Position numbers and translations under genes: made by a program
The notes under the pieces: generated by a model
The model's input: the letters and a program-made list of their open reading frames with translations, nothing else
The model's database searches: none
What the model was told of the DNA's origin: nothing
From: Eubacteriaceae bacterium ES3
Lineage (GTDB): Bacteria; Bacillota; Clostridia; Eubacteriales; Eubacteriaceae
Assembly (NCBI GenBank): GCA_030586155.1
Contig: CP130741.1
Coordinates: forward strand, 2,102,680 to 2,166,679
Length of the DNA stretch: 64,000 nucleotides
Direction: 5' to 3'
Part shown: positions 1 to 64,000 of the stretch, piece by piece
How positions within the stretch are numbered: the stretch's first letter is position 1
Layout of the letters: each line of letters begins with the position of its first letter

Positions 1-3000
1 TACGAATTCTATCTTGGAAAATCGGTAATCATCTCGTATACCATTCATATAACTATCCAATTTCCGCTGTTGTTCAACTAAATCATCATAATCCTGTACT
101 TTTATATCAAAGGAACGTTTTGCTTCTTTAAACCTGCTATATAATGTTGTAATGTCTTCATCTGCTACAAAATTAAATCTCTCACCTTTATATCCTTCAG
201 CCTCTTTAATGTAATCATCAAATTTGCGAATATATTCCTTGATCCTTTCAAGAACTTCTTCAAAATGCTCCTTGCCTTTTTGTGCTTTGCTAATATCAGC
301 CTTATTATTATCAAATTCATACTCAAGGTCATCTTTTTCTTCTAGCAGTCCTTTTATTTGAGCAGCGATAGTTTTGATATTATTATCCAAAACTATTTTT
401 TTACTCAATAATTCATACTTTTCAAAAACTTCAGTCTTTTCCTGTTCAAGTTGTTCTTGTTGACTTTTAATCGTTTCAAACTTCAGCTCCAATGCTCTTA
501 TCAGTTGTTCTTGTTGAAGCTTTTTTGCTTTTAAATCTGAGATTTCTTTCTCTTGTTTCTTTATTTCTTCGCAATATTTGGACACCAACCTTACAGGGTA
601 CTTGTGAAGATGTGCACCCATTAACTCACTTTGAGAATCAATGATTTGTTTATCCTCTTTTAATGTTTTAATCTTTTCTAACAGCTTGCCAACTTCTCTT
701 TTTCTGGACTCGATGGCTTCATTTGGATTTAAAAGGTTTTTATAATACTCACCATCACGCGTAAGAAGGTACATTGATTCGAAATTAATGCCATCATCAA
801 TTTTATTAATTACAGACCAAGGCATAAGTACAAAATTCTCTTTAGCAACTGTTACACTTACAGATTTTTTACCCATGGAAACTCGGCTGAATTCATCATC
901 AGATACAACTAGAACTTCAGCAAATCCAGGGAATCGATCTAATATTCTTCTGACCTTGTCCTCTTCCATTTCTTTCAACAAATCTGAACCGAATCTGGCA
1001 AACTTCCAGTCACCAATTATAGAATTCAAAGCATCATATTTAGACCTAGCCCTGAGAAAGCCATAATCTTCTAGTATTGAGATTTCATTTTCTCGATCTT
1101 CAATAATTTCATTGATTTGGACTTCATCTTTAATTAGCTGTTCCTGTTGTGATCTCAATTGATCAAATGATTCTTGAATATTTGATTCACTTGCCGTTGT
1201 TTTAAGAACAATTTCCTTTACTGAAGCGTTGAAGTCAGCAAGCCAATCAGTTTTTTCTTTTAGATTTTTTTCTTTTTCTGTTATAAATGACCCTGTATTT
1301 TCCTTATCTTTATCAGCTGAAATACGATCCGTATTATTCTGAATCAATTCTTCTTTCAACTTCATCAAATCTTCTTCAATGCTAACTTTCAGGCCATCTA
1401 AAATATTAAGCTCCTCTTCATCGAAAAGAGAATTACTGTAATTTGGGTATACTCTTAGCTCCTTTTCAATATCGGTCCATTCTCGCTCAGTCTCATATTT
1501 TTTATGCTCAAATTCCAAAAGACTTTTCTTACATTGATCAAGTTGACTTTCCAATCTTCCTTCCGCATTTTTCAAATCACCCAACAAATTGTCGTTTTTA
1601 TCTCGACCTTCTTTATTACTTTTTTCTTCAGCTGTAAGGTTGGTTTTTTCACTTTCAGCAAGTTTGCAAATCGTATTGGCAAGTTCTGCTGTGATTTTTT
1701 TCTCATCGTAATTTGCACTGGTGAGCTTTTCAAGCCTTTCATCTATACCAATTTTATCTGATTCATGTTGCTTATAATCAATGACAAGGTTGATTGCCTC
1801 AAACCTTATTCTTTCAAGGTTCTTTTCTTCGATTTCTTCATTTATTTGATTCAGCAAATCCTTCTTTTGTGAAAAAATCTTTTCTAATCTTTCAAGTTCG
1901 ATTTGAAGCTTTCGAATCTCAATATTCTCAAGGTCATTATCCAGACCATCTTTTTGTTCTTCCAGCTTAATGCGTTCTGCCTCATGAATTCTGTGAAGCT
2001 CTTCTAATTGTCTAAGTGCAAATGTGTACGCTGCTACCTGATTCGGATATTCACTCAGGTGCTTATCATATGCTTCGAGGGAGTGAACTTTTCCGTTCAC
2101 AAATTCAATGAACATTGAGATTTCATCACGTAATCTTTCATATTCCGCTTTATCTGCTTGAAACTTATTGAGTTCATTTAGACTCTGTGATTTCTCAAAA
2201 AGAGATTCTGCTAATTGACCAGATCTGTCAACCTTTTCCAACTTCATAACGAAAGCCCTTGAATCAAGCGCTTTCTCTGTATTTGGAACAATGAAGTTCA
2301 TCAGTAGGTCTTTAGGCTTCCTACATTTTTCTTCAAAAAACTGTTTGATATAGTTTTCATCCTTATTGATTTCTCTTAAGAATTCAAAAACCTCAGAATT
2401 GATACCGAACCGTTTCAATTCTTGATAATATTTTCCCTTTTCATTTTCAAACATCTGGATATAGAAAAACCGGCCATGCTTGTCGCTTTTTATTTTTCCT
2501 TGTAAGAAATCTTTTAAACCTTTATAACTTAGCGGGGTAATGTTCTCACCTTCATTTTTACATAGTGGTAGCATATCCATTGACAAGGAATCTGTCTCTA
2601 AATTATTGCCAGCAATGACATAATTCATATATTTAACCCCAAGATCCGTATTATCAACAGAATCCGGATTATCATCGCTGTTTCTTGGCTCTGCCATCGC
2701 AGCAAACCCCAGATACAAATTATTGAATTGCTGACCCTCTATGCTAAAATGCGATACCGTATGTATCGTAGAGCCACTTGAGACTCCATCAAATAAATTG
2801 ACTACTTGATTCTTATCTGAAAAATATGAATTTGGCAAGACTGTCTGAAACAGCATCTGTGCTGCTAACGTCTTCCCACCGCCATTCTTCATATCAAGCA
2901 AGGCATTTTTGCCATCTACATAAAAACTTTCATTGGGATAAATAATCGAATTATGATTTGCATGTATATTAACCAATCTGAACCCTTGCAGTCTTGCCAT
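1..3000 (-). CDS. jetC: Wadjet JetC, SMC/MukB-like ATPase (partial)
   Basis: The frame is open from an ATG at 3000 to the left edge, 1000 codons without a stop, so the C-terminus is missing. The N-terminus carries a Walker A variant (KNGGGKT near residue 40). Long charged, Leu/Glu/Lys-rich coiled-coil stretches follow, broken near residue 700 by a more globular segment that could be the hinge. This is the layout of an SMC-type ATPase. Wadjet JetC works with JetA (kleisin) and JetB (KITE) as a condensin-like complex that recognises circular plasmid DNA, which JetD cuts. The ABC signature and Walker B lie outside the window. It is the last gene of the jetD-A-B-C operon. Identification rests on the motif, the coiled coils and the neighbours. 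Confidence 0.85.
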   Translation of the reverse strand, partial: MARLQGFRLVNIHANHNSIIYPNESFYVDGKNALLDMKNGGGKTLAAQMLFQTVLPNSYFSDKNQVVNLFDGVSSGSTIHTVSHFSIEGQQFNNLYLGFAAMAEPRNSDDNPDSVDNTDLGVKYMNYVIAGNNLETDSLSMDMLPLCKNEGENITPLSYKGLKDFLQGKIKSDKHGRFFYIQMFENEKGKYYQELKRFGINSEVFEFLREINKDENYIKQFFEEKCRKPKDLLMNFIVPNTEKALDSRAFVMKLEKVDRSGQLAESLFEKSQSLNELNKFQADKAEYERLRDEISMFIEFVNGKVHSLEAYDKHLSEYPNQVAAYTFALRQLEELHRIHEAERIKLEEQKDGLDNDLENIEIRKLQIELERLEKIFSQKKDLLNQINEEIEEKNLERIRFEAINLVIDYKQHESDKIGIDERLEKLTSANYDEKKITAELANTICKLAESEKTNLTAEEKSNKEGRDKNDNLLGDLKNAEGRLESQLDQCKKSLLEFEHKKYETEREWTDIEKELRVYPNYSNSLFDEEELNILDGLKVSIEEDLMKLKEELIQNNTDRISADKDKENTGSFITEKEKNLKEKTDWLADFNASVKEIVLKTTASESNIQESFDQLRSQQEQLIKDEVQINEIIEDRENEISILEDYGFLRARSKYDALNSIIGDWKFARFGSDLLKEMEEDKVRRILDRFPGFAEVLVVSDDEFSRVSMGKKSVSVTVAKENFVLMPWSVINKIDDGINFESMYLLTRDGEYYKNLLNPNEAIESRKREVGKLLEKIKTLKEDKQIIDSQSELMGAHLHKYPVRLVSKYCEEIKKQEKEISDLKAKKLQQEQLIRALELKFETIKSQQEQLEQEKTEVFEKYELLSKKIVLDNNIKTIAAQIKGLLEEKDDLEYEFDNNKADISKAQKGKEHFEEVLERIKEYIRKFDDYIKEAEGYKGERFNFVADEDITTLYSRFKEAKRSFDIKVQDYDDLVEQQRKLDSYMNGIRDDYRFSKIEFV

Positions 3001-3031
3001 ACTTCACCCTTCCTTCACCGATTTTATCATT

Positions 3032-3766
3032 TTATTCCGGAATCAGATTATCCAGATAGTCGTAGATTTCGTTTTGTATTTCATCATCATTATAAGCATT
3101 GAGAATCGTGGCATTAAAACGTTCTGTAATATAGATGGCTTTGTCTCCATTCATTTCAACCAGTTTGATCAACTCCTGATTTTCCATGAATTTAAGTGTA
3201 GTATTAAGAATTTGAATTTTTGAGGCTTTTCCAACTTCCCTTTTACTATCACCTTCACCCTTATCAAGTTTTACACGCGGTAAATCCATCCACTTTTTAA
3301 CGATCACTTCAAAGTTATATGATTTTTCATAGGATATTTCATCGAGATTTACTTGCTCCGAAAGTATCTCGATCTTTTTATCAATTACATCCATCAAATC
3401 ATTGCTCTTAAGAAATGACTTCATAGGTGATGGACTAGCTTCAGGAAAAAATTCAGTTATAACATTAGCAATGATAAAAAGCGCCGTATACAGATCTTCG
3501 TTTCTAAAGTGGTAATAGATTTCTTTCCTCAATTCTGCATTTGTATATCCAAATGTCCGCATTCCAGGTACCGGAGATACATAAAAGGTCCCTGACCTTT
3601 CATTAAGAAAAAGGCCTGTTGTTTGACATATTTTCTCCAAATCACTAAGAATATCTCCGTCACTTATGATTCTTTCATGAATAACCGGGAATTCATCTCG
3701 AGAAAGGCTGCCTTTTTCAATGAGTATTTTTAACGCATTACCTACTGCTTCCATATTTTTAGCCAT
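3032..3766 (-). CDS. jetB: Wadjet JetB, KITE/MksE-like subunit
   Basis: This is an acidic, helical protein of about 244 residues with no catalytic motif, as expected of a winged-helix KITE subunit that dimerises and binds the kleisin JetA. I place the start at the ATG at 3766, which has AAGGAAG eight bases upstream. A longer frame from 3787 lacks a good ribosome site. The start overlaps the end of jetA by 8 bp, which suggests translational coupling, and jetC begins 31 bp downstream. The assignment comes mainly from size and position between a JetA-like and a JetC-like gene. Sequence alone would be weak evidence. Confidence 0.75.
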   Translation of the reverse strand: MAKNMEAVGNALKILIEKGSLSRDEFPVIHERIISDGDILSDLEKICQTTGLFLNERSGTFYVSPVPGMRTFGYTNAELRKEIYYHFRNEDLYTALFIIANVITEFFPEASPSPMKSFLKSNDLMDVIDKKIEILSEQVNLDEISYEKSYNFEVIVKKWMDLPRVKLDKGEGDSKREVGKASKIQILNTTLKFMENQELIKLVEMNGDKAIYITERFNATILNAYNDDEIQNEIYDYLDNLIPE

Positions 3767-5336
3767 ATTGCATACTTCCTTTCTCAATCAGACGTATTCT
3801 TATATTACCAATGCTCCTGTCCACATCCCCATTAATTTGTATCTTTTTCTTTGGTTCAGTTGATACATGAATCTCCGCATTATAGTTCATTTTCAATTTA
3901 TCAAACCAAAAAAAAGTCAACAATTCTTGAACTTGAAATACCTCAATCGGCTTATCCTTAATCCATCTTTTTTCATTCAATGAAATCACTTGAGTGTTTT
4001 CAGCTCCGTAGGTATTTTCTATCTGTGCATCCGGCAAATAACTCAAGCTTAATAAAAAGCTTAATAAGTCTATCGATGTAATCGCTGCGTTGCCTTTTCC
4101 TTGTTCTACATAGGTCACGAATTCTGATATATCCTCAATCTCTTGATTGATTCTTATTAAATATTCAATCAATATTTCAAACAGCTTCAAATAATTATTT
4201 TTCATTCGTCCCTCAAAAATCATCTCATAATCTTCATGCTTTTGAGTTTTAATATTGATCTCTTCTGCCGGGGGAATATCGATATGCCTTGAAACCTTTT
4301 GTCCCGATAATGCTGTCGTTAAACCAAATCGTTTACTTCGCTTAGGCAATAACAAGGGTTGTATCGAATTCAAAAATGCTTCAATCGGCGTATCTACTTT
4401 TGATAATTCTTCAAAATGCTCTTTTAAATTGAACAGTGTCAGAAAAATATTGATCATTGATGATTTGTCAATTTCAAGCATCTCCACTGGCATTTTTGAA
4501 ATCTCATTAGTATAGACCGCCTGAAGATTCGAACTTTTTCCAAGTTCCATTTCGATCGCTTTTAGTACTTCAATATCTTCAGGTGTCAATTTGATATTGT
4601 TGTTTTCCAGGTATTCAGTTTCTTTATACAATTCTAATCGTTCTTTAGCGCCTTCGTAATGACTTGTTTCTTCGTTTCGCAGCTCAAAGAAATCGCCCCA
4701 GTATTTCTTATATAAGCGGCTTGCTTCATCACGTCCATATCTGTTCATTGACAAGATCTCGTTTTTTACATCCAGTTGTCTCATTGTCTCCAGATTAATG
4801 TTTTTGATTGTATTCAAAGCAGCCCTGTACTTTTTCTTCTCCAGCTGAAGTTTGAACAGATATAGTGCTACTGTCAGCTTCGCTTCTTGAGGAATTTCCT
4901 TAGATGAAATGAGAAATTCCAGACCTTTATCTGTAATCTTAAAACCTTCATCCTTCAAACTATAATCAATATATGCTATCTTTACAGATTTTCTAGTTCT
5001 TATTTCATGATCATAGTATTCGAATTTTATTGGATCACCATTGGGTTTTGCCCCTTGAAGCTTGGATATCAAATTTTCTGCTATTTCATCAAGGTTATAT
5101 TCTTCTTCAAAATCAATCCCTTTTAAGTACTCATATATGAATGTCTTTATTTCATATACTTTCATTGCATATGCATTTAGCCGGCCTTCCTCAACCATGT
5201 ATATCAAAAGAGAGATGACCAGATTTCCTACTTCAAATGCATATGCCGTTGTGGTCACAATATAAAAATAGAGGGAATAAATGCCTATAATTTCTTGTCT
5301 GTTACTTGCATCAGAATAATCTATACTGTAGTCCAT
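3759..5336 (-). CDS. jetA: Wadjet JetA, kleisin/MksF-like subunit
   Basis: This 525-residue protein is mostly helical and has no enzyme motif. Its size and position match JetA, the kleisin-like subunit that bridges the JetC heads in the Wadjet SMC complex. The start overlaps the end of jetD by 26 bp, with AAGGTG upstream of the ATG, and the end overlaps jetB by 8 bp, so the four genes form one coupled operon. The order D-A-B-C differs from the A-B-C-D order of the best-studied type I systems and points to another Wadjet subtype. I have not fixed the subtype. Confidence 0.75.
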   Translation of the reverse strand: MDYSIDYSDASNRQEIIGIYSLYFYIVTTTAYAFEVGNLVISLLIYMVEEGRLNAYAMKVYEIKTFIYEYLKGIDFEEEYNLDEIAENLISKLQGAKPNGDPIKFEYYDHEIRTRKSVKIAYIDYSLKDEGFKITDKGLEFLISSKEIPQEAKLTVALYLFKLQLEKKKYRAALNTIKNINLETMRQLDVKNEILSMNRYGRDEASRLYKKYWGDFFELRNEETSHYEGAKERLELYKETEYLENNNIKLTPEDIEVLKAIEMELGKSSNLQAVYTNEISKMPVEMLEIDKSSMINIFLTLFNLKEHFEELSKVDTPIEAFLNSIQPLLLPKRSKRFGLTTALSGQKVSRHIDIPPAEEINIKTQKHEDYEMIFEGRMKNNYLKLFEILIEYLIRINQEIEDISEFVTYVEQGKGNAAITSIDLLSFLLSLSYLPDAQIENTYGAENTQVISLNEKRWIKDKPIEVFQVQELLTFFWFDKLKMNYNAEIHVSTEPKKKIQINGDVDRSIGNIRIRLIEKGSMQYG

Positions 5337-6339
5337 CCATAATCACCTTCATATCATCATAATTTAGAGCTTCTTGAGGTATGCAACCATCATTGTATAA
5401 GATAGACATAACAACCGTCTTATCTTCATCATATAAACTTGAAAGAATACCTTCTGCCTTTGTTGTGTCGATTTGTCTTTTGAAATTTAAAGCTCTACCT
5501 TCATCTTTCACAAGGTGATGATATAGCACTTTTGAGAGTGAAATATTATACTCTGGATAACGTTCAATCAAAGATCTTGCAATATCAAAGCCCTCTTGAT
5601 CAACGTCGCCATAATATAAGAATGACCCGACGTGCTCCAGATCGTATATATGCAAAAAGTTAAAGATTTTGTTTACCGCCCTACCTTCACCAAATATTAT
5701 GCCTTTAATATTGGTCTGACTGTTATTTAACAGCCGCAACAATGAAAAGCATGTATCTTTATTCTCAACAACTAATACAGTATCCCCTTTTGAAGAAACT
5801 GGAAAATAAAAGGGTGCTATCGTATCAACACCATCAAGGCTAACTATGTCTAAACACAGTTTATTTAATATTTTTTTACCATCAACCGAAGATTTCTCTA
5901 TCTGAGTTAGTGCCTTTTCATCTTTAAAAATCTTATAGGCTATCTCATTGATCGTCAATTTTCCTGATTTGTTCTTCAAATAATCTCTAAGCCTTTTGAT
6001 ATGGTTTCTGTCTTTCTCATATTCATCCGGATTCTTCAAATAAAAGGATGCATCCATTCCTAAATCACGACTAATCAAATCGAAGGACATATTCTCTGAT
6101 TGCCCAGCAAAATTCCATGTGTTTATGACAATTCTTCTTTGTATGCCATCAAGGTTCACTTCACCTTTTTTACTACGCGTGATTTGAATTATTTTATTGT
6201 CATTCAATTCTTGCAGTTGCTGTATGAACTCACGAACCTCTTCATGCGACCAAGTATAAAATGCTTTTTTCCTATATTCGTAAGCTAAGTCATATATATC
6301 AATCGTTTTCTTTCTGCTTCTCTTTAATATTTCTATCAT
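5311..6339 (-). CDS. jetD: Wadjet JetD, TOPRIM nuclease subunit
   Basis: JetD is the DNA-cleaving subunit of Wadjet and is related to topoisomerase VI subunit A. Here a helical N-terminal half is followed by a TOPRIM-like fold. The expected acidic residues are visible: Glu in VVENKDT near residue 208, then the DxD pair in YYGDVDQEG near residue 250. I choose the ATG at 6339 because GGGAG lies eight bases upstream; an in-frame ATG at 6354 lacks that spacing. It is the first jet gene after the broken WYL regulator (22-37 bp gap) and overlaps jetA. Loss of the regulator could change expression of the whole operon. Confidence 0.82.
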   Translation of the reverse strand: MIEILKRSRKKTIDIYDLAYEYRKKAFYTWSHEEVREFIQQLQELNDNKIIQITRSKKGEVNLDGIQRRIVINTWNFAGQSENMSFDLISRDLGMDASFYLKNPDEYEKDRNHIKRLRDYLKNKSGKLTINEIAYKIFKDEKALTQIEKSSVDGKKILNKLCLDIVSLDGVDTIAPFYFPVSSKGDTVLVVENKDTCFSLLRLLNNSQTNIKGIIFGEGRAVNKIFNFLHIYDLEHVGSFLYYGDVDQEGFDIARSLIERYPEYNISLSKVLYHHLVKDEGRALNFKRQIDTTKAEGILSSLYDEDKTVVMSILYNDGCIPQEALNYDDMKVIMDGLQYRLF

Positions 6340-6375
6340 GTACTCCGCTCCCATTACGGCACTTAGTGAGCTTTT

Positions 6376-6960
6376 CTAATACAAGTCAAGAATTTCACTC
6401 ATGTGCGCTTTATATTGTTCTTTTACAGATTCCGGCGACAATATCTTCACCTTATTCCCAAACTGCGTGATCCAAGCAAAGAAAGTCGAACTAACTGCTA
6501 CCTTAATCCATATATTAAAATTATCCTCATCCACTTTACCAATCTGAATATCTTTTCCAAACCGATCTACAACAGCATTCACAAGAGAATTATCCAGCTG
6601 CAGATTTACCATAACCTCTTCGCCGTTGAACATATTGAAGACCTTCTTGGTATATTCAGCAATGTCAAAGTGTTCTTTATCCGGTAAAGGATCTCTTTCC
6701 TCTTCTGTCAAATCAATGTCGCTCATTCGGTCTACTCTATAATGGGTAAATCCGTTATATTTCGTTGAAAAAGTAATCAGGTAATAATTTTCATCATCCC
6801 AAGATAATCCATAAGGACTGACTGTATACTTACCGCCGTTTTTTCTAAACACTTTTTCTTTTCTGATGTCGTAGTCAAAATACTTAAAAGTAACCTTCTT
6901 GTTCTGCGCAATAGCCAAGTGCAAGCTATCCACGTTGTAATAGATACTTTCATTGATAGT
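6376..6960 (-). pseudogene. WYL-domain regulator, C-terminal fragment
   Basis: This reading frame holds the WYL ligand-sensing domain (pattern SWDDENYYLI near the middle, then YRVDRM) and the C-terminal extension of a WYL transcriptional regulator. It has no start or ribosome site of its own because IS21 insertion at 6960/6961 separates it from the DNA-binding half at 9535-9942. Removing the element plus one 9-bp duplication restores a single uninterrupted frame of about 327 residues, a normal length for the family. WYL regulators commonly control defence operons, and this one sits directly upstream of jetD, so it was probably the Wadjet regulator. Confidence 0.88.
6952..6960. repeat. IS21 target-site duplication, left copy
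   Basis: The nine bases attgatagt sit immediately before the TG that begins the insertion sequence and recur immediately after its terminal CA at 9535-9543. Together they define the insertion point inside the WYL gene. Confidence 0.9.
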
Positions 6961-7112
6961 TGTTTAGTGTAAGCTATAAATACAGAAAGTTGCAAAAGCA
7001 AAATCCAGAGTATTGCAAGCTGCAAAATCCAGAATAATGCAAAAATCCATTGCGGGCAAAACTCAAATCAAATATCCTTGTATCTGACCAAAGAACAAGG
7101 AGGAAATGGAGA

Positions 7113-8645
7113 ATGCTCACAATGGATCAAATACATGATATCAGATTTCGGTTTTATGAGAAAGGGGAAAATATTTCACAAATCGCTGAAGCACTGCACA
7201 TGGACTGGCGGACTGTCCGCAAATATATTGATCAGACGGATTTCAACGAACCGGCACCCAGGCCGGCAGTTGAAAAAAAATTCTGTCCCAAGTTAGAACC
7301 TTATAAAGCGATCATCGATGAATGGCTGCTCAATGACAAATCTGCTCCCAGAAAACAGCGTCATACCGCCAAACGGGTGTTTGAACGTCTGCAGAAAGAA
7401 ACACCCGGTTTTGACTGTTCCTATCGGACCGTTGCCAGTTATTATGCAGAAAAACACAAAGAAATTTTTAAACAGAACCCAAAAGCATTTCTGCCACTGG
7501 TACATCAACCAGGCGAAGCGCAGGTCGATTTTGGCACTGCTGAATTTTATGAAAATGGCCGCAAGCTGACCGGAAAATACCTGGAGGTCTCTTTTCCGTA
7601 CAGCAACAAAGGTTATCTTCAGCTGTTCTACGGCGAAAACATGGAATGCCTGCTGGAAGGACTTGATGCCATCTTTCGGCATATCGGGTGTGTTCCGGCT
7701 GAACTCTGGTTTGACAACACAAAAGTTATTGTTACGGACATTATCCGTGGCGGTGGGCGTAAACTCACCGAAAAATTCGAGCGTTTCCGGGAACATTACG
7801 GTTTCAAGGCAGTCTTCATGAATCCAAACGAAGGCCATGAAAAAGGCAATGTTGAGAACAAGGTCGGCTATCAGCGCCGTAACTTTCTGGTGCCGGTTCC
7901 GCACTTTCTGTCACTGCCGGATTATAATCGTGGTTTGTTTAATCAATGCGAGGAGGATGCACAGCGGGATCATTACCGGTACGATGAGACGATTGAATCG
8001 CGTTTTCAGGCTGATCTGAAGGCATCGCGCGAATTGCCGTCTGTTCCTTTTAATCTTAATGGGCATAAGACCCTGAAAGCCGACAAATGGGCAAAGGTTT
8101 ATCTGAATAAAGGCAGGCATGCCTATTCAGTGGCCCCTAAATATGCCCAGTGTTCGGTTCATCTGGTACTGACGTCAGCTGCTGTTATCATTCAGGATGA
8201 AAACTTTAGAGAAATCGTCCGCCATCGACGATTATACGGTGACAGCAAACAGGAACAGATGGACTGGCTGCCCTATCTGAAGCAGTTATCTCAGCGACCA
8301 CGAGCGGTCAAATATTCGGGAATTTATGAAATGATGCCCGAAACCATGCGGTCTTTTTTGGCCTCCTGCTCAGACAGTGAAACCGCTCAGGTCATCAGAC
8401 TGCTTTCAGAACTGACCAATCGATCCGGTTTTGAGAGCGCTCTGAATACAGTCGATCATGCCATTGCCTGTCAGGTAAAGGATGCTGACAGTCTTGCAAG
8501 TCTCTACCGGAGGCTGTATGCCGATGTTCCTGAACTTCCGGCCATGAATCTGCAGCCCGGAATTCCTCAAATGCAGCCGCTGATGCCGAATCTGGATGCT
8601 TATGACCGGCTACTTAATCAGAAGGAGGTTAGCCCCCATGCTTGA
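7113..8645 (+). CDS. istA: IS21 transposase IstA
   Basis: IstA cuts and joins the ends of IS21 elements. This 510-residue protein begins with a helix-turn-helix for end binding (ISQIAEALHMDWRTVRKYI). An RNase H-like integrase core follows, with catalytic acids visible at AQVDFG, at WFDN in the ELWFDNTK motif, and at the Glu of KGNVENKVGY. The start at 7113 has AAGGAGG upstream; a longer frame from 7050 reads into the terminal region. The stop overlaps the istB start by 8 bp. Nothing looks broken, so the copy may be active. Confidence 0.95.
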   Translation: MLTMDQIHDIRFRFYEKGENISQIAEALHMDWRTVRKYIDQTDFNEPAPRPAVEKKFCPKLEPYKAIIDEWLLNDKSAPRKQRHTAKRVFERLQKETPGFDCSYRTVASYYAEKHKEIFKQNPKAFLPLVHQPGEAQVDFGTAEFYENGRKLTGKYLEVSFPYSNKGYLQLFYGENMECLLEGLDAIFRHIGCVPAELWFDNTKVIVTDIIRGGGRKLTEKFERFREHYGFKAVFMNPNEGHEKGNVENKVGYQRRNFLVPVPHFLSLPDYNRGLFNQCEEDAQRDHYRYDETIESRFQADLKASRELPSVPFNLNGHKTLKADKWAKVYLNKGRHAYSVAPKYAQCSVHLVLTSAAVIIQDENFREIVRHRRLYGDSKQEQMDWLPYLKQLSQRPRAVKYSGIYEMMPETMRSFLASCSDSETAQVIRLLSELTNRSGFESALNTVDHAIACQVKDADSLASLYRRLYADVPELPAMNLQPGIPQMQPLMPNLDAYDRLLNQKEVSPHA

Positions 8646-9399
8646 CAATGAAATCTCTGAATGCTGCCGGAAACTGCGTCTCAGCCGGAACCTGGCCGAA
8701 TTGGCTCAGACTGCCGAAGGTGACAGTCATCAGGAATATCTGTACCGGATTCTCAGCGAGGAACTCCAGTATCGGGAGATCTCCCGGACTGAAAAGCTGG
8801 TCAACAGTGCCGGATTCTACAGCCGTCAGACTTTTGAAGGCTACCGCTTTGACGAAATCACGCTGCCTGCGGATCTGACCCCTGAAAGCCTGAAATCACT
8901 TGCTTTTATTAATGACCACAAAAATATCATCATGTACGGCGGTACCGGAACCGGTAAAACCATGTTGTCAACCGCCCTTGGTGTGGCAGCCTGCCTTCAG
9001 GGTATACCAGTTAAATTTTTTCGAACAGCGGCACTGGTCAATAAGCTTTCTGAAGCAAAAGCAGCCGGAACATTGACTGCTTTTCTTAAAAAACTGAATA
9101 AAGCTGAGTTGCTTATTCTCGATGAATATGGCTATGTGCCGCTGGATCGGACGGGCTCCCAGCTGCTGTTTGAGATTATCTCCGACTGTTATCAGAACAG
9201 AAGTATTATTCTTAATACCAATCTGGAATTTTCCCGATGGGTCAATGTCCTTTATGATGAACAGATGACGGCTGCCATGCTGGATCGGTTGCTGCATCAC
9301 TGTCATCTGATTTTATTCCCGGGTCCCAGTAACCGGATGCGAGAATCCAGCATTAATGACTTATATCGATCGATTTCGGAGAATCAGCCGAAAAACTGA
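8638..9399 (+). CDS. istB: IS21 helper ATPase IstB
   Basis: IstB is the AAA+ ATPase that selects target DNA and stimulates IstA. The 253-residue protein has Walker A (GGTGTGKT, near residue 102), Walker B (LLILDEYGYV) and the family C-terminus. The start ATG at 8638 follows AAGGAGG with suitable spacing and overlaps the last codons of istA (ATG-C-TTGA arrangement), which couples their translation. It appears complete. Confidence 0.95.
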   Translation: MLDNEISECCRKLRLSRNLAELAQTAEGDSHQEYLYRILSEELQYREISRTEKLVNSAGFYSRQTFEGYRFDEITLPADLTPESLKSLAFINDHKNIIMYGGTGTGKTMLSTALGVAACLQGIPVKFFRTAALVNKLSEAKAAGTLTAFLKKLNKAELLILDEYGYVPLDRTGSQLLFEIISDCYQNRSIILNTNLEFSRWVNVLYDEQMTAAMLDRLLHHCHLILFPGPSNRMRESSINDLYRSISENQPKN

Positions 9400-9534
9400 C
9401 AAACATTGCCTGCAATGCGGTAATTTCTGCTGAAATTGCTTTGTATTTCAGTTTGCAAAACTATGGATTTTCCAGAATGCAACATTCTGTATTTTTCACT
9501 TGCAACTTTCTGCAAAAAGAACTTGCAAAAAACA

Positions 9535-9543
9535 ATTGATAGT
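9535..9543. repeat. IS21 target-site duplication, right copy
   Basis: This is the second copy of attgatagt, directly after the terminal CA of the element. It matches the left copy exactly. IS21 elements usually duplicate 4-8 bp, so one of the nine bases may match by chance. Confidence 0.88.
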
Positions 9544-9942
9544 CTTGACTCGATTTGTTACAAAGACTTGCCGTTGCAATGATTGTGCTTGTTTACGGCT
9601 GGCAAGGCTTTCAATTTTTTTAATCAGATCATTGCTTTTCTTATGGGTAACAAACTTTGAACACTGCACCGCATCTACAAGCAGTTTCAGCTCCGGCAAC
9701 TCAAAAACTCTGCTGGCGACATAATAGTCTGTCGTCTTGGTCTTCCGCATTCCAATATCAAGACCATAGTGCCTCAATGCTTCCAGGTCATCATAAATGG
9801 ATTTGCGTTCTGCCGTGATACCGTAAAGTTCCAGCTCTGCAATCATATCATTGATGGTCATTGTATTATTTTCATCTGTTTTTTCGTTTAGCATTTTGAG
9901 CAAATATAACAGCTTCAGTTTTTGATTCGAGCTTTTGGCCAT
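9535..9942 (-). pseudogene. WYL-domain regulator, N-terminal fragment
   Basis: This is the DNA-binding half of the broken regulator: a helix-turn-helix region (LLYLLKMLNE..., then TAERKSIYDDLEALRHYG, the recognition part typical of WYL/DeoR-like proteins) and the start of the linker (ELPELKLLVDAV). The ATG at 9942 has GAGGTG about five bases upstream and is my preferred start. Longer alternatives at 9969 or 9975 (TTG) also follow a GAGGTG. Translation would run into the insertion sequence and stop at 9496, giving a DNA-binding domain with a foreign tail and no WYL sensor. Such a fragment could still bind its operator. Confidence 0.88.
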
Positions 9943-9978
9943 AGTTTTCACCTCAGAGATTGATTTCATAAACAAATA

Positions 9979-10014
9979 ACACCTCTAATGATAACATAAT
10001 ACCAGAAGAGGTGT
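9979..10014. promoter_or_regulatory. inverted repeat at the WYL gene 5' end
   Basis: Perfect 8-bp arms acacctct (9979-9986) and agaggtgt (10007-10014) lie just upstream of the regulator's start. Read on the minus strand, the arm nearer the gene contains a Shine-Dalgarno-like GAGGTG. It could be an operator for autoregulation or an RNA hairpin that hides a ribosome site. No test of either is possible here. Confidence 0.45.
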
Positions 10015-10033
10015 ACGATAAAACGGATAGTGA

Positions 10034-11158
10034 CTATAATGTTTGTTTCAATTTGCTGATACTCTTCTTCAGTGCCTCATTTAAACGAATCATATGTTCA
10101 ACCAAGAATGTCTGCATCTCCGGCCAATCTTCATCATTGAATACATTGACGCCTTCAAGAATAGAAGTAATTCTGGACATTTTTTTATCATCCAGCCTTT
10201 GCCATGTCAACTCTTTACCGAAAATCTGTTCGATCTCGTCCTTGTGCTTTATAAGTTCGTCATAGATTGCTTTGTTATCCTCTTTAACCGGTTTATTGAT
10301 TCCAAGCTCGACTGCTGCATATTTTTTGGTAATAACAAAACTGTAACCCAAGCCACTCATGCCAGCTCCGGCTGTAAGCCAGTGATCATAATGAGTGGAA
10401 TCGGTGCTGATACCACTATACAGCTGAGACTTTGCATTCATTTTAGGCAGCAGTTCTTTCCAGAAACGATCTCTGATTAATTCTCTTTCTGCAATTTGAG
10501 CGCCTGTTGCCACTTCATCATGAGCCTTTTCATCAAGAGATATTGTAATATCTGCAACATCCTTTACCGGTATAATTTGCTCAGTATCAAGAAGCAGATG
10601 TCCTTCAAACAGATATGGCGTGACCTTGATGCACTGTATCTGTATTCTGAACTTTCTTGCCCACAAAACTGTCGACGTGACTTCCTTTCGGAATTCTCTA
10701 GCAACCAGAATGATTCGCTGTGATAAATCGTGATTCAATTGCACCTCATCAAAGTCCGATTTGTTCAAGAAATCGCATATTTTATCTTCAGCAATAATAC
10801 CAGGCTCCGTTTTGTTCAAGTAATCCTGATAAATCTTTCGAATACCGTCTTTACCAAGAGTCGAACAATAGGATGCATATTTCATTGCTTGCCAAGTCAC
10901 ATCTTTGCCTGAGTCATCCAGCTTATTTTCAATAATGACAAGGTTTCCCTTACGGTCAATGGCTAGCAAATCCAGACGCTCATTGGTATCTAAGAAGCCA
11001 CTGAATTCCTTCTGTATGATGAGTAGTTCTTCACCTAGAATAGCCGGTTCCTTGACGATCCATTCTTGCAAATCATCTCGTTCCTTTAATCCAAGGGACG
11101 AGAAAGTGATTGCTTCAATTTTCCTAGATTGTTTGTTGTCTGTATCAATAATATACAT
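10034..11158 (-). CDS. NucS-like/DUF4268 PD-(D/E)XK nuclease family protein
   Basis: This 374-residue protein has an N-terminal domain resembling the NucS/DUF91 nuclease fold. A PD-(D/E)XK signature is visible as Asp63 (RLDLLAID), Glu77-x-Lys79 (IIENK) and Gln90 (TWQAMKYASY). The C-terminal half resembles DUF4268, a domain of unclear function often found after such nucleases in defence islands. It lies 33 bp downstream of the large helicase gene and probably shares its transcript. DNA cleavage is a family inference. A separate role from the helicase cannot be excluded. Confidence 0.75.
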   Translation of the reverse strand: MYIIDTDNKQSRKIEAITFSSLGLKERDDLQEWIVKEPAILGEELLIIQKEFSGFLDTNERLDLLAIDRKGNLVIIENKLDDSGKDVTWQAMKYASYCSTLGKDGIRKIYQDYLNKTEPGIIAEDKICDFLNKSDFDEVQLNHDLSQRIILVAREFRKEVTSTVLWARKFRIQIQCIKVTPYLFEGHLLLDTEQIIPVKDVADITISLDEKAHDEVATGAQIAERELIRDRFWKELLPKMNAKSQLYSGISTDSTHYDHWLTAGAGMSGLGYSFVITKKYAAVELGINKPVKEDNKAIYDELIKHKDEIEQIFGKELTWQRLDDKKMSRITSILEGVNVFNDEDWPEMQTFLVEHMIRLNEALKKSISKLKQTL

Positions 11159-11191
11159 ATGCCACCTCTTTTCAAATGGTCCTGTAATGTT

Positions 11192-14100
11192 TTAAATGAC
11201 GATCACTTTGCCATCAATCTCTTTGACTTTTTGACTTTCTTTTAATTGTTCATAAGCCTCCAACATAGAGCTGTTAATTTTCTCGGTTTTTCTTTTAAAT
11301 CCATAGGCTCTCGCTGTCTCTGAACAAATTGAATCTACAGTCGCTCCCACACATACTTTGGCTACATGATACATCGCAACAGCAAGCTCTTCCGTACTAA
11401 TATGCTGAATTGGTCTGATGTTATTATGCATTGGTTTAATAGCAACTTCTTTATTAGGTATTAAGAAATCACCTTGCTTAATGATATGATTTTTCAAATG
11501 AGGCAGCTTATAATCTACCTCTTTCCTTACGGTCGAAGATACTTTCTCCAGTCCAAACAGAGGAGCGATTCGTTTACATAACAGGTCATAATGAACAGGA
11601 TATTCTTTATTGACAACTTCAACAATACAATCGGCAAGTTCTAAATAACCACCTGAATTTCTTGGAAGACTATTAAAGTCCGTTTCATCCCTTATTTCAA
11701 ATTGATATGGATTCTCATTGTCTTCCAAGTCCAATTCTTTAGTATCGATGGTTAAGTATGTCTGCAGCAAATTATCGTCCTCATTTTCAGAATTATTAAC
11801 CACAGCTGGCTCGTCCTCTCCTACCTCATACTCCAAAAATGCGTATTCAATTGCTTCAATCAATTTCTCGCCTTCCGTCACAGGATCTTTAATCCAGTCA
11901 GTAGACCATATTCTGTATATCTTCCATCCCATATCTTCCAATACGGATTGTCTCAGTCGATCTCTTTCTCTTGCAGTCCTAGCGGAATGATATGCAGCAC
12001 CATCACATTCAATCCCCAGTACGTATTTACCACTATGAGTTGGATGTTTTATGGCTAAATCGATACGGTATCCGGAACAGCCGATTTGAGTTCCCACTTG
12101 ATACCCTTTTCTATCCAGGTAATTGAACACAGCTTCCTCAAACGCTGAATCATGTTCGATGATATTACTCTCCGTAGTTTCTGAAAGCAATACAGAAGGA
12201 CCATGAATTGCAAAATCAATATAACCTCTTAATAACTTTGGACCTTCCGATGATACTCTATTTAGATCAATATCTGTCGGCATGATAGATCCTACAAGTT
12301 TTACATTATGCTTTGCTCTTGTGATTGCTACATTTAAACGCCTTTCACCACCCGATTTACTTAACGGACCGAAATTCATATGCATCTGTCCACCCTGAGG
12401 TGGTTTAGCATAACCGATGCTGAAGATTATTGTATCTCTTTCATCCCCTTGGACATTTTCTAGATTCTTGATGAAGAATGCCTCAACCGAATCTTCTTTA
12501 AAGAAGTGTTCAAATGACGGTTCTTTCATTCTAAGGTGTCTTACTGCTCCATCTATGGCTTGTTGCTGCACCTCACCAAACGCAATGACACCTAATGAGC
12601 GATTAGGGAATTTTCTGAAATGATCAAATACCATCTCAGCGATTTTTTGTGCTTCAACAACGTTTCCTTTTTTCCCGCCACGGTCATAAAAGCCTTCTTT
12701 CACATGGATATACTCAACACCATGGTCATTAACTTTTTCTGTATTAGACGGGAAAGTAACCAACTTATTCTTATAAATCTTTGCGTTCGAAAAAGCGATC
12801 AGATGTTCATGTCGACTTCTATAATGCCATAAAAGTGTTCTTTCCGGCAACAAGTTAGCCTCATCCAAAATCGACTCATATGCATTCACATCATCAAGCT
12901 CATCATCTTCATCATTATCAAAGTCTTCGTCAGAAACAGACGCAGCGAAAAAATTTGTCGGAGGAAGCTGCTTGCTGTCTCCAGCAATAATAACCTGCTT
13001 TGCCCTTGAAATTGCTCCAATAGCGTTTTCTGTATTAATTTGTGATGCCTCATCAAAGATAACCATGTCAAATTCGTAGCTTTCAGATTCAAGGAAGATA
13101 CTTACCGACAGCGGTGACATCATTAAACACGGCTTTAATGTCAGTAACAGATTAGGAATTTGAGCAAACAACTTTCTAATAGGCATAATTCTTCTTTGTT
13201 TGCTTAATTCTCTTTTAAGGATGCTTATTTCGTCTGCACCATTGGTAAACCTATTAAGCGACGGCAAATTCTCTATCAATTTTTTCTTTATTCTAGCTTT
13301 AGCGATATCCAGCTGTTCTTTATCTAACGTTGAAAATTCATTTATTATGAAGTCCTGATTTTTTCTTCTGAAGTTCATAACCTCTGGATATTGGGGCAGT
13401 ATCGCGTCCAGCCATAAACGATAGAACCGTTTCCTAAAGACTGGTATAATTTTATTGGTTTCGATCTGTATTTCCTTCATCTTGCTAATATAATCTTCAA
13501 GGCCTTCCTTGATACAGTTTTCCTGTGCGGTTCTGAAATCGATCCATTCTTCTAGACTTGCAAGACCGTTCTTGCATTTATCAACTCTATCAAGCAAAGC
13601 ACTAACGGTACACTTCTGGAGGACATCCTTCTCATCAAAAAGATTTAAAAACCAACTGAATTCTTGATCTATTTGCTGTAAAGCATCTTTTACATTTATT
13701 AAGAATCCATTGCATAAACTTACCTTGTCACTCTTCCTGCAAATGTTTTCTATAAATTCCTGGTTAACACTGTACATTTCAGTTGTTTTTCTAAACTCAC
13801 TGGCCCATTCCAATGTTTCTCTAACTTGATCCCAATCCGTATTCAGTCCTAAATACAAGCCTTCATAGTGATTTTTAAGCTTAATACCATTGAATTCGAT
13901 CAAGTTTGTCATTTCTTTCAAGGTATTCAAAGAGCCAAGTCCAAATTCAAGATTTGAATACATTTCCAACATTGAAGCCAAAACAGACAAATCTGTATTT
14001 TCTCTTTCAAATGCTTCATGAAACTGAGCTTGGTATTCCGATGTATTCTCAGACATCCAATCGGATATTTCTGCCATTTGCTTCAATATCATGAGGGTTT

Positions 14101-16249
14101 GTACAACCGTTTCATCATCAATCTTTTTGACAATGGTTTTGTATTTACCCAAAATCTCTTTCTTATCCAATTTATACTGCTTCTTAAAAATTTTGAAGAA
14201 GGATGTATATTCTGTCTTAAATCTAAGCAGCATAGCCTGATAGTCAACCGCGAAAATTTCATTCTCAAATCTACTCAGCAAATCCTCTTTTAATGTGCGA
14301 TAGTCATTTAATTTATTGTTTAATGTACTATATAAATTTTTAGCTTTTTCAATGCTTCCTGTCTTATTCCATGTTGAATAAGACTGTTTTTTACCAATAT
14401 AGTCATTCAGTTTCTTAATAACATAATCTATCTGACTTGAAGTAAGCAGTTCTCGATCTTCGATATTAAGCAGATTAGATTCCATGTTTTCGATCTTCAG
14501 ATAAATAGCAAAGAGTACTTCCTTCGTCTCAAGATACTTTCTTTTGAGTGCTGAAAATTCATCAATCTCTTTATACAGCCCTGCCAAATCATCACTGATG
14601 ATCCAGCTAACTGGAACTAAGGGTGAATATGAAGAAATTTCCAGAATATCAGACAGATTTCTTAAATCTGCATATGAATGAAACCCTTGTATGTCAAGTG
14701 TGCTTTCAATGGTGTTGAATAATTCGATTGCTTTTGTAAGCTTTGGCATCAATTTGTTCAGATTCGAGCCTATGTCGTGTCGCAACTCATTCGTCACGGT
14801 TTGAACATTTGCACTATTCCAAGGATTCGCCTTATAGTCATCTGTCATTTTCCCTAGTGTATGAACAAACTGATTTAATAGATTTATAAATCGATTGTAT
14901 TTTTGAGAAGTTATCTCATTCACATTAGGTACGTTAAAAATAATGTCTTCATATCCATTTAAGTTTGCCAATATGCCATTGACCTCATAGATTGTTTTTT
15001 CCAGAGGCATTATTTTTGTATGGATTGCATCGATATATGCATTCAATTTTTCTTTATCCGTCTGTAATAGATCCAGTTTTTGAAACGCTTCATCGCTTAA
15101 TTTAACAGTATTTTGGGTAAACTCAAGAACGGTTCTGAGTTGTTCCAGAACTTCCTTTTTATTCGCTTTATGGCTATGCAAAGTAAGGCAAAAATCTTCC
15201 AAGCCTGACATGGATAATCTTCTATGTACAACTTCCAGTGCGGCCATTTTTTCTGATACAAAAAGAACCTTTTTCCCATCTGCAATGCTTTCCGCAATGA
15301 TATTCGTTATTGTTTGACTTTTGCCTGTTCCAGGAGGACCCTGCAATACAAAACTCATTCCTTTTTTGGCGCTTACAATTGCGTCCTGTTGACTGGAATC
15401 CGCATCAACCACTTGAAAAACATCCACGGGCTTTGTTTGCTTATCATGATCAAAATTATTGATACTATCGACATCATAATTAGTTGCACCTGCTTCTCCT
15501 GAAATAGTGCGTATGACAGTATGCGCTTTAATTTTATCCTTATGCTTATCGATATCTCTGTACATGTTGATTTTCAAAAAGGACAGTAAGCTAAAACTGG
15601 CATCTTCAACAAGTTCCCACTTGTTCTTTGATATCAGTTCTCTGATTTGATTAAAGTACGCTCTCAAGTCTTGATCTTCATCTATCTCTGGCAAAACAAT
15701 ACCAAAATCATTTTCCAATTTGTATTTCAATGTTGGGTTAATAACAATTTCATCTTCATGAATATTGAGAATATAGGGATCATTAATGGATTCTATTGTT
15801 AATGATGCCGGCACTAACACAAGCGGAGACATCAAGTACTGTTCTGATTTTCCTGACTCTGTCCATTTTAAGAAGCCGAAGGATAAATAGAAAATGTTTA
15901 CGCCAAGCTCTTCCATGGCTGTTTTAGCCTTTTCTCTCAGAGATCTTAATGTCTTTTGCTGTTCTTTGAGTGTTTGATTGGTCTGAATATAGCTTTGAAG
16001 GTCAATTGATTCATCCTCATCAATTAGGCTTAATTGCCCACCGCTTGTATCTGCTAATTCTTCGTCAAAAAAAGGAAATTCTATCGCCCTTTCGTTCACA
16101 ACAAAATCCTGCCATAGATTTAAAATATCAGGTTTTACAATCTTTAAACTTGATCTTTTGGTCTCTTTGTAATTGATTAATCGGTTTCTTTTTCCAAGGT
16201 CAAGTAGTTTGTTTTTCCAAGCTTCCAATTTTAAATCTATGACAGCCAT
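11192..16249 (-). CDS. large SF1 helicase with C-terminal Vsr/MTES_1575-like nuclease
   Basis: This 1685-residue protein starts with a DUF4011-like region. It then has superfamily 1 helicase motifs: Walker A GPPGTGKS near residue 305, a long coiled-coil insertion, Walker B IFDEAS near 1070, GDSKQLPP, a YRSRHE motif, ENVQGDERD, and the VAITRAK arginine-finger motif near 1310. A PD-(D/E)XK nuclease of the MTES_1575/Vsr kind follows (YRIDLAI, then GIECDG near 1410, and MGW...WS). The last 150 residues resemble DUF3320. Proteins of this architecture recur in defence islands, presumably as DNA-processing antiphage factors. All motifs look intact. No partner other than the following DUF4268 gene is evident. 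Confidence 0.85.
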   Translation of the reverse strand: MAVIDLKLEAWKNKLLDLGKRNRLINYKETKRSSLKIVKPDILNLWQDFVVNERAIEFPFFDEELADTSGGQLSLIDEDESIDLQSYIQTNQTLKEQQKTLRSLREKAKTAMEELGVNIFYLSFGFLKWTESGKSEQYLMSPLVLVPASLTIESINDPYILNIHEDEIVINPTLKYKLENDFGIVLPEIDEDQDLRAYFNQIRELISKNKWELVEDASFSLLSFLKINMYRDIDKHKDKIKAHTVIRTISGEAGATNYDVDSINNFDHDKQTKPVDVFQVVDADSSQQDAIVSAKKGMSFVLQGPPGTGKSQTITNIIAESIADGKKVLFVSEKMAALEVVHRRLSMSGLEDFCLTLHSHKANKKEVLEQLRTVLEFTQNTVKLSDEAFQKLDLLQTDKEKLNAYIDAIHTKIMPLEKTIYEVNGILANLNGYEDIIFNVPNVNEITSQKYNRFINLLNQFVHTLGKMTDDYKANPWNSANVQTVTNELRHDIGSNLNKLMPKLTKAIELFNTIESTLDIQGFHSYADLRNLSDILEISSYSPLVPVSWIISDDLAGLYKEIDEFSALKRKYLETKEVLFAIYLKIENMESNLLNIEDRELLTSSQIDYVIKKLNDYIGKKQSYSTWNKTGSIEKAKNLYSTLNNKLNDYRTLKEDLLSRFENEIFAVDYQAMLLRFKTEYTSFFKIFKKQYKLDKKEILGKYKTIVKKIDDETVVQTLMILKQMAEISDWMSENTSEYQAQFHEAFERENTDLSVLASMLEMYSNLEFGLGSLNTLKEMTNLIEFNGIKLKNHYEGLYLGLNTDWDQVRETLEWASEFRKTTEMYSVNQEFIENICRKSDKVSLCNGFLINVKDALQQIDQEFSWFLNLFDEKDVLQKCTVSALLDRVDKCKNGLASLEEWIDFRTAQENCIKEGLEDYISKMKEIQIETNKIIPVFRKRFYRLWLDAILPQYPEVMNFRRKNQDFIINEFSTLDKEQLDIAKARIKKKLIENLPSLNRFTNGADEISILKRELSKQRRIMPIRKLFAQIPNLLLTLKPCLMMSPLSVSIFLESESYEFDMVIFDEASQINTENAIGAISRAKQVIIAGDSKQLPPTNFFAASVSDEDFDNDEDDELDDVNAYESILDEANLLPERTLLWHYRSRHEHLIAFSNAKIYKNKLVTFPSNTEKVNDHGVEYIHVKEGFYDRGGKKGNVVEAQKIAEMVFDHFRKFPNRSLGVIAFGEVQQQAIDGAVRHLRMKEPSFEHFFKEDSVEAFFIKNLENVQGDERDTIIFSIGYAKPPQGGQMHMNFGPLSKSGGERRLNVAITRAKHNVKLVGSIMPTDIDLNRVSSEGPKLLRGYIDFAIHGPSVLLSETTESNIIEHDSAFEEAVFNYLDRKGYQVGTQIGCSGYRIDLAIKHPTHSGKYVLGIECDGAAYHSARTARERDRLRQSVLEDMGWKIYRIWSTDWIKDPVTEGEKLIEAIEYAFLEYEVGEDEPAVVNNSENEDDNLLQTYLTIDTKELDLEDNENPYQFEIRDETDFNSLPRNSGGYLELADCIVEVVNKEYPVHYDLLCKRIAPLFGLEKVSSTVRKEVDYKLPHLKNHIIKQGDFLIPNKEVAIKPMHNNIRPIQHISTEELAVAMYHVAKVCVGATVDSICSETARAYGFKRKTEKINSSMLEAYEQLKESQKVKEIDGKVIVI

Positions 16250-16319
16250 ATCTCCACTCCCTATCTACGAATGATTACATTCTGTTATTTATTTTGTAAT
16301 TACTAAATTGTCATCAACA

Positions 16320-18005
16320 TCAATTACGAATTGCCTTCAAATCATATATTCTTGTGTATTGATTTCCTTTCAATACCCTTTGATAATTATATACAAATGT
16401 GCTCGGGTACATATTTTCACGTATTATTCTTCCAACTTCAATACATACTCCCGCAGGAGCCGCTAAGAAAAGATGTATCTCGTCATATTTATAATAAATC
16501 CTATCCAACTCAATCTTCAATGCTTTCTTTAATCTTTGAACGTCTGCATAATAATTTAAGTATGATAACTGCGGCTTTTCTACTCCAATAGACAGAAGGT
16601 CAAACTCACCATTTAAAGCAGACTCTATGTCAACAATATCAATAGGTGCGCTTATATTGACGGATACTGCTAATATTTTTGAACCGTTTGTTTTCGAATT
16701 TAAAACAATTTTTATGTAGTCATCTTGTTCATTATAAACCCATTTATCTTCATTTTCAAAATACTGGTATATATTAATATTCGGATTATCATTTTGAAGC
16801 AAATATCCAAAAGCAACAAGTAATGGAATCGCTGCTATTGGGAATATATGTACTGCGTTATTTGAATTCTTTATTATGCTCTCATAGATATTGATAACTT
16901 CATTCAAACATGCATTCCATTCTTCAGTTGATTTAGGCCTTATATTTTGAATAGATGATTTATAGATCGCAGAATTTTCAATATTAAAAGCTTTCATTAT
17001 GGAATCATAATTTAATGAAACTCCAAACAATTTAAAATCAACAATAATGTTTCTACTGGCTTCTGGCATCTTCGTAAATTTTTCTCCATGAAGATAGTAT
17101 TTACCATGTTTAGCTGGAGTGACTCTATAATCATATGTCCATTTAGCAAGACTAATTTCCCAATTATAAAATTGAAAATGACTTTGATCTGTTTCAGTAT
17201 TTATTTCTCCAACGATGAACCCTGCAGGATAATCTTTATCTTCAGCCCTTCCCTGTCTACAAGAGCAAAATTCTGTATCAATAGATGGATCAAAAACCAC
17301 GGTGGCATCATGACAGTGACCACCTAAATATAAATCAATATCCATCGTCTTAAACAGACTCTTTATATGTGCCTCTACACAGTTGTTAAAATCACTCATT
17401 CGATGATGTCCAATTGCGATCTTAATTGGTTTTTTCTGTATTATCGGATCCGAAATACATTTAAATAGGCTATTGAGCCCAACATGCAATTTGCCTGATT
17501 CGTTTTCTGAATCGTAACACATCCAAGCAGTATTAAGGTGAATTATTCCAATATTTTCATCTAAACTTTCAACAAAATGGATTTTATCTTTAGGATATGT
17601 TCTCCCCAGTATAGTTTCATACGTGTCAAAAAAATCGTATTGAGCCTTGTTTAGTTTGTCATAATATACACATTCATCTTCATCAAATAATTCAATTTCC
17701 CAGGCTTTTCGAATGATTTGTTTTCTATCGTCAGGTATACTTCTATTCAAATCATGATTCCCCGGAATCATAAAAACCTTCTGTAATGGAACATCAGTAA
17801 CTGCAATAATCCTATTAATCAGTGACTCAGCATCTTGATATCCACAATTTTTATCACTTACATCGCCTGTAATAATAATAAAATCAAACGAGCTCTGTCG
17901 ACTAATGTCTTGAATCTCTGCGATTAATGCTTCTCGCATAATAGTGGTTTTAATTCCTGAAGCTATCGAATGTAAATCTGATAAATGTAACCATCTATAT
18001 CTCAT
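16320..18005 (-). CDS. calcineurin-like phosphoesterase fused to a SAVED-like domain
   Basis: The N-terminal 280 or so residues form a metallophosphoesterase with all metal-binding motifs: DLH (residues 10-12), GDVSD, GNHD, GHHR and GGHCHD. The C-terminal 200 residues resemble SAVED, the cyclic-oligonucleotide sensor of CBASS effectors: first HIFPIAAIPLLVAFG with a conserved-looking W about 25 residues on, then IHLFLAAPAGVCIEVG and a final YTRIYDL. SAVED assignment is from pattern memory and not from a search. The gene ends a CD-NTase/E2-E1/JAMM cassette, 64 bp after the JAMM gene, so it is the likely effector: second messenger binding would switch on phosphoesterase or nuclease activity. I prefer the start at 18005, which has GGAGGG upstream. 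Confidence 0.75.
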   Translation of the reverse strand: MRYRWLHLSDLHSIASGIKTTIMREALIAEIQDISRQSSFDFIIITGDVSDKNCGYQDAESLINRIIAVTDVPLQKVFMIPGNHDLNRSIPDDRKQIIRKAWEIELFDEDECVYYDKLNKAQYDFFDTYETILGRTYPKDKIHFVESLDENIGIIHLNTAWMCYDSENESGKLHVGLNSLFKCISDPIIQKKPIKIAIGHHRMSDFNNCVEAHIKSLFKTMDIDLYLGGHCHDATVVFDPSIDTEFCSCRQGRAEDKDYPAGFIVGEINTETDQSHFQFYNWEISLAKWTYDYRVTPAKHGKYYLHGEKFTKMPEASRNIIVDFKLFGVSLNYDSIMKAFNIENSAIYKSSIQNIRPKSTEEWNACLNEVINIYESIIKNSNNAVHIFPIAAIPLLVAFGYLLQNDNPNINIYQYFENEDKWVYNEQDDYIKIVLNSKTNGSKILAVSVNISAPIDIVDIESALNGEFDLLSIGVEKPQLSYLNYYADVQRLKKALKIELDRIYYKYDEIHLFLAAPAGVCIEVGRIIRENMYPSTFVYNYQRVLKGNQYTRIYDLKAIRN

Positions 18006-18069
18006 ATAAAACCCTCCATCCAAGCGAAATAAAAGCTATAATAAAACTTTTTAGTTACGCAAACCATTC

Positions 18070-18537
18070 CTACGTATTATGAGTTTCCATTTTTACTATT
18101 TTTCCGTCCAATACACTCCACACACCAATCTGCTCAGTACCAACAATCACAAAAAAAAGCCATACCGAATTTTGTTTTCTTTTTGATATCTGCAACCAGT
18201 TTCTTCGATCTATCCAAGATGGTTGAGGCACACGTTGATTATGGGTATGCCACTCTCCAATATAGGTTTTTATAAATCCAGATTCTTTCCACAAATTATC
18301 CATTATTTCTTGATGTCCAAGCTCTGCACGTATATACCTATTCTTGGTACACTTATCTTTTTTTTGAGGTACTGTTATATCAGTAGCGATTACTTGTTTT
18401 TCTGCAGGATTTAGCTTTCCAACGATAATTCCACCGCTTTCAATTGCAAAATTATAATTGTCGATATAACTGGTCCATTTTTGATAAACAACTTCATCTA
18501 TAGAAAAAACCATAGACTTCTCACAATAATAGTCCAT
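18070..18537 (-). CDS. cap3: Cap3-like JAMM (MPN) isopeptidase
   Basis: This 155-residue protein is a JAB/MPN zinc peptidase. The complete JAMM signature is present: Glu33 in ESGG, then His97-x-His99, Ser107 and Asp110, the exact HxH-x7-S-x2-D spacing. In type II CBASS, Cap3 removes conjugates made by Cap2. It begins 5 bp after the E2-E1 gene with AAGGAG eight bases before its ATG. It could act on the CD-NTase conjugate or on effector conjugates. The pairing with an adjacent E2-E1 protein makes the role fairly secure. Confidence 0.87.
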   Translation of the reverse strand: MDYYCEKSMVFSIDEVVYQKWTSYIDNYNFAIESGGIIVGKLNPAEKQVIATDITVPQKKDKCTKNRYIRAELGHQEIMDNLWKESGFIKTYIGEWHTHNQRVPQPSWIDRRNWLQISKRKQNSVWLFFVIVGTEQIGVWSVLDGKIVKMETHNT

Positions 18538-18542
18538 GTGAT

Positions 18543-20285
18543 TTACTCCTTATCTCTTCGATTACATATGCTACAATTCTGGTTTGTAATCGCTTCTATG
18601 GTAATATTACGATTATTTATATTGGCCAAATACCATTCCGATAAGTAAAATCCTTGTCCAAGTAGTTCTTCCGATTCTCCTATCCAAGAAGACACAGAAT
18701 TATTAGTATATGTGCCATTCAAAATACCAATAGACTGTCTTGCAGCCAACAACGCTGTTTGTTGAGAGTCCAGGCAACTATATGGAACAAAAGCCCCACT
18801 ACATCCCGATAGATTTTTCTTGAAATTCTGTTCTGGAGCAACAAAGCTACCTCTAAATTGAACCAAGTCACTTGAAATCACATCTGTATACAGGCACTGC
18901 AAGCATGATTTTTTGTCAATATTTATTGATATCACATGGCCTCCGACACCATAGGGTTCATTGAAGCAACATACAAATGGTGTTTCAATATTATTGTCAT
19001 TTAAGATTCTGTTTATCTCAAGGTTAATCGTTGGCTCACCAAGTGCTGAAATTATGAGATCATATTGTCCTAATCGTTTTTCATCGGAAATAAATTTTTG
19101 AGCACTTCTATCTGTATAATTTAATGGATCAATATCTGCATAAGGATACATCGCTTCTAGTTTTTCCTTAACAAGATCAGCTTTATATCCATACTTTTTA
19201 GGGCTTATTGCATCAAAACCAAGCCAATGTCTATGTACATTCTCTGGCTGGAAAAGATCATTATCTAAAATATCAATATTCATAATTCCCGCTTGGCAAA
19301 GATTATTGGCAATAAAGCCCCCGATTGAACCGCATCCAAGCAAAAGTACTCGTTTCTCTTTCAGTTCTGACATTGCACCGCCCCGCATAGTTAAATACTC
19401 AAAATCAATTCTTTCTACAAAAACATTTTCTACTCTGCACATCTGGTTACAACCAATCTTCAAATACCTTGAATTATTAAATTCTATACGGAAACCAAAT
19501 AATATATCCCCCTCTTCAGCCGGGTAAGCAAGGATTATATATCGCATATAATGCTTAACTTTCTTATCAAGGAACTTTTTAAACTGACGCCTTACAGATG
19601 AACTGGTATTCTCAACAATGTACCTTCGAACCACGCTCCACTTAAATTGTTTTGCCAGTGGTATCATAGAACTTCCTGCTCTAATTTTGATAACCAGACA
19701 GGTTCTTTCGAAATCGTTTTTATCCGGAGCAAGGCCAAAATTATTACGCAGAATAACCTCCGCTTCGTCTTTTGTATTGCCTATGATACTAGTTCCATGT
19801 GATATGACAATCGGTATTTCAGCATATTTAATGTCCTTTGTATCAAGACAAGAATATGCCATTTTATTTCGAATTGAAAGCCAATACGAATCAAATTCTC
19901 TACAAACCTCATTATTATACGTTTTACTTCCAGGTTGTATATTTAGAATCTTCACAGCTTGATCAAAGCAATCAAGTACTAACTGATCAGCCATAGCTTG
20001 TTTGATTAATATTGCACTAGAGTCAAAAAGGCATATCTTCCCCTCTGTCCCCACATGTGCCCGAAATTTATTATTATCGGCAACAAAAATATCCGGCAAA
20101 GTTAGTGGGAAGTCTGTGGAAAACGAGATTATCATCTCAATCTTATCGCAATTTTCAAGTAGGATGTTCCCGCTGTACTCTGCAATATATTTCTTATTGC
20201 AGTTTTCAATTTGTTTGAAACAAACATCGCGATGAATATTAAGATAATCAATGATACCTACTATATCCTCATTTGTCATAGGCAT
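18543..20285 (-). CDS. cap2: Cap2-like fused E2-E1 ubiquitin-transfer protein
   Basis: The protein (about 580 residues) joins an N-terminal E2-like domain, with candidate catalytic Cys86 in GKICLFD, to a C-terminal ThiF/E1 domain. The E1 part has the nucleotide loop LLGCGSIGG near residue 320 and then DNDLFQPENVHRH. Two CxxC pairs (KSCLQC and the C-terminal NCSIC) probably bind zinc, and a Cys-rich crossover region (LSGCSGAF...SCLD) may hold the E1 cysteine. Cap2 proteins attach the C-terminus of their CD-NTase to cellular targets and so prime it. The gene overlaps or abuts the CD-NTase stop (start at 20285 or 20279, weak ribosome site), consistent with coupling. Confidence 0.88.
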   Translation of the reverse strand: MPMTNEDIVGIIDYLNIHRDVCFKQIENCNKKYIAEYSGNILLENCDKIEMIISFSTDFPLTLPDIFVADNNKFRAHVGTEGKICLFDSSAILIKQAMADQLVLDCFDQAVKILNIQPGSKTYNNEVCREFDSYWLSIRNKMAYSCLDTKDIKYAEIPIVISHGTSIIGNTKDEAEVILRNNFGLAPDKNDFERTCLVIKIRAGSSMIPLAKQFKWSVVRRYIVENTSSSVRRQFKKFLDKKVKHYMRYIILAYPAEEGDILFGFRIEFNNSRYLKIGCNQMCRVENVFVERIDFEYLTMRGGAMSELKEKRVLLLGCGSIGGFIANNLCQAGIMNIDILDNDLFQPENVHRHWLGFDAISPKKYGYKADLVKEKLEAMYPYADIDPLNYTDRSAQKFISDEKRLGQYDLIISALGEPTINLEINRILNDNNIETPFVCCFNEPYGVGGHVISINIDKKSCLQCLYTDVISSDLVQFRGSFVAPEQNFKKNLSGCSGAFVPYSCLDSQQTALLAARQSIGILNGTYTNNSVSSWIGESEELLGQGFYLSEWYLANINNRNITIEAITNQNCSICNRRDKE

Positions 20286-20288
20286 CAC

Positions 20289-21296
20289 TTACGCTGATTC
20301 AGATGTACCGACCATGCTCTTGTCAACAGTAACAGGAAAATCTGCACCGAATAAATTGACCAAAGTCGAACATGCATCAGCCTTCTTTTCTTTTGTTTTT
20401 ACGTCATCAAGCTTTGTACTCATCGATGCAACCTTCTGGTAAAAGTTCTCCATCTGCTTATCTGTCATCTTTTCAAACAAATCATTACCGGGTTCTACCG
20501 GCAAGGCAGTAGCAATAATATGATAGTATTTTTCGTCCTGACTGTTCCATGATAATGTGAATTCATTTTCAATATTCTTTACCATATTATCAAGTGCTGA
20601 AAAATCATCATACACGTACTTTTTGGTTGACCAATCATACTGTTTACTAACTGAAAACAAATGATATGCAAGTACCGTAAGACTTATTCCTGTCGGTGCT
20701 TCATTCCCGTTTGAAGAGAATTGATGCGTTCTCCACTTTTTCATATATCGAATCACTCTTCGAAATTGAGCTGCGTCATCTCCACTGTGTTTTCCTTTAA
20801 TTGTCGTAATTAATCCTTGAGGATCGGATAATTCCCATTTTTTGTTTTCAGTCGTAGAATACTCTTTACCTTTGGCTATATACAGTTTTCCATCAACATT
20901 ATCTGCCGCATATATTGCAAAGTCTACATGAAAAACTGACTCACCTTCTTTTTGGTATGTAACAGTGACACAGGATCTACGAATTTCAACACTCTTTGTA
21001 TGACCTTTCAAGGCATCTCTAACCCATTTCTTTGCCACGAGTGGATCTGAATAATCCTCTTTATTAATGTTGAACTTAATGCCAACATCAATATCATAAT
21101 CTTCATCTTCGGGAATGATCCCAGTGCCCATAGCATAGCTTCCTTGATTAAAGGTCGTATATGCAGCTGCATCTTTAGATATATTGTCTTTAAGCTTTTT
21201 CAACAAAATATCTCTCTTTTCTCGCAAAGTAGCATTTTCATCATCCAATTTGATTTTGTTATGAAAATCAATAAATTCCTTTTGTAAATTAACCAT
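20289..21296 (-). CDS. CBASS CD-NTase (cGAS/DncV-like nucleotidyltransferase)
   Basis: CD-NTases make cyclic oligonucleotide signals on phage infection. This 335-residue protein shows the active-site pattern clearly: Gly52-Ser53 in NQGSYAMGTG, Asp68-x-Asp70 in YDIDVG, and a third acid Asp125 in FHVDFAIY. It is followed directly by E2-E1, JAMM and phosphoesterase-SAVED genes, the order expected for type II CBASS. The C-terminus ends in a small residue (Ala), as would suit conjugation by Cap2, though that is an inference. The start at 21296 has GAGGTG close upstream. The clade and product nucleotide cannot be told by eye. Confidence 0.9.
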   Translation of the reverse strand: MVNLQKEFIDFHNKIKLDDENATLREKRDILLKKLKDNISKDAAAYTTFNQGSYAMGTGIIPEDEDYDIDVGIKFNINKEDYSDPLVAKKWVRDALKGHTKSVEIRRSCVTVTYQKEGESVFHVDFAIYAADNVDGKLYIAKGKEYSTTENKKWELSDPQGLITTIKGKHSGDDAAQFRRVIRYMKKWRTHQFSSNGNEAPTGISLTVLAYHLFSVSKQYDWSTKKYVYDDFSALDNMVKNIENEFTLSWNSQDEKYYHIIATALPVEPGNDLFEKMTDKQMENFYQKVASMSTKLDDVKTKEKKADACSTLVNLFGADFPVTVDKSMVGTSESA

Positions 21297-21414
21297 TCTA
21301 CACCTCACCACTTTCATGTTAGAATAAATTTATTAGTTTCATTTTCATATATTCAACTGTTTACGCTGACCGTCAACTCTATTCCTTAATCATTGCCCTG
21401 TTTTGAATAAAAAA

Positions 21415-21636
21415 TCACAGTTCCAAGTTAATCAGAGTTTCCTTTAACAATTTCAGCTCATCATGAGTCAATGTAATCCCTTTACCCATTTTTTGATGCG
21501 TAGGATCCCATTCTCTTAAGTCATATTTCGCTTCTTTGTCATTCCAGCTCACAAGATTTAATTCTTTAGTCCAGCCTTTCGCTGATTCCGACAATACACC
21601 AATATTTTCTTTGATTTCATATTTTATTTCTGCCAT
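21415..21636 (-). CDS. YdbC/PC4-family ssDNA-binding protein
   Basis: This 73-residue protein matches the YdbC family of PC4-like proteins, which bind single-stranded DNA as dimers. Family features seen are the opening FKYEI-like strand (IKYEIKENIGVLS), GWTKELNLVSWN, the KYDLREWDP strand and the C-terminal helix. YdbC is usually a housekeeping gene in Firmicutes. Here it lies between two CD-NTase genes on the same strand, with about 50 bp on one side and 120 bp on the other. Whether it serves either system is unknown. Confidence 0.85.
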   Translation of the reverse strand: MAEIKYEIKENIGVLSESAKGWTKELNLVSWNDKEAKYDLREWDPTHQKMGKGITLTHDELKLLKETLINLEL

Positions 21637-21689
21637 TTCAATACCTCCACTCTTTATTCATTTTCCATTAATGCAACGTAATTGATGAT

Positions 21690-22484
21690 TTACACAGTTG
21701 GCAAAAGCTTCTTCAACTTCTCTTCTGCTGAAGATTCATATCCCTGAGTTCTTAAATTCTTGATTTCAGCGATATTATTTTGCAAACTCTCCACCTTTGT
21801 TCTATCAGTTTGATTTAAATGGCCAGTTGGCAAGCTTAATGCAAATTCTGCAAAATAATCAAACACCGAACTGGTATAATAGCCATAACTTTTATTCACT
21901 ATATACTCTTCTAAAAGATAGGACGCATAAAGATGATTTTGCCTTGCATTCCAATATTTCGCTAATCTAATCATAGGCTTAATCTTACTGTTTTCATTGA
22001 CATTCTTATTTGTCAATGCCGTATTAAACTCATTTGGCTTCGTAAGGATCCATTCTTCATACACGTTTTGTGGAGCCGGAATATAATATGATTTTGTCCA
22101 TAGCAAATTCTCAGAATAAGCAGGTAGCAATTCAAATTTTATATGATTCAAGCTCAATACTATTGTCGGAGATGACTGGAATATCTCTGAAGTTGAATAA
22201 TACTTTTCAGCAAACTTCTTCAATCTATTAAGATGCGTCTGTGGTTTATAAGCGCTACCATTCTTGAAGACAATCATAAAATCAATATCTGAGTTACTAT
22301 CAGCTTTTCTTGGAAGTATTGTTCCACGCGTATATGATCCGAACTCAAACATTTCTTCGATATCTTCAAAATAGGCACTTAATCTTGATCTCAAAGTTGA
22401 TATAGATGTTCTAATACTTTGCTTTTCGGTTTCACTTAAGACCAAATTACTCGATAAAGTTTCAGCATAACTATTTACACTCAT
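21690..22484 (-). CDS. SMODS-type nucleotidyltransferase (second CD-NTase)
   Basis: This 264-residue protein has the polymerase-beta-like core of SMODS nucleotidyltransferases: Gly49-Ser50 in FGSYTRGT and Asp66-x-Asp68 in SDIDFMIVF. The third acidic position appears to be Glu118 (KFELLPAY), where Asp is usual. The start codon overlaps the stop of the upstream S-4TM gene in an ATGA arrangement, so the pair is translationally coupled. A nucleotidyltransferase plus a membrane effector is the minimal, type I-like CBASS layout. It differs in sequence from the CD-NTase at 20289, so it is not a recent duplicate. Confidence 0.85.
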   Translation of the reverse strand: MSVNSYAETLSSNLVLSETEKQSIRTSISTLRSRLSAYFEDIEEMFEFGSYTRGTILPRKADSNSDIDFMIVFKNGSAYKPQTHLNRLKKFAEKYYSTSEIFQSSPTIVLSLNHIKFELLPAYSENLLWTKSYYIPAPQNVYEEWILTKPNEFNTALTNKNVNENSKIKPMIRLAKYWNARQNHLYASYLLEEYIVNKSYGYYTSSVFDYFAEFALSLPTGHLNQTDRTKVESLQNNIAEIKNLRTQGYESSAEEKLKKLLPTV

Positions 22485-23242
22485 TCATTTCCCTCCATGT
22501 ATTTTTTCCTTAGAATATTCCACTCCGTTGTAAGTTCCTGATTTAGCTGATTGAATATTTTCGAATCCAGCCTAATATTTGTATCTGCAATTAACACTTC
22601 GTATTCTAGCCACGTTTTAATAAATTTCACTTCATTTTCATTTAACTTGCAACTATTTGTAATGTGGCTGCTTATGTCCTTTAACTCGTCAAACGTTTTT
22701 TCAACCTCGTTTCTGAAGCGATATGTGTTGATAATATCTAACAGAAAATATCTGGACAGAAACAACTGGAGAATAGGTATCGCGAACTGATTCCTATTGA
22801 TTCCATAAACTGATAATAATATTATAACGATAAGAAATATCAAATTCACAGGTAGGCACTTTTTGAACATAGCTTTTGATACATTGAAGGAAAAAAACGT
22901 GTTCTCAAAAAGGTTTGCTACAGTTTTCTTCATGCCGATGTCCATTTCATCATTATCATAATATTCATCTGATGAGTCATGTACAAATTTCGTCCCAAAA
23001 GAATTATCGATAAAATCTTTTCTTCTGATCTTTTCAGCACGCAGCTTAAAATCTTGTGCAACGCCCTCTAAAACGGCTAAGAAGACTATTGAAATAACGG
23101 CCAAATAATCGACAACGCCATCAAGCTTAAAGACTGTAGCCACAATTGATAATAGAAAAATCAACCAATAAGAAATATCATACACCTTTGATAATATCTG
23201 TTCTGTTTCAAAATAATTGGTTTGCGGCGAAAACTTTGCCAT
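22481..23242 (-). CDS. S-4TM membrane effector
   Basis: This 253-residue protein has four hydrophobic segments in two pairs (about residues 23-40, 43-62, 130-147 and 153-173) separated by a charged cytoplasmic loop, with a helical tail. That layout fits the SMODS-associating 4TM effector family, thought to permeabilise the membrane when a nucleotide signal is made. It is coupled by a 4-bp overlap to the SMODS nucleotidyltransferase, which supports the assignment. Its start lies 25 bp after the metallopeptidase gene. No signal peptide was seen. Confidence 0.83.
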   Translation of the reverse strand: MAKFSPQTNYFETEQILSKVYDISYWLIFLLSIVATVFKLDGVVDYLAVISIVFLAVLEGVAQDFKLRAEKIRRKDFIDNSFGTKFVHDSSDEYYDNDEMDIGMKKTVANLFENTFFSFNVSKAMFKKCLPVNLIFLIVIILLSVYGINRNQFAIPILQLFLSRYFLLDIINTYRFRNEVEKTFDELKDISSHITNSCKLNENEVKFIKTWLEYEVLIADTNIRLDSKIFNQLNQELTTEWNILRKKYMEGNE

Positions 23243-23266
23243 TACATTACCCCTTTCTTTTAAATG

Positions 23267-24001
23267 TTATAATTCCCTTACAATTTCCTCATCCAGTATC
23301 TCTTTTCTCTGTTTCCAATCCGGCATTAGAGATGTAATGAAATCATAAAAGTCGTTGTCATGATATCTGTATTTAAAGTGAGCCAACTCATGAAGTACCA
23401 CGTAGTCAATGCATAGCTTCGGTGCTTTAATCAGTTCACTATTCAGAAGAATTGACTTTTTTTCCGGGGTACAGGACCCCCAGCGAGCTTTCATAGTTCT
23501 AATAAGAATCTCAGGTTTTTCGATCCCATATTTTTCAACTGCTGAATACACTCTTTGAAGACTTTCCGAAAATTTCTCTATTGCCTTTTCTCTGTACCAA
23601 GCATTAATCAGTTTTTCTTTTCGGTTGTAATCCTGTTTGTCCTTAACGGTTAAATAAAGGTAACCTCTGTAGTATTTAACCCCTTCACTTTCAGAAGTTT
23701 CTTCAACTTTTAAACGGTACTGTTTTCCCAAATACTTAAATGTTTCGCCACTTAAATATACCTTCTCTTCAGCATGTTCCGATTGCACATCCTTAAAGTA
23801 ACCAATATTTTTGATAATCCACGAAGCTTTTGATTTTACAAAACTAATAATATAATCAATGGGAACTTTTTCATTAGCTGATACAACCACGGTCATATCT
23901 GGCTTCACATTGAGATTGATGTTCTTGACATTTTTTCGTTCTAAATCAAATTCAATGATTTTCCCACCATAGATGATTGAATGCCTTTCCATAACCGTCA
24001 C
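23267..24001 (-). CDS. YgjP-like zinc metallopeptidase domain protein
   Basis: The 244-residue protein has the zinc motif HELAH near residue 203 within VVLHELAHFKY, followed by a downstream HDNDFY. It also has the MKARWGSC stretch typical of YgjP/DUF45 proteins. Its start codon is adjacent to the hsdR stop, so it is the last gene of the restriction operon. YgjP-type genes often travel with type I restriction systems. Their substrate is unknown, and they may trim or regulate HsdR. Confidence 0.9.
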   Translation of the reverse strand: MTVMERHSIIYGGKIIEFDLERKNVKNINLNVKPDMTVVVSANEKVPIDYIISFVKSKASWIIKNIGYFKDVQSEHAEEKVYLSGETFKYLGKQYRLKVEETSESEGVKYYRGYLYLTVKDKQDYNRKEKLINAWYREKAIEKFSESLQRVYSAVEKYGIEKPEILIRTMKARWGSCTPEKKSILLNSELIKAPKLCIDYVVLHELAHFKYRYHDNDFYDFITSLMPDWKQRKEILDEEIVREL

Positions 24002-27000
24002 CTAATACCTTCTGAGTGCAACAGTTTTAATATTCTCAATCATTGCATCGATTTGACCAAAGGTCATTTTAGGAAAATGTTTCTTTTTCACCAAATATAG
24101 CAATCCGTCAATCTCTTGAGAAATCTTTTTATGCACATCAGGATTGTCATGCCAATCAACTTTACTATGTCTTTCAATGATCATGTCCACATCTGTCGCA
24201 ATATCCGCTAAAATGCCTTCGTAATTGTAAATAGGACTATCTTCCGCTGCCATATTAGCCTGTTCATTTTCCTGATAAGAGTTGTCTTCTAAAACCTCTT
24301 TGATCACCCCATAAAATGCCTGAGCATGAATATTGTGTTTGATTTTTTCCGGATATGTCGTACCTGAATAACCTTTTCTGAAATCATTCATGACTGAACG
24401 CATCTTTTCAAGGTACTCAGCCTCAGAAATTCTCTTTTCTTTATACTGTTCGATGATCTCTTCGATACGTTCCGAGAACTTTTTGTAATAGGTTGGGTTT
24501 TCATCCCACTTTTCACTGATTCGCTTGGTCATCCTCGTTCTTATTGCATCTGCTTTTGATCTCGGTGATCCAAGGCGCATTAACTCATCTTCAAATTCTT
24601 TCTCGTTTAAGATATCTACTGGTGCAGTAATTTGAATTATATCCTCTGCTGCAATATAGGTATCCATCAGATTTCTCATTTTTGCTTCATACTCTTTATG
24701 ATCAATCGTATCCGAATATCTAAGCTTAACAGACGCTCTAAGTTCTTGATAAAACTTAAGTTCACGCTTATATAACTTGATATCCTCTTCGCCAAGGGCA
24801 TTGTAAACATGCTCAGACTCAAGCGCTATACCAAAATACTTCCCAAAATTACTAAGCTCACCATAAAAATCATTGCGGATAGCTTCATCGGCAAGTAACA
24901 ATTCATATTCTTCCTTATCTTGCTTATTCTTAATGCCTTTGAAGATAGCAACCGCATTAGAATATGACTCCCTTAACTTCCCTACAATACTAATTACATC
25001 AACTAATGCCCCCTCAAGGTCTTTGCCATCAAAATTCTCAAGACCAGCACCAGAATATGTTCTCATAGCTGAATCCAGTTCTTCAATCAATCCTCTGTAA
25101 TCAACAATCAAACCAAAGTCTTTACCTTCATAAAGACGATTCACCCTTGCTATTGCCTGTAATAAAGTATGTTCTTTCATTGGCTTATCGACATATAGCA
25201 CAGATGCTCTTGGTGCATCAAATCCTGTAAGAAGCTTATCAACGACAATTAATATCTCAAGTTCGTCGCCATCTATGAATTCGCTTTTCATATGCTCTTC
25301 ATACTTCTGTGGATCATTATACGCTTCCGTCATTTTATTCCAGAATTTAAGCACACGATCTTTCGGCTCTTCGTCAACTTCATCGTATCCTTCTCGCTGG
25401 TCCGGAGGTGAAATAACGATTGCTGTTTTCAAATCACCAAATTCGTCAAATGACTCTTTATAGCGAATAGCATCAAACTTTGAAGCTGTTGCCAACATGG
25501 CCTTAGCATAAGTATCTTTGTAAAACTTTGTATAATGCACATATATATCATCTGCAATCAGTCTTATTCTTTGCTCTGATGAAGCAATCGCTTCAAATTT
25601 ACTCCATTTTTTCTTGAGTTCTTCTGCTTGCTTCTCTGATATATTACGTGTAATCATTTCGATACGTTTATCTATGGCATTTCTGTTTACGGTTTGTTCG
25701 ACAAGTCTACCTTCATATAACAAGGGCACTATCGCACCATCTTCAACACCATCTTTGATAGTGTACTTGTGAATCATACGACTACCGAATTTAGACATAG
25801 TACTTTTATCTTTTTTCATCAACGGTGTTCCGGTAAAGCCCAGATAACATGCGTTTGGAAAGACTTTCTTCATTTTAATATGAAGTTCTCCATATTGTGT
25901 TCTATGGGATTCATCTATTAATACAAAGATATCTTTCGACTTAACCGGTTCTTGGTGTTTCGAGGCAGTATCAAATTTGTGAACTAAAGATGTAATGATA
26001 TCCGCTCCATTGCTATTAATCAGATCGACCAGATTCCTTCCACTTGTTGCTTTTTCAGCTCTAAGTCTAGAATGATTGAAGGTTTGATGAATTTGACTAT
26101 CCAGCTCAATCCTATCTGTTATAACAAGAACTTGAGGATGTACGGCAGCAAGCTCTGATAAAATATATCTTGCCAACATCACCATGGTAAGTGACTTTCC
26201 AGAACCCTGCGTATGCCAAACAACACCAGATTGGCGGTTACCATTTTTATCAGATTCTTGTATTGTCTTTATGATTTCCTTTATAGCAAAGTACTGCTGA
26301 TAACGAGCAATTTTTTTTATGTTCTTATCATACAAGGTGAAGAATTTTATTAGTTCAACTATACGCTTAGGATGAAATATTGAAACAATGTTCTTGTCTT
26401 GAGTCGTTGGGATTCTGCCATTTACAGCATTGGAAAGCGTCTCTTCAAACCATTTGTACTCATCTGATTCTTCATCTTCTTTCCATACAGACCAGAATTT
26501 CTTTGGTGTACCTGTAGTAGAATATTGCGTCTCATTTTTATTGGTTGCCATTACAATCTGAACAAACTTAAAGAGTTGTGGAACAAATTCTTTCCCCTGA
26601 TTTCTTAGCATTTGACTGATGCCCTGTGCTATAGAAATACTGGCTTTCTTACATTCAATTACACCGAAGGGTATACCATTGATAAAGGTCACGATATCCG
26701 GTCTAACTGTACCTTGCCCATCTTCCCGCTCAACAGAAAATTCTTCAACAACATGGAATACATTATTTTCAGGATGTTCCCAATCAATATAATTCAAGTT
26801 AAATGATTTCGTACCATCCATTTCTGAAAGATTCTCTGGATAACTTCGCCCCAAAACCAATGAGTCAAAAATCTTCTCATTAGTTTTGATCAAACCATCC
26901 GTCAGGGCTTCATCAATATCTAACATCGCTTGCTGAATGTTCTTCTCAGAAAATTTGTACTTCTTGCCTTTGAATTCAAAGCCATTTATTTCATTCAATC

Positions 27001-27157
27001 GATCATAAAGCACTTCTTTTAGAATAACATTGTATAGATTCCCACGCATTTGTTCTGCTTTTTCAGGTGGAATAATGGTATAACCTATCGTATTCAATAC
27101 CTCAAGCGCGGGAATCTGCGATATATTCAATTCATCATATTCATTAAATTTCAACAC
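24002..27157 (-). CDS. hsdR: type I restriction enzyme, R (motor/nuclease) subunit
   Basis: HsdR cuts DNA after translocation. The 1051-residue protein begins with a PD-(D/E)XK nuclease (RPDIVTF..., then VIECKKA, followed by QGISQMLRNQG near residue 180). The SF2 motor follows, with HTQGSGKS (Walker A), LIDESHR (DEAH-like Walker B) and GFTGTPL. The C-terminal helical part binds the methylase core. All motifs look intact and the length is normal. It is translated after hsdS and immediately before the YgjP gene. Confidence 0.95.
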   Translation of the reverse strand: MLKFNEYDELNISQIPALEVLNTIGYTIIPPEKAEQMRGNLYNVILKEVLYDRLNEINGFEFKGKKYKFSEKNIQQAMLDIDEALTDGLIKTNEKIFDSLVLGRSYPENLSEMDGTKSFNLNYIDWEHPENNVFHVVEEFSVEREDGQGTVRPDIVTFINGIPFGVIECKKASISIAQGISQMLRNQGKEFVPQLFKFVQIVMATNKNETQYSTTGTPKKFWSVWKEDEESDEYKWFEETLSNAVNGRIPTTQDKNIVSIFHPKRIVELIKFFTLYDKNIKKIARYQQYFAIKEIIKTIQESDKNGNRQSGVVWHTQGSGKSLTMVMLARYILSELAAVHPQVLVITDRIELDSQIHQTFNHSRLRAEKATSGRNLVDLINSNGADIITSLVHKFDTASKHQEPVKSKDIFVLIDESHRTQYGELHIKMKKVFPNACYLGFTGTPLMKKDKSTMSKFGSRMIHKYTIKDGVEDGAIVPLLYEGRLVEQTVNRNAIDKRIEMITRNISEKQAEELKKKWSKFEAIASSEQRIRLIADDIYVHYTKFYKDTYAKAMLATASKFDAIRYKESFDEFGDLKTAIVISPPDQREGYDEVDEEPKDRVLKFWNKMTEAYNDPQKYEEHMKSEFIDGDELEILIVVDKLLTGFDAPRASVLYVDKPMKEHTLLQAIARVNRLYEGKDFGLIVDYRGLIEELDSAMRTYSGAGLENFDGKDLEGALVDVISIVGKLRESYSNAVAIFKGIKNKQDKEEYELLLADEAIRNDFYGELSNFGKYFGIALESEHVYNALGEEDIKLYKRELKFYQELRASVKLRYSDTIDHKEYEAKMRNLMDTYIAAEDIIQITAPVDILNEKEFEDELMRLGSPRSKADAIRTRMTKRISEKWDENPTYYKKFSERIEEIIEQYKEKRISEAEYLEKMRSVMNDFRKGYSGTTYPEKIKHNIHAQAFYGVIKEVLEDNSYQENEQANMAAEDSPIYNYEGILADIATDVDMIIERHSKVDWHDNPDVHKKISQEIDGLLYLVKKKHFPKMTFGQIDAMIENIKTVALRRY

Positions 27158-27179
27158 TTTTATTCCTCCCTATAGAACA

Positions 27180-28448
27180 CTAATCAATACGACATATCCC
27201 ATTTATCAATATTCTCTTATACGTCTCATATTGATTTTCTAATTCGTTTATCTCATTAGTTCTTATTTTCTCTTCAAGGCTCAATTTATCCATTAATCTA
27301 ACAAGGGTTTTGAGTTCGTCTTTATTACTAGGAATCAATAGTTTTCCAGATAGAAATTTAGTGTTTGAAATATTAATTGTATTTTTTGCCCCCTTCGTAG
27401 CAAGTGGTTTTAAATATCTATCTGCATTTTCCGCCAAACTAAAATAGTGATGGATAAACCTTCCCAAATCTTTGTTTGCTGGTGAGAAAACGCCATATAA
27501 TGGTGACACAATAACTTCGGATTCCAACATACTTTGCTTAATTATTCCAAACGGATACTTACCTGTCGGACTCTTTGTATAAACAATATCATCTGGTTTG
27601 ACCTTATTGTATTTCGAAGTGTCTTCTGCTGCATAACTCTTCCCTAAATGCTCTATCTGATTAACCAATCCATTATTAACTGTAACTGAAAAAACCTCGT
27701 ATTCACCACTGTTTTTTTCTTTATGCTCAACTAAAATATCTTTAAGTTTCGTCAATCTCCATTTTTCATTATAACTACAAACTCTTTTCTTTCCACTATA
27801 CAGACTATGTATCAACCACCTTTTCTTTTCATGCTTTAGGTTTAACATTTTCTTTTTTAATTCTATTCTTTGTTCAAGTAATTTGAGAATATCTACGATT
27901 TCTCTTTGTATATTGATTTCTGGTAATGGAATTCTTAGATTCAAAAATTCTTCTTGGTTTAATGTTTTATTACGTCCTGCTCCTCCAGGTGAAGCAAGTT
28001 TTAGTAGGTTTACCCCCATTTCTGTTCTAAAGAATAACGTCAAATATGCTGTACTAATTACTGAATCCTTTGACTTGAACATTGGAAAGCGATGTGATGC
28101 TACGAATCCCTTATCTATCCCAGAAGTAGAAGCTACAGCTTGTTCCCATGCAAAAACAATATTTACTATAAAGCAATCTGGTTCTACCCAGAATATTGAC
28201 TTACTTCCAATTTCCCTACCAGTGACAGCATCTTTGAAGAAAATACCTTTTCCATGCGACCGTATTCCAATCTGATAATAAATTTGTTCCTCCTTAACTT
28301 CAACTCTATTATTCACTTTTTCAAGAACATCTTTTAATTTCACAAGTTTCCAAGCGGATGGATATATAACACCCCTGTACCGCTTATAACCTGTAGGAAT
28401 ATCTTTTTCATTAAACTTTCTTATTAGGTGTTTCAATTTTTCTGACAA
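27180..28448 (-). CDS. hsdS: type I restriction enzyme, S (specificity) subunit
   Basis: HsdS sets the DNA target of the complex. This 422-residue protein has the family layout: two target-recognition domains, each followed by a conserved helical spacer (LPEINIQREIVDILKLLEQR after the first, and a matching Leu/Glu-rich helix at the C-terminus after the second). The recognition sequence cannot be read from the protein by eye. It lies 14 bp after hsdM and 23 bp before hsdR. It is separate from, and unlike, the half-length S protein upstream of hsdM. Confidence 0.92.
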   Translation of the reverse strand: MSEKLKHLIRKFNEKDIPTGYKRYRGVIYPSAWKLVKLKDVLEKVNNRVEVKEEQIYYQIGIRSHGKGIFFKDAVTGREIGSKSIFWVEPDCFIVNIVFAWEQAVASTSGIDKGFVASHRFPMFKSKDSVISTAYLTLFFRTEMGVNLLKLASPGGAGRNKTLNQEEFLNLRIPLPEINIQREIVDILKLLEQRIELKKKMLNLKHEKKRWLIHSLYSGKKRVCSYNEKWRLTKLKDILVEHKEKNSGEYEVFSVTVNNGLVNQIEHLGKSYAAEDTSKYNKVKPDDIVYTKSPTGKYPFGIIKQSMLESEVIVSPLYGVFSPANKDLGRFIHHYFSLAENADRYLKPLATKGAKNTINISNTKFLSGKLLIPSNKDELKTLVRLMDKLSLEEKIRTNEINELENQYETYKRILINGICRID

Positions 28449-28461
28449 ACCAACCCCTCCA

Positions 28462-29991
28462 TTACAGTTCTAGTTTTTTTAAAAAATCATCGATTTGTTT
28501 TTCAACTTCATCTAACTCAATTTTAGTTTTTCTAATATTTTCATTTATTTCATCGATATCCCCAATCTCAACCTCATCAAATGTATCTACATATTTGGGT
28601 ATATTCAAGTCATAATTATTTTTTATTATTTCACTATATGAAGCAACATGAGATAATTTATCAAGCACTTGATAGTTTTCATATATATGGACAATTCGCT
28701 GTATATCTTCTTCACGAAGTTTATTCTGATTTTTTCCTTTTTCATAATATTCTTCGCCAGAAGCATCTACAAATAAAATATCTTTTCTATCACGATTTTG
28801 CTTAAAGACTAAAATACATGCAGGTATACCTGTTCCAAAAAATAAGTTAGACGGCAGTCCTATTACTGCATCCAATAAATTCATTTCAATAATTTGCTGT
28901 CTAATTTTACTTTCACTGGCTCCTCTAAAAAGAACACCATGAGGTAATACAACGCCCATTCTTCCGCCTTCAGCCAGAGAATGAAGCATGTGTAGAACAA
29001 ATGCATAATCACCTTTTGATTTTGGTGGTACCCCCCAACTGAAGCGCTTGTATTGATCTGCTGCTTCGGTCATACTGAATTCTTTGCTATCACCATCTCC
29101 GGCAAATCCAGTTGCCCATTTATCCAGTGAAAACGGTGGGTTTGCAACAACCACTTGGAATTTCATCAACTTGTCGTTTTCCAAATGTTTTGGATTAGAT
29201 AACGTATCTCCCCATTCAATCTTCGCATCATCAATTTTATGCAAGAACATGTTCATTCTACAAAGCGAATGTGTTTGTCCATTTCTTTCTTGACCATATA
29301 TCTGCGCTTTACCATTTGGAACTTTTGCAAATGCCTTTATCAACAACGATCCCGAACCACAAGTCGGGTCATAAATACGATCATTTTCTTCAGGTTTTAC
29401 CAATCTTGACAGAAGTTCTGATACTTCAGCTGGCGTAAAAAATTCGCCGCCTTTCTTACCAGCATCTGATGCAAAGTTTCCAATCATGTATTCATAGGCA
29501 TTGCCTATGACATCATCACCTATCAGTCTTGAGGGTCTTAAATCGAGATCTTTAAAGTCTTCCAAAAGATTTTTAAGCATTGTATTACGTTCTTTTGTAC
29601 TACCAAGTACTGCTTCAGAGTTAAAGTCAATATTTTTGAACACACCTCTCAGCTTCGTCTTGTTTTCTTCTTCTACATGCTCTAGTGCCATATTGATTAT
29701 TTCACCGACATTGGTTTGATTTCTTTTATCGTAAATATAATCAAATGTTGATCTTTCATCGAGGACAAATCGTTCGTATCGCATTTGTCTTTCAACCATT
29801 TCAACATCACCCTCGTACTTTTCCATCATAGCTTCTCTATGTTCTTTATAGATATCACTTACATACTTAATAAATAGCATTACCAGAACATAGTCTTTGT
29901 ATATTGATGAATCAATCTTTCCTCTGAAAGTGTCGCATGCTTTCCAAAGTGTTCCATTGACTTCTTCCTGAGATAATTTATTAATAGTCAT
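28462..29991 (-). CDS. hsdM: type I restriction enzyme, M (methyltransferase) subunit
   Basis: HsdM is an N6-adenine methyltransferase. The 509-residue protein has an N-terminal helical domain, the S-adenosylmethionine motif DPTCGSGSLL and the catalytic NPPF motif (VVANPPFSLDKW), followed by the usual C-terminal coiled coil. The length is normal and no lesion is visible. It follows a half-length S gene by 47 bp and precedes the full hsdS by 14 bp, forming an S'-M-S-R operon. Confidence 0.95.
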   Translation of the reverse strand: MTINKLSQEEVNGTLWKACDTFRGKIDSSIYKDYVLVMLFIKYVSDIYKEHREAMMEKYEGDVEMVERQMRYERFVLDERSTFDYIYDKRNQTNVGEIINMALEHVEEENKTKLRGVFKNIDFNSEAVLGSTKERNTMLKNLLEDFKDLDLRPSRLIGDDVIGNAYEYMIGNFASDAGKKGGEFFTPAEVSELLSRLVKPEENDRIYDPTCGSGSLLIKAFAKVPNGKAQIYGQERNGQTHSLCRMNMFLHKIDDAKIEWGDTLSNPKHLENDKLMKFQVVVANPPFSLDKWATGFAGDGDSKEFSMTEAADQYKRFSWGVPPKSKGDYAFVLHMLHSLAEGGRMGVVLPHGVLFRGASESKIRQQIIEMNLLDAVIGLPSNLFFGTGIPACILVFKQNRDRKDILFVDASGEEYYEKGKNQNKLREEDIQRIVHIYENYQVLDKLSHVASYSEIIKNNYDLNIPKYVDTFDEVEIGDIDEINENIRKTKIELDEVEKQIDDFLKKLEL

Positions 29992-30038
29992 TTCTAATCC
30001 TCCAAATTCATATCACATTTTAGTTCAACATTTGTTAA

Positions 30039-30635
30039 TCAAAACAGGTTTTTCATGATTGCATCGTGGTACCTATTCTTTTCTTCTACCAATAACTGTA
30101 ATAAGTGCTTTTCTCTCATAATCAGCTTACTCACCTTTATGATCTGCCTTTGTTTTTCTACTTCTTGCATTGGGATCTCCAATTCTCTTAGCATACTTGT
30201 TTTGATTATTTGAATTGTAGATCCAACGGCGCTCCTAGCATAAACTTTCTTGATATACTGGCTATTCAGGTATATTCCTAAATACTCCTGATGAAAAAGA
30301 TCTGATTCAACACGTACTATTGCAAATAAAGATGGTACAAGATAACCTTCATCATCTTCACTTATAGTGATTGCTGTATTGGGACTACTAAGCCTAATGA
30401 TAATATCTCCAGCTCGAGTTAAATACTTTTTATCCAGATCCTCAGCACTAACGAATAATTCCAGCTCATCCTTATTTAGCCAACCTCCAGAATCAAAACT
30501 CTTCAAAGTGAGCATCTGATATTCTTTTACTATTTCTTCTTCTTGCTCAGCTTGCTTTCGCCTTACGACCAGCCCGGAATTTATTGAAGCGATATCATTT
30601 AACTTCATGTTATCTAATTTCACAACACGCATCAC
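30039..30635 (-). CDS. half-length type I S-like protein (single recognition domain)
   Basis: The 198-residue protein looks like one half of an S subunit: one target-recognition domain (MKLNDIASINSGLVVRRK opening, then AGDIIIRLSSPNTA) and one spacer helix (EVEKQRQIIKVSKLI). Full S subunits have two of each. Half-S proteins can work as dimers or replace the normal S. Its sequence is not similar to the neighbouring HsdS beyond family level. The start is uncertain: AAAGGGGTG fits a GTG start about 12 codons-bases in better than the first codon. It is the first gene of the restriction operon. Confidence 0.75.
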   Translation of the reverse strand: MMRVVKLDNMKLNDIASINSGLVVRRKQAEQEEEIVKEYQMLTLKSFDSGGWLNKDELELFVSAEDLDKKYLTRAGDIIIRLSSPNTAITISEDDEGYLVPSLFAIVRVESDLFHQEYLGIYLNSQYIKKVYARSAVGSTIQIIKTSMLRELEIPMQEVEKQRQIIKVSKLIMREKHLLQLLVEEKNRYHDAIMKNLF

Positions 30636-30674
30636 CCCTTTGTCATTTTTAACCTACAACAATATTTCTTTTTT

Positions 30675-30703
30675 AGTTTAAACCTCTCGTCAAAAATTGT
30701 CAA
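30675..30703 (-). promoter_or_regulatory. sigma-A-like promoter for the restriction operon
   Basis: On the minus strand, TTGACA (30698-30703) is separated by 17 bp from TAAACT (30675-30680). It lies about 40 bp before the half-S gene. The -35 box is perfect and the -10 box is weak. Confidence 0.5.
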
Positions 30704-30777
30704 TCATTTTCACGATATTTTTTGTCGTAGTTCAAAAATAACTTTTCAAGTTGTGCATATCAGCCCACGCTCTTACT

Positions 30778-31110
30778 TTACAGTCTATCAAAACTACTGC
30801 TAAATCGTGGCAAGTAGACAAGCGATTTTGTCAGTCCATCCTTTGCTTCCGCAATCTTTTCAATCCGGCCGCTTAATTGTCGGATGCTTCTCATGACCTC
30901 CTGCCTATTGGCAGCGTAATAATAGCCGCCATCATCACTGCAGATTGGGTATCCCTCACACCTGAGTGTATTGACAATGTCTCGTATTTTGCGTCCGCTG
31001 ATTTGAAGACGCAACGCCAGACTTTTACTTTGTATTGCCTTTCTGGCACCTCTGTGATTATTTCTTAGATAGTTCAGTAATCTTTCATTGATATCTACAT
31101 GCTCCATCAC
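30778..31110 (-). CDS. small winged-helix-like protein, mobile-element associated
   Basis: This 110-residue basic protein has a probable helix-turn-helix near its N-terminus (LALRLQISGRKIRDIVNTLRCEG, a pattern of the kind used in phage replication and regulatory proteins), then GYPICSDDGGYYYA and a helical tail. I cannot name a specific family. Its position between an ICE-like gene block and the restriction operon suggests a mobile-element origin. It might regulate the block or act in replication. Confidence 0.6.
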   Translation of the reverse strand: MMEHVDINERLLNYLRNNHRGARKAIQSKSLALRLQISGRKIRDIVNTLRCEGYPICSDDGGYYYAANRQEVMRSIRQLSGRIEKIAEAKDGLTKSLVYLPRFSSSFDRL

Positions 31111-31152
31111 CTCGACCTCCTTCTCTTTTTCTGCTTGATTACTTTGGGAAAT

Positions 31153-31198
31153 AAAAAAAGGCCGGCTGATTACTGCATGTAGCAGCTTTCAACCGGCC
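31153..31198 (-). terminator. intrinsic terminator after the DUF4314 gene
   Basis: GC-rich 10-bp arms (ggccggctga at 31160-31169 and tcaaccggcc at 31189-31198, one wobble) are followed on the minus strand by a T7 run. The hairpin ends the antirestriction/DUF4314 transcript. Confidence 0.85.
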
Positions 31199-31215
31199 CC
31201 ATTGGATAGTGGTAA

Positions 31216-31497
31216 TCACATCCCTAAACCTCCTATATTTTGTTCGTTGTCCATGGATTCATCAGGTGTGCCCTTGATGATTTTAAATTGATCTTCGCCG
31301 GGTACAAGAGCTAACGTTCTGCCGTTATCCCAAAGAAGATGAATGTTCCCTGCGTCATCCGCGCATTCCACGGTTCCTTTGGTACCGGATTCTATTGGCG
31401 CATAAGGATCATCCATATGGATAAGTTCGATTCTTGTACCCATCGGATACTGTTGTTTGATTCTTTCAACCTGCTGCCTTGACATAAAATCGTTCAT
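31216..31497 (-). CDS. DUF4314 family protein
   Basis: This 93-residue protein has a small beta-rich core resembling DUF4314 (TRIELIHMDDPYAP, then GTKGTVECADDAGNIHLLWDNG, ending LVPGEDQF). The domain is common on Clostridia conjugative elements and its function is unknown. The start overlaps the stop of the ArdA-like gene by 4 bp, so the two are co-translated. Confidence 0.8.
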   Translation of the reverse strand: MNDFMSRQQVERIKQQYPMGTRIELIHMDDPYAPIESGTKGTVECADDAGNIHLLWDNGRTLALVPGEDQFKIIKGTPDESMDNEQNIGGLGM

Positions 31498-33161
31498 AGC
31501 TTCATTCTTCCCATTGTTTGTGCATGATTTGTAATTCCCAGTTCCTCAGCTATCATGATAGACCAGTCTGTAGGATTCCAAAAACACACGTATATACTGC
31601 GATCTGCTGTCTTGATCTCTCTTTGTTCAAAACTTTCTCCAGCGCCGTCAGACGCCTGCCCGGTTATTACTTCTTTGATCTGATTCATTTCCATTTCATT
31701 CAGTGGTGCATTCAATGTAAGAATTGCCACACCCATCAACTCACCTTCAACTTCTTCAACTGAGAATTCATATTTGGCAACCTTTGCATTGACACTGTCA
31801 CATTCATCGTAATAAGCCATCAAGCCACGTTTCGCTTCATTGGGCATCTTGAATTTTTCGAGAGCTTCGACGATATCATCTTCATAAGTAAGAAGTTCAT
31901 GGGCAGGTATCTCTTCTTCATAATCAGACTGTTCCATGTAGCCATAGTCATTTTCAACATCATACGTGATGGCTCTTAGCGGCATATAAAGTTTCAACTC
32001 CGTCACTGAATGCCTTGTGTCTGCTTTCATTCCCAGTTTCTCAGACAACAAGTTTTGTACCACAGGATCAAAACCACGATAGACAATATAGCCCCTGTTT
32101 GTAAACGCACCACTCTCATTTTGGATTCTTTGTTCGCCATATCTTTTGAAGTCGATGTATTCTTCCAAGTTTTCATCATATTCGAAGTGACCGGACTCAC
32201 AAATCATAAAATGACCATAGGCTTCTGGTGACCTAATATCATCGAACAGTTGAAATTCATACAAATGATCCAGTAATACCTCGACTTCTTCAAGGCTTTT
32301 TGTCGGTACATAATCCATGAGCTTCTCAAAATAGTTGCTTTCTCTAGCCCCCATTTCTTTGAATTTATTAGAGAATTCATTCAGAAGGATTACTTTCTCT
32401 TCCGGCGATTCTTTAGCTGCAATCCATTGGATCAGTTGTTCAGGCAGATAATCACTGTCAATGGTCATGACACAATCGGATAAACTCTCAGTATCCAATC
32501 TGCTAACTACTCTCGCGATGGTAGTATCTGGACATGGCATATAAATAAATTCATGATTCCCATCATGCTCAAGTGTAATCGTTGCGACGTCTGGCTTCCA
32601 ATGATATCTTGGGAAATGATTACCATCATAGAACATTTCCGGTTCATTTCTGTTCTGATAAACAACACCGTAAGGTGTCACCACCTGCATCGGGCTATGG
32701 TTCATCAGGTCTTCAACTATGACTCTGCCATCGACAGCATTAAGTTCATCCATCGTTGCACCGCCCGTTTCATTCAGATAGAGATCTCTACCGATTGAAT
32801 CCAGGTTTTTGAAGTCACTGATGACACTATAGCAATGTGTATTATAGGTCAGGTTAATAAGATCTTTTACATTACCAGCCTCGGTCGCAGCAGCAGAAGC
32901 AAAAAAAGTAAGCTTCTCTTTTGCATCAAAGCTGTCCAACCGTTTTGCCAGAAAGTTCAATTCATCAATGTTGCAGAACTTTTCTTTGATTAGCATACTT
33001 AAATCAGCATCGCTGGAATCAACGATATGAATCTTCTCCGTAAGCTTTAATCCGATTCCCAAATCATCACAAATATTAATGAGTTGCAGGTCATCTAATG
33101 GTAACCAAGCTTCTACCTGATTTTCATGGGTATCCTTTTCTTTTCTGATTGTAAAATACAA
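31494..33161 (-). CDS. ArdA-like antirestriction protein, large form
   Basis: This very acidic 555-residue protein resembles the large antirestriction proteins of Clostridia conjugative elements. The segment FLAKRLDSFDAKE...DLINLTYNTHCYSVI, and the repeated beta-rich parts rich in Asp and Glu, fit an ArdA-related fold that mimics B-form DNA and inhibits type I restriction enzymes. Exact family membership is from pattern memory. It sits upstream of a type I restriction operon on the same strand and is coupled to the DUF4314 gene. A mobile element would carry such a protein to escape restriction in a new host. Confidence 0.65.
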   Translation of the reverse strand: MYFTIRKEKDTHENQVEAWLPLDDLQLINICDDLGIGLKLTEKIHIVDSSDADLSMLIKEKFCNIDELNFLAKRLDSFDAKEKLTFFASAAATEAGNVKDLINLTYNTHCYSVISDFKNLDSIGRDLYLNETGGATMDELNAVDGRVIVEDLMNHSPMQVVTPYGVVYQNRNEPEMFYDGNHFPRYHWKPDVATITLEHDGNHEFIYMPCPDTTIARVVSRLDTESLSDCVMTIDSDYLPEQLIQWIAAKESPEEKVILLNEFSNKFKEMGARESNYFEKLMDYVPTKSLEEVEVLLDHLYEFQLFDDIRSPEAYGHFMICESGHFEYDENLEEYIDFKRYGEQRIQNESGAFTNRGYIVYRGFDPVVQNLLSEKLGMKADTRHSVTELKLYMPLRAITYDVENDYGYMEQSDYEEEIPAHELLTYEDDIVEALEKFKMPNEAKRGLMAYYDECDSVNAKVAKYEFSVEEVEGELMGVAILTLNAPLNEMEMNQIKEVITGQASDGAGESFEQREIKTADRSIYVCFWNPTDWSIMIAEELGITNHAQTMGRMKL

Positions 33162-33192
33162 TTCTCATTCCTCCATTCTCGTTTTCGGGCAC

Positions 33193-33238
33193 AAAAAAAG
33201 AGCTACTCTGTCTTCATTAAAAGATTGAGTAACTCTTT
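33193..33238 (-). terminator. intrinsic terminator overlapping a gene end
   Basis: Arms of 12 bp (33197-33208 and 33227-33238, one wobble) are followed on the minus strand by T7. The hairpin starts at the stop codon of the 229-residue gene. Confidence 0.8.
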
Positions 33239-33926
33239 AGGATTTCATTTGAAGCACTACTGCTCCGTATTTTGTTATCAGGACTGAATGTATGATTGCT
33301 TTAAAGGCACGGTCTCCAATGAGATGTTTATCAGAGATTTCATTCAACTTGATATATTCTTGTCCTCGTTGCAAGGTCTTTGCCATTTGAAATAGGGCAT
33401 AGCCATCGGTATTGATACCATTCAGGTGCATCCTCTTGAAGTCAAAGCTATCGAGATAAACATAATCCTTGGCGGCACACCACAATTTATCATCGGCAGT
33501 TAGAAGAAACAGTGTTGCGAGATACGTCGTTGTCCGGCTTTCAATAGGCTGATTTTGGAATCGGCAGATGGTATTGAATCTGGATTCATGAATCGGATTA
33601 AGAAAAAATTCTCCATCATTCTTTCTGATCAAATCAGCAAGCCTTTTCTTAAGTGAATACGAATCACTATTCTCAAAGCATCTTGCAAGTAATTCTTCAT
33701 AGGAAATATCTCCGGCAGTTATTTGTTCTGACATTGTGTAGCTTTTATTTGTGGCACAATAGTCAGTGATTCGTTTTCTACAATTTCCATGTTGCAAAAA
33801 CTCAGGTTCATTTCTTATTCTCTGCACCACAATCACCCCGCTTCTTCTTGGTAAAAAATTTGGTACTAGCATCATCAGTTGCTCAAGCTCTTGGAGCTCT
33901 GAGCCATACATAAATAGTTTTGACAT
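33237..33926 (-). CDS. conserved mobile-element protein, unknown function
   Basis: I do not recognise this 229-residue protein with certainty. The C-terminal half (FFLNPIHESRFNTICRF, TYLATLFLLTADDKLW, DGYALFQMAKTLQRG) resembles the small DUF6075-type proteins of Clostridia mobile elements. The N-terminal half has no recognisable motif. The first 40 or so codons are repeated, in decayed form, at about 39200-39330. It has terminators on both sides and so is probably transcribed alone. Confidence 0.5.
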   Translation of the reverse strand: MSKLFMYGSELQELEQLMMLVPNFLPRRSGVIVVQRIRNEPEFLQHGNCRKRITDYCATNKSYTMSEQITAGDISYEELLARCFENSDSYSLKKRLADLIRKNDGEFFLNPIHESRFNTICRFQNQPIESRTTTYLATLFLLTADDKLWCAAKDYVYLDSFDFKRMHLNGINTDGYALFQMAKTLQRGQEYIKLNEISDKHLIGDRAFKAIIHSVLITKYGAVVLQMKS

Positions 33927-33960
33927 TTCATTTGTCCTCTCTTTCTCTGTTTTTGGTATA

Positions 33961-34014
33961 AAAAAGCGGCAAGCTCATTGGTCAAATAGTTGACCGATAA
34001 ACTTGCCGCTTTTT
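33961..34014. terminator. bidirectional terminator hairpin (copy 1)
   Basis: The arms aaaaagcggcaag and cttgccgcttttt enclose a second inner pairing (ggtcaa with ttgacc). A-runs and T-runs on both sides let it work in either direction. A near copy lies at 39364-39416. Confidence 0.85.
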
Positions 34015-34039
34015 TATTAAATTTATGACACCAATTTTT

Positions 34040-34233
34040 AAACTTTATCTACCATAATCTCTTTTGTTACTATCGTTAATTCAATATACGAATTGGTTTC
34101 ATCTACGAACCCCATTGTGTGCTTCATATCCATTTTGTGTCTTATAAAGCTCTTCATAAACCCACCAGTAACCTTTGACTAACTTGTCCTATTGAGTACC
34201 TTTTGCATCATGAAATCTTAATCTGTTATCCAC
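34040..34233 (-). pseudogene. DUF4085 gene remnant, C-terminal end
   Basis: This region matches the last 60 or so codons of the DUF4085 pseudogene at 39445-40306 but has several indels, so no long frame survives. It is cut off at about 34233 by the DDE transposon. It marks where the ancestral DUF4085-terminator-229-residue-gene arrangement was interrupted. Confidence 0.75.
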
Positions 34234-34400
34234 TGTAAGGTTCTGGTGCGAATACAACTATGTTTCCTTTATTATATACTGTTAATTAGCAAATTATAAA
34301 TGTCAAAAGAGCCCTGAACTAATCAAATTATTCCGGCAAACCTGGCTTTTCAATTATGGTATAATGATTAATCATTAGTCACTTTAAGGAAGCACAAACC

Positions 34401-34937
34401 ATGGTTCATCTGGAACACTTTTCTGACCACCCGCTGGATTATATCACCGAATTCTACACCACTGAAAGAGTTCGTATTGACAGCTGTCCACATTGTTACA
34501 CCCGCCATCGACTTCATCTTCATGGTATCTATCACCGGCATGTGATCTGGTATGAGGATGTCTTCTCCATTCCGGTCCAACGTCATTACTGTATTCATTG
34601 CGGTAAGACAGTCAGTGTCCTGCCTTCTTTCTGTCATCCAGGATTTCAGCTGGCGCTTCCATTTCTGCTGGAACTGCTTTGGGCCTTCTTTAACGGGGCT
34701 CATTATGCCAATACTTTAGCGCATCAGCATCGTCGCTTTATCACCCGGCGTTTTTTACTTTGTCTGAACCGGCTGATTGAATTTTTTCGCATCTGCCATG
34801 ATCCTTTAATCGACTTTCCTGATTTTTGGCATAAAAAAGCCATAAAGCTTCTTGAAATGGTCTACTCGGTGGGCAAGCCCCCCATCTTCGGCAAAAGATA
34901 TCACGATCATTTTAAGAAAGGATTTATGGCACATTAA
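34401..34937 (+). CDS. DUF6431 transposon accessory protein
   Basis: This 178-residue basic protein has an N-terminal zinc-ribbon-like pair (CPHC, then CIHC about 40 residues on) and a helical C-terminal part rich in Arg and His. It resembles DUF6431 proteins found beside DDE transposases in Firmicutes. The ATG at 34401 has AAGGAAG upstream. The role is unknown; DNA end binding is plausible from the zinc fold and charge. Confidence 0.7.
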   Translation: MVHLEHFSDHPLDYITEFYTTERVRIDSCPHCYTRHRLHLHGIYHRHVIWYEDVFSIPVQRHYCIHCGKTVSVLPSFCHPGFQLALPFLLELLWAFFNGAHYANTLAHQHRRFITRRFLLCLNRLIEFFRICHDPLIDFPDFWHKKAIKLLEMVYSVGKPPIFGKRYHDHFKKGFMAH

Positions 34938-35085
34938 TTGTACCATCCTTCCGCATTTTTTTGAAGAACTATTTAGCCCACAGAGCTTTTGCTTTGCCTT
35001 TTATCCATTGATCCGTTATGCTCTATTTACTGAGTTTTATGGATCCTTAAAACCTCAATTCTTTAAAAACGGAGGTTTTTTTACA

Positions 35086-36345
35086 ATGACTGAAAAAGAC
35101 AAAGAACTGATTGCTTTATTTCGCTATGGCCTGATTGCGCCATTGCTTACGGATACCGTCTCGTCCCACGCCGCTTATCTGGATGAGATCAGTGCCAAAA
35201 CCCATGATGTTCCGCATTATGGCACGCGCACCTACAACCGCAAAACCCTGCTGGAATGGCTCCGTCTGTACCGGCGTCATGGTTTTGATGCGCTCAAGCC
35301 CAAGGTTCGGACAGACAAGGGTTCTTCCCGGGCTTTATCAGCGGAATCGACTAAACTGCTCCTTACGTTACGAACGGAAAACATCCATTTATCGGTGAAG
35401 TTGTTCCATGAGTGGCTCATTCATGAAGGGCACTTCACCAGCTCTGACTGTTCCTATTCCACAGTGTATCGGCTGCTGAAAAAACATCAGCTGTTAAAGC
35501 CATCCCAGACGGATACGGCTGACCGCCGCCGTTTTGCCCATGTTGATATCAACACCCTGTGGCAGACCGATGTTTCCCACGGCCCATATCTGACTCTTAA
35601 CGGTAAAAAGCGCAAAACCTATCTGATCGCTTTTATCGATGATGCTTCCCGGCGAATTACCGGGGCTCAGTTCATGCTGGCTGAAAAGAATGAAGATCTC
35701 CTTCATGTCCTTAAATCTGCTTTACTTACCTGTGGCAAGCCCACCATGCTTTATGCTGATAATGGCAAGATTTTCCGTTCTCACCAACTGAATACTTCCT
35801 GTGCCACTCTGGGCATTGCACTGGTCAATACCAGACCTTACGATCCCAAAAGCAAAGGCAAAATCGAGCGCTTTTTCAAAACCGTCCGCAGTCGTTTTTA
35901 TCCGCTTTTGACGGATTCCGACCTGATGGATCTGGATGTCCTCAACCAGCGCTTTGAGGCCTGGCTGGCCCGGGATTATCATCATAAGCTTCATTCAAGT
36001 CTCAATGAAGCACCGATGGTCTTTTATATGCGGGGGAGCGACCGAATCAAACATTTCTCTGATCCCCGGATCATTGATGAAGCCTTTCTGATCCGGGCAA
36101 CCAGAAAGGTCAAGTCGGATGCCACCATTTCGCTGCACAACGCCCTTTTCGAAGCTTCGCCAATGTTTATCGGCAAGAGCGTGGATATCCGCTATCCCAA
36201 TGAATGCCCTGATGAGATCTATCTTTATGAAAACAGTGTCCGGATTCTTACCTGCAAAAAAGTCATCATGGCGGACAATGCCATTGCCAAACGCAATAAC
36301 AATGTTATCAGCTACAGCACGTTAGGCGGTGTTCCTCATGTATAA
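35086..36345 (+). CDS. DDE-type transposase (Mu/IS481-like integrase core)
   Basis: This 419-residue protein has an N-terminal helix-turn-helix region and an RNase H-like integrase core. Catalytic acids are visible as Asp in LWQTDVSH, Asp in YADNGKIF and Glu in SKGKIERFFK, followed by a beta-barrel-like C-terminus. The ATG at 35086 is preceded by CGGAGG. An upstream in-frame extension has no ribosome site. It overlaps the ATPase gene by 8 bp. All catalytic residues are present, so the element may still move. Confidence 0.88.
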   Translation: MTEKDKELIALFRYGLIAPLLTDTVSSHAAYLDEISAKTHDVPHYGTRTYNRKTLLEWLRLYRRHGFDALKPKVRTDKGSSRALSAESTKLLLTLRTENIHLSVKLFHEWLIHEGHFTSSDCSYSTVYRLLKKHQLLKPSQTDTADRRRFAHVDINTLWQTDVSHGPYLTLNGKKRKTYLIAFIDDASRRITGAQFMLAEKNEDLLHVLKSALLTCGKPTMLYADNGKIFRSHQLNTSCATLGIALVNTRPYDPKSKGKIERFFKTVRSRFYPLLTDSDLMDLDVLNQRFEAWLARDYHHKLHSSLNEAPMVFYMRGSDRIKHFSDPRIIDEAFLIRATRKVKSDATISLHNALFEASPMFIGKSVDIRYPNECPDEIYLYENSVRILTCKKVIMADNAIAKRNNNVISYSTLGGVPHV

Positions 36346-37138
36346 ATCATTTTTCGGGTTCCGGCAGGCACCCTTTGACAAAAGCATTGATTCATCGATG
36401 CTCTTTCAGTCCGAAGCTTACAGGGAAGTTCTGGCCCGACTGGATTATCTCAAAACCACCAAAGGTTTTGGTCTGATTACCGGTGACCCCGGGGTTGGTA
36501 AAACATCGACCCTGCGGGTCTTTGCCGACAATTTGAATCCGTCCTTATATAAGGTCATGTATTTCCCGATGTCTTCCGGAACAACTATGGACTTTTACCG
36601 GGGTCTGGCCTTTTCGCTCGGGGAACAGCCGAAATTCCGCAAAGTGGAGCTGTTCTTTCAGATTCAGAACGCGATTATCGATCTTTATGATAAGCGCCGC
36701 ATCACGCCTGTCTTTATCCTCGATGAGATGCAGTCGGCTTCAGCTCAGTTTCTTCACGATCTGAGCATCATTTTTAACTTTGACATGGACAAACGCAATC
36801 CTTTTATTCTGATACTCACCGGTTTACCAACGCTGGCCAACCGCCTGGCTTTAAACCAGAACCGTTCGCTGGATCAGCGGCTGGTGACCCGTTTTCATTT
36901 TTCACCACTGACACCGGATGAGGTCAGAGACTATATCAAACACCGCTTTAAACATGCCGGTGTTTCACGAAATCTGATCAACGAGAATGCTTATGCAGCT
37001 ATTTCGTCTTCGACTGGCGGTTATCCTCGATTAGTCGGCAATCTCGTTACCCAATGTCTGATTCTCGCCTTTCAAAAGCAAACTGATCTCATCGATGAAG
37101 AGATTGTTTTTGCCGCTTCGGCAGAAGCCGGGATTTAA
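36338..37138 (+). CDS. ExeA/TniB-like transposition ATPase
   Basis: This AAA+ protein of 266 residues has Walker A (GDPGVGKTS, near residue 49), Walker B (FILDEMQ) and a sensor-like ILTGLP motif. It resembles the TniB/MuB/ExeA group that selects target DNA for DDE transposases. The start at 36338 lies inside the last codons of the transposase gene with GGCGGTG upstream, so the two are coupled. Confidence 0.88.
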   Translation: MYKSFFGFRQAPFDKSIDSSMLFQSEAYREVLARLDYLKTTKGFGLITGDPGVGKTSTLRVFADNLNPSLYKVMYFPMSSGTTMDFYRGLAFSLGEQPKFRKVELFFQIQNAIIDLYDKRRITPVFILDEMQSASAQFLHDLSIIFNFDMDKRNPFILILTGLPTLANRLALNQNRSLDQRLVTRFHFSPLTPDEVRDYIKHRFKHAGVSRNLINENAYAAISSSTGGYPRLVGNLVTQCLILAFQKQTDLIDEEIVFAASAEAGI

Positions 37139-37230
37139 CGCCTGACAGCGTTATCTCCCTTTTTTTCTGGAAAAATGGAACGTGATTATGTGATTAAAAA
37201 CGAGATTTATATTCTTAATAAGCCATTATT

Positions 37231-37294
37231 TTCGCATTATTTCTTCCTTTTTCATCCGATTTATTGTGACTAATTCAGTCCGAAATAATGTGAA
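37231..37294. repeat. inverted repeat near the transposon right end
   Basis: The arms ttcgcattatttc (37231-37243) and gaaataatgtgaa (37282-37294) match at 12 of 13 positions. The pair lies between the ATPase gene and the aldo/keto reductase. It could be transposase binding sites or a terminator for the converging genes. Confidence 0.5.
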
Positions 37295-37311
37295 AATTTA
37301 CACTAATCACC

Positions 37312-38151
37312 TCATATATCCTCTTTTAATTCCATGGTTGCATAACTTGTCAATAACTCCGGTGATGCTTGATAATAACGAATTTCTTTATTAATTTTAG
37401 ATATTTCATCCATTTCTTCGCTCGTCAGTTCAAAATCAAAAATGTTAAAGTTGTCACGGATATGCTCAGGATTTTTTGATCCCGGAATCACAATATTGCC
37501 CCTCTGTACATGCCATCTCAGAATAATCTGTACATTGCTCTTAGTATATTTCTTGGCTAGTTCAGTAAATACCGGTTCTTCAATCAATGCTTTATCTCCG
37601 TGCCCCAGCGGGAACCATGCCATTAGCCCCATATGGTTTTCTTCCAGTATCTCTTTAATCATCGTTGCTGGATAATAAGGATGCGCTTCATCCTGAACCA
37701 TGTGCGGTTTAATCTCCATCGTTTCGATTGCTTCTTTTAACAGTTCATTAGGAAAGTTAGAAAGACCGATTGCCTTCACTTTGCCCTCTTTATAGGCTTC
37801 TTCTATTGCCTTGTAACCTTCTCTCCAATTATCAGTTGGCTGATGTAAAAACAGAAGATCTAAATAATCCGTGCCTAACCTTTTTAAGGTTTCATCAATA
37901 GCATTTTTCTTTTTGTACACTGTCGGCCAGAGTTTTGTTACAACAAAAATATCCTCACGTGATACCCCACTGTTTTTAATCCCCCTTCCTGTAGCACTTT
38001 CATTCATATAGCCATTAGCAGTATCAATCAAGCGAACACCGCCTCTTAGCGCACTTTCCACTGCCACTTCTGCTTCATCAGGTGATAATGTAAACACACC
38101 AATTCCTGCCTTTGGCATTCTGTTTCCATTACTCAAAATAAAGTATTCCAT
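37312..38151 (-). CDS. aldo/keto reductase
   Basis: This 279-residue NADPH-dependent reductase has the family's catalytic set: Asp and Tyr in IDTANGYMNE, Lys in VVTKLW and His in LFLHQP, then the cofactor loop VIPGSKNPEHI. The substrate is probably a small aldehyde or keto compound, not predictable here. It is divergent from the LysR gene, a common layout in which the regulator controls the enzyme. It ends 10 bp from the presumed transposon edge. Confidence 0.92.
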   Translation of the reverse strand: MEYFILSNGNRMPKAGIGVFTLSPDEAEVAVESALRGGVRLIDTANGYMNESATGRGIKNSGVSREDIFVVTKLWPTVYKKKNAIDETLKRLGTDYLDLLFLHQPTDNWREGYKAIEEAYKEGKVKAIGLSNFPNELLKEAIETMEIKPHMVQDEAHPYYPATMIKEILEENHMGLMAWFPLGHGDKALIEEPVFTELAKKYTKSNVQIILRWHVQRGNIVIPGSKNPEHIRDNFNIFDFELTSEEMDEISKINKEIRYYQASPELLTSYATMELKEDI

Positions 38152-38324
38152 TGTCTACGCTCCTTTAAATCTTAAATTCATATAATTATAGTTCATATAT
38201 GCATTTCATTTTTATTATACCTATTTCTTCTTTACTTCTACATTTTAAATGTTTATATCTTGTAGGTCTACTGCCTTTCATTTATAATGGTATAAACAGC
38301 AGTTATACAATGGGAGGTGTGAAA

Positions 38325-39188
38325 TTGATTGAAATATATTTGTTAGAGCAATTGGTTACTTTTGCAAGATGTGGAACGCTCTTAAAAGCATCCGAAGAAT
38401 TACATATATCTCAACCTGCTCTAAGCAGATCCATGAAGAAAATCGAGCAAGAATTCGGGGTTTCTCTTTTTCATAGGGAAAATAGTAAAATATCATTAAA
38501 CGAAACCGGAAAGGTAGCAGTAGAATATGCAGTAAGAGTTCTGGCATCCAATCAAGAACTTATTCAGCGAGTGCTTTCTTATGACCGAAGTCTTCGGACC
38601 ATTCATATCGGTGCATGTACACCATTTCCGTTGAATGAGTTAATCCCTGTCTTGCAGGAGCAATTTATCGGAAAAACTATTTCCTCCGAAATTGAAAATG
38701 ATCCTATACTTATTTCAGGCTTAAAAAACAATCTTTACCAATTGGTCATATTACATGAAAAGCCAGAAGATAAAACATTGTTTATACAACGGTATCTTGA
38801 AGAACAACTTTATATTTCTATACCAGAGGACCATCCGCTTGCAACACAAGACTACGTTTCATTCCAAGATCTTCTGGGAATTCGTATCTTAGTAAGTGGC
38901 GGTGTGGGCTTTTGGATGAATGTGTGCAAAGAAAAACTATCATCCTCAGATCTTCTTGTTCAAAGCAATATGGATGCTTTGACAGAACTTGTTGAAGCTT
39001 CATCACTTCCTATTTTCAACTCTGATCAGATGCTTAAGCGTGGCTATGATATCCCTGATCGTATTTCTATACCAATCAATGATGATAAATCGCATGTAAC
39101 CTATTACATAGCTTGCCTTGCGTCCGAAAAGTATAAATACAGCTCCGTATTTAATTCTGTTCGTTCTACATTGTTACGAAGCAAATAA
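38325..39188 (+). CDS. LysR-family transcriptional regulator
   Basis: The protein (287 residues) has the N-terminal winged helix-turn-helix of LysR proteins (FARCGTLLKASEELHISQPALSRSMKKIE) and a periplasmic-binding-like effector domain. I choose the TTG at 38325, which has GGGAGG seven bases upstream. A longer frame from 38199 would add a hydrophobic stretch not seen in the family. It probably regulates the divergent aldo/keto reductase. Its stop is only about 12 bp from the start of the second segmental repeat. Confidence 0.9.
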   Translation: MIEIYLLEQLVTFARCGTLLKASEELHISQPALSRSMKKIEQEFGVSLFHRENSKISLNETGKVAVEYAVRVLASNQELIQRVLSYDRSLRTIHIGACTPFPLNELIPVLQEQFIGKTISSEIENDPILISGLKNNLYQLVILHEKPEDKTLFIQRYLEEQLYISIPEDHPLATQDYVSFQDLLGIRILVSGGVGFWMNVCKEKLSSSDLLVQSNMDALTELVEASSLPIFNSDQMLKRGYDIPDRISIPINDDKSHVTYYIACLASEKYKYSSVFNSVRSTLLRSK

Positions 39189-39199
39189 ATATCTTCAAC

Positions 39200-39641
39200 A
39201 CTCAAGTTCAGTTCTTATTCTCTACACTACAATTACCCCGCTTTTCTTTGGCAAATCATTTGGTACCAGCATCATCAGTTGCTCAATCTCTTAGCTCTCA
39301 GAATCATACATAAATACTTTTGACATTTTATTTAACCTATCTTTCTCTTCTTTTTGGGTATATAAAAACGGCAAGGTCATTGGTCAAATAATTGACCGAT
39401 AAACTTGCCGCTTTTTATTTAATTTATAACCCCAATATTTAAACTTAATCAACCGCTATATCTTTTGCTACTATCGTTAATTCAATATACGAATTGGTTT
39501 CATCTGCGAACATCATGTGTGCTTCATATCCATCTTGTGTTTTATAAAGCTCTTCATAAATCCACCAGCAACCATCAACTGACTTGTCCTCTTGAATAAC
39601 TTTTGCATCATGAAATCTTAGTCTGTTTTCCTCTGTAAAAC
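39200..39641. repeat. diverged segmental duplication, copy 2
   Basis: This copy aligns with 33800-34233. It contains about 130 bp of decayed 5' sequence of the 229-residue gene, which then gives way to the LysR gene, the terminator hairpin, and the 3' end of the DUF4085 pseudogene, which here continues upstream to a full-length start. Confidence 0.85.
39364..39416. terminator. bidirectional terminator hairpin (copy 2)
   Basis: Arms aaaaacggcaag and cttgccgcttttt with the same inner ggtcaa/ttgacc pairing as the hairpin at 33961-34014. The stem is kept although nearby bases have changed. Confidence 0.82.
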
Positions 39642-40306
39642 CTCCGCTGGGATCCAAGAGAATCGTGATATCATTCGTTTTCTCCACGCTTAGCACTTTG
39701 CAATCATGAAATCCAAAGTGCTTTCTTAAGTTCTCGGGAATATTTTCTGCTTGTTGTGCTGCTGAAAATCAACAAGTTGCTGCTCTACTTTGATTTCATT
39801 TCTCCTACTAATTTGTTTAAGCTTCTGAATGATATCCTTCGTACTATATCCCAAAGCAAACACTCTTGGATCAGCAATTTGCTTATATATATCCTCAGGT
39901 ATTTTCTTTCCATTTTCTTTCATCAACAACTTTTGCCTATCCGCAAATTCAATCTTGCATTTTTGAATATCAAAAGGATCTCTATTATCGTATGCCTCAA
40001 CAAGTTTCCGAATATGTTCCTTCTGTTCTTCCGGCATTTCATATACAATCATATCTTCATCTTGAATTTCTTCGCCGGATATAAACTTGTCAGCCCGAAC
40101 AAAAGTCATACCATCATCCTCAAATAATTCTCGAGGGTCAATATCGTATATTTCTTTTTCCTGTTTTAGAAAGGCTTTTCTTTATTCTTTTTCAGTCGCA
40201 GATAAGTATTTTCATTCAATTCACTTGCATCTTTATGTGCCCGAAGGCCGAAATGCAATCCTGTAAGTTGAGATAAATTGCACCACTCTTTAGTAAGATA
40301 TCTCAT
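39445..40306 (-). pseudogene. DUF4085-family gene, frameshifted
   Basis: Reading from the ATG at 40306 gives MRYLTKEWCNLSQL and then GLHFGLRAHKD, the family's opening. The frame stops at about 40172 and resumes in another frame (IYDIDPRELFEDDG). That frame holds to 39726, where a second shift is needed to continue as PENLRKHFGFHDCKVLSVEK and on to the stop at 39445. Pieced together it gives about 286 residues, normal for DUF4085. At least two frameshifts make it a pseudogene. Its function is unknown; the family is found in Firmicutes genomes and mobile regions. Confidence 0.85.
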
Positions 40307-40389
40307 GTCTCATCCCTCATTGGTGACTCTCATTTTTCGTATTATTTTGTGATTCACCCTATGTCATCTATATTTTGCCCTATTTTTAA

Positions 40390-40427
40390 GGGTCAAAAAA
40401 CGTCATTTTCCGTGCGTTTTTCGACCC
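40390..40427. repeat. hairpin in the 40.3-40.5 kb gap
   Basis: The arms gggtcaaaaaacg and cgtttttcgaccc match at 12 of 13 positions around a 12-base loop. It lies between the pseudogene and the methyltransferase, near the border of island and backbone. It could terminate transcription; no other role is evident. Confidence 0.4.
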
Positions 40428-40442
40428 CAGAATCACTCCAAA

Positions 40443-40460
40443 ACCACAACATCTTGTGGT
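40443..40460 (-). terminator. short terminator after the methyltransferase gene
   Basis: A perfect 7-bp stem (accacaa with ttgtggt) and a 4-base loop are followed on the minus strand by a short T run, just past the methyltransferase stop. Confidence 0.5.
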
Positions 40461-40466
40461 CAAACT

Positions 40467-41837
40467 CTATTTTTTCGCCTTCGAACCACTATTTGTCATC
40501 AGAATTATCGTTTCAACGTGCGTCGTATTAGGGAACAGGTCAACTGGCTGCACTTTCTCAACCTGATAACCAGAATCCGTCAGTATTTTCAAATCTCTGG
40601 CCAAGGTCGCCGGGTTACAGGAAACATAGATCACCTTTTTCGTTTTAAGTTCTATAATTTTTTCAAGCAATTCTCCTTCACAGCCTTTACGAGGCGGATC
40701 TAGGATAATCAGATCAGGATTATAACCTTCATTTTGAGCAAGTTCCTGTAAAACAATTTCTGATTTTCCCTCAATAAAACGGGCATTTTCAATCTGGTTA
40801 AGTCCAGCATTTTCACGGGCATCAAAAATTGCATCTCTTACTACTTCGATTCCTATAACATCCTTAGCCTGTCCTGCAAGATAGAGACCAATCGTGCCTG
40901 TTCCACAATAAAGATCGGCTACTGACTGACTGCCATCGAGCCCGGCAAAATCTTTGACCACATTGTAAAGAACTTCAGTCTGACTGGAATTAACCTGAAA
41001 AAATGAATTCGGCGAAATCGCAAACTTCAGATCTCCTATTTTTTCGACCAATCGTTTATGTCCCCAAACATGACGGCTTTCGTTCCCCATCACGGTATTT
41101 CCTTTTTTCTCATTAAGATTGACAAATATACTTTTCAGATTTGGAATACCCTCTCTTAAAATATCGATGACTGCATCCTTCTGACTGAGTTTTCTTCCGT
41201 TTACAATTAGGACAATCATCTGATCTCCTAATAGATTTGTCCGCCATAAAACCCCACGCAGATAGCCCTTATGACTTTTTTCGTTGTAGATACTTAAACC
41301 TAAGAGGTCGATCATTTGATTAATACTTTTTATCACAGCTTCTGTATCTGAAGTCTGATTCAGACAATCATTAATCATTACCAAATCATGTGATTTTCTG
41401 GCGTAAAAGCCGCAACCTTTTTTGCTGACTTTAAACTGTGCCTTATTTCTATAGCGCTGATGACTTTTCATTCCTGAAATAGGCTCAATCGTTAAAGATT
41501 CCATCCCGCCGATTCGTGTCAGGGCATCTCTGACTTTTTTCTCTTTAATTACTAACTGCCCTTCATAACTCATCTCCTGCAACTGACATCCACCGCATTT
41601 TAGAGCATATTGACAGGGCGCTTCGACTCGATCTTTCGATGCGCTGATCAATTCAACCATTTGTCCCAATGCGTATGTTTTTTTTATCTGATTAATTTTT
41701 ATTTCAGCCAAATCGCCGGGCAGACCACCTTCCACAAAAACGATCATATTATCAATTCGGGCTACACCTTCGCCCGTATGAGTAAGGTCAATTATTTCAA
41801 CCTGATGTTGCGATCCTAACTTTATGCTATTATTCAT
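40467..41837 (-). CDS. 23S rRNA (uracil-C5)-methyltransferase, RlmD/RlmCD family
   Basis: This 456-residue enzyme methylates uracil C5 in 23S rRNA or tRNA. It has an N-terminal TRAM RNA-binding domain (residues 1-60), a Fe-S cysteine cluster region (CQYALKCGGCQLQ, near 77), the methyl-donor motif VADLYCGTGTIGLYLA, DPPRKGCEG, and the catalytic cysteine in VSCNPATLARD. The length is normal. It lies about 100 bp after the DtxR-type gene on the same strand. Which uracil it modifies cannot be decided from sequence by eye. Confidence 0.9.
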   Translation of the reverse strand: MNNSIKLGSQHQVEIIDLTHTGEGVARIDNMIVFVEGGLPGDLAEIKINQIKKTYALGQMVELISASKDRVEAPCQYALKCGGCQLQEMSYEGQLVIKEKKVRDALTRIGGMESLTIEPISGMKSHQRYRNKAQFKVSKKGCGFYARKSHDLVMINDCLNQTSDTEAVIKSINQMIDLLGLSIYNEKSHKGYLRGVLWRTNLLGDQMIVLIVNGRKLSQKDAVIDILREGIPNLKSIFVNLNEKKGNTVMGNESRHVWGHKRLVEKIGDLKFAISPNSFFQVNSSQTEVLYNVVKDFAGLDGSQSVADLYCGTGTIGLYLAGQAKDVIGIEVVRDAIFDARENAGLNQIENARFIEGKSEIVLQELAQNEGYNPDLIILDPPRKGCEGELLEKIIELKTKKVIYVSCNPATLARDLKILTDSGYQVEKVQPVDLFPNTTHVETIILMTNSGSKAKK

Positions 41838-41936
41838 CTTATTCTCCTTAGTTCTTAATGATTAAAAGCATTGATTATTCATCAATGCTCAGATAAAAAG
41901 TATATTTACTTAACAACTTGACACCATCACTACCAG

Positions 41937-42323
41937 TTATTCTTCAATACTATTTTCCAAAAAAGACTTCATTTTATCAAAGGTTTCTTGACTAATCACA
42001 TGCTCAATACCGCAGGCATCCTCTTCAGCAACCCGGCAGGAAACACCCAGTACTTCCTGTAAAAAACGTTTAAGCAGACGGTGTTTTTCATAAATATCAG
42101 TAGCCAGCTTCTTTCCGGATTCAGTTAAATAAATCTGTCCATAACGCTCATGTTCCACATAACCCATTTCTTTCAGTTTTCGAACTGCATCATTGGCACT
42201 GGCCTTACTCACATTCATTGTTGCCGCTAAATCGGTAATTCGTACGCCTCCGCTGTTTTTCTGATACTCCAGATAAATAGCTTCAATATAATCTTCAACT
42301 GATTCAGTTAACTTTTTTTCCAT
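41937..42323 (-). CDS. DtxR/MntR-family metal-dependent regulator
   Basis: This 128-residue regulator has a winged helix-turn-helix (VEDYIEAIYLE, then ITDLAATMNVSKASANDAVRKL) and a dimerisation/metal domain with ligands such as EEDACGIEHVIS, as in MntR and IdeR. It lacks the SH3-like third domain, so it is MntR-sized. I choose the ATG at 42323, preceded by AGGA. An upstream extension belongs to the overlapping ygiQ-like gene, whose end overlaps this start by 20 bp, implying coupling. It presumably senses Mn or Fe; no target site was identified. Confidence 0.88.
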   Translation of the reverse strand: MEKKLTESVEDYIEAIYLEYQKNSGGVRITDLAATMNVSKASANDAVRKLKEMGYVEHERYGQIYLTESGKKLATDIYEKHRLLKRFLQEVLGVSCRVAEEDACGIEHVISQETFDKMKSFLENSIEE

Positions 42324-44202
42324 GAGTTTTCCTGCTCTTTCTTTTGATATTTTGTGTTTTCTGATTCTTAGACCTATTGGCTTCCCCGGCAATCAGCGCT
42401 TTTTTCCCAGTTCCAATCAAATCTTCCCGATAAGAAAGACATAAAGCTTCTTTTACAAGTTTATAGTTTTCTCTCTTTTTAAACTGCCCCAATGCCCGTT
42501 GCATTGCCTTTTCTCGTCCTTTTGGAACATAAACAGGTTCCATTGTCAGTGGATCGAGTCCTGTATAGTACATTGCTGTTGCCATGCTTCCCGGCGTTGG
42601 ATAAAAATCCTGTATTTGCTCCGGCATAAAACCCATATCACGGATATATTCCGCCAGTTTAATCGCATCCTGGAGATTTGTTCCTGGATGACCTGTTATA
42701 AAATAGGGTAATACATACTGGTTCTTACCTAACCTATCATTTTCTTTCTTAAAAGATCTCAGGAATTCCTTATAGGTTTCAAAGGACGGTTTTCCCATTA
42801 TTTGAAGCGCCTCATCAGAAATATGTTCCGGAGCTACCCGGAGCTGCCCGCTGATATGATATTCAACCAACTCTTTTAAAAATTGACGATTTTTGTCAAG
42901 TTTAAGGTAATCATAGCGTATCCCCGAACGAATAAACACTTTTTTGACCCCTGGAAGTTTTCTAACTGCCCTTAGAATATCAAGATAGGGTTGATGATTG
43001 CCATTCAGATTCTTGCAGGGCTCTGGCGTCAGGCACTCTCTGTTACTACAAGTTCCTTTGGTTTTCTGCCGTTCACATCCTAAATGGGAAAAATTCGCTG
43101 TTGGTCCACCAATATCATGGATATAACCTTTAAAATCCGGATCGTTAATCATCCTTTTGGCTTCTCTAACGATTGACTCCTTGCTTCTCATCTGAATCAG
43201 TTTACCTTGATGGATGGTAATTGCACAAAAATTGCAATTACCAAAACAGCCGCGATTAGCCATAATACTAAATTTCACCTCAGCTAGGGCTGGTATACCG
43301 CCCATCGCATCATAGGATGGATGCCAATTGTAGGTGAAAGGTAAATCATAAAGATCATCAAACTCCAACTGTGTAAGCGGCAATTGAGGAGGATTTTGTA
43401 CCACCCAAACATCTCCACAGGCTTGAATAAACACCCTTTCATCAAATGGATTGTTAGCCCCTTTCAATGCCTTTGTTGCCAGAGCATATGCTTCTTTGTC
43501 TTTGGCAACTTCTTCACAGGATGGCAGCTTTACTACCTGATCAAAATCCAGTTCATTCGTGATAAAAGCGGCTCCCCTAACATAAGTCAAAAACTTGGCT
43601 GGAATTCCGGAAGCCAATGCTTCTGCTATCTCAACAATCGCTTTTTCACCCATTCCGAAAACCAGTAAATCAGCCTGTGACTCCACTAAAATTGGCTTTC
43701 GAACACAATCTTCCCAATAATCATAATGAGCAAATCGTCTAAGACTGGCTTCAATTCCACCGATAATAATAGGTATATCACCAAAGATAGCTCTGATCTT
43801 CTGACAATAAACAATCACCGCCCGGTCAGGTCTTTTTCCGGTTTTACCACCTGGAGAATAAACATCTTCTCGTCGGCTTTTTTTGTTGACCGAATAATGA
43901 CTAACCATGGAGTCCAGGTTGCCCGCGCTTATCAAAAATCCCAAACGTGGTTTTCCTAAACGTCTGAAATCATCATCTATTTTCCAGTTTGGCTGGGCAA
44001 TTATCCCTACACTATATCCATGACGCTCCAAAAGTCTGCCAATGATCGCAGCCCCGAAAGAAGGGTGATCAACATAAGCATCTCCGGTCACAATTATAAA
44101 GTCACACTCTGACAAACCTTTAGCCTTTAAATCCTTTTTGAACATCGGTAGATAGTCTTTGAAATCAGATTGTTTATTATTTGTTTCGTTCTTTAAATCC
44201 AT
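42304..44202 (-). CDS. ygiQ: YgiQ-family radical SAM protein
   Basis: This 632-residue protein has a YgiQ N-terminal domain (FGAAIIGRLLERHGY, ISAGNLDSMV...YSPGG) and a radical SAM core with the CxxxCxxC cluster motif CFGNCNFCA near residue 330. A cysteine-rich insert follows (CERQKTKGTCSNRECLTPEPC) and the FYPTPGSMATAMYYTGLDP signature. Its biological substrate is not established. The end overlaps the DtxR-type gene, and it lies 21 bp after cobS. Confidence 0.92.
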   Translation of the reverse strand: MDLKNETNNKQSDFKDYLPMFKKDLKAKGLSECDFIIVTGDAYVDHPSFGAAIIGRLLERHGYSVGIIAQPNWKIDDDFRRLGKPRLGFLISAGNLDSMVSHYSVNKKSRREDVYSPGGKTGKRPDRAVIVYCQKIRAIFGDIPIIIGGIEASLRRFAHYDYWEDCVRKPILVESQADLLVFGMGEKAIVEIAEALASGIPAKFLTYVRGAAFITNELDFDQVVKLPSCEEVAKDKEAYALATKALKGANNPFDERVFIQACGDVWVVQNPPQLPLTQLEFDDLYDLPFTYNWHPSYDAMGGIPALAEVKFSIMANRGCFGNCNFCAITIHQGKLIQMRSKESIVREAKRMINDPDFKGYIHDIGGPTANFSHLGCERQKTKGTCSNRECLTPEPCKNLNGNHQPYLDILRAVRKLPGVKKVFIRSGIRYDYLKLDKNRQFLKELVEYHISGQLRVAPEHISDEALQIMGKPSFETYKEFLRSFKKENDRLGKNQYVLPYFITGHPGTNLQDAIKLAEYIRDMGFMPEQIQDFYPTPGSMATAMYYTGLDPLTMEPVYVPKGREKAMQRALGQFKKRENYKLVKEALCLSYREDLIGTGKKALIAGEANRSKNQKTQNIKRKSRKTHGKKVN

Positions 44203-44223
44203 TCAATCCCTTTCATTGGAATT

Positions 44224-44997
44224 TTAAAAAAAGCCGGTAAAAAATGAAAAATAGGAAGGCAGATTAATCAGTAATATTGTAAAGATCACCATAAAAAAAG
44301 TCTGATTCAATTCAATGGTCATCCCAATGGTATCCCCTGTCATCCCGCCAATTTTGCGTTGCAGGTTAAGCATCAGTAATATCCCAGGTATAAAACTCAG
44401 CATCACCACTAATAGCCCTGCTACACCCATCATCAGTGTCGAATAGACTAAAAGCATCACAAAATACTCAATAAAATGGATTGGCTTGGTCATCTCAACC
44501 AGCCTCTTTCCAAGACCTCCACCGCCACGCGCATAAGTACAAAAACAGGTAGACATAATAGCAGCGGTCCGCCCAAACAAAGGCATAATTAGAAGTGCCT
44601 GTGTATATTGTGATACAATTAGTGTCATGGACAGCCAATTTGTCAGCAATAATAAAATCAGTCCAATGGCGCCAAAAGCGCCTAGTCGGCTATCTTTCAT
44701 GATCACCATCATCTTTTCACGATCCCGGGAAGAAAATAGCGCATCCGTTGTATCCGCAAATCCATCAAGGTGAAGACCACCTGTCAGCCAGATATAGGCA
44801 ATCATTAAAAGAAGTGCTTCCAGTTCCTTAAAATGAATCATCGAAAGTAAAAATGAAGCCGCGTACAGTACTATTCCTATAAATACCCCAACAAACGGCA
44901 TTAAAATCATCGAATTATAAAATTCTTCTTCACTAACATCTTTTAATTTAATAGGAATTCTTGTATAAAAAGATATTGCTATCAGTAATTTTCTCAT
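44224..44997 (-). CDS. cobS: adenosylcobinamide-GDP ribazoletransferase (cobalamin synthase)
   Basis: CobS joins adenosylcobinamide-GDP and alpha-ribazole in the last steps of B12 synthesis. The 257-residue membrane protein has the acidic motif GGLHLDGFADTTDALFS, the DSRLGAFG loop and about six hydrophobic segments. It stands alone, without other cob genes nearby. Acetogens need large amounts of corrinoid for the Wood-Ljungdahl pathway, which fits the suggested host. Confidence 0.93.
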   Translation of the reverse strand: MRKLLIAISFYTRIPIKLKDVSEEEFYNSMILMPFVGVFIGIVLYAASFLLSMIHFKELEALLLMIAYIWLTGGLHLDGFADTTDALFSSRDREKMMVIMKDSRLGAFGAIGLILLLLTNWLSMTLIVSQYTQALLIMPLFGRTAAIMSTCFCTYARGGGGLGKRLVEMTKPIHFIEYFVMLLVYSTLMMGVAGLLVVMLSFIPGILLMLNLQRKIGGMTGDTIGMTIELNQTFFMVIFTILLINLPSYFSFFTGFF

Positions 44998-45091
44998 TAC
45001 CCCTCCTTTAATTATCCAAAACTGCAGATTAAACTATATCATAAAAACAGCAGGTTTAAAATAGACCTCCTATTTAAAACATAAAAAGCGG

Positions 45092-45132
45092 CAAAAATTC
45101 AGGCTGTACAAACGTACAACCTGAATTTTTGT
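45092..45132 (-). terminator. terminator after the HPr gene
   Basis: A long stem, aaaaattcagg with cctgaattttt plus an inner gtacaaacgtac pairing, lies 25 bp past the HPr stop. A/T runs on both sides may let it work in either direction. Confidence 0.8.
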
Positions 45133-45156
45133 TTATAAACTATAGATTGTTAATGT

Positions 45157-45438
45157 TTACATCTCATCTACAAAATCAAACCGGTTTTCAATCATTTCTT
45201 TCAATGCTTCGACGGCTTTCATTTCATCATCACCAACAGCTTCAATTTCAATCTCATCGCCTTTTTGGACAGCAAGAATCATCACACCCATTATGCTTTT
45301 AGCATTCACTCTGGTGGCTTCTTTTTTAATGTAAATTTCGCTCTTGAAATCGTTAGCTCGCTGCACAAACAATGACGCCGGTTTTGCGTGTAACCCAGCT
45401 TTATTCTGGATCACTACTTTGTCCACAATCACACTCAT
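45157..45438 (-). CDS. HPr-family phosphocarrier protein
   Basis: This 93-residue protein has the HPr fold signatures: the phospho-accepting His17 in KAGLHAKPAS and the regulatory Ser48 in NAKSIMGVM, the site used by HPr kinase. It could carry phosphate for a sugar phosphotransferase system or act with CcpA in catabolite control. The cre-like sites seen at 59.8 and 63.4 kb make the second role relevant. It is monocistronic between two terminators or divergent genes. Confidence 0.92.
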   Translation of the reverse strand: MSVIVDKVVIQNKAGLHAKPASLFVQRANDFKSEIYIKKEATRVNAKSIMGVMILAVQKGDEIEIEAVGDDEMKAVEALKEMIENRFDFVDEM

Positions 45439-45606
45439 CCACTCCCTTTCAATAGATTTCCCCTATTTATATATTATAATGGTATAATGCATTTTTATCA
45501 AGCTGAACCATGCATTTATTAAACTCAACTCAACTTTTTCTTGTCAAATATAAATTTAAGCTTTATAATGTAAGATATTACTAATTCAATAGAACTCTTT
45601 TGGGAG

Positions 45607-45831
45607 GTGAACAAAATGAAAGTTACTAAAGATATGGGTATACTTGATGCCGTTAATGCATATCCGGATTCAGTCAATGTTTTTCAGGCCTATGGAATGC
45701 ATTGTTTCGGCTGTATGGCAGCTCGCTTTGAAAGTATCGAAGAAGGTGCTTTGGCTCACGGAATCGATCCGGACGCTTTAATTAAATCTGTTAATGATGC
45801 GCTTGACGCAATCGATGCTACAAAAGCTTAA
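45607..45831 (+). CDS. DUF1858 redox-disulfide domain protein
   Basis: This 74-residue protein is a DUF1858 domain, with a CxxC pair at Cys30 and Cys33 (MHCFGCMAARFES) after a TKDMGILDAVNAYP helix. The family is linked to redox or hybrid-cluster proteins and its exact role is unknown. GGGAGGTG precedes the ATG. It is followed by a strong terminator and so is monocistronic. Confidence 0.88.
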   Translation: MNKMKVTKDMGILDAVNAYPDSVNVFQAYGMHCFGCMAARFESIEEGALAHGIDPDALIKSVNDALDAIDATKA

Positions 45832-45841
45832 GTTTGTTTTT

Positions 45842-45868
45842 AAAACGCACTGTCCCAGTGCGTTTTTT
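45842..45868 (+). terminator. terminator after the DUF1858 gene
   Basis: The stem aaaacgcact/agtgcgtttt with a short loop, ending in T6, lies about 10 bp past the stop. Confidence 0.9.
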
Positions 45869-45891
45869 ATGTAATTTTTTCACAAAACAAC

Positions 45892-45920
45892 TTGTATTAA
45901 CAGACGTTTACTGATACAAT
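45892..45920 (+). promoter_or_regulatory. promoter of the asd-dapA-dapB operon
   Basis: TTGTAT (45892-45897) and TACAAT (45915-45920) are spaced by 17 bp, and the riboswitch begins about 25 bp downstream. Confidence 0.6.
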
Positions 45921-45944
45921 ACTAAAAAATAAATAATCATTTCG

Positions 45945-46107
45945 ATAGAGGTGCGGACTTTATCAGTCATTTACCTGACCATGGCAAATGGGATGACGGT
46001 AGATAAAAGGAAAGTTCGCCGAAGGAATTTATGTTGCCGCCTATTTTCCTGGGCCGATTGTAAATAACAATCGGACTGTCATCATAATTATGATGGGGTG
46101 CTATCTA
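45945..46107 (+). promoter_or_regulatory. lysine riboswitch (L box)
   Basis: Conserved L-box segments are readable in order: AGAGGTGCGG at the 5' side of P1, a GAC/TCAG-type loop near 45975, AGTTCGCCGAAGG near 46014, CTGGGCCGATTG and its pairing partner CAATCGGACTG near 46050-46078, and GGGGTGCTATCT closing P1. The location in front of asd-dapA-dapB fits lysine control of the diaminopimelate/lysine pathway. A terminator follows, so lysine probably causes premature termination. Confidence 0.93.
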
Positions 46108-46110
46108 AAG

Positions 46111-46135
46111 TTTAATCTCTATAGAGATTTCTTTT
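46111..46135 (+). terminator. riboswitch-controlled terminator
   Basis: The stem aatctct/agagatt is followed by TTTCTTTTT, directly after the lysine aptamer and about 65 bp before asd. It is presumably the expression platform. Confidence 0.8.
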
Positions 46136-46198
46136 TAATTTTAGCTAGTCATATGGTACTGGCTTTTTTTATTATCTGAACAAAATATTGGAGGAATT

Positions 46199-47197
46199 AT
46201 GAAAACTTATAATGTTGCTGTCGTCGGTGCAACCGGCATGGTTGGTCAAAAAATGCTTCAAGTCCTGGAAGAGCTCAAATTTCCAGTAAACAATCTTTAT
46301 CCCATGGCTTCAAGCCGATCAGCCGGTAAAGAAATTTCATTTAATGGTAAAAAATATGTGGTTGAAGAACTCTGCGATGAAGCTTTTGATAAAGATATTG
46401 ATATCGCTCTCTTCTCAGCCGGCGGAAGCACCAGTGAAAAATTCTCTCCAGTTGCAGCAAAAAAAGGCGTTATCGTTATTGACAACAGCAGTGCCTGGAG
46501 AATGGATCCGGAAGTTCCTCTGGTTGTACCAGAAGTCAATCCAGAAGACCTAGATTGGCATAAAAACATAATTGCCAATCCCAACTGCTCTACTATCCAG
46601 GCTGTCGTTGCCTTAAAACCGCTCCATGATGTTTATGGTATTGACCGAATCGTTTACTCAACCTATCAGGCTGTATCTGGATCTGGTGTTAAAGGCTACG
46701 CGGATCTGGAAAGAGGCATAAAAGGTGAAGAAAACAGTTTTTATCCACATCCTATTGCCTATAATGCCCTTCCCCATATCGATGTTTTTCTCGATAATGG
46801 TTACACCAAAGAAGAAATGAAAATGGTTAATGAAACCAGAAAAATACTACATGATGATAGTCTTCGCATTACTGCTACAACTGTTCGAATTCCAGTTTAT
46901 TACAGTCATAGCGAAAGCATCAACGTGGAATTAAAAAAAGACTTTGAAGTTCCTGAAGTTCAGGCACTTATGGAAAAATCACCTGGAATTATTTTACAGG
47001 ATGATCCTGAAAACAATGTCTATCCTCTGGCCAGAACAGCAGAAAATCATGACGAAGTTTATGTCGGACGTATCAGACGGGATTTCAGTGTTGATCACGG
47101 GCTTAATATGTGGGTTGTCGCCGACAATATCAGAAAAGGAGCAGCCTCTAATGCTGTCCAGATAGCTTTTGAATTGATCAACAGAAACTTAATATAA
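46199..47197 (+). CDS. asd: aspartate-semialdehyde dehydrogenase
   Basis: This enzyme reduces aspartyl phosphate to aspartate semialdehyde, the branch point to lysine, diaminopimelate, threonine and methionine. The 332-residue protein has the NADP loop VGATGMVGQ, the catalytic cysteine in NPNCSTIQ and the YQAVSGSG motif. GGAGG lies immediately before the ATG. It is the first gene behind the lysine riboswitch, followed 12 bp later by dapA. Confidence 0.96.
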   Translation: MKTYNVAVVGATGMVGQKMLQVLEELKFPVNNLYPMASSRSAGKEISFNGKKYVVEELCDEAFDKDIDIALFSAGGSTSEKFSPVAAKKGVIVIDNSSAWRMDPEVPLVVPEVNPEDLDWHKNIIANPNCSTIQAVVALKPLHDVYGIDRIVYSTYQAVSGSGVKGYADLERGIKGEENSFYPHPIAYNALPHIDVFLDNGYTKEEMKMVNETRKILHDDSLRITATTVRIPVYYSHSESINVELKKDFEVPEVQALMEKSPGIILQDDPENNVYPLARTAENHDEVYVGRIRRDFSVDHGLNMWVVADNIRKGAASNAVQIAFELINRNLI

Positions 47198-47208
47198 AGG
47201 AGAAAAAA

Positions 47209-48087
47209 ATGAGTATTTTTACAGGCTCTTGCGTAGCCCTGATCACCCCTTTTAAAGATGGAAAAATAGATTTTGACAGATTTCATCAGCTGATCGATTT
47301 TCAAATCGATAATGGTACCGATGCCTTATTAATTGCCGGTACAACAGGTGAAACCTCCACCCTTACTGACGAAGAGCATTTAGCATTAATAAGAGATGCC
47401 GGCAAATACATCAATGGTCGAGTTCCCTACATCGCCGGAACCGGAAGTAATGACACCGCTTATTCTATCTGGCTTTCAATTGAGGCTGAAAAAGCCGGTG
47501 CCGATGCAGCACTAATCATTAATCCTTACTATAATAAATCAACACAAAAGGGTATTATCACACATATTCAAAAAATTGCTGAAGCTATTACCATCCCTGT
47601 TATCATCTACAACGTTCCAAGTAGAACAGGCATGAATATTTCAATCGATACCATGAAAACACTCAGTAAAATCCCAAATGTGGCAGCTGTTAAGGAAGCC
47701 AGTGGCAATATCAGTCAAATCACTGAAATTGCCCGGGTATGCGGAGATGATCTGGATATCTATAGTGGAAATGACGATCATGTGTTGCCTGTTCTTTCTG
47801 TTGGCGGGAAAGGGGTTATTTCTGTTTCAGCCAATATTATCCCACAGGATATGCATGACCTGGTTGATTCCTTCTTATCAGGCGATTATTTAAAATCACG
47901 CGAACTTCAGTTTAAAACCAACCTGATCAACCTGGCTATGTTTTACGAAACTAATCCGATTCCGGTTAAAACTGCCATGGGTCTAATGGGGATGGATTCT
48001 GGGGAAATGAGGCTGCCACTCGTTGAAATGGATGAAGACAACAAGGAAAAGCTGATTGCTGCCCTACAGGCTTACGGGCTTTTATAG
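47209..48087 (+). CDS. dapA: 4-hydroxy-tetrahydrodipicolinate synthase
   Basis: DapA condenses pyruvate with aspartate semialdehyde. The 292-residue TIM-barrel protein has the family motifs GTTGETSTLTDEEH and YNVPSRTG, and the Schiff-base lysine in VKEASGN. AAGGAG precedes the ATG. The gene lies between asd and dapB and is under the same riboswitch. Confidence 0.96.
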   Translation: MSIFTGSCVALITPFKDGKIDFDRFHQLIDFQIDNGTDALLIAGTTGETSTLTDEEHLALIRDAGKYINGRVPYIAGTGSNDTAYSIWLSIEAEKAGADAALIINPYYNKSTQKGIITHIQKIAEAITIPVIIYNVPSRTGMNISIDTMKTLSKIPNVAAVKEASGNISQITEIARVCGDDLDIYSGNDDHVLPVLSVGGKGVISVSANIIPQDMHDLVDSFLSGDYLKSRELQFKTNLINLAMFYETNPIPVKTAMGLMGMDSGEMRLPLVEMDEDNKEKLIAALQAYGLL

Positions 48088-48092
48088 GTGCA

Positions 48093-48848
48093 ATGATGTT
48101 GAAAATTATGATTACCGGTGTTTCCGGTGCCATGGGGCAAAAATTACAGACCATTATTGGTCAGGCTGACGATGCCGAAATTGTTGCCGGTTTTGACCAT
48201 GTTGAAAATAGCAGCTTGCCTTTCCCGGTCTATACTGATCTTAAAAACTGTCCAACAGAAATAGATGCAATCATTGATTTTTCTCATTTTTCTGCGTTTC
48301 CAGCGATTATAAGCTTTGCAACTGAGAAAAAAATTCCAATTGTAATTGCTACAACTGGTCTATCTGAGGATGATCAGAACACCTTAAAAGAGGCTTCAAA
48401 AATCATCCCAGTGTTTAAAACCGCCAATATGTCTGTCGGTATCAATCTTTTAGCGAAAGCACTCAAAGAAATGGCAGCTACCCTTGAATCAGGTTTTGAT
48501 ATTGAAATCATTGAAAAACATCATAATAAAAAAGCTGACGCCCCCAGTGGCACCGCTTTATTACTGGCAGATGCCGTCAACGATGGTCTAGCTGACAAGA
48601 AAACCTACACTTACGGCCGTTATGGCCGTGAAGCCAAACGAACTAATGATGAACTTGGTATTCATGCTATTCGCGGCGGTACGATCCCCGGTGAGCATTC
48701 GGTGATCTTTGCCGGTAATGATGAAATTATTGAAATCAAACACACTGCCATGAGTAAAAATGTCTTCGCTGAAGGTGCTGTTAAAGCTGCCAGATTTCTG
48801 GTTTCACAACAACCTGGACTCTATGATATGTCAATGGTTATTGGATAA
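48093..48848 (+). CDS. dapB: 4-hydroxy-tetrahydrodipicolinate reductase
   Basis: DapB reduces the DapA product to tetrahydrodipicolinate. The 251-residue protein has the nucleotide loop GVSGAMGQ, the catalytic motif EKHHNKKADAPSGTA and the RGGTIPGEH motif. It begins 5 bp after dapA. The diaminopimelate made here goes into peptidoglycan as well as lysine. Confidence 0.96.
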   Translation: MMLKIMITGVSGAMGQKLQTIIGQADDAEIVAGFDHVENSSLPFPVYTDLKNCPTEIDAIIDFSHFSAFPAIISFATEKKIPIVIATTGLSEDDQNTLKEASKIIPVFKTANMSVGINLLAKALKEMAATLESGFDIEIIEKHHNKKADAPSGTALLLADAVNDGLADKKTYTYGRYGREAKRTNDELGIHAIRGGTIPGEHSVIFAGNDEIIEIKHTAMSKNVFAEGAVKAARFLVSQQPGLYDMSMVIG

Positions 48849-48888
48849 TTGCTTTATTTAAAATTGAGTCATCTATCTTCGCTATCTC

Positions 48889-48921
48889 GAAGCAGTTCCG
48901 GCAAATGTCAGAACTGCTTTA
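48889..48921 (+). terminator. hairpin between dapB and lysC
   Basis: The arms agcagttc and gaactgct pair around a 12-base loop about 40 bp past dapB. Only a short T run follows, so termination may be partial. Confidence 0.55.
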
Positions 48922-48992
48922 ACTGTTAAAAATTCTTTAAAATACACTTTTTTACATATCTATACTATAAATATTTTTATTAAGAGGTAACT

Positions 48993-50198
48993 ATGAATAT
49001 CGTTGTACAAAAATACGGCGGCACCTCGGTAGGCTCTGTAGAACGTATCAAAAATGTCGCTAAACGCATAATTAAAAAACATAATGACGGTCACCAGATC
49101 GTAGTTGTTGTTTCCGCAATGGGAAAAACAACCGATGAGCTGGTAAAACTTGCTTATGACATCAATCCCTCTCCACCCAAGCGAGAAATGGATCGTCTTT
49201 TATCAACAGGAGAACAAATTTCAATCTCTTTGTTGTCCATGACCCTTCAATCAATGGGTTACAAAGCCATTTCCTTTACCGGTCCTCAGGTTGGAATTAT
49301 GACCTCCGGAATGCATACAAAATCTCGAATTGAAGGAATCGATACTAGCAAAATTTTGGAAGCACTTAATGATGACATGATTGTTATTGTTGCCGGATTT
49401 CAGGGGGTCAATGAATTTGACGATGTCACTACACTGGGCCGAGGTGGCTCTGACACCAGTGCTGTTGCATTAGCCTGTGTTCTGGATGCTCCCTGTGAAA
49501 TTTATACTGATGTAGAAGGCATTTACGGAGTAGATCCCAGGCTTTATCCCCAAGCCCGCAAACTCGATTCAGTATCTTATGAAGAAATGCTGGAAATGGC
49601 CAGTTTAGGAGCTGGTGTCATGCATAGCCGAGCCATTGAACTAGGCAGTAAGTATGATACAAAATTGGTCGTATCTTCTAGTATGACTGAAAAACCCGGA
49701 ACAATCATAAAAAAAGGAGTGAAACCCATGGAAGGACAAAGTATTACTGGACTGGCCATTGATAATGACCAGATCATGATCACAATTCAAAATATACCTT
49801 TTGATACCACTATAACCGCACAGTTCTTTAATCGATTTGCTGAAAACAATATAAATATCGATATGATTAGTCAGACAGCACCAATAGATGGACTGATTAA
49901 TATCTCTTTTACTGCCCCTTCTGAAGACTTGGAAGAAGGCAAAGAAATTCTTGCAGCTTTTCAGACAAAACATCCTGGTATAGGCGTCATTGTAAATGAA
50001 GATATTTCAAAACTGTCTGTTGTCGGTGTTGGTATGCGTTCGCAGTCAGGAGTAGCTGCACAGTTTTTCAAGTTGTTATCTGAAAATTCTATCCAGATGT
50101 TAATGATTACCACTTCAGAAATTAGAATCAGCTGCATTATTCCTAAAAAAGACCGTGATCTTGCAGTGACTGAAACTTCAAAAGCTTTTAATCTATAA
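48993..50198 (+). CDS. lysC: aspartate kinase, alpha subunit
   Basis: This 401-residue enzyme phosphorylates aspartate, the first step of the aspartate family pathway. It has the kinase opening KYGGTSVGS, the GRGGSDTSAVAL motif and two C-terminal ACT domains for feedback control. The length and an internal ribosome site match the alpha2beta2 enzymes of Bacillus. It is transcribed apart from asd-dapA-dapB, with no riboswitch visible in front of it. Confidence 0.95.
   Translation: MNIVVQKYGGTSVGSVERIKNVAKRIIKKHNDGHQIVVVVSAMGKTTDELVKLAYDINPSPPKREMDRLLSTGEQISISLLSMTLQSMGYKAISFTGPQVGIMTSGMHTKSRIEGIDTSKILEALNDDMIVIVAGFQGVNEFDDVTTLGRGGSDTSAVALACVLDAPCEIYTDVEGIYGVDPRLYPQARKLDSVSYEEMLEMASLGAGVMHSRAIELGSKYDTKLVVSSSMTEKPGTIIKKGVKPMEGQSITGLAIDNDQIMITIQNIPFDTTITAQFFNRFAENNINIDMISQTAPIDGLINISFTAPSEDLEEGKEILAAFQTKHPGIGVIVNEDISKLSVVGVGMRSQSGVAAQFFKLLSENSIQMLMITTSEIRISCIIPKKDRDLAVTETSKAFNL
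49728..50198 (+). CDS. aspartate kinase beta subunit from an internal start
   Basis: An in-frame ATG at 49728 is preceded by AAGGAG (49714-49719) with an 8-base gap, as strong as a gene start. Translation from here would give a 156-residue protein containing only the two ACT domains. Class II-type aspartate kinases of Bacillus make exactly such a beta subunit from an in-phase internal start. Production in this organism is inferred. Confidence 0.75.
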   Translation: MEGQSITGLAIDNDQIMITIQNIPFDTTITAQFFNRFAENNINIDMISQTAPIDGLINISFTAPSEDLEEGKEILAAFQTKHPGIGVIVNEDISKLSVVGVGMRSQSGVAAQFFKLLSENSIQMLMITTSEIRISCIIPKKDRDLAVTETSKAFNL

Positions 50199-50245
50199 CT
50201 TTCACAACTGATTACTTAATAATAGTTAAAAATCTTTTTAATAAA

Positions 50246-50300
50246 AAACCGGATAAAAGTTTCAGGAAATATAATTTGTTCCTTAACTTATATCCGGTTT
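50246..50300. terminator. bidirectional terminator between lysC and phoU
   Basis: Perfect 10-bp arms aaaccggata (50246-50255) and tatccggttt (50291-50300), with A and T runs on the outside, serve the convergent lysC and phoU transcripts. Confidence 0.85.
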
Positions 50301-50326
50301 AATTTTTCTATTTATAAGATAATCAT

Positions 50327-51019
50327 TTAATCAATATGGAGAGCACCCTTTACCACTTCTTCATCAAGATCATTAAAATCGATCATTTTTCCAGTGTTGA
50401 TGTAGAAAACAGTTTCAAAAATATTAGTAGCATGATCGCCGATTCGCTCCAGATAGCTCCCGATAAAAATAAATTTAGACCCCTGGTCGACGTTTTGTCG
50501 GTCTTTAATCATATATTCTGTACATTCTGACTGAATCAAGTAATTAACCTGATCCAATTCATTTTCCAGATCGATGACCTTTTTGATCTGTGAGATATCT
50601 TCATTAATATAGGCCTGAATACAAATCTTTAAAAGTTCCTTAGCCAAATCAGCAGCTTTAGGGATATCAACCAGCTCTTTCATATAAGTTGTATTTTTCA
50701 ACTCAAGGACTTTCTGAGAGATATTGACTGATAAATCGGCAACTCGCTCAAGATTAGTGATAATTTTATAGCTGGAAGACAGGCGTCTTAAATCTGTAGC
50801 TACTGGTCCTTGACGGGCAATAATCTCTCCTACCATCATGGTCAGTTCAATTTCTTTTTGATCAACAAGATCGTCCCGATTAATAACGTCCTCAGCCAAT
50901 TCAATTTCTTTATTTTTCAGTGCATGAACTGAGTCTGAGACCATTTTTTCAACTACTGTTGTCATCAATAAAATATCTTCTTTGACCATTGTTAACTCAT
51001 TATCATAATTTTTACGCAT
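50327..51019 (-). CDS. phoU: PhoU, phosphate-uptake regulator
   Basis: PhoU restrains the Pst transporter and the Pho response when phosphate is plentiful. The protein (230 residues) is two three-helix bundles with the family's E/D-rich repeats (for example LSSSYKIITNLERVADLSVNIS and FIGSYLERIGDHATNI). The ATG at 51019 has AGAGGAG upstream; a longer frame overlapping pstB is less likely. It ends the pstSCAB-phoU operon. Confidence 0.95.
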   Translation of the reverse strand: MRKNYDNELTMVKEDILLMTTVVEKMVSDSVHALKNKEIELAEDVINRDDLVDQKEIELTMMVGEIIARQGPVATDLRRLSSSYKIITNLERVADLSVNISQKVLELKNTTYMKELVDIPKAADLAKELLKICIQAYINEDISQIKKVIDLENELDQVNYLIQSECTEYMIKDRQNVDQGSKFIFIGSYLERIGDHATNIFETVFYINTGKMIDFNDLDEEVVKGALHID

Positions 51020-51032
51020 ATAACAACTCCTC

Positions 51033-51791
51033 TCAACCAAATCGTCCAGTAATGTAATCTTCAGTTCGCTTATCTTCAGGGTTAGTAAATATTTTCGGTG
51101 TTTCATCAAATTCTATCACTTCACCCATTAAGAAGAAGGCGGTTTTATCGGAAATTCGCCCAGCTTGTTGCATGGAGTGGGTTACAATAATAATAGTATA
51201 GTCCTTTTTAAGCTCTGCCATTAATTCTTCTATTTTAGCCGTAGCAATTGGGTCAAGTGCCGATGTTGGTTCATCCATCAGTATAACTTCGGGATTCATA
51301 GCTATAGTTCGGGCAATGCAAAGTCGCTGCTGCTGGCCTCCAGAAAGACCGAGTGCTGATTTATCCAATCGATCTTTCACCTCATCCCAGATGGCCGCTT
51401 TAACCAGTGAATCTTTAACAATCACATCAAGTTTTTTCTTGTCTTTCATCCCCTGACAGCGAGGTCCATAAGCAATATTATCATAAATACTCATTGGAAA
51501 TGGATTAGGTTTTTGAAATACCATTCCCACTCTTGTTCTTAAATTAATGACATCTACGTCTCCATTGATATCCTGTCCATCAAAAATAATTTCGCCCTGA
51601 ATTCTCACTGAGTCGATCAGGTCGTTCATCCGATTTAGACATCTGAGATAAGTGGATTTTCCACAGCCGGAAGGTCCGATAAATGCCGTCACTTCATTTT
51701 CAATAACATCCATATTGATAGATTTGAGTGCCTGAAAATCTCCATAAAAAAGATCAAGATTTCTCGTGCTAAACTTTATTTTTTTTTCCAT
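51033..51791 (-). CDS. pstB: phosphate ABC transporter ATP-binding protein
   Basis: PstB powers high-affinity phosphate import. The 252-residue ATPase has Walker [10 protein letters not shown], the signature [13 protein letters not shown] and Walker [14 protein letters not shown]. The start lies 8 bp after pstA and the end 13 bp before phoU. Confidence 0.97.
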
Positions 51792-51799
51792 TTTACACC

Positions 51800-53005
51800 T
51801 TATTTTTTATTGAATACATCAAGTTTATCTGTTGCCAGTCGGGAAAGGATATTCAGGACAATAACAACCAGAATGATTATCACTCCGATAGCGCAGGAAA
51901 GTTTGATGTTGCCAGATTCTTTCGCTACATAATAAGCCTGAACAGTCAATGTGGAACCTGGGGAGAACAAAGATTCAGGAATTTGAGCAACTGTTCCGGC
52001 AGTCAGTAAGAGCGCTGCAGACTCGCCAATAACACGACCAATGCTTAAAAGTACTGCTGTGGCAATCCCCGGAACAGCACAAGGCAAAACTACTTTGAAA
52101 ATAGTCTGAAGTTTAGTTGCGCCAAGCGCCAACGATCCTTCTCTGAATGACATCGGAACAGTTTTTAAAGCTTCCTCTGTACTTCTGATTATGACAGGCA
52201 AAAGAATAATAGCAACGGTTAAACTACCAGATAACAATGAAATCTGCATTTTAAGAGCTACTACGAAAAATGCCATCCCGAATAGACCAAAAATAATTGA
52301 TGGTATACCCGAAAGAGTTTCCGCCGCAAATCGGATCGTATTAACCAGTTTTCCAGGCTTGGCATATTCCGTTAAATAGATTGCCCCAAAGATTCCAATC
52401 GGCAATGCAATCGCTAAAGCTAGTAGTACCATATACAAAGTGGTAATAATGTTAGAGTAAATCCCGCCACCTGGCTGAATAATTTTTATTTTCAATTCGC
52501 CGGACTGACTTTCTATAACGCTGGCAACTTCTTCCAGGCTTAAATCGTCGAAATCTTCATCATTAATACTCTTTAGAATATAGTCTGTTCCAATTTTAAC
52601 CGCCTCACCATTGGAAATAACTGCATCAAGCATTGGTGAATTATCTTCAATGTAAGAGATGACAAATTGTTCCCGCTCTGTAGTATGATTTTTGTAGTGT
52701 ACCTGTGAGATGGCAATCCCCAAATTCTCTACATAGATTGGTCCATCGAGCAAAGTTTCATAGCGTGAATCCAGTTCTTTTTCGGCATTGATATCCTCAA
52801 TATCAACGGTAGCCGGAATATCAGCGGAATCAACAAACACATAGGAAACTTTTTCATTAAAATCTCGCGTTAAAAAATCAAGATTAACAAGGCCAATCCC
52901 TTGTACAAATATAAAACCAATTATAAACAGTAGAACTGCCAGCGTCAAGCCTGTTGCTGTGTAGATCAGCGATTTTAAAATATTATCTTTTAGTTTCTGG
53001 CTCAT
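51800..53005 (-). CDS. pstA: phosphate ABC transporter permease PstA with an extracytoplasmic insert
   Basis: This is one half of the membrane channel of the Pst transporter. The C-terminal 270 residues are a standard permease with the EAA-type loop ([23 protein letters not shown]). The protein is 401 residues, about 100 longer than most PstA. The extra part lies between the first membrane segment (about 12-34) and the second (about 190), so it should face outward. Part of it ([21 protein letters not shown], then [12 protein letters not shown]) looks PDZ-like. It may interact with PstS or sense the surface. Confidence 0.93.
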
Positions 53006-53006
53006 A

Positions 53007-53888
53007 TCAGCTACCTACCTTAGATTTTACAACTCTGTTTACAACTACATTGATAATCATAATAAATACAAATAATACGACCCCAGTTGAATACAGCAGC
53101 TGCTGGTGAACACCTGATGCATACCCCATTTCCAAAGCAATATTGGTTGTCAGCGGTCGAACCTGATCAAATAAACTGGTCGGAATACCTGCGATGGGGT
53201 TACCACAAACCAGCATAACGGCCATAGTTTCACCAATTGCTCGTCCAATCCCCAAAATCACTCCTGTGATAATCCCAGATTTTCCGGCTGGTATAATAAC
53301 TTTAAAAATTGTCTGCATCTCTGTTGCACCCAGAGCCAATGAGCCTTCTTTGTATTCCCGAGGAACTGCCGAAATAGAAGTTTCTGAAATACTTACAACG
53401 GTAGGTAAAATCATGATTGTCAAAACCAGAATGGTTGCCAGCAGAGATTCTCCCTGTGCCATCGGCGAAATTTTTAGCACATATGGAACGATGATCCCTA
53501 ATCCAAAAATACCGTATAATACCGAGGGAATCCCAGCAAGTAATTCGACAGCAAATCTGATTATTTTACCTGCCCATCCTTTAGCCATCTGTGAAATAAA
53601 TACAGCAGTTAAAATAGCAATGGGTACACCAATTAGAATTGCTCCGAAGGTCGCAAAGATCGATCCAACGATCATATAAAAAACACCATACTGATTGTTA
53701 CCAGGTCGCCACTCAACGCCTGAAATAAAATCCCAAATTGGATAAGATCCGCTCACGAATGGTGCGAGTCCGTTATAAAACACATAAAAAGTAATTGCCA
53801 GTACACTGATTACTGCCACAAAGGCGCATATCAGAAAAAAACTTTCAATCACTCTTTCTCTAAATTTACTAACTTTTGTTTCTTCCAA
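53007..53888 (-). CDS. pstC: phosphate ABC transporter permease PstC
   Basis: PstC is the other channel subunit. It is 293 residues with about six membrane segments and the EAA-type loop [21 protein letters not shown], very like that of PstA. It starts 75 bp after pstS behind a hairpin, so its level is probably lower than that of the binding protein. It ends 2 bp before pstA. Confidence 0.96.
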   Translation of the reverse strand: MEETKVSKFRERVIESFFLICAFVAVISVLAITFYVFYNGLAPFVSGSYPIWDFISGVEWRPGNNQYGVFYMIVGSIFATFGAILIGVPIAILTAVFISQMAKGWAGKIIRFAVELLAGIPSVLYGIFGLGIIVPYVLKISPMAQGESLLATILVLTIMILPTVVSISETSISAVPREYKEGSLALGATEMQTIFKVIIPAGKSGIITGVILGIGRAIGETMAVMLVCGNPIAGIPTSLFDQVRPLTTNIALEMGYASGVHQQLLYSTGVVLFVFIMIINVVVNRVVKSKVGS

Positions 53889-53928
53889 AGCTATCGCTCC
53901 TTAAAAAGAATTTCTCAAACAAAAAGAA

Positions 53929-53956
53929 AGGCTCCTGACTTTCGGCAGGAGCCTTA
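53929..53956 (-). terminator. partial terminator between pstS and pstC
   Basis: A 10-bp perfect stem, aaggctcctg with caggagcctt, is followed on the minus strand by TCTTTTTG. It lies between the binding-protein gene and the permease genes and is likely to lower downstream expression. Confidence 0.8.
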
Positions 53957-53963
53957 AGTTTAA

Positions 53964-54815
53964 TTAAAGTACTGAGATTGCCCCATTTTCTTCAACAATT
54001 GCCTGTCCTTCTTCAGTCATTAAGTAATCAATGAAGGCCAGTGTAGCATCGTCTACAGAATCTTCCAGATACATAATCAGGAAAGGACGAGCTACTGGAT
54101 ATGTGCCACTCTTGATATTGTCTACAGTACATTCAGTTCCATCAACAGTCACAGCATTAATTGTATCATCAACATAAGTTAAAGATACATAGCCAATTGC
54201 ATTTTCGTTACCAGCAACAGTTGTCTGAACATTACCATTACCTTCTTTAACTGTAGCATCAGCTTTTAACTGATCTTCAAAGCCCATCAGTTCTTCGAAA
54301 GCACCACGTGTACCTGAACCATCCTCACGAGAAACAACAACGATTGGTGCATCAGCTCCACCGACTTCAGACCAGTTAGTAATTTCGCCTTTGTAAATGC
54401 TTGTAATCTGTTCAGAAGTTAAAGCTGTAACACCGTTAGCAGGATTGACAACAACAGCAATACCGTCATAAGCAAATTCTATGGCTGTTAAGTTATCCAT
54501 TTCTTCTTCGGCTTTCAATTCACGAGAAGCACATCCAAAAGAATATGTTCCTTCTGTAGCCCCTTTAACACCATCTGAAGAACCTGTTCCACTATAAGTG
54601 AAAGTTACATCTGGATTTAAAGCAGAAAACTCTGATCCTGCTGCATCGATAATATGCTGTACTGAGGTTGAACCCCCACCGTTGATTTCACCAGCAATTC
54701 CTGCTGAATCAGAAGATGAAGAATCTGTTGAAGATGAAGATCCACATCCTGCAAAAGCCATTACCGAAGCTCCTACGAGCAGGCTCACTAAAACCGTTTT
54801 TAATTTTCTTGTCAT
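53964..54815 (-). CDS. pstS: phosphate-binding lipoprotein PstS
   Basis: PstS captures phosphate outside the membrane and hands it to PstA/PstC. The preprotein (283 residues) has a lipoprotein signal (LLVGASVMAFAGC, lipidated cysteine near residue 24), a Ser-rich linker, then ligand motifs GGGSTSVQH, SGTGSSDG and SREDGSGTRGAF. I choose the ATG at 54815 with AAGGAG upstream. Three Pho boxes lie before it, so it should be induced by phosphate shortage. Confidence 0.95.
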   Translation of the reverse strand: MTRKLKTVLVSLLVGASVMAFAGCGSSSSTDSSSSDSAGIAGEINGGGSTSVQHIIDAAGSEFSALNPDVTFTYSGTGSSDGVKGATEGTYSFGCASRELKAEEEMDNLTAIEFAYDGIAVVVNPANGVTALTSEQITSIYKGEITNWSEVGGADAPIVVVSREDGSGTRGAFEELMGFEDQLKADATVKEGNGNVQTTVAGNENAIGYVSLTYVDDTINAVTVDGTECTVDNIKSGTYPVARPFLIMYLEDSVDDATLAFIDYLMTEEGQAIVEENGAISVL

Positions 54816-54894
54816 TGTTCTCTCCTTAATTTTCAATAGTATGTGTTTGACAGACTTATCTTAGCAAATCTAATGCTTCCTTTGGTTTTAAACA

Positions 54895-54922
54895 GGTAAA
54901 GATTATGTTAAGAACATGTTAA
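54895..54922 (-). promoter_or_regulatory. three tandem Pho boxes (PhoP binding sites)
   Basis: On the minus strand, TTAACA (54917-54922), TTAACA (54906-54911) and TTTACC (54895-54900) repeat every 11 bp. This is the direct-repeat pattern bound by PhoP in Firmicutes. They lie about 80-107 bp before the pstS start. No phoP or phoR gene is in the window. Confidence 0.85.
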
Positions 54923-54942
54923 ATCGAGTTATATAAGGTAAC

Positions 54943-54968
54943 AAAAAAACGCTATATAATAGCGTTTT
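54943..54968 (-). terminator. terminator after the HD-domain gene
   Basis: The stem aaaacgctat/atagcgtttt, with T runs on the minus strand, separates the HD gene from the pst promoter region. Confidence 0.8.
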
Positions 54969-54983
54969 CAAAGGCTTTTCCTA

Positions 54984-55550
54984 TTATTGCCAACGGGCAA
55001 TTTTTGTATCTTTAAAAATTTCTTCGGTCAAACTTTTTAACTCCTGATACATCTCATAATTGGCTAAAGAAGACAAGGCTTCAACAATTCCCCGATAATA
55101 CCAGGCTTGCTTATTTTTACCCCTGACAAAAATATCAAAAACATCGTCACCCATTTTTTTATAATCGTCTCGAATGCTGCGCATATTTGAAAGCTTGTCA
55201 GCACAAGCCAACAATCGCATTTCGTGACTGGCTTCATTTTTTAGAAAGTTAATGGTATGCTCTTTTCTGGCTTCCCAGGGAAGGCTTTTATCTTCGGAAT
55301 CCGATAAGACCAGTTCGGCCACATGATCACCAAATTCACGTCGTATTTCCACAAGGGAAGTGTCTGTGTCCTCTACTGTATCATGCAAAATACCTGCACA
55401 TATCAGATCTTCATGAGTCTCAGTATCAACTGCTGTTGATAGTATTTTTGCCACTTCAAAGGGATGGGTAATATAAGGTACTTTTGAACCCTTTCGATAG
55501 TATCCCAAATGGGCATTAGCTGCAATTTCAATCGCTTTTAAGATCGACAT
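54984..55550 (-). CDS. HD-domain phosphohydrolase (MESH1/RelA-SpoT hydrolase-like)
   Basis: This 188-residue protein is an HD-type metal-dependent phosphohydrolase. Histidines and the HD pair are visible at YITHPFEVAKIL and AGILHDTVEDT, then a later ADKLSNMRSI motif. The pattern resembles the hydrolase half of RelA/SpoT and the small MESH1-type hydrolases, so (p)ppGpp or a similar nucleotide is a possible substrate. No synthetase domain is present. It appears to be a single-gene unit. Confidence 0.85.
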   Translation of the reverse strand: MSILKAIEIAANAHLGYYRKGSKVPYITHPFEVAKILSTAVDTETHEDLICAGILHDTVEDTDTSLVEIRREFGDHVAELVLSDSEDKSLPWEARKEHTINFLKNEASHEMRLLACADKLSNMRSIRDDYKKMGDDVFDIFVRGKNKQAWYYRGIVEALSSLANYEMYQELKSLTEEIFKDTKIARWQ

Positions 55551-55676
55551 AAATCCTCCTGATTTCTGTTTGGTTTAAAAGTTTAATATAAGCTAGTACA
55601 AAAGAACATAGAAAATCCTTTATCTAGGGACCAAAGCGTAAAACCAATTATTTTCACTTCCTGATTTTCAACATGC

Positions 55677-56291
55677 TTACTGAAGGGTACTCTTTACTTT
55701 ACTGACTATTTTATCATAAACAGGCAGCATGTGGCGCTCATTTACATATGTTTTTATTTCGTCCAAAGGAATCCACAAGACACCACTGTTTTCATCCGGT
55801 TTAATAAAAACCTGCTCCTGATCATTAGCCTGTAATGCATACGATAGCGAAAAATGCAAATGCGGCGAAACATACTTACCATTTTTATAATGCCCAAAAA
55901 CCGGCAAAATATCCAGCGAAATGATATGCTCTGATAAAAGTGCAAGTTTTTTTAAACCTGTTTCTTCCTGAGCTTCTTTAATCGCCACTTTTAGCAGATC
56001 TTCTTCTCCGTCGGCGTGACCGCCTGTCCAGCCCCAGGATTTATAAATGTTATGATGAATCATCAAAGTTTTGGTATAATCCTGATTGAATATCATCGCT
56101 GAACCAGTTAAATGAGCAATATTATTTTTCCGTGTTAATACATCTGAGTGATCATTTATAAAATCAAGTATAACATCTCGATTTTTCATCTCTTCTTCTA
56201 TGTTTGAAGAAAAAAGTTTAATTGCTTTATCATATTTCATAAGCTTCGTTCCCGAAATACGGGCGTAATCTACTACATTGCCCATATCCAT
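55677..56291 (-). CDS. Nudix hydrolase
   Basis: This 204-residue protein contains a Nudix box (GHADGEEDLLKVAIKEAQEETGL pattern, with G, E and the EAQEETG core in the right spacing) near residue 100. Nudix enzymes cleave nucleoside diphosphate derivatives; the substrate is not evident. An N-terminal 50 residues of helical sequence precede the fold. The start is unsure, because neither the first ATG nor the ATG 17 codons later has a convincing ribosome site. It ends the group of hydrolases before the pst operon. Confidence 0.87.
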   Translation of the reverse strand: MDMGNVVDYARISGTKLMKYDKAIKLFSSNIEEEMKNRDVILDFINDHSDVLTRKNNIAHLTGSAMIFNQDYTKTLMIHHNIYKSWGWTGGHADGEEDLLKVAIKEAQEETGLKKLALLSEHIISLDILPVFGHYKNGKYVSPHLHFSLSYALQANDQEQVFIKPDENSGVLWIPLDEIKTYVNERHMLPVYDKIVSKVKSTLQ

Positions 56292-56305
56292 TAAATTAAA
56301 TTATT

Positions 56306-57508
56306 CTAATAAAAATATTCATTTAAATCAACTTTTTGCCAATCACTATAACCTATTCCATGAATATACAATTCCTTAGTCTCTGGAATTGCAATATACT
56401 GAAATACTGTACCACCATGTACCGCCCCGCCTTCTGTCACGTCCAGCGCCATTAGTTCTTTCATTCCCTCCAGGTCGAGATTACCATAAAAGGTTTCTGA
56501 ATTCGCTGTTTCAATCAGATTTACATATCGCGGATCAATTGAAGCATCTGGTGGTGCGTTGACAAATCCTTCCCATTCAGCTGGATAGGGTTCAATAAAG
56601 TTGTTGTAAGCTACTAAGAGGCCGTCATAAACACCTGTTCGAATTCGAGGATACTGAGTTGCCCTTTCAACTGAAACGCTGGAATCTGTATCTGCAACTT
56701 GAATAATATAAGATAAATCTGCAGGCGTATCCATTAACATGGTCGTTGCCTCATCAAGTGTATTGGCTTGATTTAAAACATCAACCAGAACTGAAGCCGT
56801 ATCCTGGGCTTCGGGATTGAAATTTGGATCAGAACCTTCACCATTATCAAGTTCAATAAAAAGACCCGTATCATTCATTCCAGTTTCTAAATAAACATTT
56901 CCCAGTGGATGTACATTTGCAAACGCATGTCCTTCCTCTGGATGAAAAACAACAACAGAAAGATATTTCATATAATCCGCCATATTCTCACGATCAATAT
57001 CCCAGTTTCGGCCAAAAATAAGCTGTCCATCTGGAGTATAATCATCCCAGGCGGCAATTCCACTGCAGGCATCAGCATGGTCAAAGGAAATGAGCGTTCC
57101 TGTAAGATTGATCATCCCGGCATTCAATAGTAAAACTTCATCATTGGTTAGACCACTGGTTTCAGCCATACCAGTCAGCAGATCATTTAATTCCGGGCTT
57201 AAATTTTCGGCTATATTCTTAGCCTCATTTAACTGTTCTTCCAAAGACATACCACGCTCTTCTATATCTGCGGTAATTTCAGAAAAAAATGAATTGAGCG
57301 GTTCTTTTGCCAATTTTCCGTACTGTCGCCCCATTTCCTGCCAGCTCCCTTGTAATGAAAGAACCCAGTAGACCTGATCTTCAGTCATCGTTGCACTGCC
57401 GCCTTCAAAAGTGCTAGCTACATCAACTTCCTGATTTTTTGCACAGGCACTTGTGAAGACAACTAATAAACTGATAAAAAGTACTATTAAACGTTCTCTT
57501 TTCTTCAT
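56306..57508 (-). CDS. C45-type Ntn-hydrolase lipoprotein
   Basis: The 400-residue protein has a lipoprotein signal (LLVVFTSACAK) and then a domain like the C45 acyltransferase/hydrolase family (phenylalanine/acyl-coenzyme A:6-APA-like). The nucleophile cysteine is probably in DACSGIAAWDD near residue 145, followed by FGRNWDID. In such enzymes the precursor cuts itself to expose this cysteine. The substrate is unknown, though an amide is likely. It would act on the outer face of the membrane. It precedes the Nudix gene by about 14 bp. Confidence 0.8.
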   Translation of the reverse strand: MKKRERLIVLFISLLVVFTSACAKNQEVDVASTFEGGSATMTEDQVYWVLSLQGSWQEMGRQYGKLAKEPLNSFFSEITADIEERGMSLEEQLNEAKNIAENLSPELNDLLTGMAETSGLTNDEVLLLNAGMINLTGTLISFDHADACSGIAAWDDYTPDGQLIFGRNWDIDRENMADYMKYLSVVVFHPEEGHAFANVHPLGNVYLETGMNDTGLFIELDNGEGSDPNFNPEAQDTASVLVDVLNQANTLDEATTMLMDTPADLSYIIQVADTDSSVSVERATQYPRIRTGVYDGLLVAYNNFIEPYPAEWEGFVNAPPDASIDPRYVNLIETANSETFYGNLDLEGMKELMALDVTEGGAVHGGTVFQYIAIPETKELYIHGIGYSDWQKVDLNEYFY

Positions 57509-57593
57509 TCATATCTCCTTTATCTACCTAATGCCAACTATTATATCATAATTTTCACTAAAAACAAAATTACTCCCTGTTCAAAAACTCTAT

Positions 57594-59144
57594 TTATTCT
57601 TCTAAAACTTCCGTTCGATTACGCCCATTTTTCTTTGCAGTATACATCGCTGAATCACCACGAATAATTGCGGCATTCAAACTCTCTTCCAGTGTTTTTT
57701 CAACAAGTCCAATACTGATAGTAATTTTGCCAGCTATTTCAAAGATATGATCTGAAATCTCACAACGTAAGCGTTCCATAACCTGAAATCCTGCCTTCAA
57801 GTCAGTTTCTGGCATCAAAACAATAAACTCTTCACCGCCATGACGGGCAAGAATATCAGAACCACGAATAGATGCTTTTACAATTTGTGCCAATTCTCTA
57901 AGCACCTGATCTCCAACATGGTGCCCAAAATGATCATTAACATGTTTAAAATGATCAATATCAAAAATTGCTAAAGACATTGGCTGGTCATTTCTTTTTG
58001 CTTTGGCAACTTCGATATTGGCCAGCTCAAAAAAAGCCCTGCGATTAAATATTTCGGTCAGCTGATCATACATCGCCACCTGAATAATTTCTTTATCCCG
58101 AAGGCTGACATAGTAAATCACCAGCAGTAGCATAAAATAGATCGTTGAAACCAATACCAGACTAATATCCCTGGCTCGTATTAAATTTTCAATCTGGTCG
58201 TCTTCGCTAATCGAGAAAAAATAGCCCATCTTCTGGCCGGAAATATCTCTAATCTGATTGTATTGGACTAAATAATAGCTGTCCTGATAAAGAAACGTAT
58301 AAACAAAAGAATCCCCACTGGCCAGATCATCTTCTACGCCCTTTTTAACCTCCCTGACAAAATTATTCTCGAAAAAAAGGGCTGGTATACCGGTCTGATT
58401 AATCATTACCTGATAAACGTCAAGATCAACAACATACAGATCTGAAGTCAGACTATCCCGGTAATGATCCTGCTCTTCTGAAAAATCCACATTTTTCATG
58501 ATATCTTTTCTCAGTAAATAACCAAATCCCTGGTTTTCAGTCATGTTGTATAGCCCTTCAATCACTGTTCCCGGTGATAGGGATACTTCCACACTGCCGA
58601 TGTAATCTACACCATCAAATAAGGGATAAATATAACGGTAGCCATTGGAAGCTCGCCCTTCTTCAAAACCGGCGACAAATTGATGATAAACAGTTATCTG
58701 TCTGATTGATTCACGCACTGATAAAAGATTATCCCCATAATTTTCGGGTTTATGTAGACGTAAAAAACTCTCGCCATCAGAAAGATGAAACTGCAGATGT
58801 CGAAAATTATGGTCCTGTAGAATTTTATAGTTCTCAGCGAGTTTCTGACTCAACTCAGCTCTTAAAAAAGCTTTTGTTTCAGCATCAGCATCTTTTGCTT
58901 CTGAAATAATAGCTCTAATATCCGGTGTATTTAACATTGACTGAAAAATAAAATCAGCATATGATGAATAAGTGCTGATGAGCGATTCGATCCCATTTGT
59001 GAACATTTCACTTTGATGGTCTAAATATTCCTGAGTGCGGTTTTCATAGATTTGATTTAAAAAACCGCTAAGACTCAGCCAGATTACGGAGATAATGATT
59101 CCCATTGCGATAATTGTTTTGTTTTTCCGATACCGGTTCTTCAT
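57594..59144 (-). CDS. membrane diguanylate cyclase (sensor-GGDEF)
   Basis: This 516-residue protein makes cyclic di-GMP. A membrane segment (about 12-28), an extracellular Cache-like sensor of about 290 residues and a second membrane segment (about 326-347) are followed by a GGDEF domain with the intact motif HGGEEF near 436 and an RxxD-like region before it. Ligand binding outside should alter cyclase activity inside. The gene starts about 160 bp downstream of the end of non-coding RNA copy 1 and its terminator. Confidence 0.93.
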   Translation of the reverse strand: MKNRYRKNKTIIAMGIIISVIWLSLSGFLNQIYENRTQEYLDHQSEMFTNGIESLISTYSSYADFIFQSMLNTPDIRAIISEAKDADAETKAFLRAELSQKLAENYKILQDHNFRHLQFHLSDGESFLRLHKPENYGDNLLSVRESIRQITVYHQFVAGFEEGRASNGYRYIYPLFDGVDYIGSVEVSLSPGTVIEGLYNMTENQGFGYLLRKDIMKNVDFSEEQDHYRDSLTSDLYVVDLDVYQVMINQTGIPALFFENNFVREVKKGVEDDLASGDSFVYTFLYQDSYYLVQYNQIRDISGQKMGYFFSISEDDQIENLIRARDISLVLVSTIYFMLLLVIYYVSLRDKEIIQVAMYDQLTEIFNRRAFFELANIEVAKAKRNDQPMSLAIFDIDHFKHVNDHFGHHVGDQVLRELAQIVKASIRGSDILARHGGEEFIVLMPETDLKAGFQVMERLRCEISDHIFEIAGKITISIGLVEKTLEESLNAAIIRGDSAMYTAKKNGRNRTEVLEE

Positions 59145-59305
59145 ACCCGCTCCTGCTAAATATAATTTTGATTGGGTTTAAATCCTTTTTATTTATATAT
59201 ATAGCCAAAATTATAATAAATTCACTAAAAACCATCATTCTTTAAAGCCTAAACTTAATTTTACAGTAACTCCATATAAGGAACAAGGCAATTTTATCAA
59301 AATAC

Positions 59306-59355
59306 AAAAAAAACAGCGAGAGAAAATGCTTGCTTTTCTTCATTTTCGCTTGCTG
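59306..59355 (-). terminator. strong terminator after non-coding RNA 1
   Basis: The stem of cagcgag/cttgctg and gaaaatg/cattttc is followed on the minus strand by T8. It would stop transcripts from the RNA locus before the diguanylate cyclase gene. Confidence 0.85.
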
Positions 59356-59384
59356 CTTTCTCTTTTTAAATTTTATTTTTAACA

Positions 59385-59782
59385 GACTTAAGCCGATCCC
59401 ACATTTTCATCTGTAGAACCGGCTCAGTCTAAAATCTCTTCAGTTGTCATCCGTTTGGATTCCTCCTATTGAGTTTTATCAAAAATCATTTTCTCCTTTT
59501 TAGTTTACATATTGCTATTTTTAATACTTTAGTCTCCGTCACCTATTATACTTTACTCGATTTTGACTTTCAGATTTTCTATACACTTGTTTCTTTTGTG
59601 CTTTAGATTTTCTTTAAATCTATCTCTTTCACTTTTTGTTTTATAGGTTCTGATGACTTTTACTCTTTTCCCTTAATCTTTGTTCAAAAGAGCTTTCAGT
59701 TTTTTACTCTGAGTTTTCTTCTGTTAGACTATTTGGATAGCAATTTTTCTTTTCTAAAAAGTTTTGGTTGATCTTTGATTTA
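59385..59782 (-). ncRNA. structured purine-rich RNA, copy 1 (unknown class)
   Basis: A transcript from the promoter at 59788-59815 would be about 400 nt, rich in A and G. Four nested helices bring its ends together: 59770-59779 with 59478-59487, 59754-59761 with 59496-59503, 59737-59744 with 59511-59518, and 59726-59731 with 59530-59535. Local hairpins at 59663-59692 and 59604-59622 are also perfect. The 3' end has AGGAGG, an 8-codon frame and a stem (59391-59424). Copy 2 at 62.9-63.3 kb keeps the ends and the pairing with different bases. I know no named class that fits. Confidence 0.7.
59424..59450 (-). CDS. 8-codon reading frame in RNA copy 1
   Basis: ATG to TGA encodes MTTEEILD, with AGGAGG (59462-59467) 11 bases upstream. 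The identical peptide occurs in copy 2, where one codon (Leu, TTA versus TTG) and the stop (TGA versus TAA) differ. That suggests selection on the peptide or on the act of translation. The stop codon is the first part of a hairpin. Confidence 0.55.
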   Translation of the reverse strand: MTTEEILD

Positions 59783-59787
59783 AAGTA

Positions 59788-59860
59788 ATTATAGCACCTT
59801 TAAAAAATAAGTAAATAGATTTTTTGTAAACGTTTGTATTTTTGTTGTAAACGTTATCTA
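59788..59860 (-). promoter_or_regulatory. promoter and two cre-like sites of RNA copy 1
   Basis: On the minus strand, TTTACT (59810-59815) and TATAAT (59788-59793) are 16 bp apart. Upstream are two TGTAAACGTT motifs (59826-59839 and 59847-59860) that match the CcpA cre pattern at 12 and 13 of 14 positions. Catabolite control is an inference. Confidence 0.65.
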
Positions 59861-60145
59861 TCATTTTTCCTGAATGATTACTACTGCATTATATACAATT
59901 GTTCGTTTACCTTCTAGATCAAACAGAACCTTATTACCATACTCAGTGTCCTCAATATCAACTTTTCCATCGTATTCTGCTAATAGCGTACCACTTTGAG
60001 AATAAACAGAAATATGCCGATCTAATCCACCAGTCCATTCTGACTGAGTCGTTTTAATATCACGGCCTAGTGATTCACAGCCTGTAGAAAAAAATAAACT
60101 AACTGTGAAAAAAATCGCCAGGAGCAGCCATTTAAAATTCTTCAT
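59861..60145 (-). CDS. small lipoprotein, unknown function
   Basis: This 94-residue protein has a signal peptide with a lipobox (LLLAIFFTVSLFFSTGC) and a short beta-rich domain (VYSQSGTLLAEYDGKVDI). I recognise no named family beyond small surface lipoproteins of Clostridia. Its stop lies next to the outermost cre-like site of the downstream RNA locus. Confidence 0.8.
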   Translation of the reverse strand: MKNFKWLLLAIFFTVSLFFSTGCESLGRDIKTTQSEWTGGLDRHISVYSQSGTLLAEYDGKVDIEDTEYGNKVLFDLEGKRTIVYNAVVIIQEK

Positions 60146-60207
60146 CTCCTTCTCCTTTACCTTTCGATATTTTTAATTAGAACACTACATAACGCTGTCC
60201 AAAATAA

Positions 60208-60381
60208 TTATTTAGTTTTACTTATATACCACCAAATCAATTCAAATAACAATTGTTTTCGATTATGCTGCTTCCAGACCTTCCCAGCTTTCCTGTCTGC
60301 TAACATACTGATGTCAAAATCCAAATAAAACAGAACTTTTGCTTTAACCTCAAAAGTTTTATTTTTGATATCTATAGTCAT
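60208..60381 (-). CDS. possible 57-residue protein
   Basis: An uninterrupted frame runs from ATG at 60381 to TAA at 60208, with AAAGG about ten bases upstream. The product begins MTIDIKNKTFEVKAK and ends in an amphipathic FELIWWYISKTK. Composition looks protein-like, with alternating charge and hydrophobic residues. I recognise no family. It occupies the gap between the lipoprotein and EAL genes; otherwise nothing was seen there. Confidence 0.35.
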   Translation of the reverse strand: MTIDIKNKTFEVKAKVLFYLDFDISMLADRKAGKVWKQHNRKQLLFELIWWYISKTK

Positions 60382-60610
60382 AAGCTATTAACCTTTACCA
60401 AGGCTTATGTATAATTTTTAATTTATCTTACACAGTCTTAACACTATTTCTGATTTTAATTCTGATAATCTTTCTAAAAGGCCTCAAATCATATATTTTC
60501 AAAATATTTTAGTATCTTTTATGAATTTTTCTTATATTTATGTGTATAATAAGAACAATCTATCAGAAAAATCACTTAAAAATTTATTCATTTTTTTCAG
60601 GAGGGTTCCA

Positions 60611-62554
60611 TTGATATTCTTATTAAATACTCGATTTCAGATTGCTGCCATTCTCTTTTTTACTATCATTGTTTATGATTTCTTCAAAAATTTAAAGTTA
60701 CCGCTCTTATCCAATAAAGTATTCTCTGCCATGCTTTTTTTTACTGGACTTTATCTTATCCTGGATATTACCGGTGTCTATACAAGGCTTAATATGGATA
60801 CTGTTTCTCCGCTACTGCTTAGAACGATCCATCAGCTTTTTATTTCCACTACCATTATTATCCTGATGCTTTTATATCTTTATGTTCAAATCTTAGCCAA
60901 TAACCATAAAAAACTATCTAAAAAGCGACTGTTATTTACCTTTGCACCCCTAATTTTAATGATAACATTTGTCTTTTTCGGGCCGCTCGATTATCATGTC
61001 GATAGCACAAGTACCTACACTACTGGTCCAGTAAGTATCATAACCTATTTTTCAGTCGTGTTTTACATTAGCCTGACCGTCATTCGAATTGTAACTGCTG
61101 GAAATACGATCCATCATGAACGAAAGATTTCGCTGATCACTGGAACTATGATTTGGGTTATTGCTTCTATCGTTCAGTTTTTTAACAGGGATATACTAAT
61201 TTCATCCATGGCAGTTGCCTTGATGACGCTCTTTATCTATCTCTCATTTGAAAACCCTAAAGAACATTTTGATGTGGAAACCCGTACCCTCAATAAAAGA
61301 GCCTTTCATCTGATGCTAAATGATCAGTATGATGCAAAAAAAAATATCCTCCTAGTTTCGGTAGTCATAGATGATCTTTTGCAAATTCAATCTACTATTG
61401 GCCACAGTAATGTCAATCAACTGCTGGAAGTCATTGCAAATAAAATGCAAACCATTTTTTCAACCTATGTCTTTCATTCCCGCAGCAATGTCTTAAGTGT
61501 TATTTTGCATCAACCACAAAATTTAGTAGAAATCAGATTGCTTGAAATGGAAGCCTATCTTGACCAGATGTTCAATGTCGGTCAATTCAGTGTATTGCCA
61601 CGCTTTCATATCGACATAATCAATACAGAAGTTGTTAAGGAATCCTGTGATGAAGTTTATGAATTGATGAACTATATGACCGCCCACCATCAGGCAATTC
61701 GCGGCAAAAAAGTTTATTTGCTGGACGATGAAATTATTGCCCAAAAACAACGTTATACTACAATCGACAAACTATTACATCATGCCATTGAACACGATGG
61801 CTTTACCGTTGTCTATCAGCCCATATTCGATGTCCATAAAAAAGGTTTTCGTTCAGCTGAAGCACTGGTTCGGCTCACTGATAACCAAACTATTGGATTT
61901 ATTTCTCCGGAAGAATTTATCGTTATTGCTGAACGTAAGGGGCTGATTATGGATCTGGGACGGATTGTCTTTGAAAAAGTTTGTACTTTTGCGTCGAAAA
62001 ACAAGCTCTATGAGGGAGAATTTGACTATATTGAAGTCAATTTATCAGGAATTCAATGTGTTCACCCTGACCTGCCTCGACAACTTGAGTCAATTATGAA
62101 AGAACACCATATTCCGCCAGCCTTTTTAAATCTTGAAATAACTGAAACGGCTTCAGTAGAGTCCGGTGAAATGCTAGATCGAAATATGGTTGACCTGAGA
62201 AATCTGGGATGCAGTTTTTCTATGGACGATTTCGGAACCGGCTATTCCAACCTTTCTAAAATGAGTGAAGTGGTGTATGATCTGGTTAAAATCGATAAAA
62301 GCCTGATCTGGCCGTGCTTTACTAATGATAATAACCAAAAGTCATTGGCTATTCTTAAAAATATGATTAATATGCTCTTGGAACTCAATGTCAAAATTGT
62401 AGCCGAGGGTATTGAAACAAAAGAAATGTGTGATTTTCTGGAAGAACAGAATATTACTTACCTGCAAGGTTACTATTTCTCAAAGCCCATTTCCGAGGAT
62501 GCTTTTCTTGAATTCTTAAAAAACCATCCACTTCAAGAAGAAACTGCATCTTAA
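60611..62554 (+). CDS. membrane EAL-domain protein (cyclic di-GMP phosphodiesterase)
   Basis: The protein (647 residues) has about seven N-terminal membrane segments of the histidine-kinase 7TM type (residues 5-210), a degenerate GGDEF domain that lacks the motif (about 225-390), and a C-terminal EAL domain with EALVRL near 416, VNLSG, LEITET, DDFGTG near 538, KIDKS and VAEGIET. All these catalytic elements are present, so it should degrade cyclic di-GMP. I choose the TTG at 60611, which has AGGAGGG right upstream; the frame extends to 60521 but without a ribosome site. Confidence 0.92.
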   Translation: MIFLLNTRFQIAAILFFTIIVYDFFKNLKLPLLSNKVFSAMLFFTGLYLILDITGVYTRLNMDTVSPLLLRTIHQLFISTTIIILMLLYLYVQILANNHKKLSKKRLLFTFAPLILMITFVFFGPLDYHVDSTSTYTTGPVSIITYFSVVFYISLTVIRIVTAGNTIHHERKISLITGTMIWVIASIVQFFNRDILISSMAVALMTLFIYLSFENPKEHFDVETRTLNKRAFHLMLNDQYDAKKNILLVSVVIDDLLQIQSTIGHSNVNQLLEVIANKMQTIFSTYVFHSRSNVLSVILHQPQNLVEIRLLEMEAYLDQMFNVGQFSVLPRFHIDIINTEVVKESCDEVYELMNYMTAHHQAIRGKKVYLLDDEIIAQKQRYTTIDKLLHHAIEHDGFTVVYQPIFDVHKKGFRSAEALVRLTDNQTIGFISPEEFIVIAERKGLIMDLGRIVFEKVCTFASKNKLYEGEFDYIEVNLSGIQCVHPDLPRQLESIMKEHHIPPAFLNLEITETASVESGEMLDRNMVDLRNLGCSFSMDDFGTGYSNLSKMSEVVYDLVKIDKSLIWPCFTNDNNQKSLAILKNMINMLLELNVKIVAEGIETKEMCDFLEEQNITYLQGYYFSKPISEDAFLEFLKNHPLQEETAS

Positions 62555-62571
62555 TTCTGTACTAGCTTTAA

Positions 62572-62760
62572 TTAAACCCTGCAGTTAAACCCTGCAGTCG
62601 GTTCGCTGACCTGCGCTCTTTACTGGCTGGCTAACAGATTTTTCTAATACCCATAGTCAACTAGACTCTTAGAACCTACTACAGCGAAAAAACGAACCTT
62701 GCGGCACTCGGTTCCGCTGACGCTTCACCTCGTCGCGTCAGTCGCCTTATGGCTCCTTCC
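62572..62760. repeat. GC-rich intergenic segment with short repeats
   Basis: Two head-to-tail copies of ttaaaccctgcag (62572-62584, 62585-62597) begin a GC-rich stretch that also contains ggttcgctgac and ggttccgctgac, and a stem ctgacgc...gcgtcag (about 62717-62741). No gene was seen. It looks like a dispersed intergenic repeat of the host genome. Confidence 0.5.
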
Positions 62761-62762
62761 TT

Positions 62763-62824
62763 CTGAAAATATAAAAAGAACTTAAAACAAACGAGTTTGC
62801 TTTAAGTTCTTTTTATATTTTCAG
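62763..62824. repeat. perfect 24-bp inverted repeat hairpin
   Basis: The arms at 62763-62786 and 62801-62824 are exact reverse complements over 24 bases, with a 14-base loop that contains a further caaac/gtttg pairing. It lies downstream of both the EAL gene and RNA copy 2, so a shared terminator is possible, but the length and perfection are unusual. Confidence 0.75.
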
Positions 62825-62854
62825 AGCCGCATGGCTCGTTGTTTCGCGCAAAAA

Positions 62855-63302
62855 AGACTTTAGCCGGTTCTGCATTTTTTTATTGCTGAACCGGCTTAGT
62901 CCAAAATCTCTTCAGTTGTCATCCGTTTGGATTCCTCCTATTGATTTTTTATCAAAGATTGTTTTCTTTTTCAGTTAATTGTTAACCTTTTTATTTAAGA
63001 TTTTCTGGTTTTCATTTTGCTTCAAAGTTTAATGATTTTTAATCTCTTTTCTTTTGGAGAAGTGAGCGAATTTTATTGAGTTTAACTTCCTTTAATAATG
63101 CTCGGAAGTTTTTCGATAATTTTCTTGCAATCTTAAACTTTTTCGTGAAGCTTTTTTACTTGCCTTCTTTTCTTAATTCTTTGAATTCTTTCGGATTCTT
63201 TACCAAATACAATTTGAGTGACTGTTTCAGCTTTTAACTGATCTGCTGTTTCAATAATTATTTGGTGGTTATTTTTCTGAAAAATTTGTTTATCTTTGAT
63301 GT
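62855..63302 (-). ncRNA. structured purine-rich RNA, copy 2 (unknown class)
   Basis: A transcript of about 445 nt from the promoter at 63309-63336 resembles copy 1. Long-range helices pair 63292-63300 with 62951-62959, 63277-63284 with 62967-62974, and 63267-63271 with 62983-62987. Local stems pair 63259-63266 with 63202-63209, and 63084-63090 with 63104-63110. The middle sequence is unlike copy 1, but pairing at the same places is kept with different bases. The 3' end has AGGAGG, an 8-codon frame and a terminator stem (62862-62896) followed by T6. No downstream gene lies on this strand, so it is not a simple leader. Confidence 0.7.
62896..62922 (-). CDS. 8-codon reading frame in RNA copy 2
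   Basis: ATG to TAA encodes MTTEEILD, the same peptide as in copy 1, with AGGAGG at 62934-62939. Its stop codon runs into the terminator stem, so a ribosome ending here would interfere with hairpin folding. Confidence 0.55.
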   Translation of the reverse strand: MTTEEILD

Positions 63303-63308
63303 AAGATA

Positions 63309-63402
63309 ATTATAGCACTTCCTTGAAAAAAGTAAATAGATTTCTTGTAAACGTTTGTATTTATTTTATATGATTGTCGTAATATAATTGTAAACGTTTT
63401 TA
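63309..63402 (-). promoter_or_regulatory. promoter and two cre-like sites of RNA copy 2
   Basis: On the minus strand, TTTACT (63331-63336) and TATAAT (63309-63314) are 16 bp apart, as in copy 1. cre-like TGTAAACGTT motifs lie at 63346-63359 and 63389-63402, farther apart than in copy 1. Confidence 0.65.
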
Positions 63403-63445
63403 GTTTTGTGTTATTCTCAACGATAACGATCTATTTTATGCCTTG

Positions 63446-64000
63446 CTAGAAAATAATCTCAAAACAATTCATCATATTGCTTGTATAAGCCTGACAACGT
63501 CCTCCATGAAGTTGTACTATGCTTCTTACAATTGCCAATCCCAGGCCGTTTCCTTTGTTCTCGGTATTCACTTGATAAAAACTGTTCCAGACCTTATCAA
63601 ACGCTGAATCCGGCAATAATTTTCCGGAATTTGCAACTAGCAGTTTCATTTTATCATCAAATTTACTTATCTCGATTTGAATGATTCCACCATCATCTAC
63701 ATATTTAAAAGCATTGTTTAAAAGGTTGATAATGACCTGGTGGAGCCGTATTCTGTCAGCAAACACTTCAATATTAATTAAAGGTTCAAAATCAACCTTA
63801 ATTTTTTTATTCTCTGTTATATAGCTGAAACGTTCAATACTTTCCTGTATCAGATCGTTTATTATAAAGTTACTTTTTTCTATCGTGAACGTACCGGATT
63901 CATACCCCGAAAGATCAAGTAAATCTTTAACCAAAGTATTCATACGATTTGCTTCAGAAAAGATAATGTTGTAATAGTCCTTTCGCTGCTCATCCGTTTT
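63446..64000 (-). CDS. sensor histidine kinase (partial, C-terminal part)
   Basis: The frame is open to the right edge and ends at 63446, so the N-terminus lies outside. The visible 184 residues hold the end of the dimerisation helix (NTLVKDLLDLSGYESG) and the HATPase domain with N box (HQVIINLLNNAFKYVDDGG), G1 (LLVANSG), F-box (FYQVNTENKG) and G2 (NGLGLAIVRSIVQLHGG). This is the ATP-binding core of a two-component kinase. Its input and its partner regulator cannot be seen. Confidence 0.92.
   Translation of the reverse strand, partial: KTDEQRKDYYNIIFSEANRMNTLVKDLLDLSGYESGTFTIEKSNFIINDLIQESIERFSYITENKKIKVDFEPLINIEVFADRIRLHQVIINLLNNAFKYVDDGGIIQIEISKFDDKMKLLVANSGKLLPDSAFDKVWNSFYQVNTENKGNGLGLAIVRSIVQLHGGRCQAYTSNMMNCFEIIF

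Follow-up and report, generated by a model that had tools for sequence, protein, structure and literature searches.

Two sequences in a 64,000-nucleotide stretch of the genome of Eubacteriaceae bacterium ES3 (this whole stretch is referred to as the window) are members of an apparently undescribed family of large folded RNAs, which has several copies in Acetobacterium genomes and fewer in some relatives. As judged from the sequences, the architecture of the family is that of a gene with its own promoter, usually with upstream TTTACA-type repeats, and a predicted RNA of about 310-1,100 nt in which a closing helix (P1) and inner helices would tie the 5' end to a site ~26-28 nt upstream of a start codon; there follow a strong Shine-Dalgarno (SD) sequence, an open reading frame (the mini-ORF), usually of exactly seven codons, whose putative product is mostly of the form M-x-x-E-x-x-x, and a stop codon able to pair in the stem of the predicted terminator. 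The family, the ends of the RNA and the mini-ORF are well supported by the comparison of related copies; expression and function are what we infer. The explanation placed first, tentatively and at a little short of an even chance, is that of a stand-alone structured RNA that would also be a heptapeptide gene and whose fold would control the access of the ribosome. A sequence-only reading of the window had proposed a stand-alone structured RNA with its ends held together, possibly of a new class, and this is supported by 85 matches in the genus and by further matches in other genera. It was correct but understated the case: the structured RNA was recognised, and the mini-ORF, the direct-repeat promoter, the number of paralogues and the position of the stop codon within the terminator were missed.

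Copies and distribution of the family

BLASTN of both window copies against the source genome (3.39 Mb, one contig), together with a reading of the loci, gave seven copies, two inside the window and five elsewhere. To assemble a set of full copies, the presence of the promoter core and a -10 box and of UCAA close to the 5' end was required; 18 genomes yielded 78 such copies, and 32 of them were used to build a covariance model (CM) of the 3' domain. With a cut-off of 82 bits this model gave 85 strong matches, tallied by hand, in 18 of the 19 Acetobacterium genomes, the seven of the source genome included, and indicated that the paralogues of a single genome number as many as about ten; one genome of the genus (G007) had no match to the 3'-domain model. 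Divergent members were found in four further genera of the family, namely in 5/5 genomes of g5, 2/2 of g18, 1/1 of g2 and 1/1 of g19, with a total of 21 CM matches of which 15 were inspected in full. Under the stricter filters of two wider CM searches there were no matches in 27 genomes from other families of the order, and among 391 genomes across the class six had matches, all of them members of the Eubacteriaceae. A covariance-model search had been proposed by the sequence-only reading as a check; carried out here with the 3' domain it found homologues, and these did not show an uncompensated drift of paired positions. A scan of the species-genome collection with the mini-ORF pattern gave 24 stretches, the titles of which name Acetobacterium, Eubacterium callanderi, E. 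barkeri, E. aggregans, a Eubacteriaceae MAG and four Bacillota/Firmicutes MAGs. Single searches of viral_contigs with the mini-ORF pattern, of plasmids with copy 1 and of phages with copy 2 gave no matches. BLAST matches in two genomes of other families (G030 and G033) were excluded, as only the purine-rich middle matches. The matches below 82 bits that were inspected (L177, L178, L179, L180, L181 and L091) resemble decayed copies or plain terminators; in the short remnant L178 (~252980-253103), which looks like a decayed copy, the promoter boxes are almost directly joined to the mini-ORF and terminator and the body has gone.

Among relatives the ends of the RNA recur and the middles diverge, so that length ranges from 307 to 1098 nt across the copies. 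Inspection by eye showed that the middle of the long copies L071, L085, L104, L117 and L123 contains degenerate repeats of ~30 nt of the AGAAAAACCATTCCTGGATTTA type. In the middle of the Eubacterium-type copies L163, L165, L167, L170, L171, L172 and L173 the motif ACUUAUAGCAUAUAGAGACUUAAGU, or a variant of it, is present, twice in L171, and 11/11 matches to this pattern in 40 genomes of the family lie directly upstream of a 3'-domain match and so inside these RNAs. No title found in the open-access PMC text describes this RNA. In PMC5651825, a dRNA-seq study, E. limosum intergenic ncRNAs with transcription starts are listed, and it is possible that the RNA was already detected among them.

The two copies in the window

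Both strands were read; the promoter and ends described earlier are present in both copies, which lie on the minus strand, and all four long-range helices, two per copy, are at the positions claimed for them. Copy 1 occupies 59380-59782, with a predicted 5' end at ~59782 and a conserved 3' hairpin that extends to ~59380, and its CM match (G000:C1:2162060-2162192, minus strand) scores 115 bits. The -10 box TATAAT (59788-59793) and the -35 sequence TTTACT (59810-59815) were read directly and recur in the promoter logo of the 78 copies, and the repeat boxes AAACGTTTACA (59825-59835) and AACGTTTACA (59845-59854) were likewise read and appear in the promoter alignment. P1 is formed by AUCAAAGAUC (59770-59779) and GAUUUUUGAU (59478-59487), with one G-U pair, and coincides with the closing stem given by RNAalifold; P2 is formed by CUUUUUAG (59754-59761), a helix with counterparts in four of five orthologue groups, and CUAAAAAG (59496-59503), again read and also given by RNAalifold. 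Two further nested helices had been claimed for copy 1 and were recovered by a helix search, in which 2/31 foreign 3' parts scored equally: AUUGCUAU (59737-59744) with AUAGCAAU (59511-59518) and UAGUCU (59726-59731) with AGACUA (59530-59535). The SD sequence AGGAGG (59462-59467), identified by reading and by its pairing energy, precedes a mini-ORF that runs from ATG to TGA at 59424-59450 and reads MTTEEILD (eight codons), and the stop codon lies in the 5' arm of the 3' hairpin (59380-59429). The U-run behind this conserved hairpin is poor; another hairpin, read by eye at 59306-59362 and with eight U behind it, is a probable back-up terminator.

Copy 2 has predicted ends at 62850 and 63303 and a CM match (G000:C1:2165531-2165665, minus strand) of 104 bits. 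Its -10 box TATAAT (63309-63314) and -35 sequence TTTACT (63331-63336) agree with the promoter logo, and two AAACGTTTACA repeat boxes lie at 63346-63356 and 63389-63399, as read and as aligned. AUCAAAGAU (63292-63300) pairs with AUCUUUGAU (62951-62959) to give P1 and UUUUUCAG (63277-63284) with CUGAAAAA (62967-62974) to give P2; the inner helices returned by the search used for copy 1 are at chance level, 30/31 foreign 3' parts being as good. The SD sequence AGGAGG (62934-62939; read, and by pairing energy) is followed by a mini-ORF from ATG to TAA (62896-62922), again MTTEEILD in eight codons, with its stop codon in the 5' arm of the predicted terminator (62850-62901). Neither copy contains an ORF of at least 50 aa on the strand of the transcript. 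Directly downstream of copy 2 is a near-perfect inverted repeat (62750-62839; AAAATATAAAAAGAACTTAAA both ways), for which cmscan flags only microRNA look-alikes and which is perhaps a bidirectional terminator or a MITE-like element.

Long-range pairing

Five orthologue groups of 6-11 sequences each were folded with RNAalifold. P1 of the AUCAAAGAUC/GAUUUUUGAU type was found in all five, P2 of the UCCUUUUC/GAAAAG type in four and a third helix, P3, of the GUAAAY/RUUUAC type in four, and just inside these a helix of varied sequence (for example CCAACU/AGUUGG, CACUUG/CAAGUG or ACCUUAACU/GGUUAAGUGU) was present in all five. For this varied inner helix, in 16 group representatives drawn from the 43/78 copies that have the anchor motif, partners from the same copy scored a mean of 13.5 against 10.7 for swapped partners, and 0/2000 shuffles reached the observed value; these compensating changes support the structured RNA proposed earlier. 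It is on the closing stem in the five groups and on this swap test that the case for long-range pairing beyond chance rests overall.

Over 32 group representatives 95% of the P1 cells are paired, compared with 32-57% when slid by 1-4 columns, a figure that is partly built in because both strands of pairs 3-6 served as anchors. Other controls are weak. Swapping P1 partners was uninformative (40% of foreign partners were equally good) since P1 hardly varies, and for the same reason two-sided changes are few, being confined to positions 7, 9 and 10, each in single groups. P2 at a fixed position across groups is weak (62% paired against 64% when slid by one), and a search for two helices without constraints gives little separation (26.0 against 24.6). 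The end of P1 lies 26-28 nt upstream of the AUG in 68/77 copies located, and longer copies hold extra internal hairpins.

A putative seven-codon gene that runs into the predicted terminator

A caller that accepted the earliest suitable ATG whose stop came 5-9 codons later found a mini-ORF in 85/85 strong matches, of seven codons in 83 and of eight in two, which are the two window copies. Codon 4 is Glu in 78/85 and the residue is absent in 7/85, the commonest peptides being MTTEILD, MTTEIVN, MTTEIVS and MTSEIES. In the other genera 15/15 members inspected, of 21 matches, have seven codons with Glu4 (MLTEIER, MLTESER, MQTEPKN, MKPESER, MKPESEH, MLTESEN, MVIEQHC and MTKESQD). The energy of SD pairing with the 16S tail has a mean of -15.9 kcal/mol over 78 copies, compared with -4.6 for the stretches upstream of 541 AUGs inside these RNAs. 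Mini-ORF, SD sequence and reading frame are all conserved in the family; in a dual-function sRNA the ORF would in addition be translated and the RNA regulatory. Whilst the earlier description of a structured RNA was right, the label "non-coding" is probably wrong now that a seven-codon ORF has been found. To our knowledge this mini-ORF would be among the shortest conserved genes known.

Counted from the A of the AUG, the terminator stem begins 17 or 19 nt downstream in 65/78 copies, two-sided changes occur in 8/13 of its pairs, and in 75/78 full copies the stop codon is fully paired within its 5' arm. The open stretch from P1 to the terminator is ~43-47 nt, which approximates one ribosome footprint, and in several groups codons 4-6 can pair with a stretch upstream of the SD sequence (AAAAUC/GAUUUU, AGAUUC/GAAUCU). 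This last helix is only suggestive, as 304/5000 swapped-partner shuffles were equally good, and codons 4-6 may be conserved through base pairing instead of through the peptide. A landing pad about the size of one ribosome footprint and bounded by two stems, a terminator at +17/+19, a strong SD sequence and the potential pairing of codons 4-6 are all features expected of the main rival explanation, in which the RNA itself would be the product, a ribosome-anchored scaffold or decoy with a ribosome parked between P1 and the terminator, and the peptide an incidental by-product. We regard it as unlikely, since two observations suggest that the peptide matters: Glu4 is encoded by both GAA and GAG and is kept in five genera, and single-base differences in codons 2-6, tallied over related pairs, show an excess of synonymous changes in the ORF frame (156 synonymous and 124 not) compared with the other two frames (35:197 and 21:225). 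Shuffling of third positions, however, barely raised peptide diversity, and 107/1000 shuffles were as low as observed.

The paralogues differ in their bodies and, as regards the peptide, chiefly at its C-terminal end. A length nearly fixed at seven, paralogue-specific last residues, multiple copies and promoter boxes of two-component type could all be accommodated if the locus were simply a gene for a heptapeptide signal, with different pheromone-like peptides encoded by the paralogues and the long RNA serving as a mere stability leader. This is decidedly improbable, because seven codons would be too few to include an export signal and covarying long-range stems would be superfluous in a simple leader.

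Promoters and a candidate regulator

Alignment of the 78 promoters shows boxes of the form T-A/T-T/C-ACA, ATACA and TTTACA at 11- and 10-bp steps, and downstream of these the logo reads TTTACT at -35 and then TGnTATAAT, the promoter core having belonged to the rule by which the 78 copies were selected. The CM matches were found without the promoter, and 81/85 have the core and a -10 box, under a loose rule, within 1,150 nt upstream. By eye, the promoters of the E. limosum group have the same kind of repeats and the E. barkeri-type and g2 copies have no such repeats. Direct repeats of TTWACA type ~11 bp apart near the promoter would fit a regulator of the PhoB/WalR class, and this assignment is a guess. 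The B. subtilis WalR consensus is given as TGTWAH-N5-TGTWAH in PMC9210968, and the promoter array resembles the reverse complement of that consensus.

The core AAACGTTTACA occurs at 10 sites genome-wide compared with 12 for the reversed pattern and so is not enriched, and 8/10 of the sites are at the seven RNA copies. One of the remaining sites precedes the gene of a PhoB/YycF-like regulator and the other precedes another gene, presumably of a PHP-domain protein. The identity of the regulator is a guess because this core-sharing response regulator, at 277 bits for YycF and 263 bits for PhoB, is under both cut-offs and because the repeats are absent from the E. barkeri-type and g2 copies. To us the core also looks like a catabolite-repression site; a response-regulator array is preferred over a CRE/LacI-type operator, which was rejected, since the alignment of the 78 promoters shows repeats ~11 bp apart. 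The promoter of a pstS-like gene in the window contains TTAACA-N5-TTAACA-N5-TTTACC (54895-54922), which the RNA promoter array resembles, and the genes at 50327-54922 on the minus strand are what we take to be a pstS-pstC-pstA-pstB-phoU-like operon. Such box pairs, with one mismatch allowed, are not enriched in the window (4 compared with 3.5 expected). Purely phosphate control of the RNAs is possible, but the core-sharing regulator scores below the PhoB and YycF cut-offs.

Genomic neighbourhood

The downstream gene is on the same strand in 47/78 copies and on the opposite strand in 30/78, with none in the locus of the remaining copy; an opposite-strand gene follows at least one copy of 14/32 groups, and downstream genes vary between paralogues. 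The orientation of neighbours bears directly on the proposal that the RNA is a cis-acting leader or attenuator, in which ribosomes at the stop codon would open the terminator so that transcription entered the downstream gene; for a leader attenuator or a riboswitch a co-directional gene would be expected consistently at this place. The stop codon within the terminator in 75/78 copies is what such a device would require, and in one orthologue group of 10 copies the downstream gene is always on the same strand, but opposite orientation in so many copies and groups, and the variety of genes downstream of paralogues, led to its rejection (47 same and 30 opposite of 78), and we consider it very improbable. 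The stand-alone status proposed earlier is instead borne out by this orientation, together with the RNA's own promoter and the two-sided changes in its terminator.

The upstream gene ends 18-19 nt ahead of the promoter core in one orthologue group; we take this gene to be TIGR03936-like and the gene that follows the RNA to be a nucleoside diphosphate kinase. Visual inspection showed an upstream gene of similar kind next to copies in Eubacterium, g19 and g2, and this sharing across genera makes the family appear old and inherited; it looks to be without recent mobility. GGDEF/EAL genes adjoin both window copies, and a link with c-di-GMP was rejected because many neighbours of copies elsewhere differ. 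Directly upstream of copy 1 on the minus strand is a lipoprotein-like ORF of 94 aa (59861-60145) with no NCBIfam or Pfam match. Elsewhere in the window there is a lysine riboswitch at 45938-46111 (120 bits), the only Rfam match of the window, followed by genes that are presumably of the lysine pathway.

A model for the RNA and its putative peptide

Joined ends and a tiny gene that runs into its own stop signal give these RNAs the appearance of RNA devices from which a minute peptide is produced as well. In the proposed mechanism a PhoB/WalR-class response regulator would control the RNAs and the folded body would keep the ribosome landing pad open or masked. A ribosome could then dock between P1 and the terminator, translate the seven codons and open the base of the terminator, the output being the heptapeptide together with a ribosome-dependent state of the RNA. 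The paralogues may be parallel channels of one system, as their bodies and mainly the last residues of their peptides differ. The gating step is a guess because the start-site helix does not stand clearly above swapped partners. Taken whole, the more specific version, in which a body of at most 1.1 kb would act as a gated dock for the ribosomes that translate a gene exactly seven codons long, the M-x-x-E-x-x-x heptapeptides would be conserved, translation would remodel the RNA's own terminator and parallel copies would be under a WalR/PhoB-type regulator, is possible rather than probable. If true, a multicopy RNA class would be added to studied acetogens, and if the body gates the ribosome this would be a new kind of translation-coupled RNA device. 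Published data of direct relevance include dRNA-seq and Ribo-seq for A. woodii (PMC8407422) and Ribo-seq within a study of E. limosum (PMC6260860).

Comparison with known RNA classes

The known classes tested do not fit the RNA. At the gathering threshold of Rfam 15 no family matches it in the window, in 20 copy loci or in 13 divergent or extra-copy loci, in agreement with the earlier failure to assign it to a named class, and the matches that do occur in those loci (a lysine riboswitch, a TPP riboswitch and two L21 leaders) are all outside the RNAs. When hits near the window copies were admitted at E values up to 5, only a microRNA look-alike touched the RNA (59380-59434, E 1.1), and ARAGORN found no tmRNA or tRNA genes in the whole window. 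In cmscan of the RNA loci against all Rfam models there was no match to OLE, ROOL, GOLLD or raiA; the first three, we assume, have models in the Rfam library. The raiA model is RF03072 (PMC11706538).

OLE, ROOL and GOLLD are likewise large structured bacterial RNAs, and they are reported to form homo-oligomeric complexes (PMC12286853). A scaffold RNA of their kind, bearing a short 3' ORF by chance, would account for the size, the stand-alone gene, the closing stem and the extra internal hairpins of longer copies, but the family here does not match Rfam at the gathering threshold and its copies range from 307 to 1098 nt, so that this is a slender prospect. It differs from OLE, ROOL and GOLLD further in having up to ~ten paralogues per genome and a variable body with a constant 3' mini-ORF. 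The raiA motif RNA, or ModT, is likewise a conserved structured RNA of Bacillota and is reported in more than 2,500 species (PMC11706538). Unlike raiA, the family here was seen in one bacterial family only, has a mini-ORF and lacks an Rfam match.

Three systems share features of the mini-ORF. Leader-peptide attenuators have a very short ORF overlapping a terminator, as is the case here, but the present family has no consistent downstream gene. In tmRNA the ends are held together and there is a short ORF with a stop codon near a helix, and the likeness lies in the joined ends and in a short ORF whose stop adjoins a helix; here, unlike in tmRNA, the ORF has an SD sequence and an AUG of its own and occupies the 3' end. 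The dual-function sRNAs SgrS and RNAIII are structured RNAs that are also mRNAs of small proteins, of tens of residues, and the present family is like them in that a single transcript would serve as structured RNA and mRNA, whereas its ORF has seven codons and runs into the terminator.
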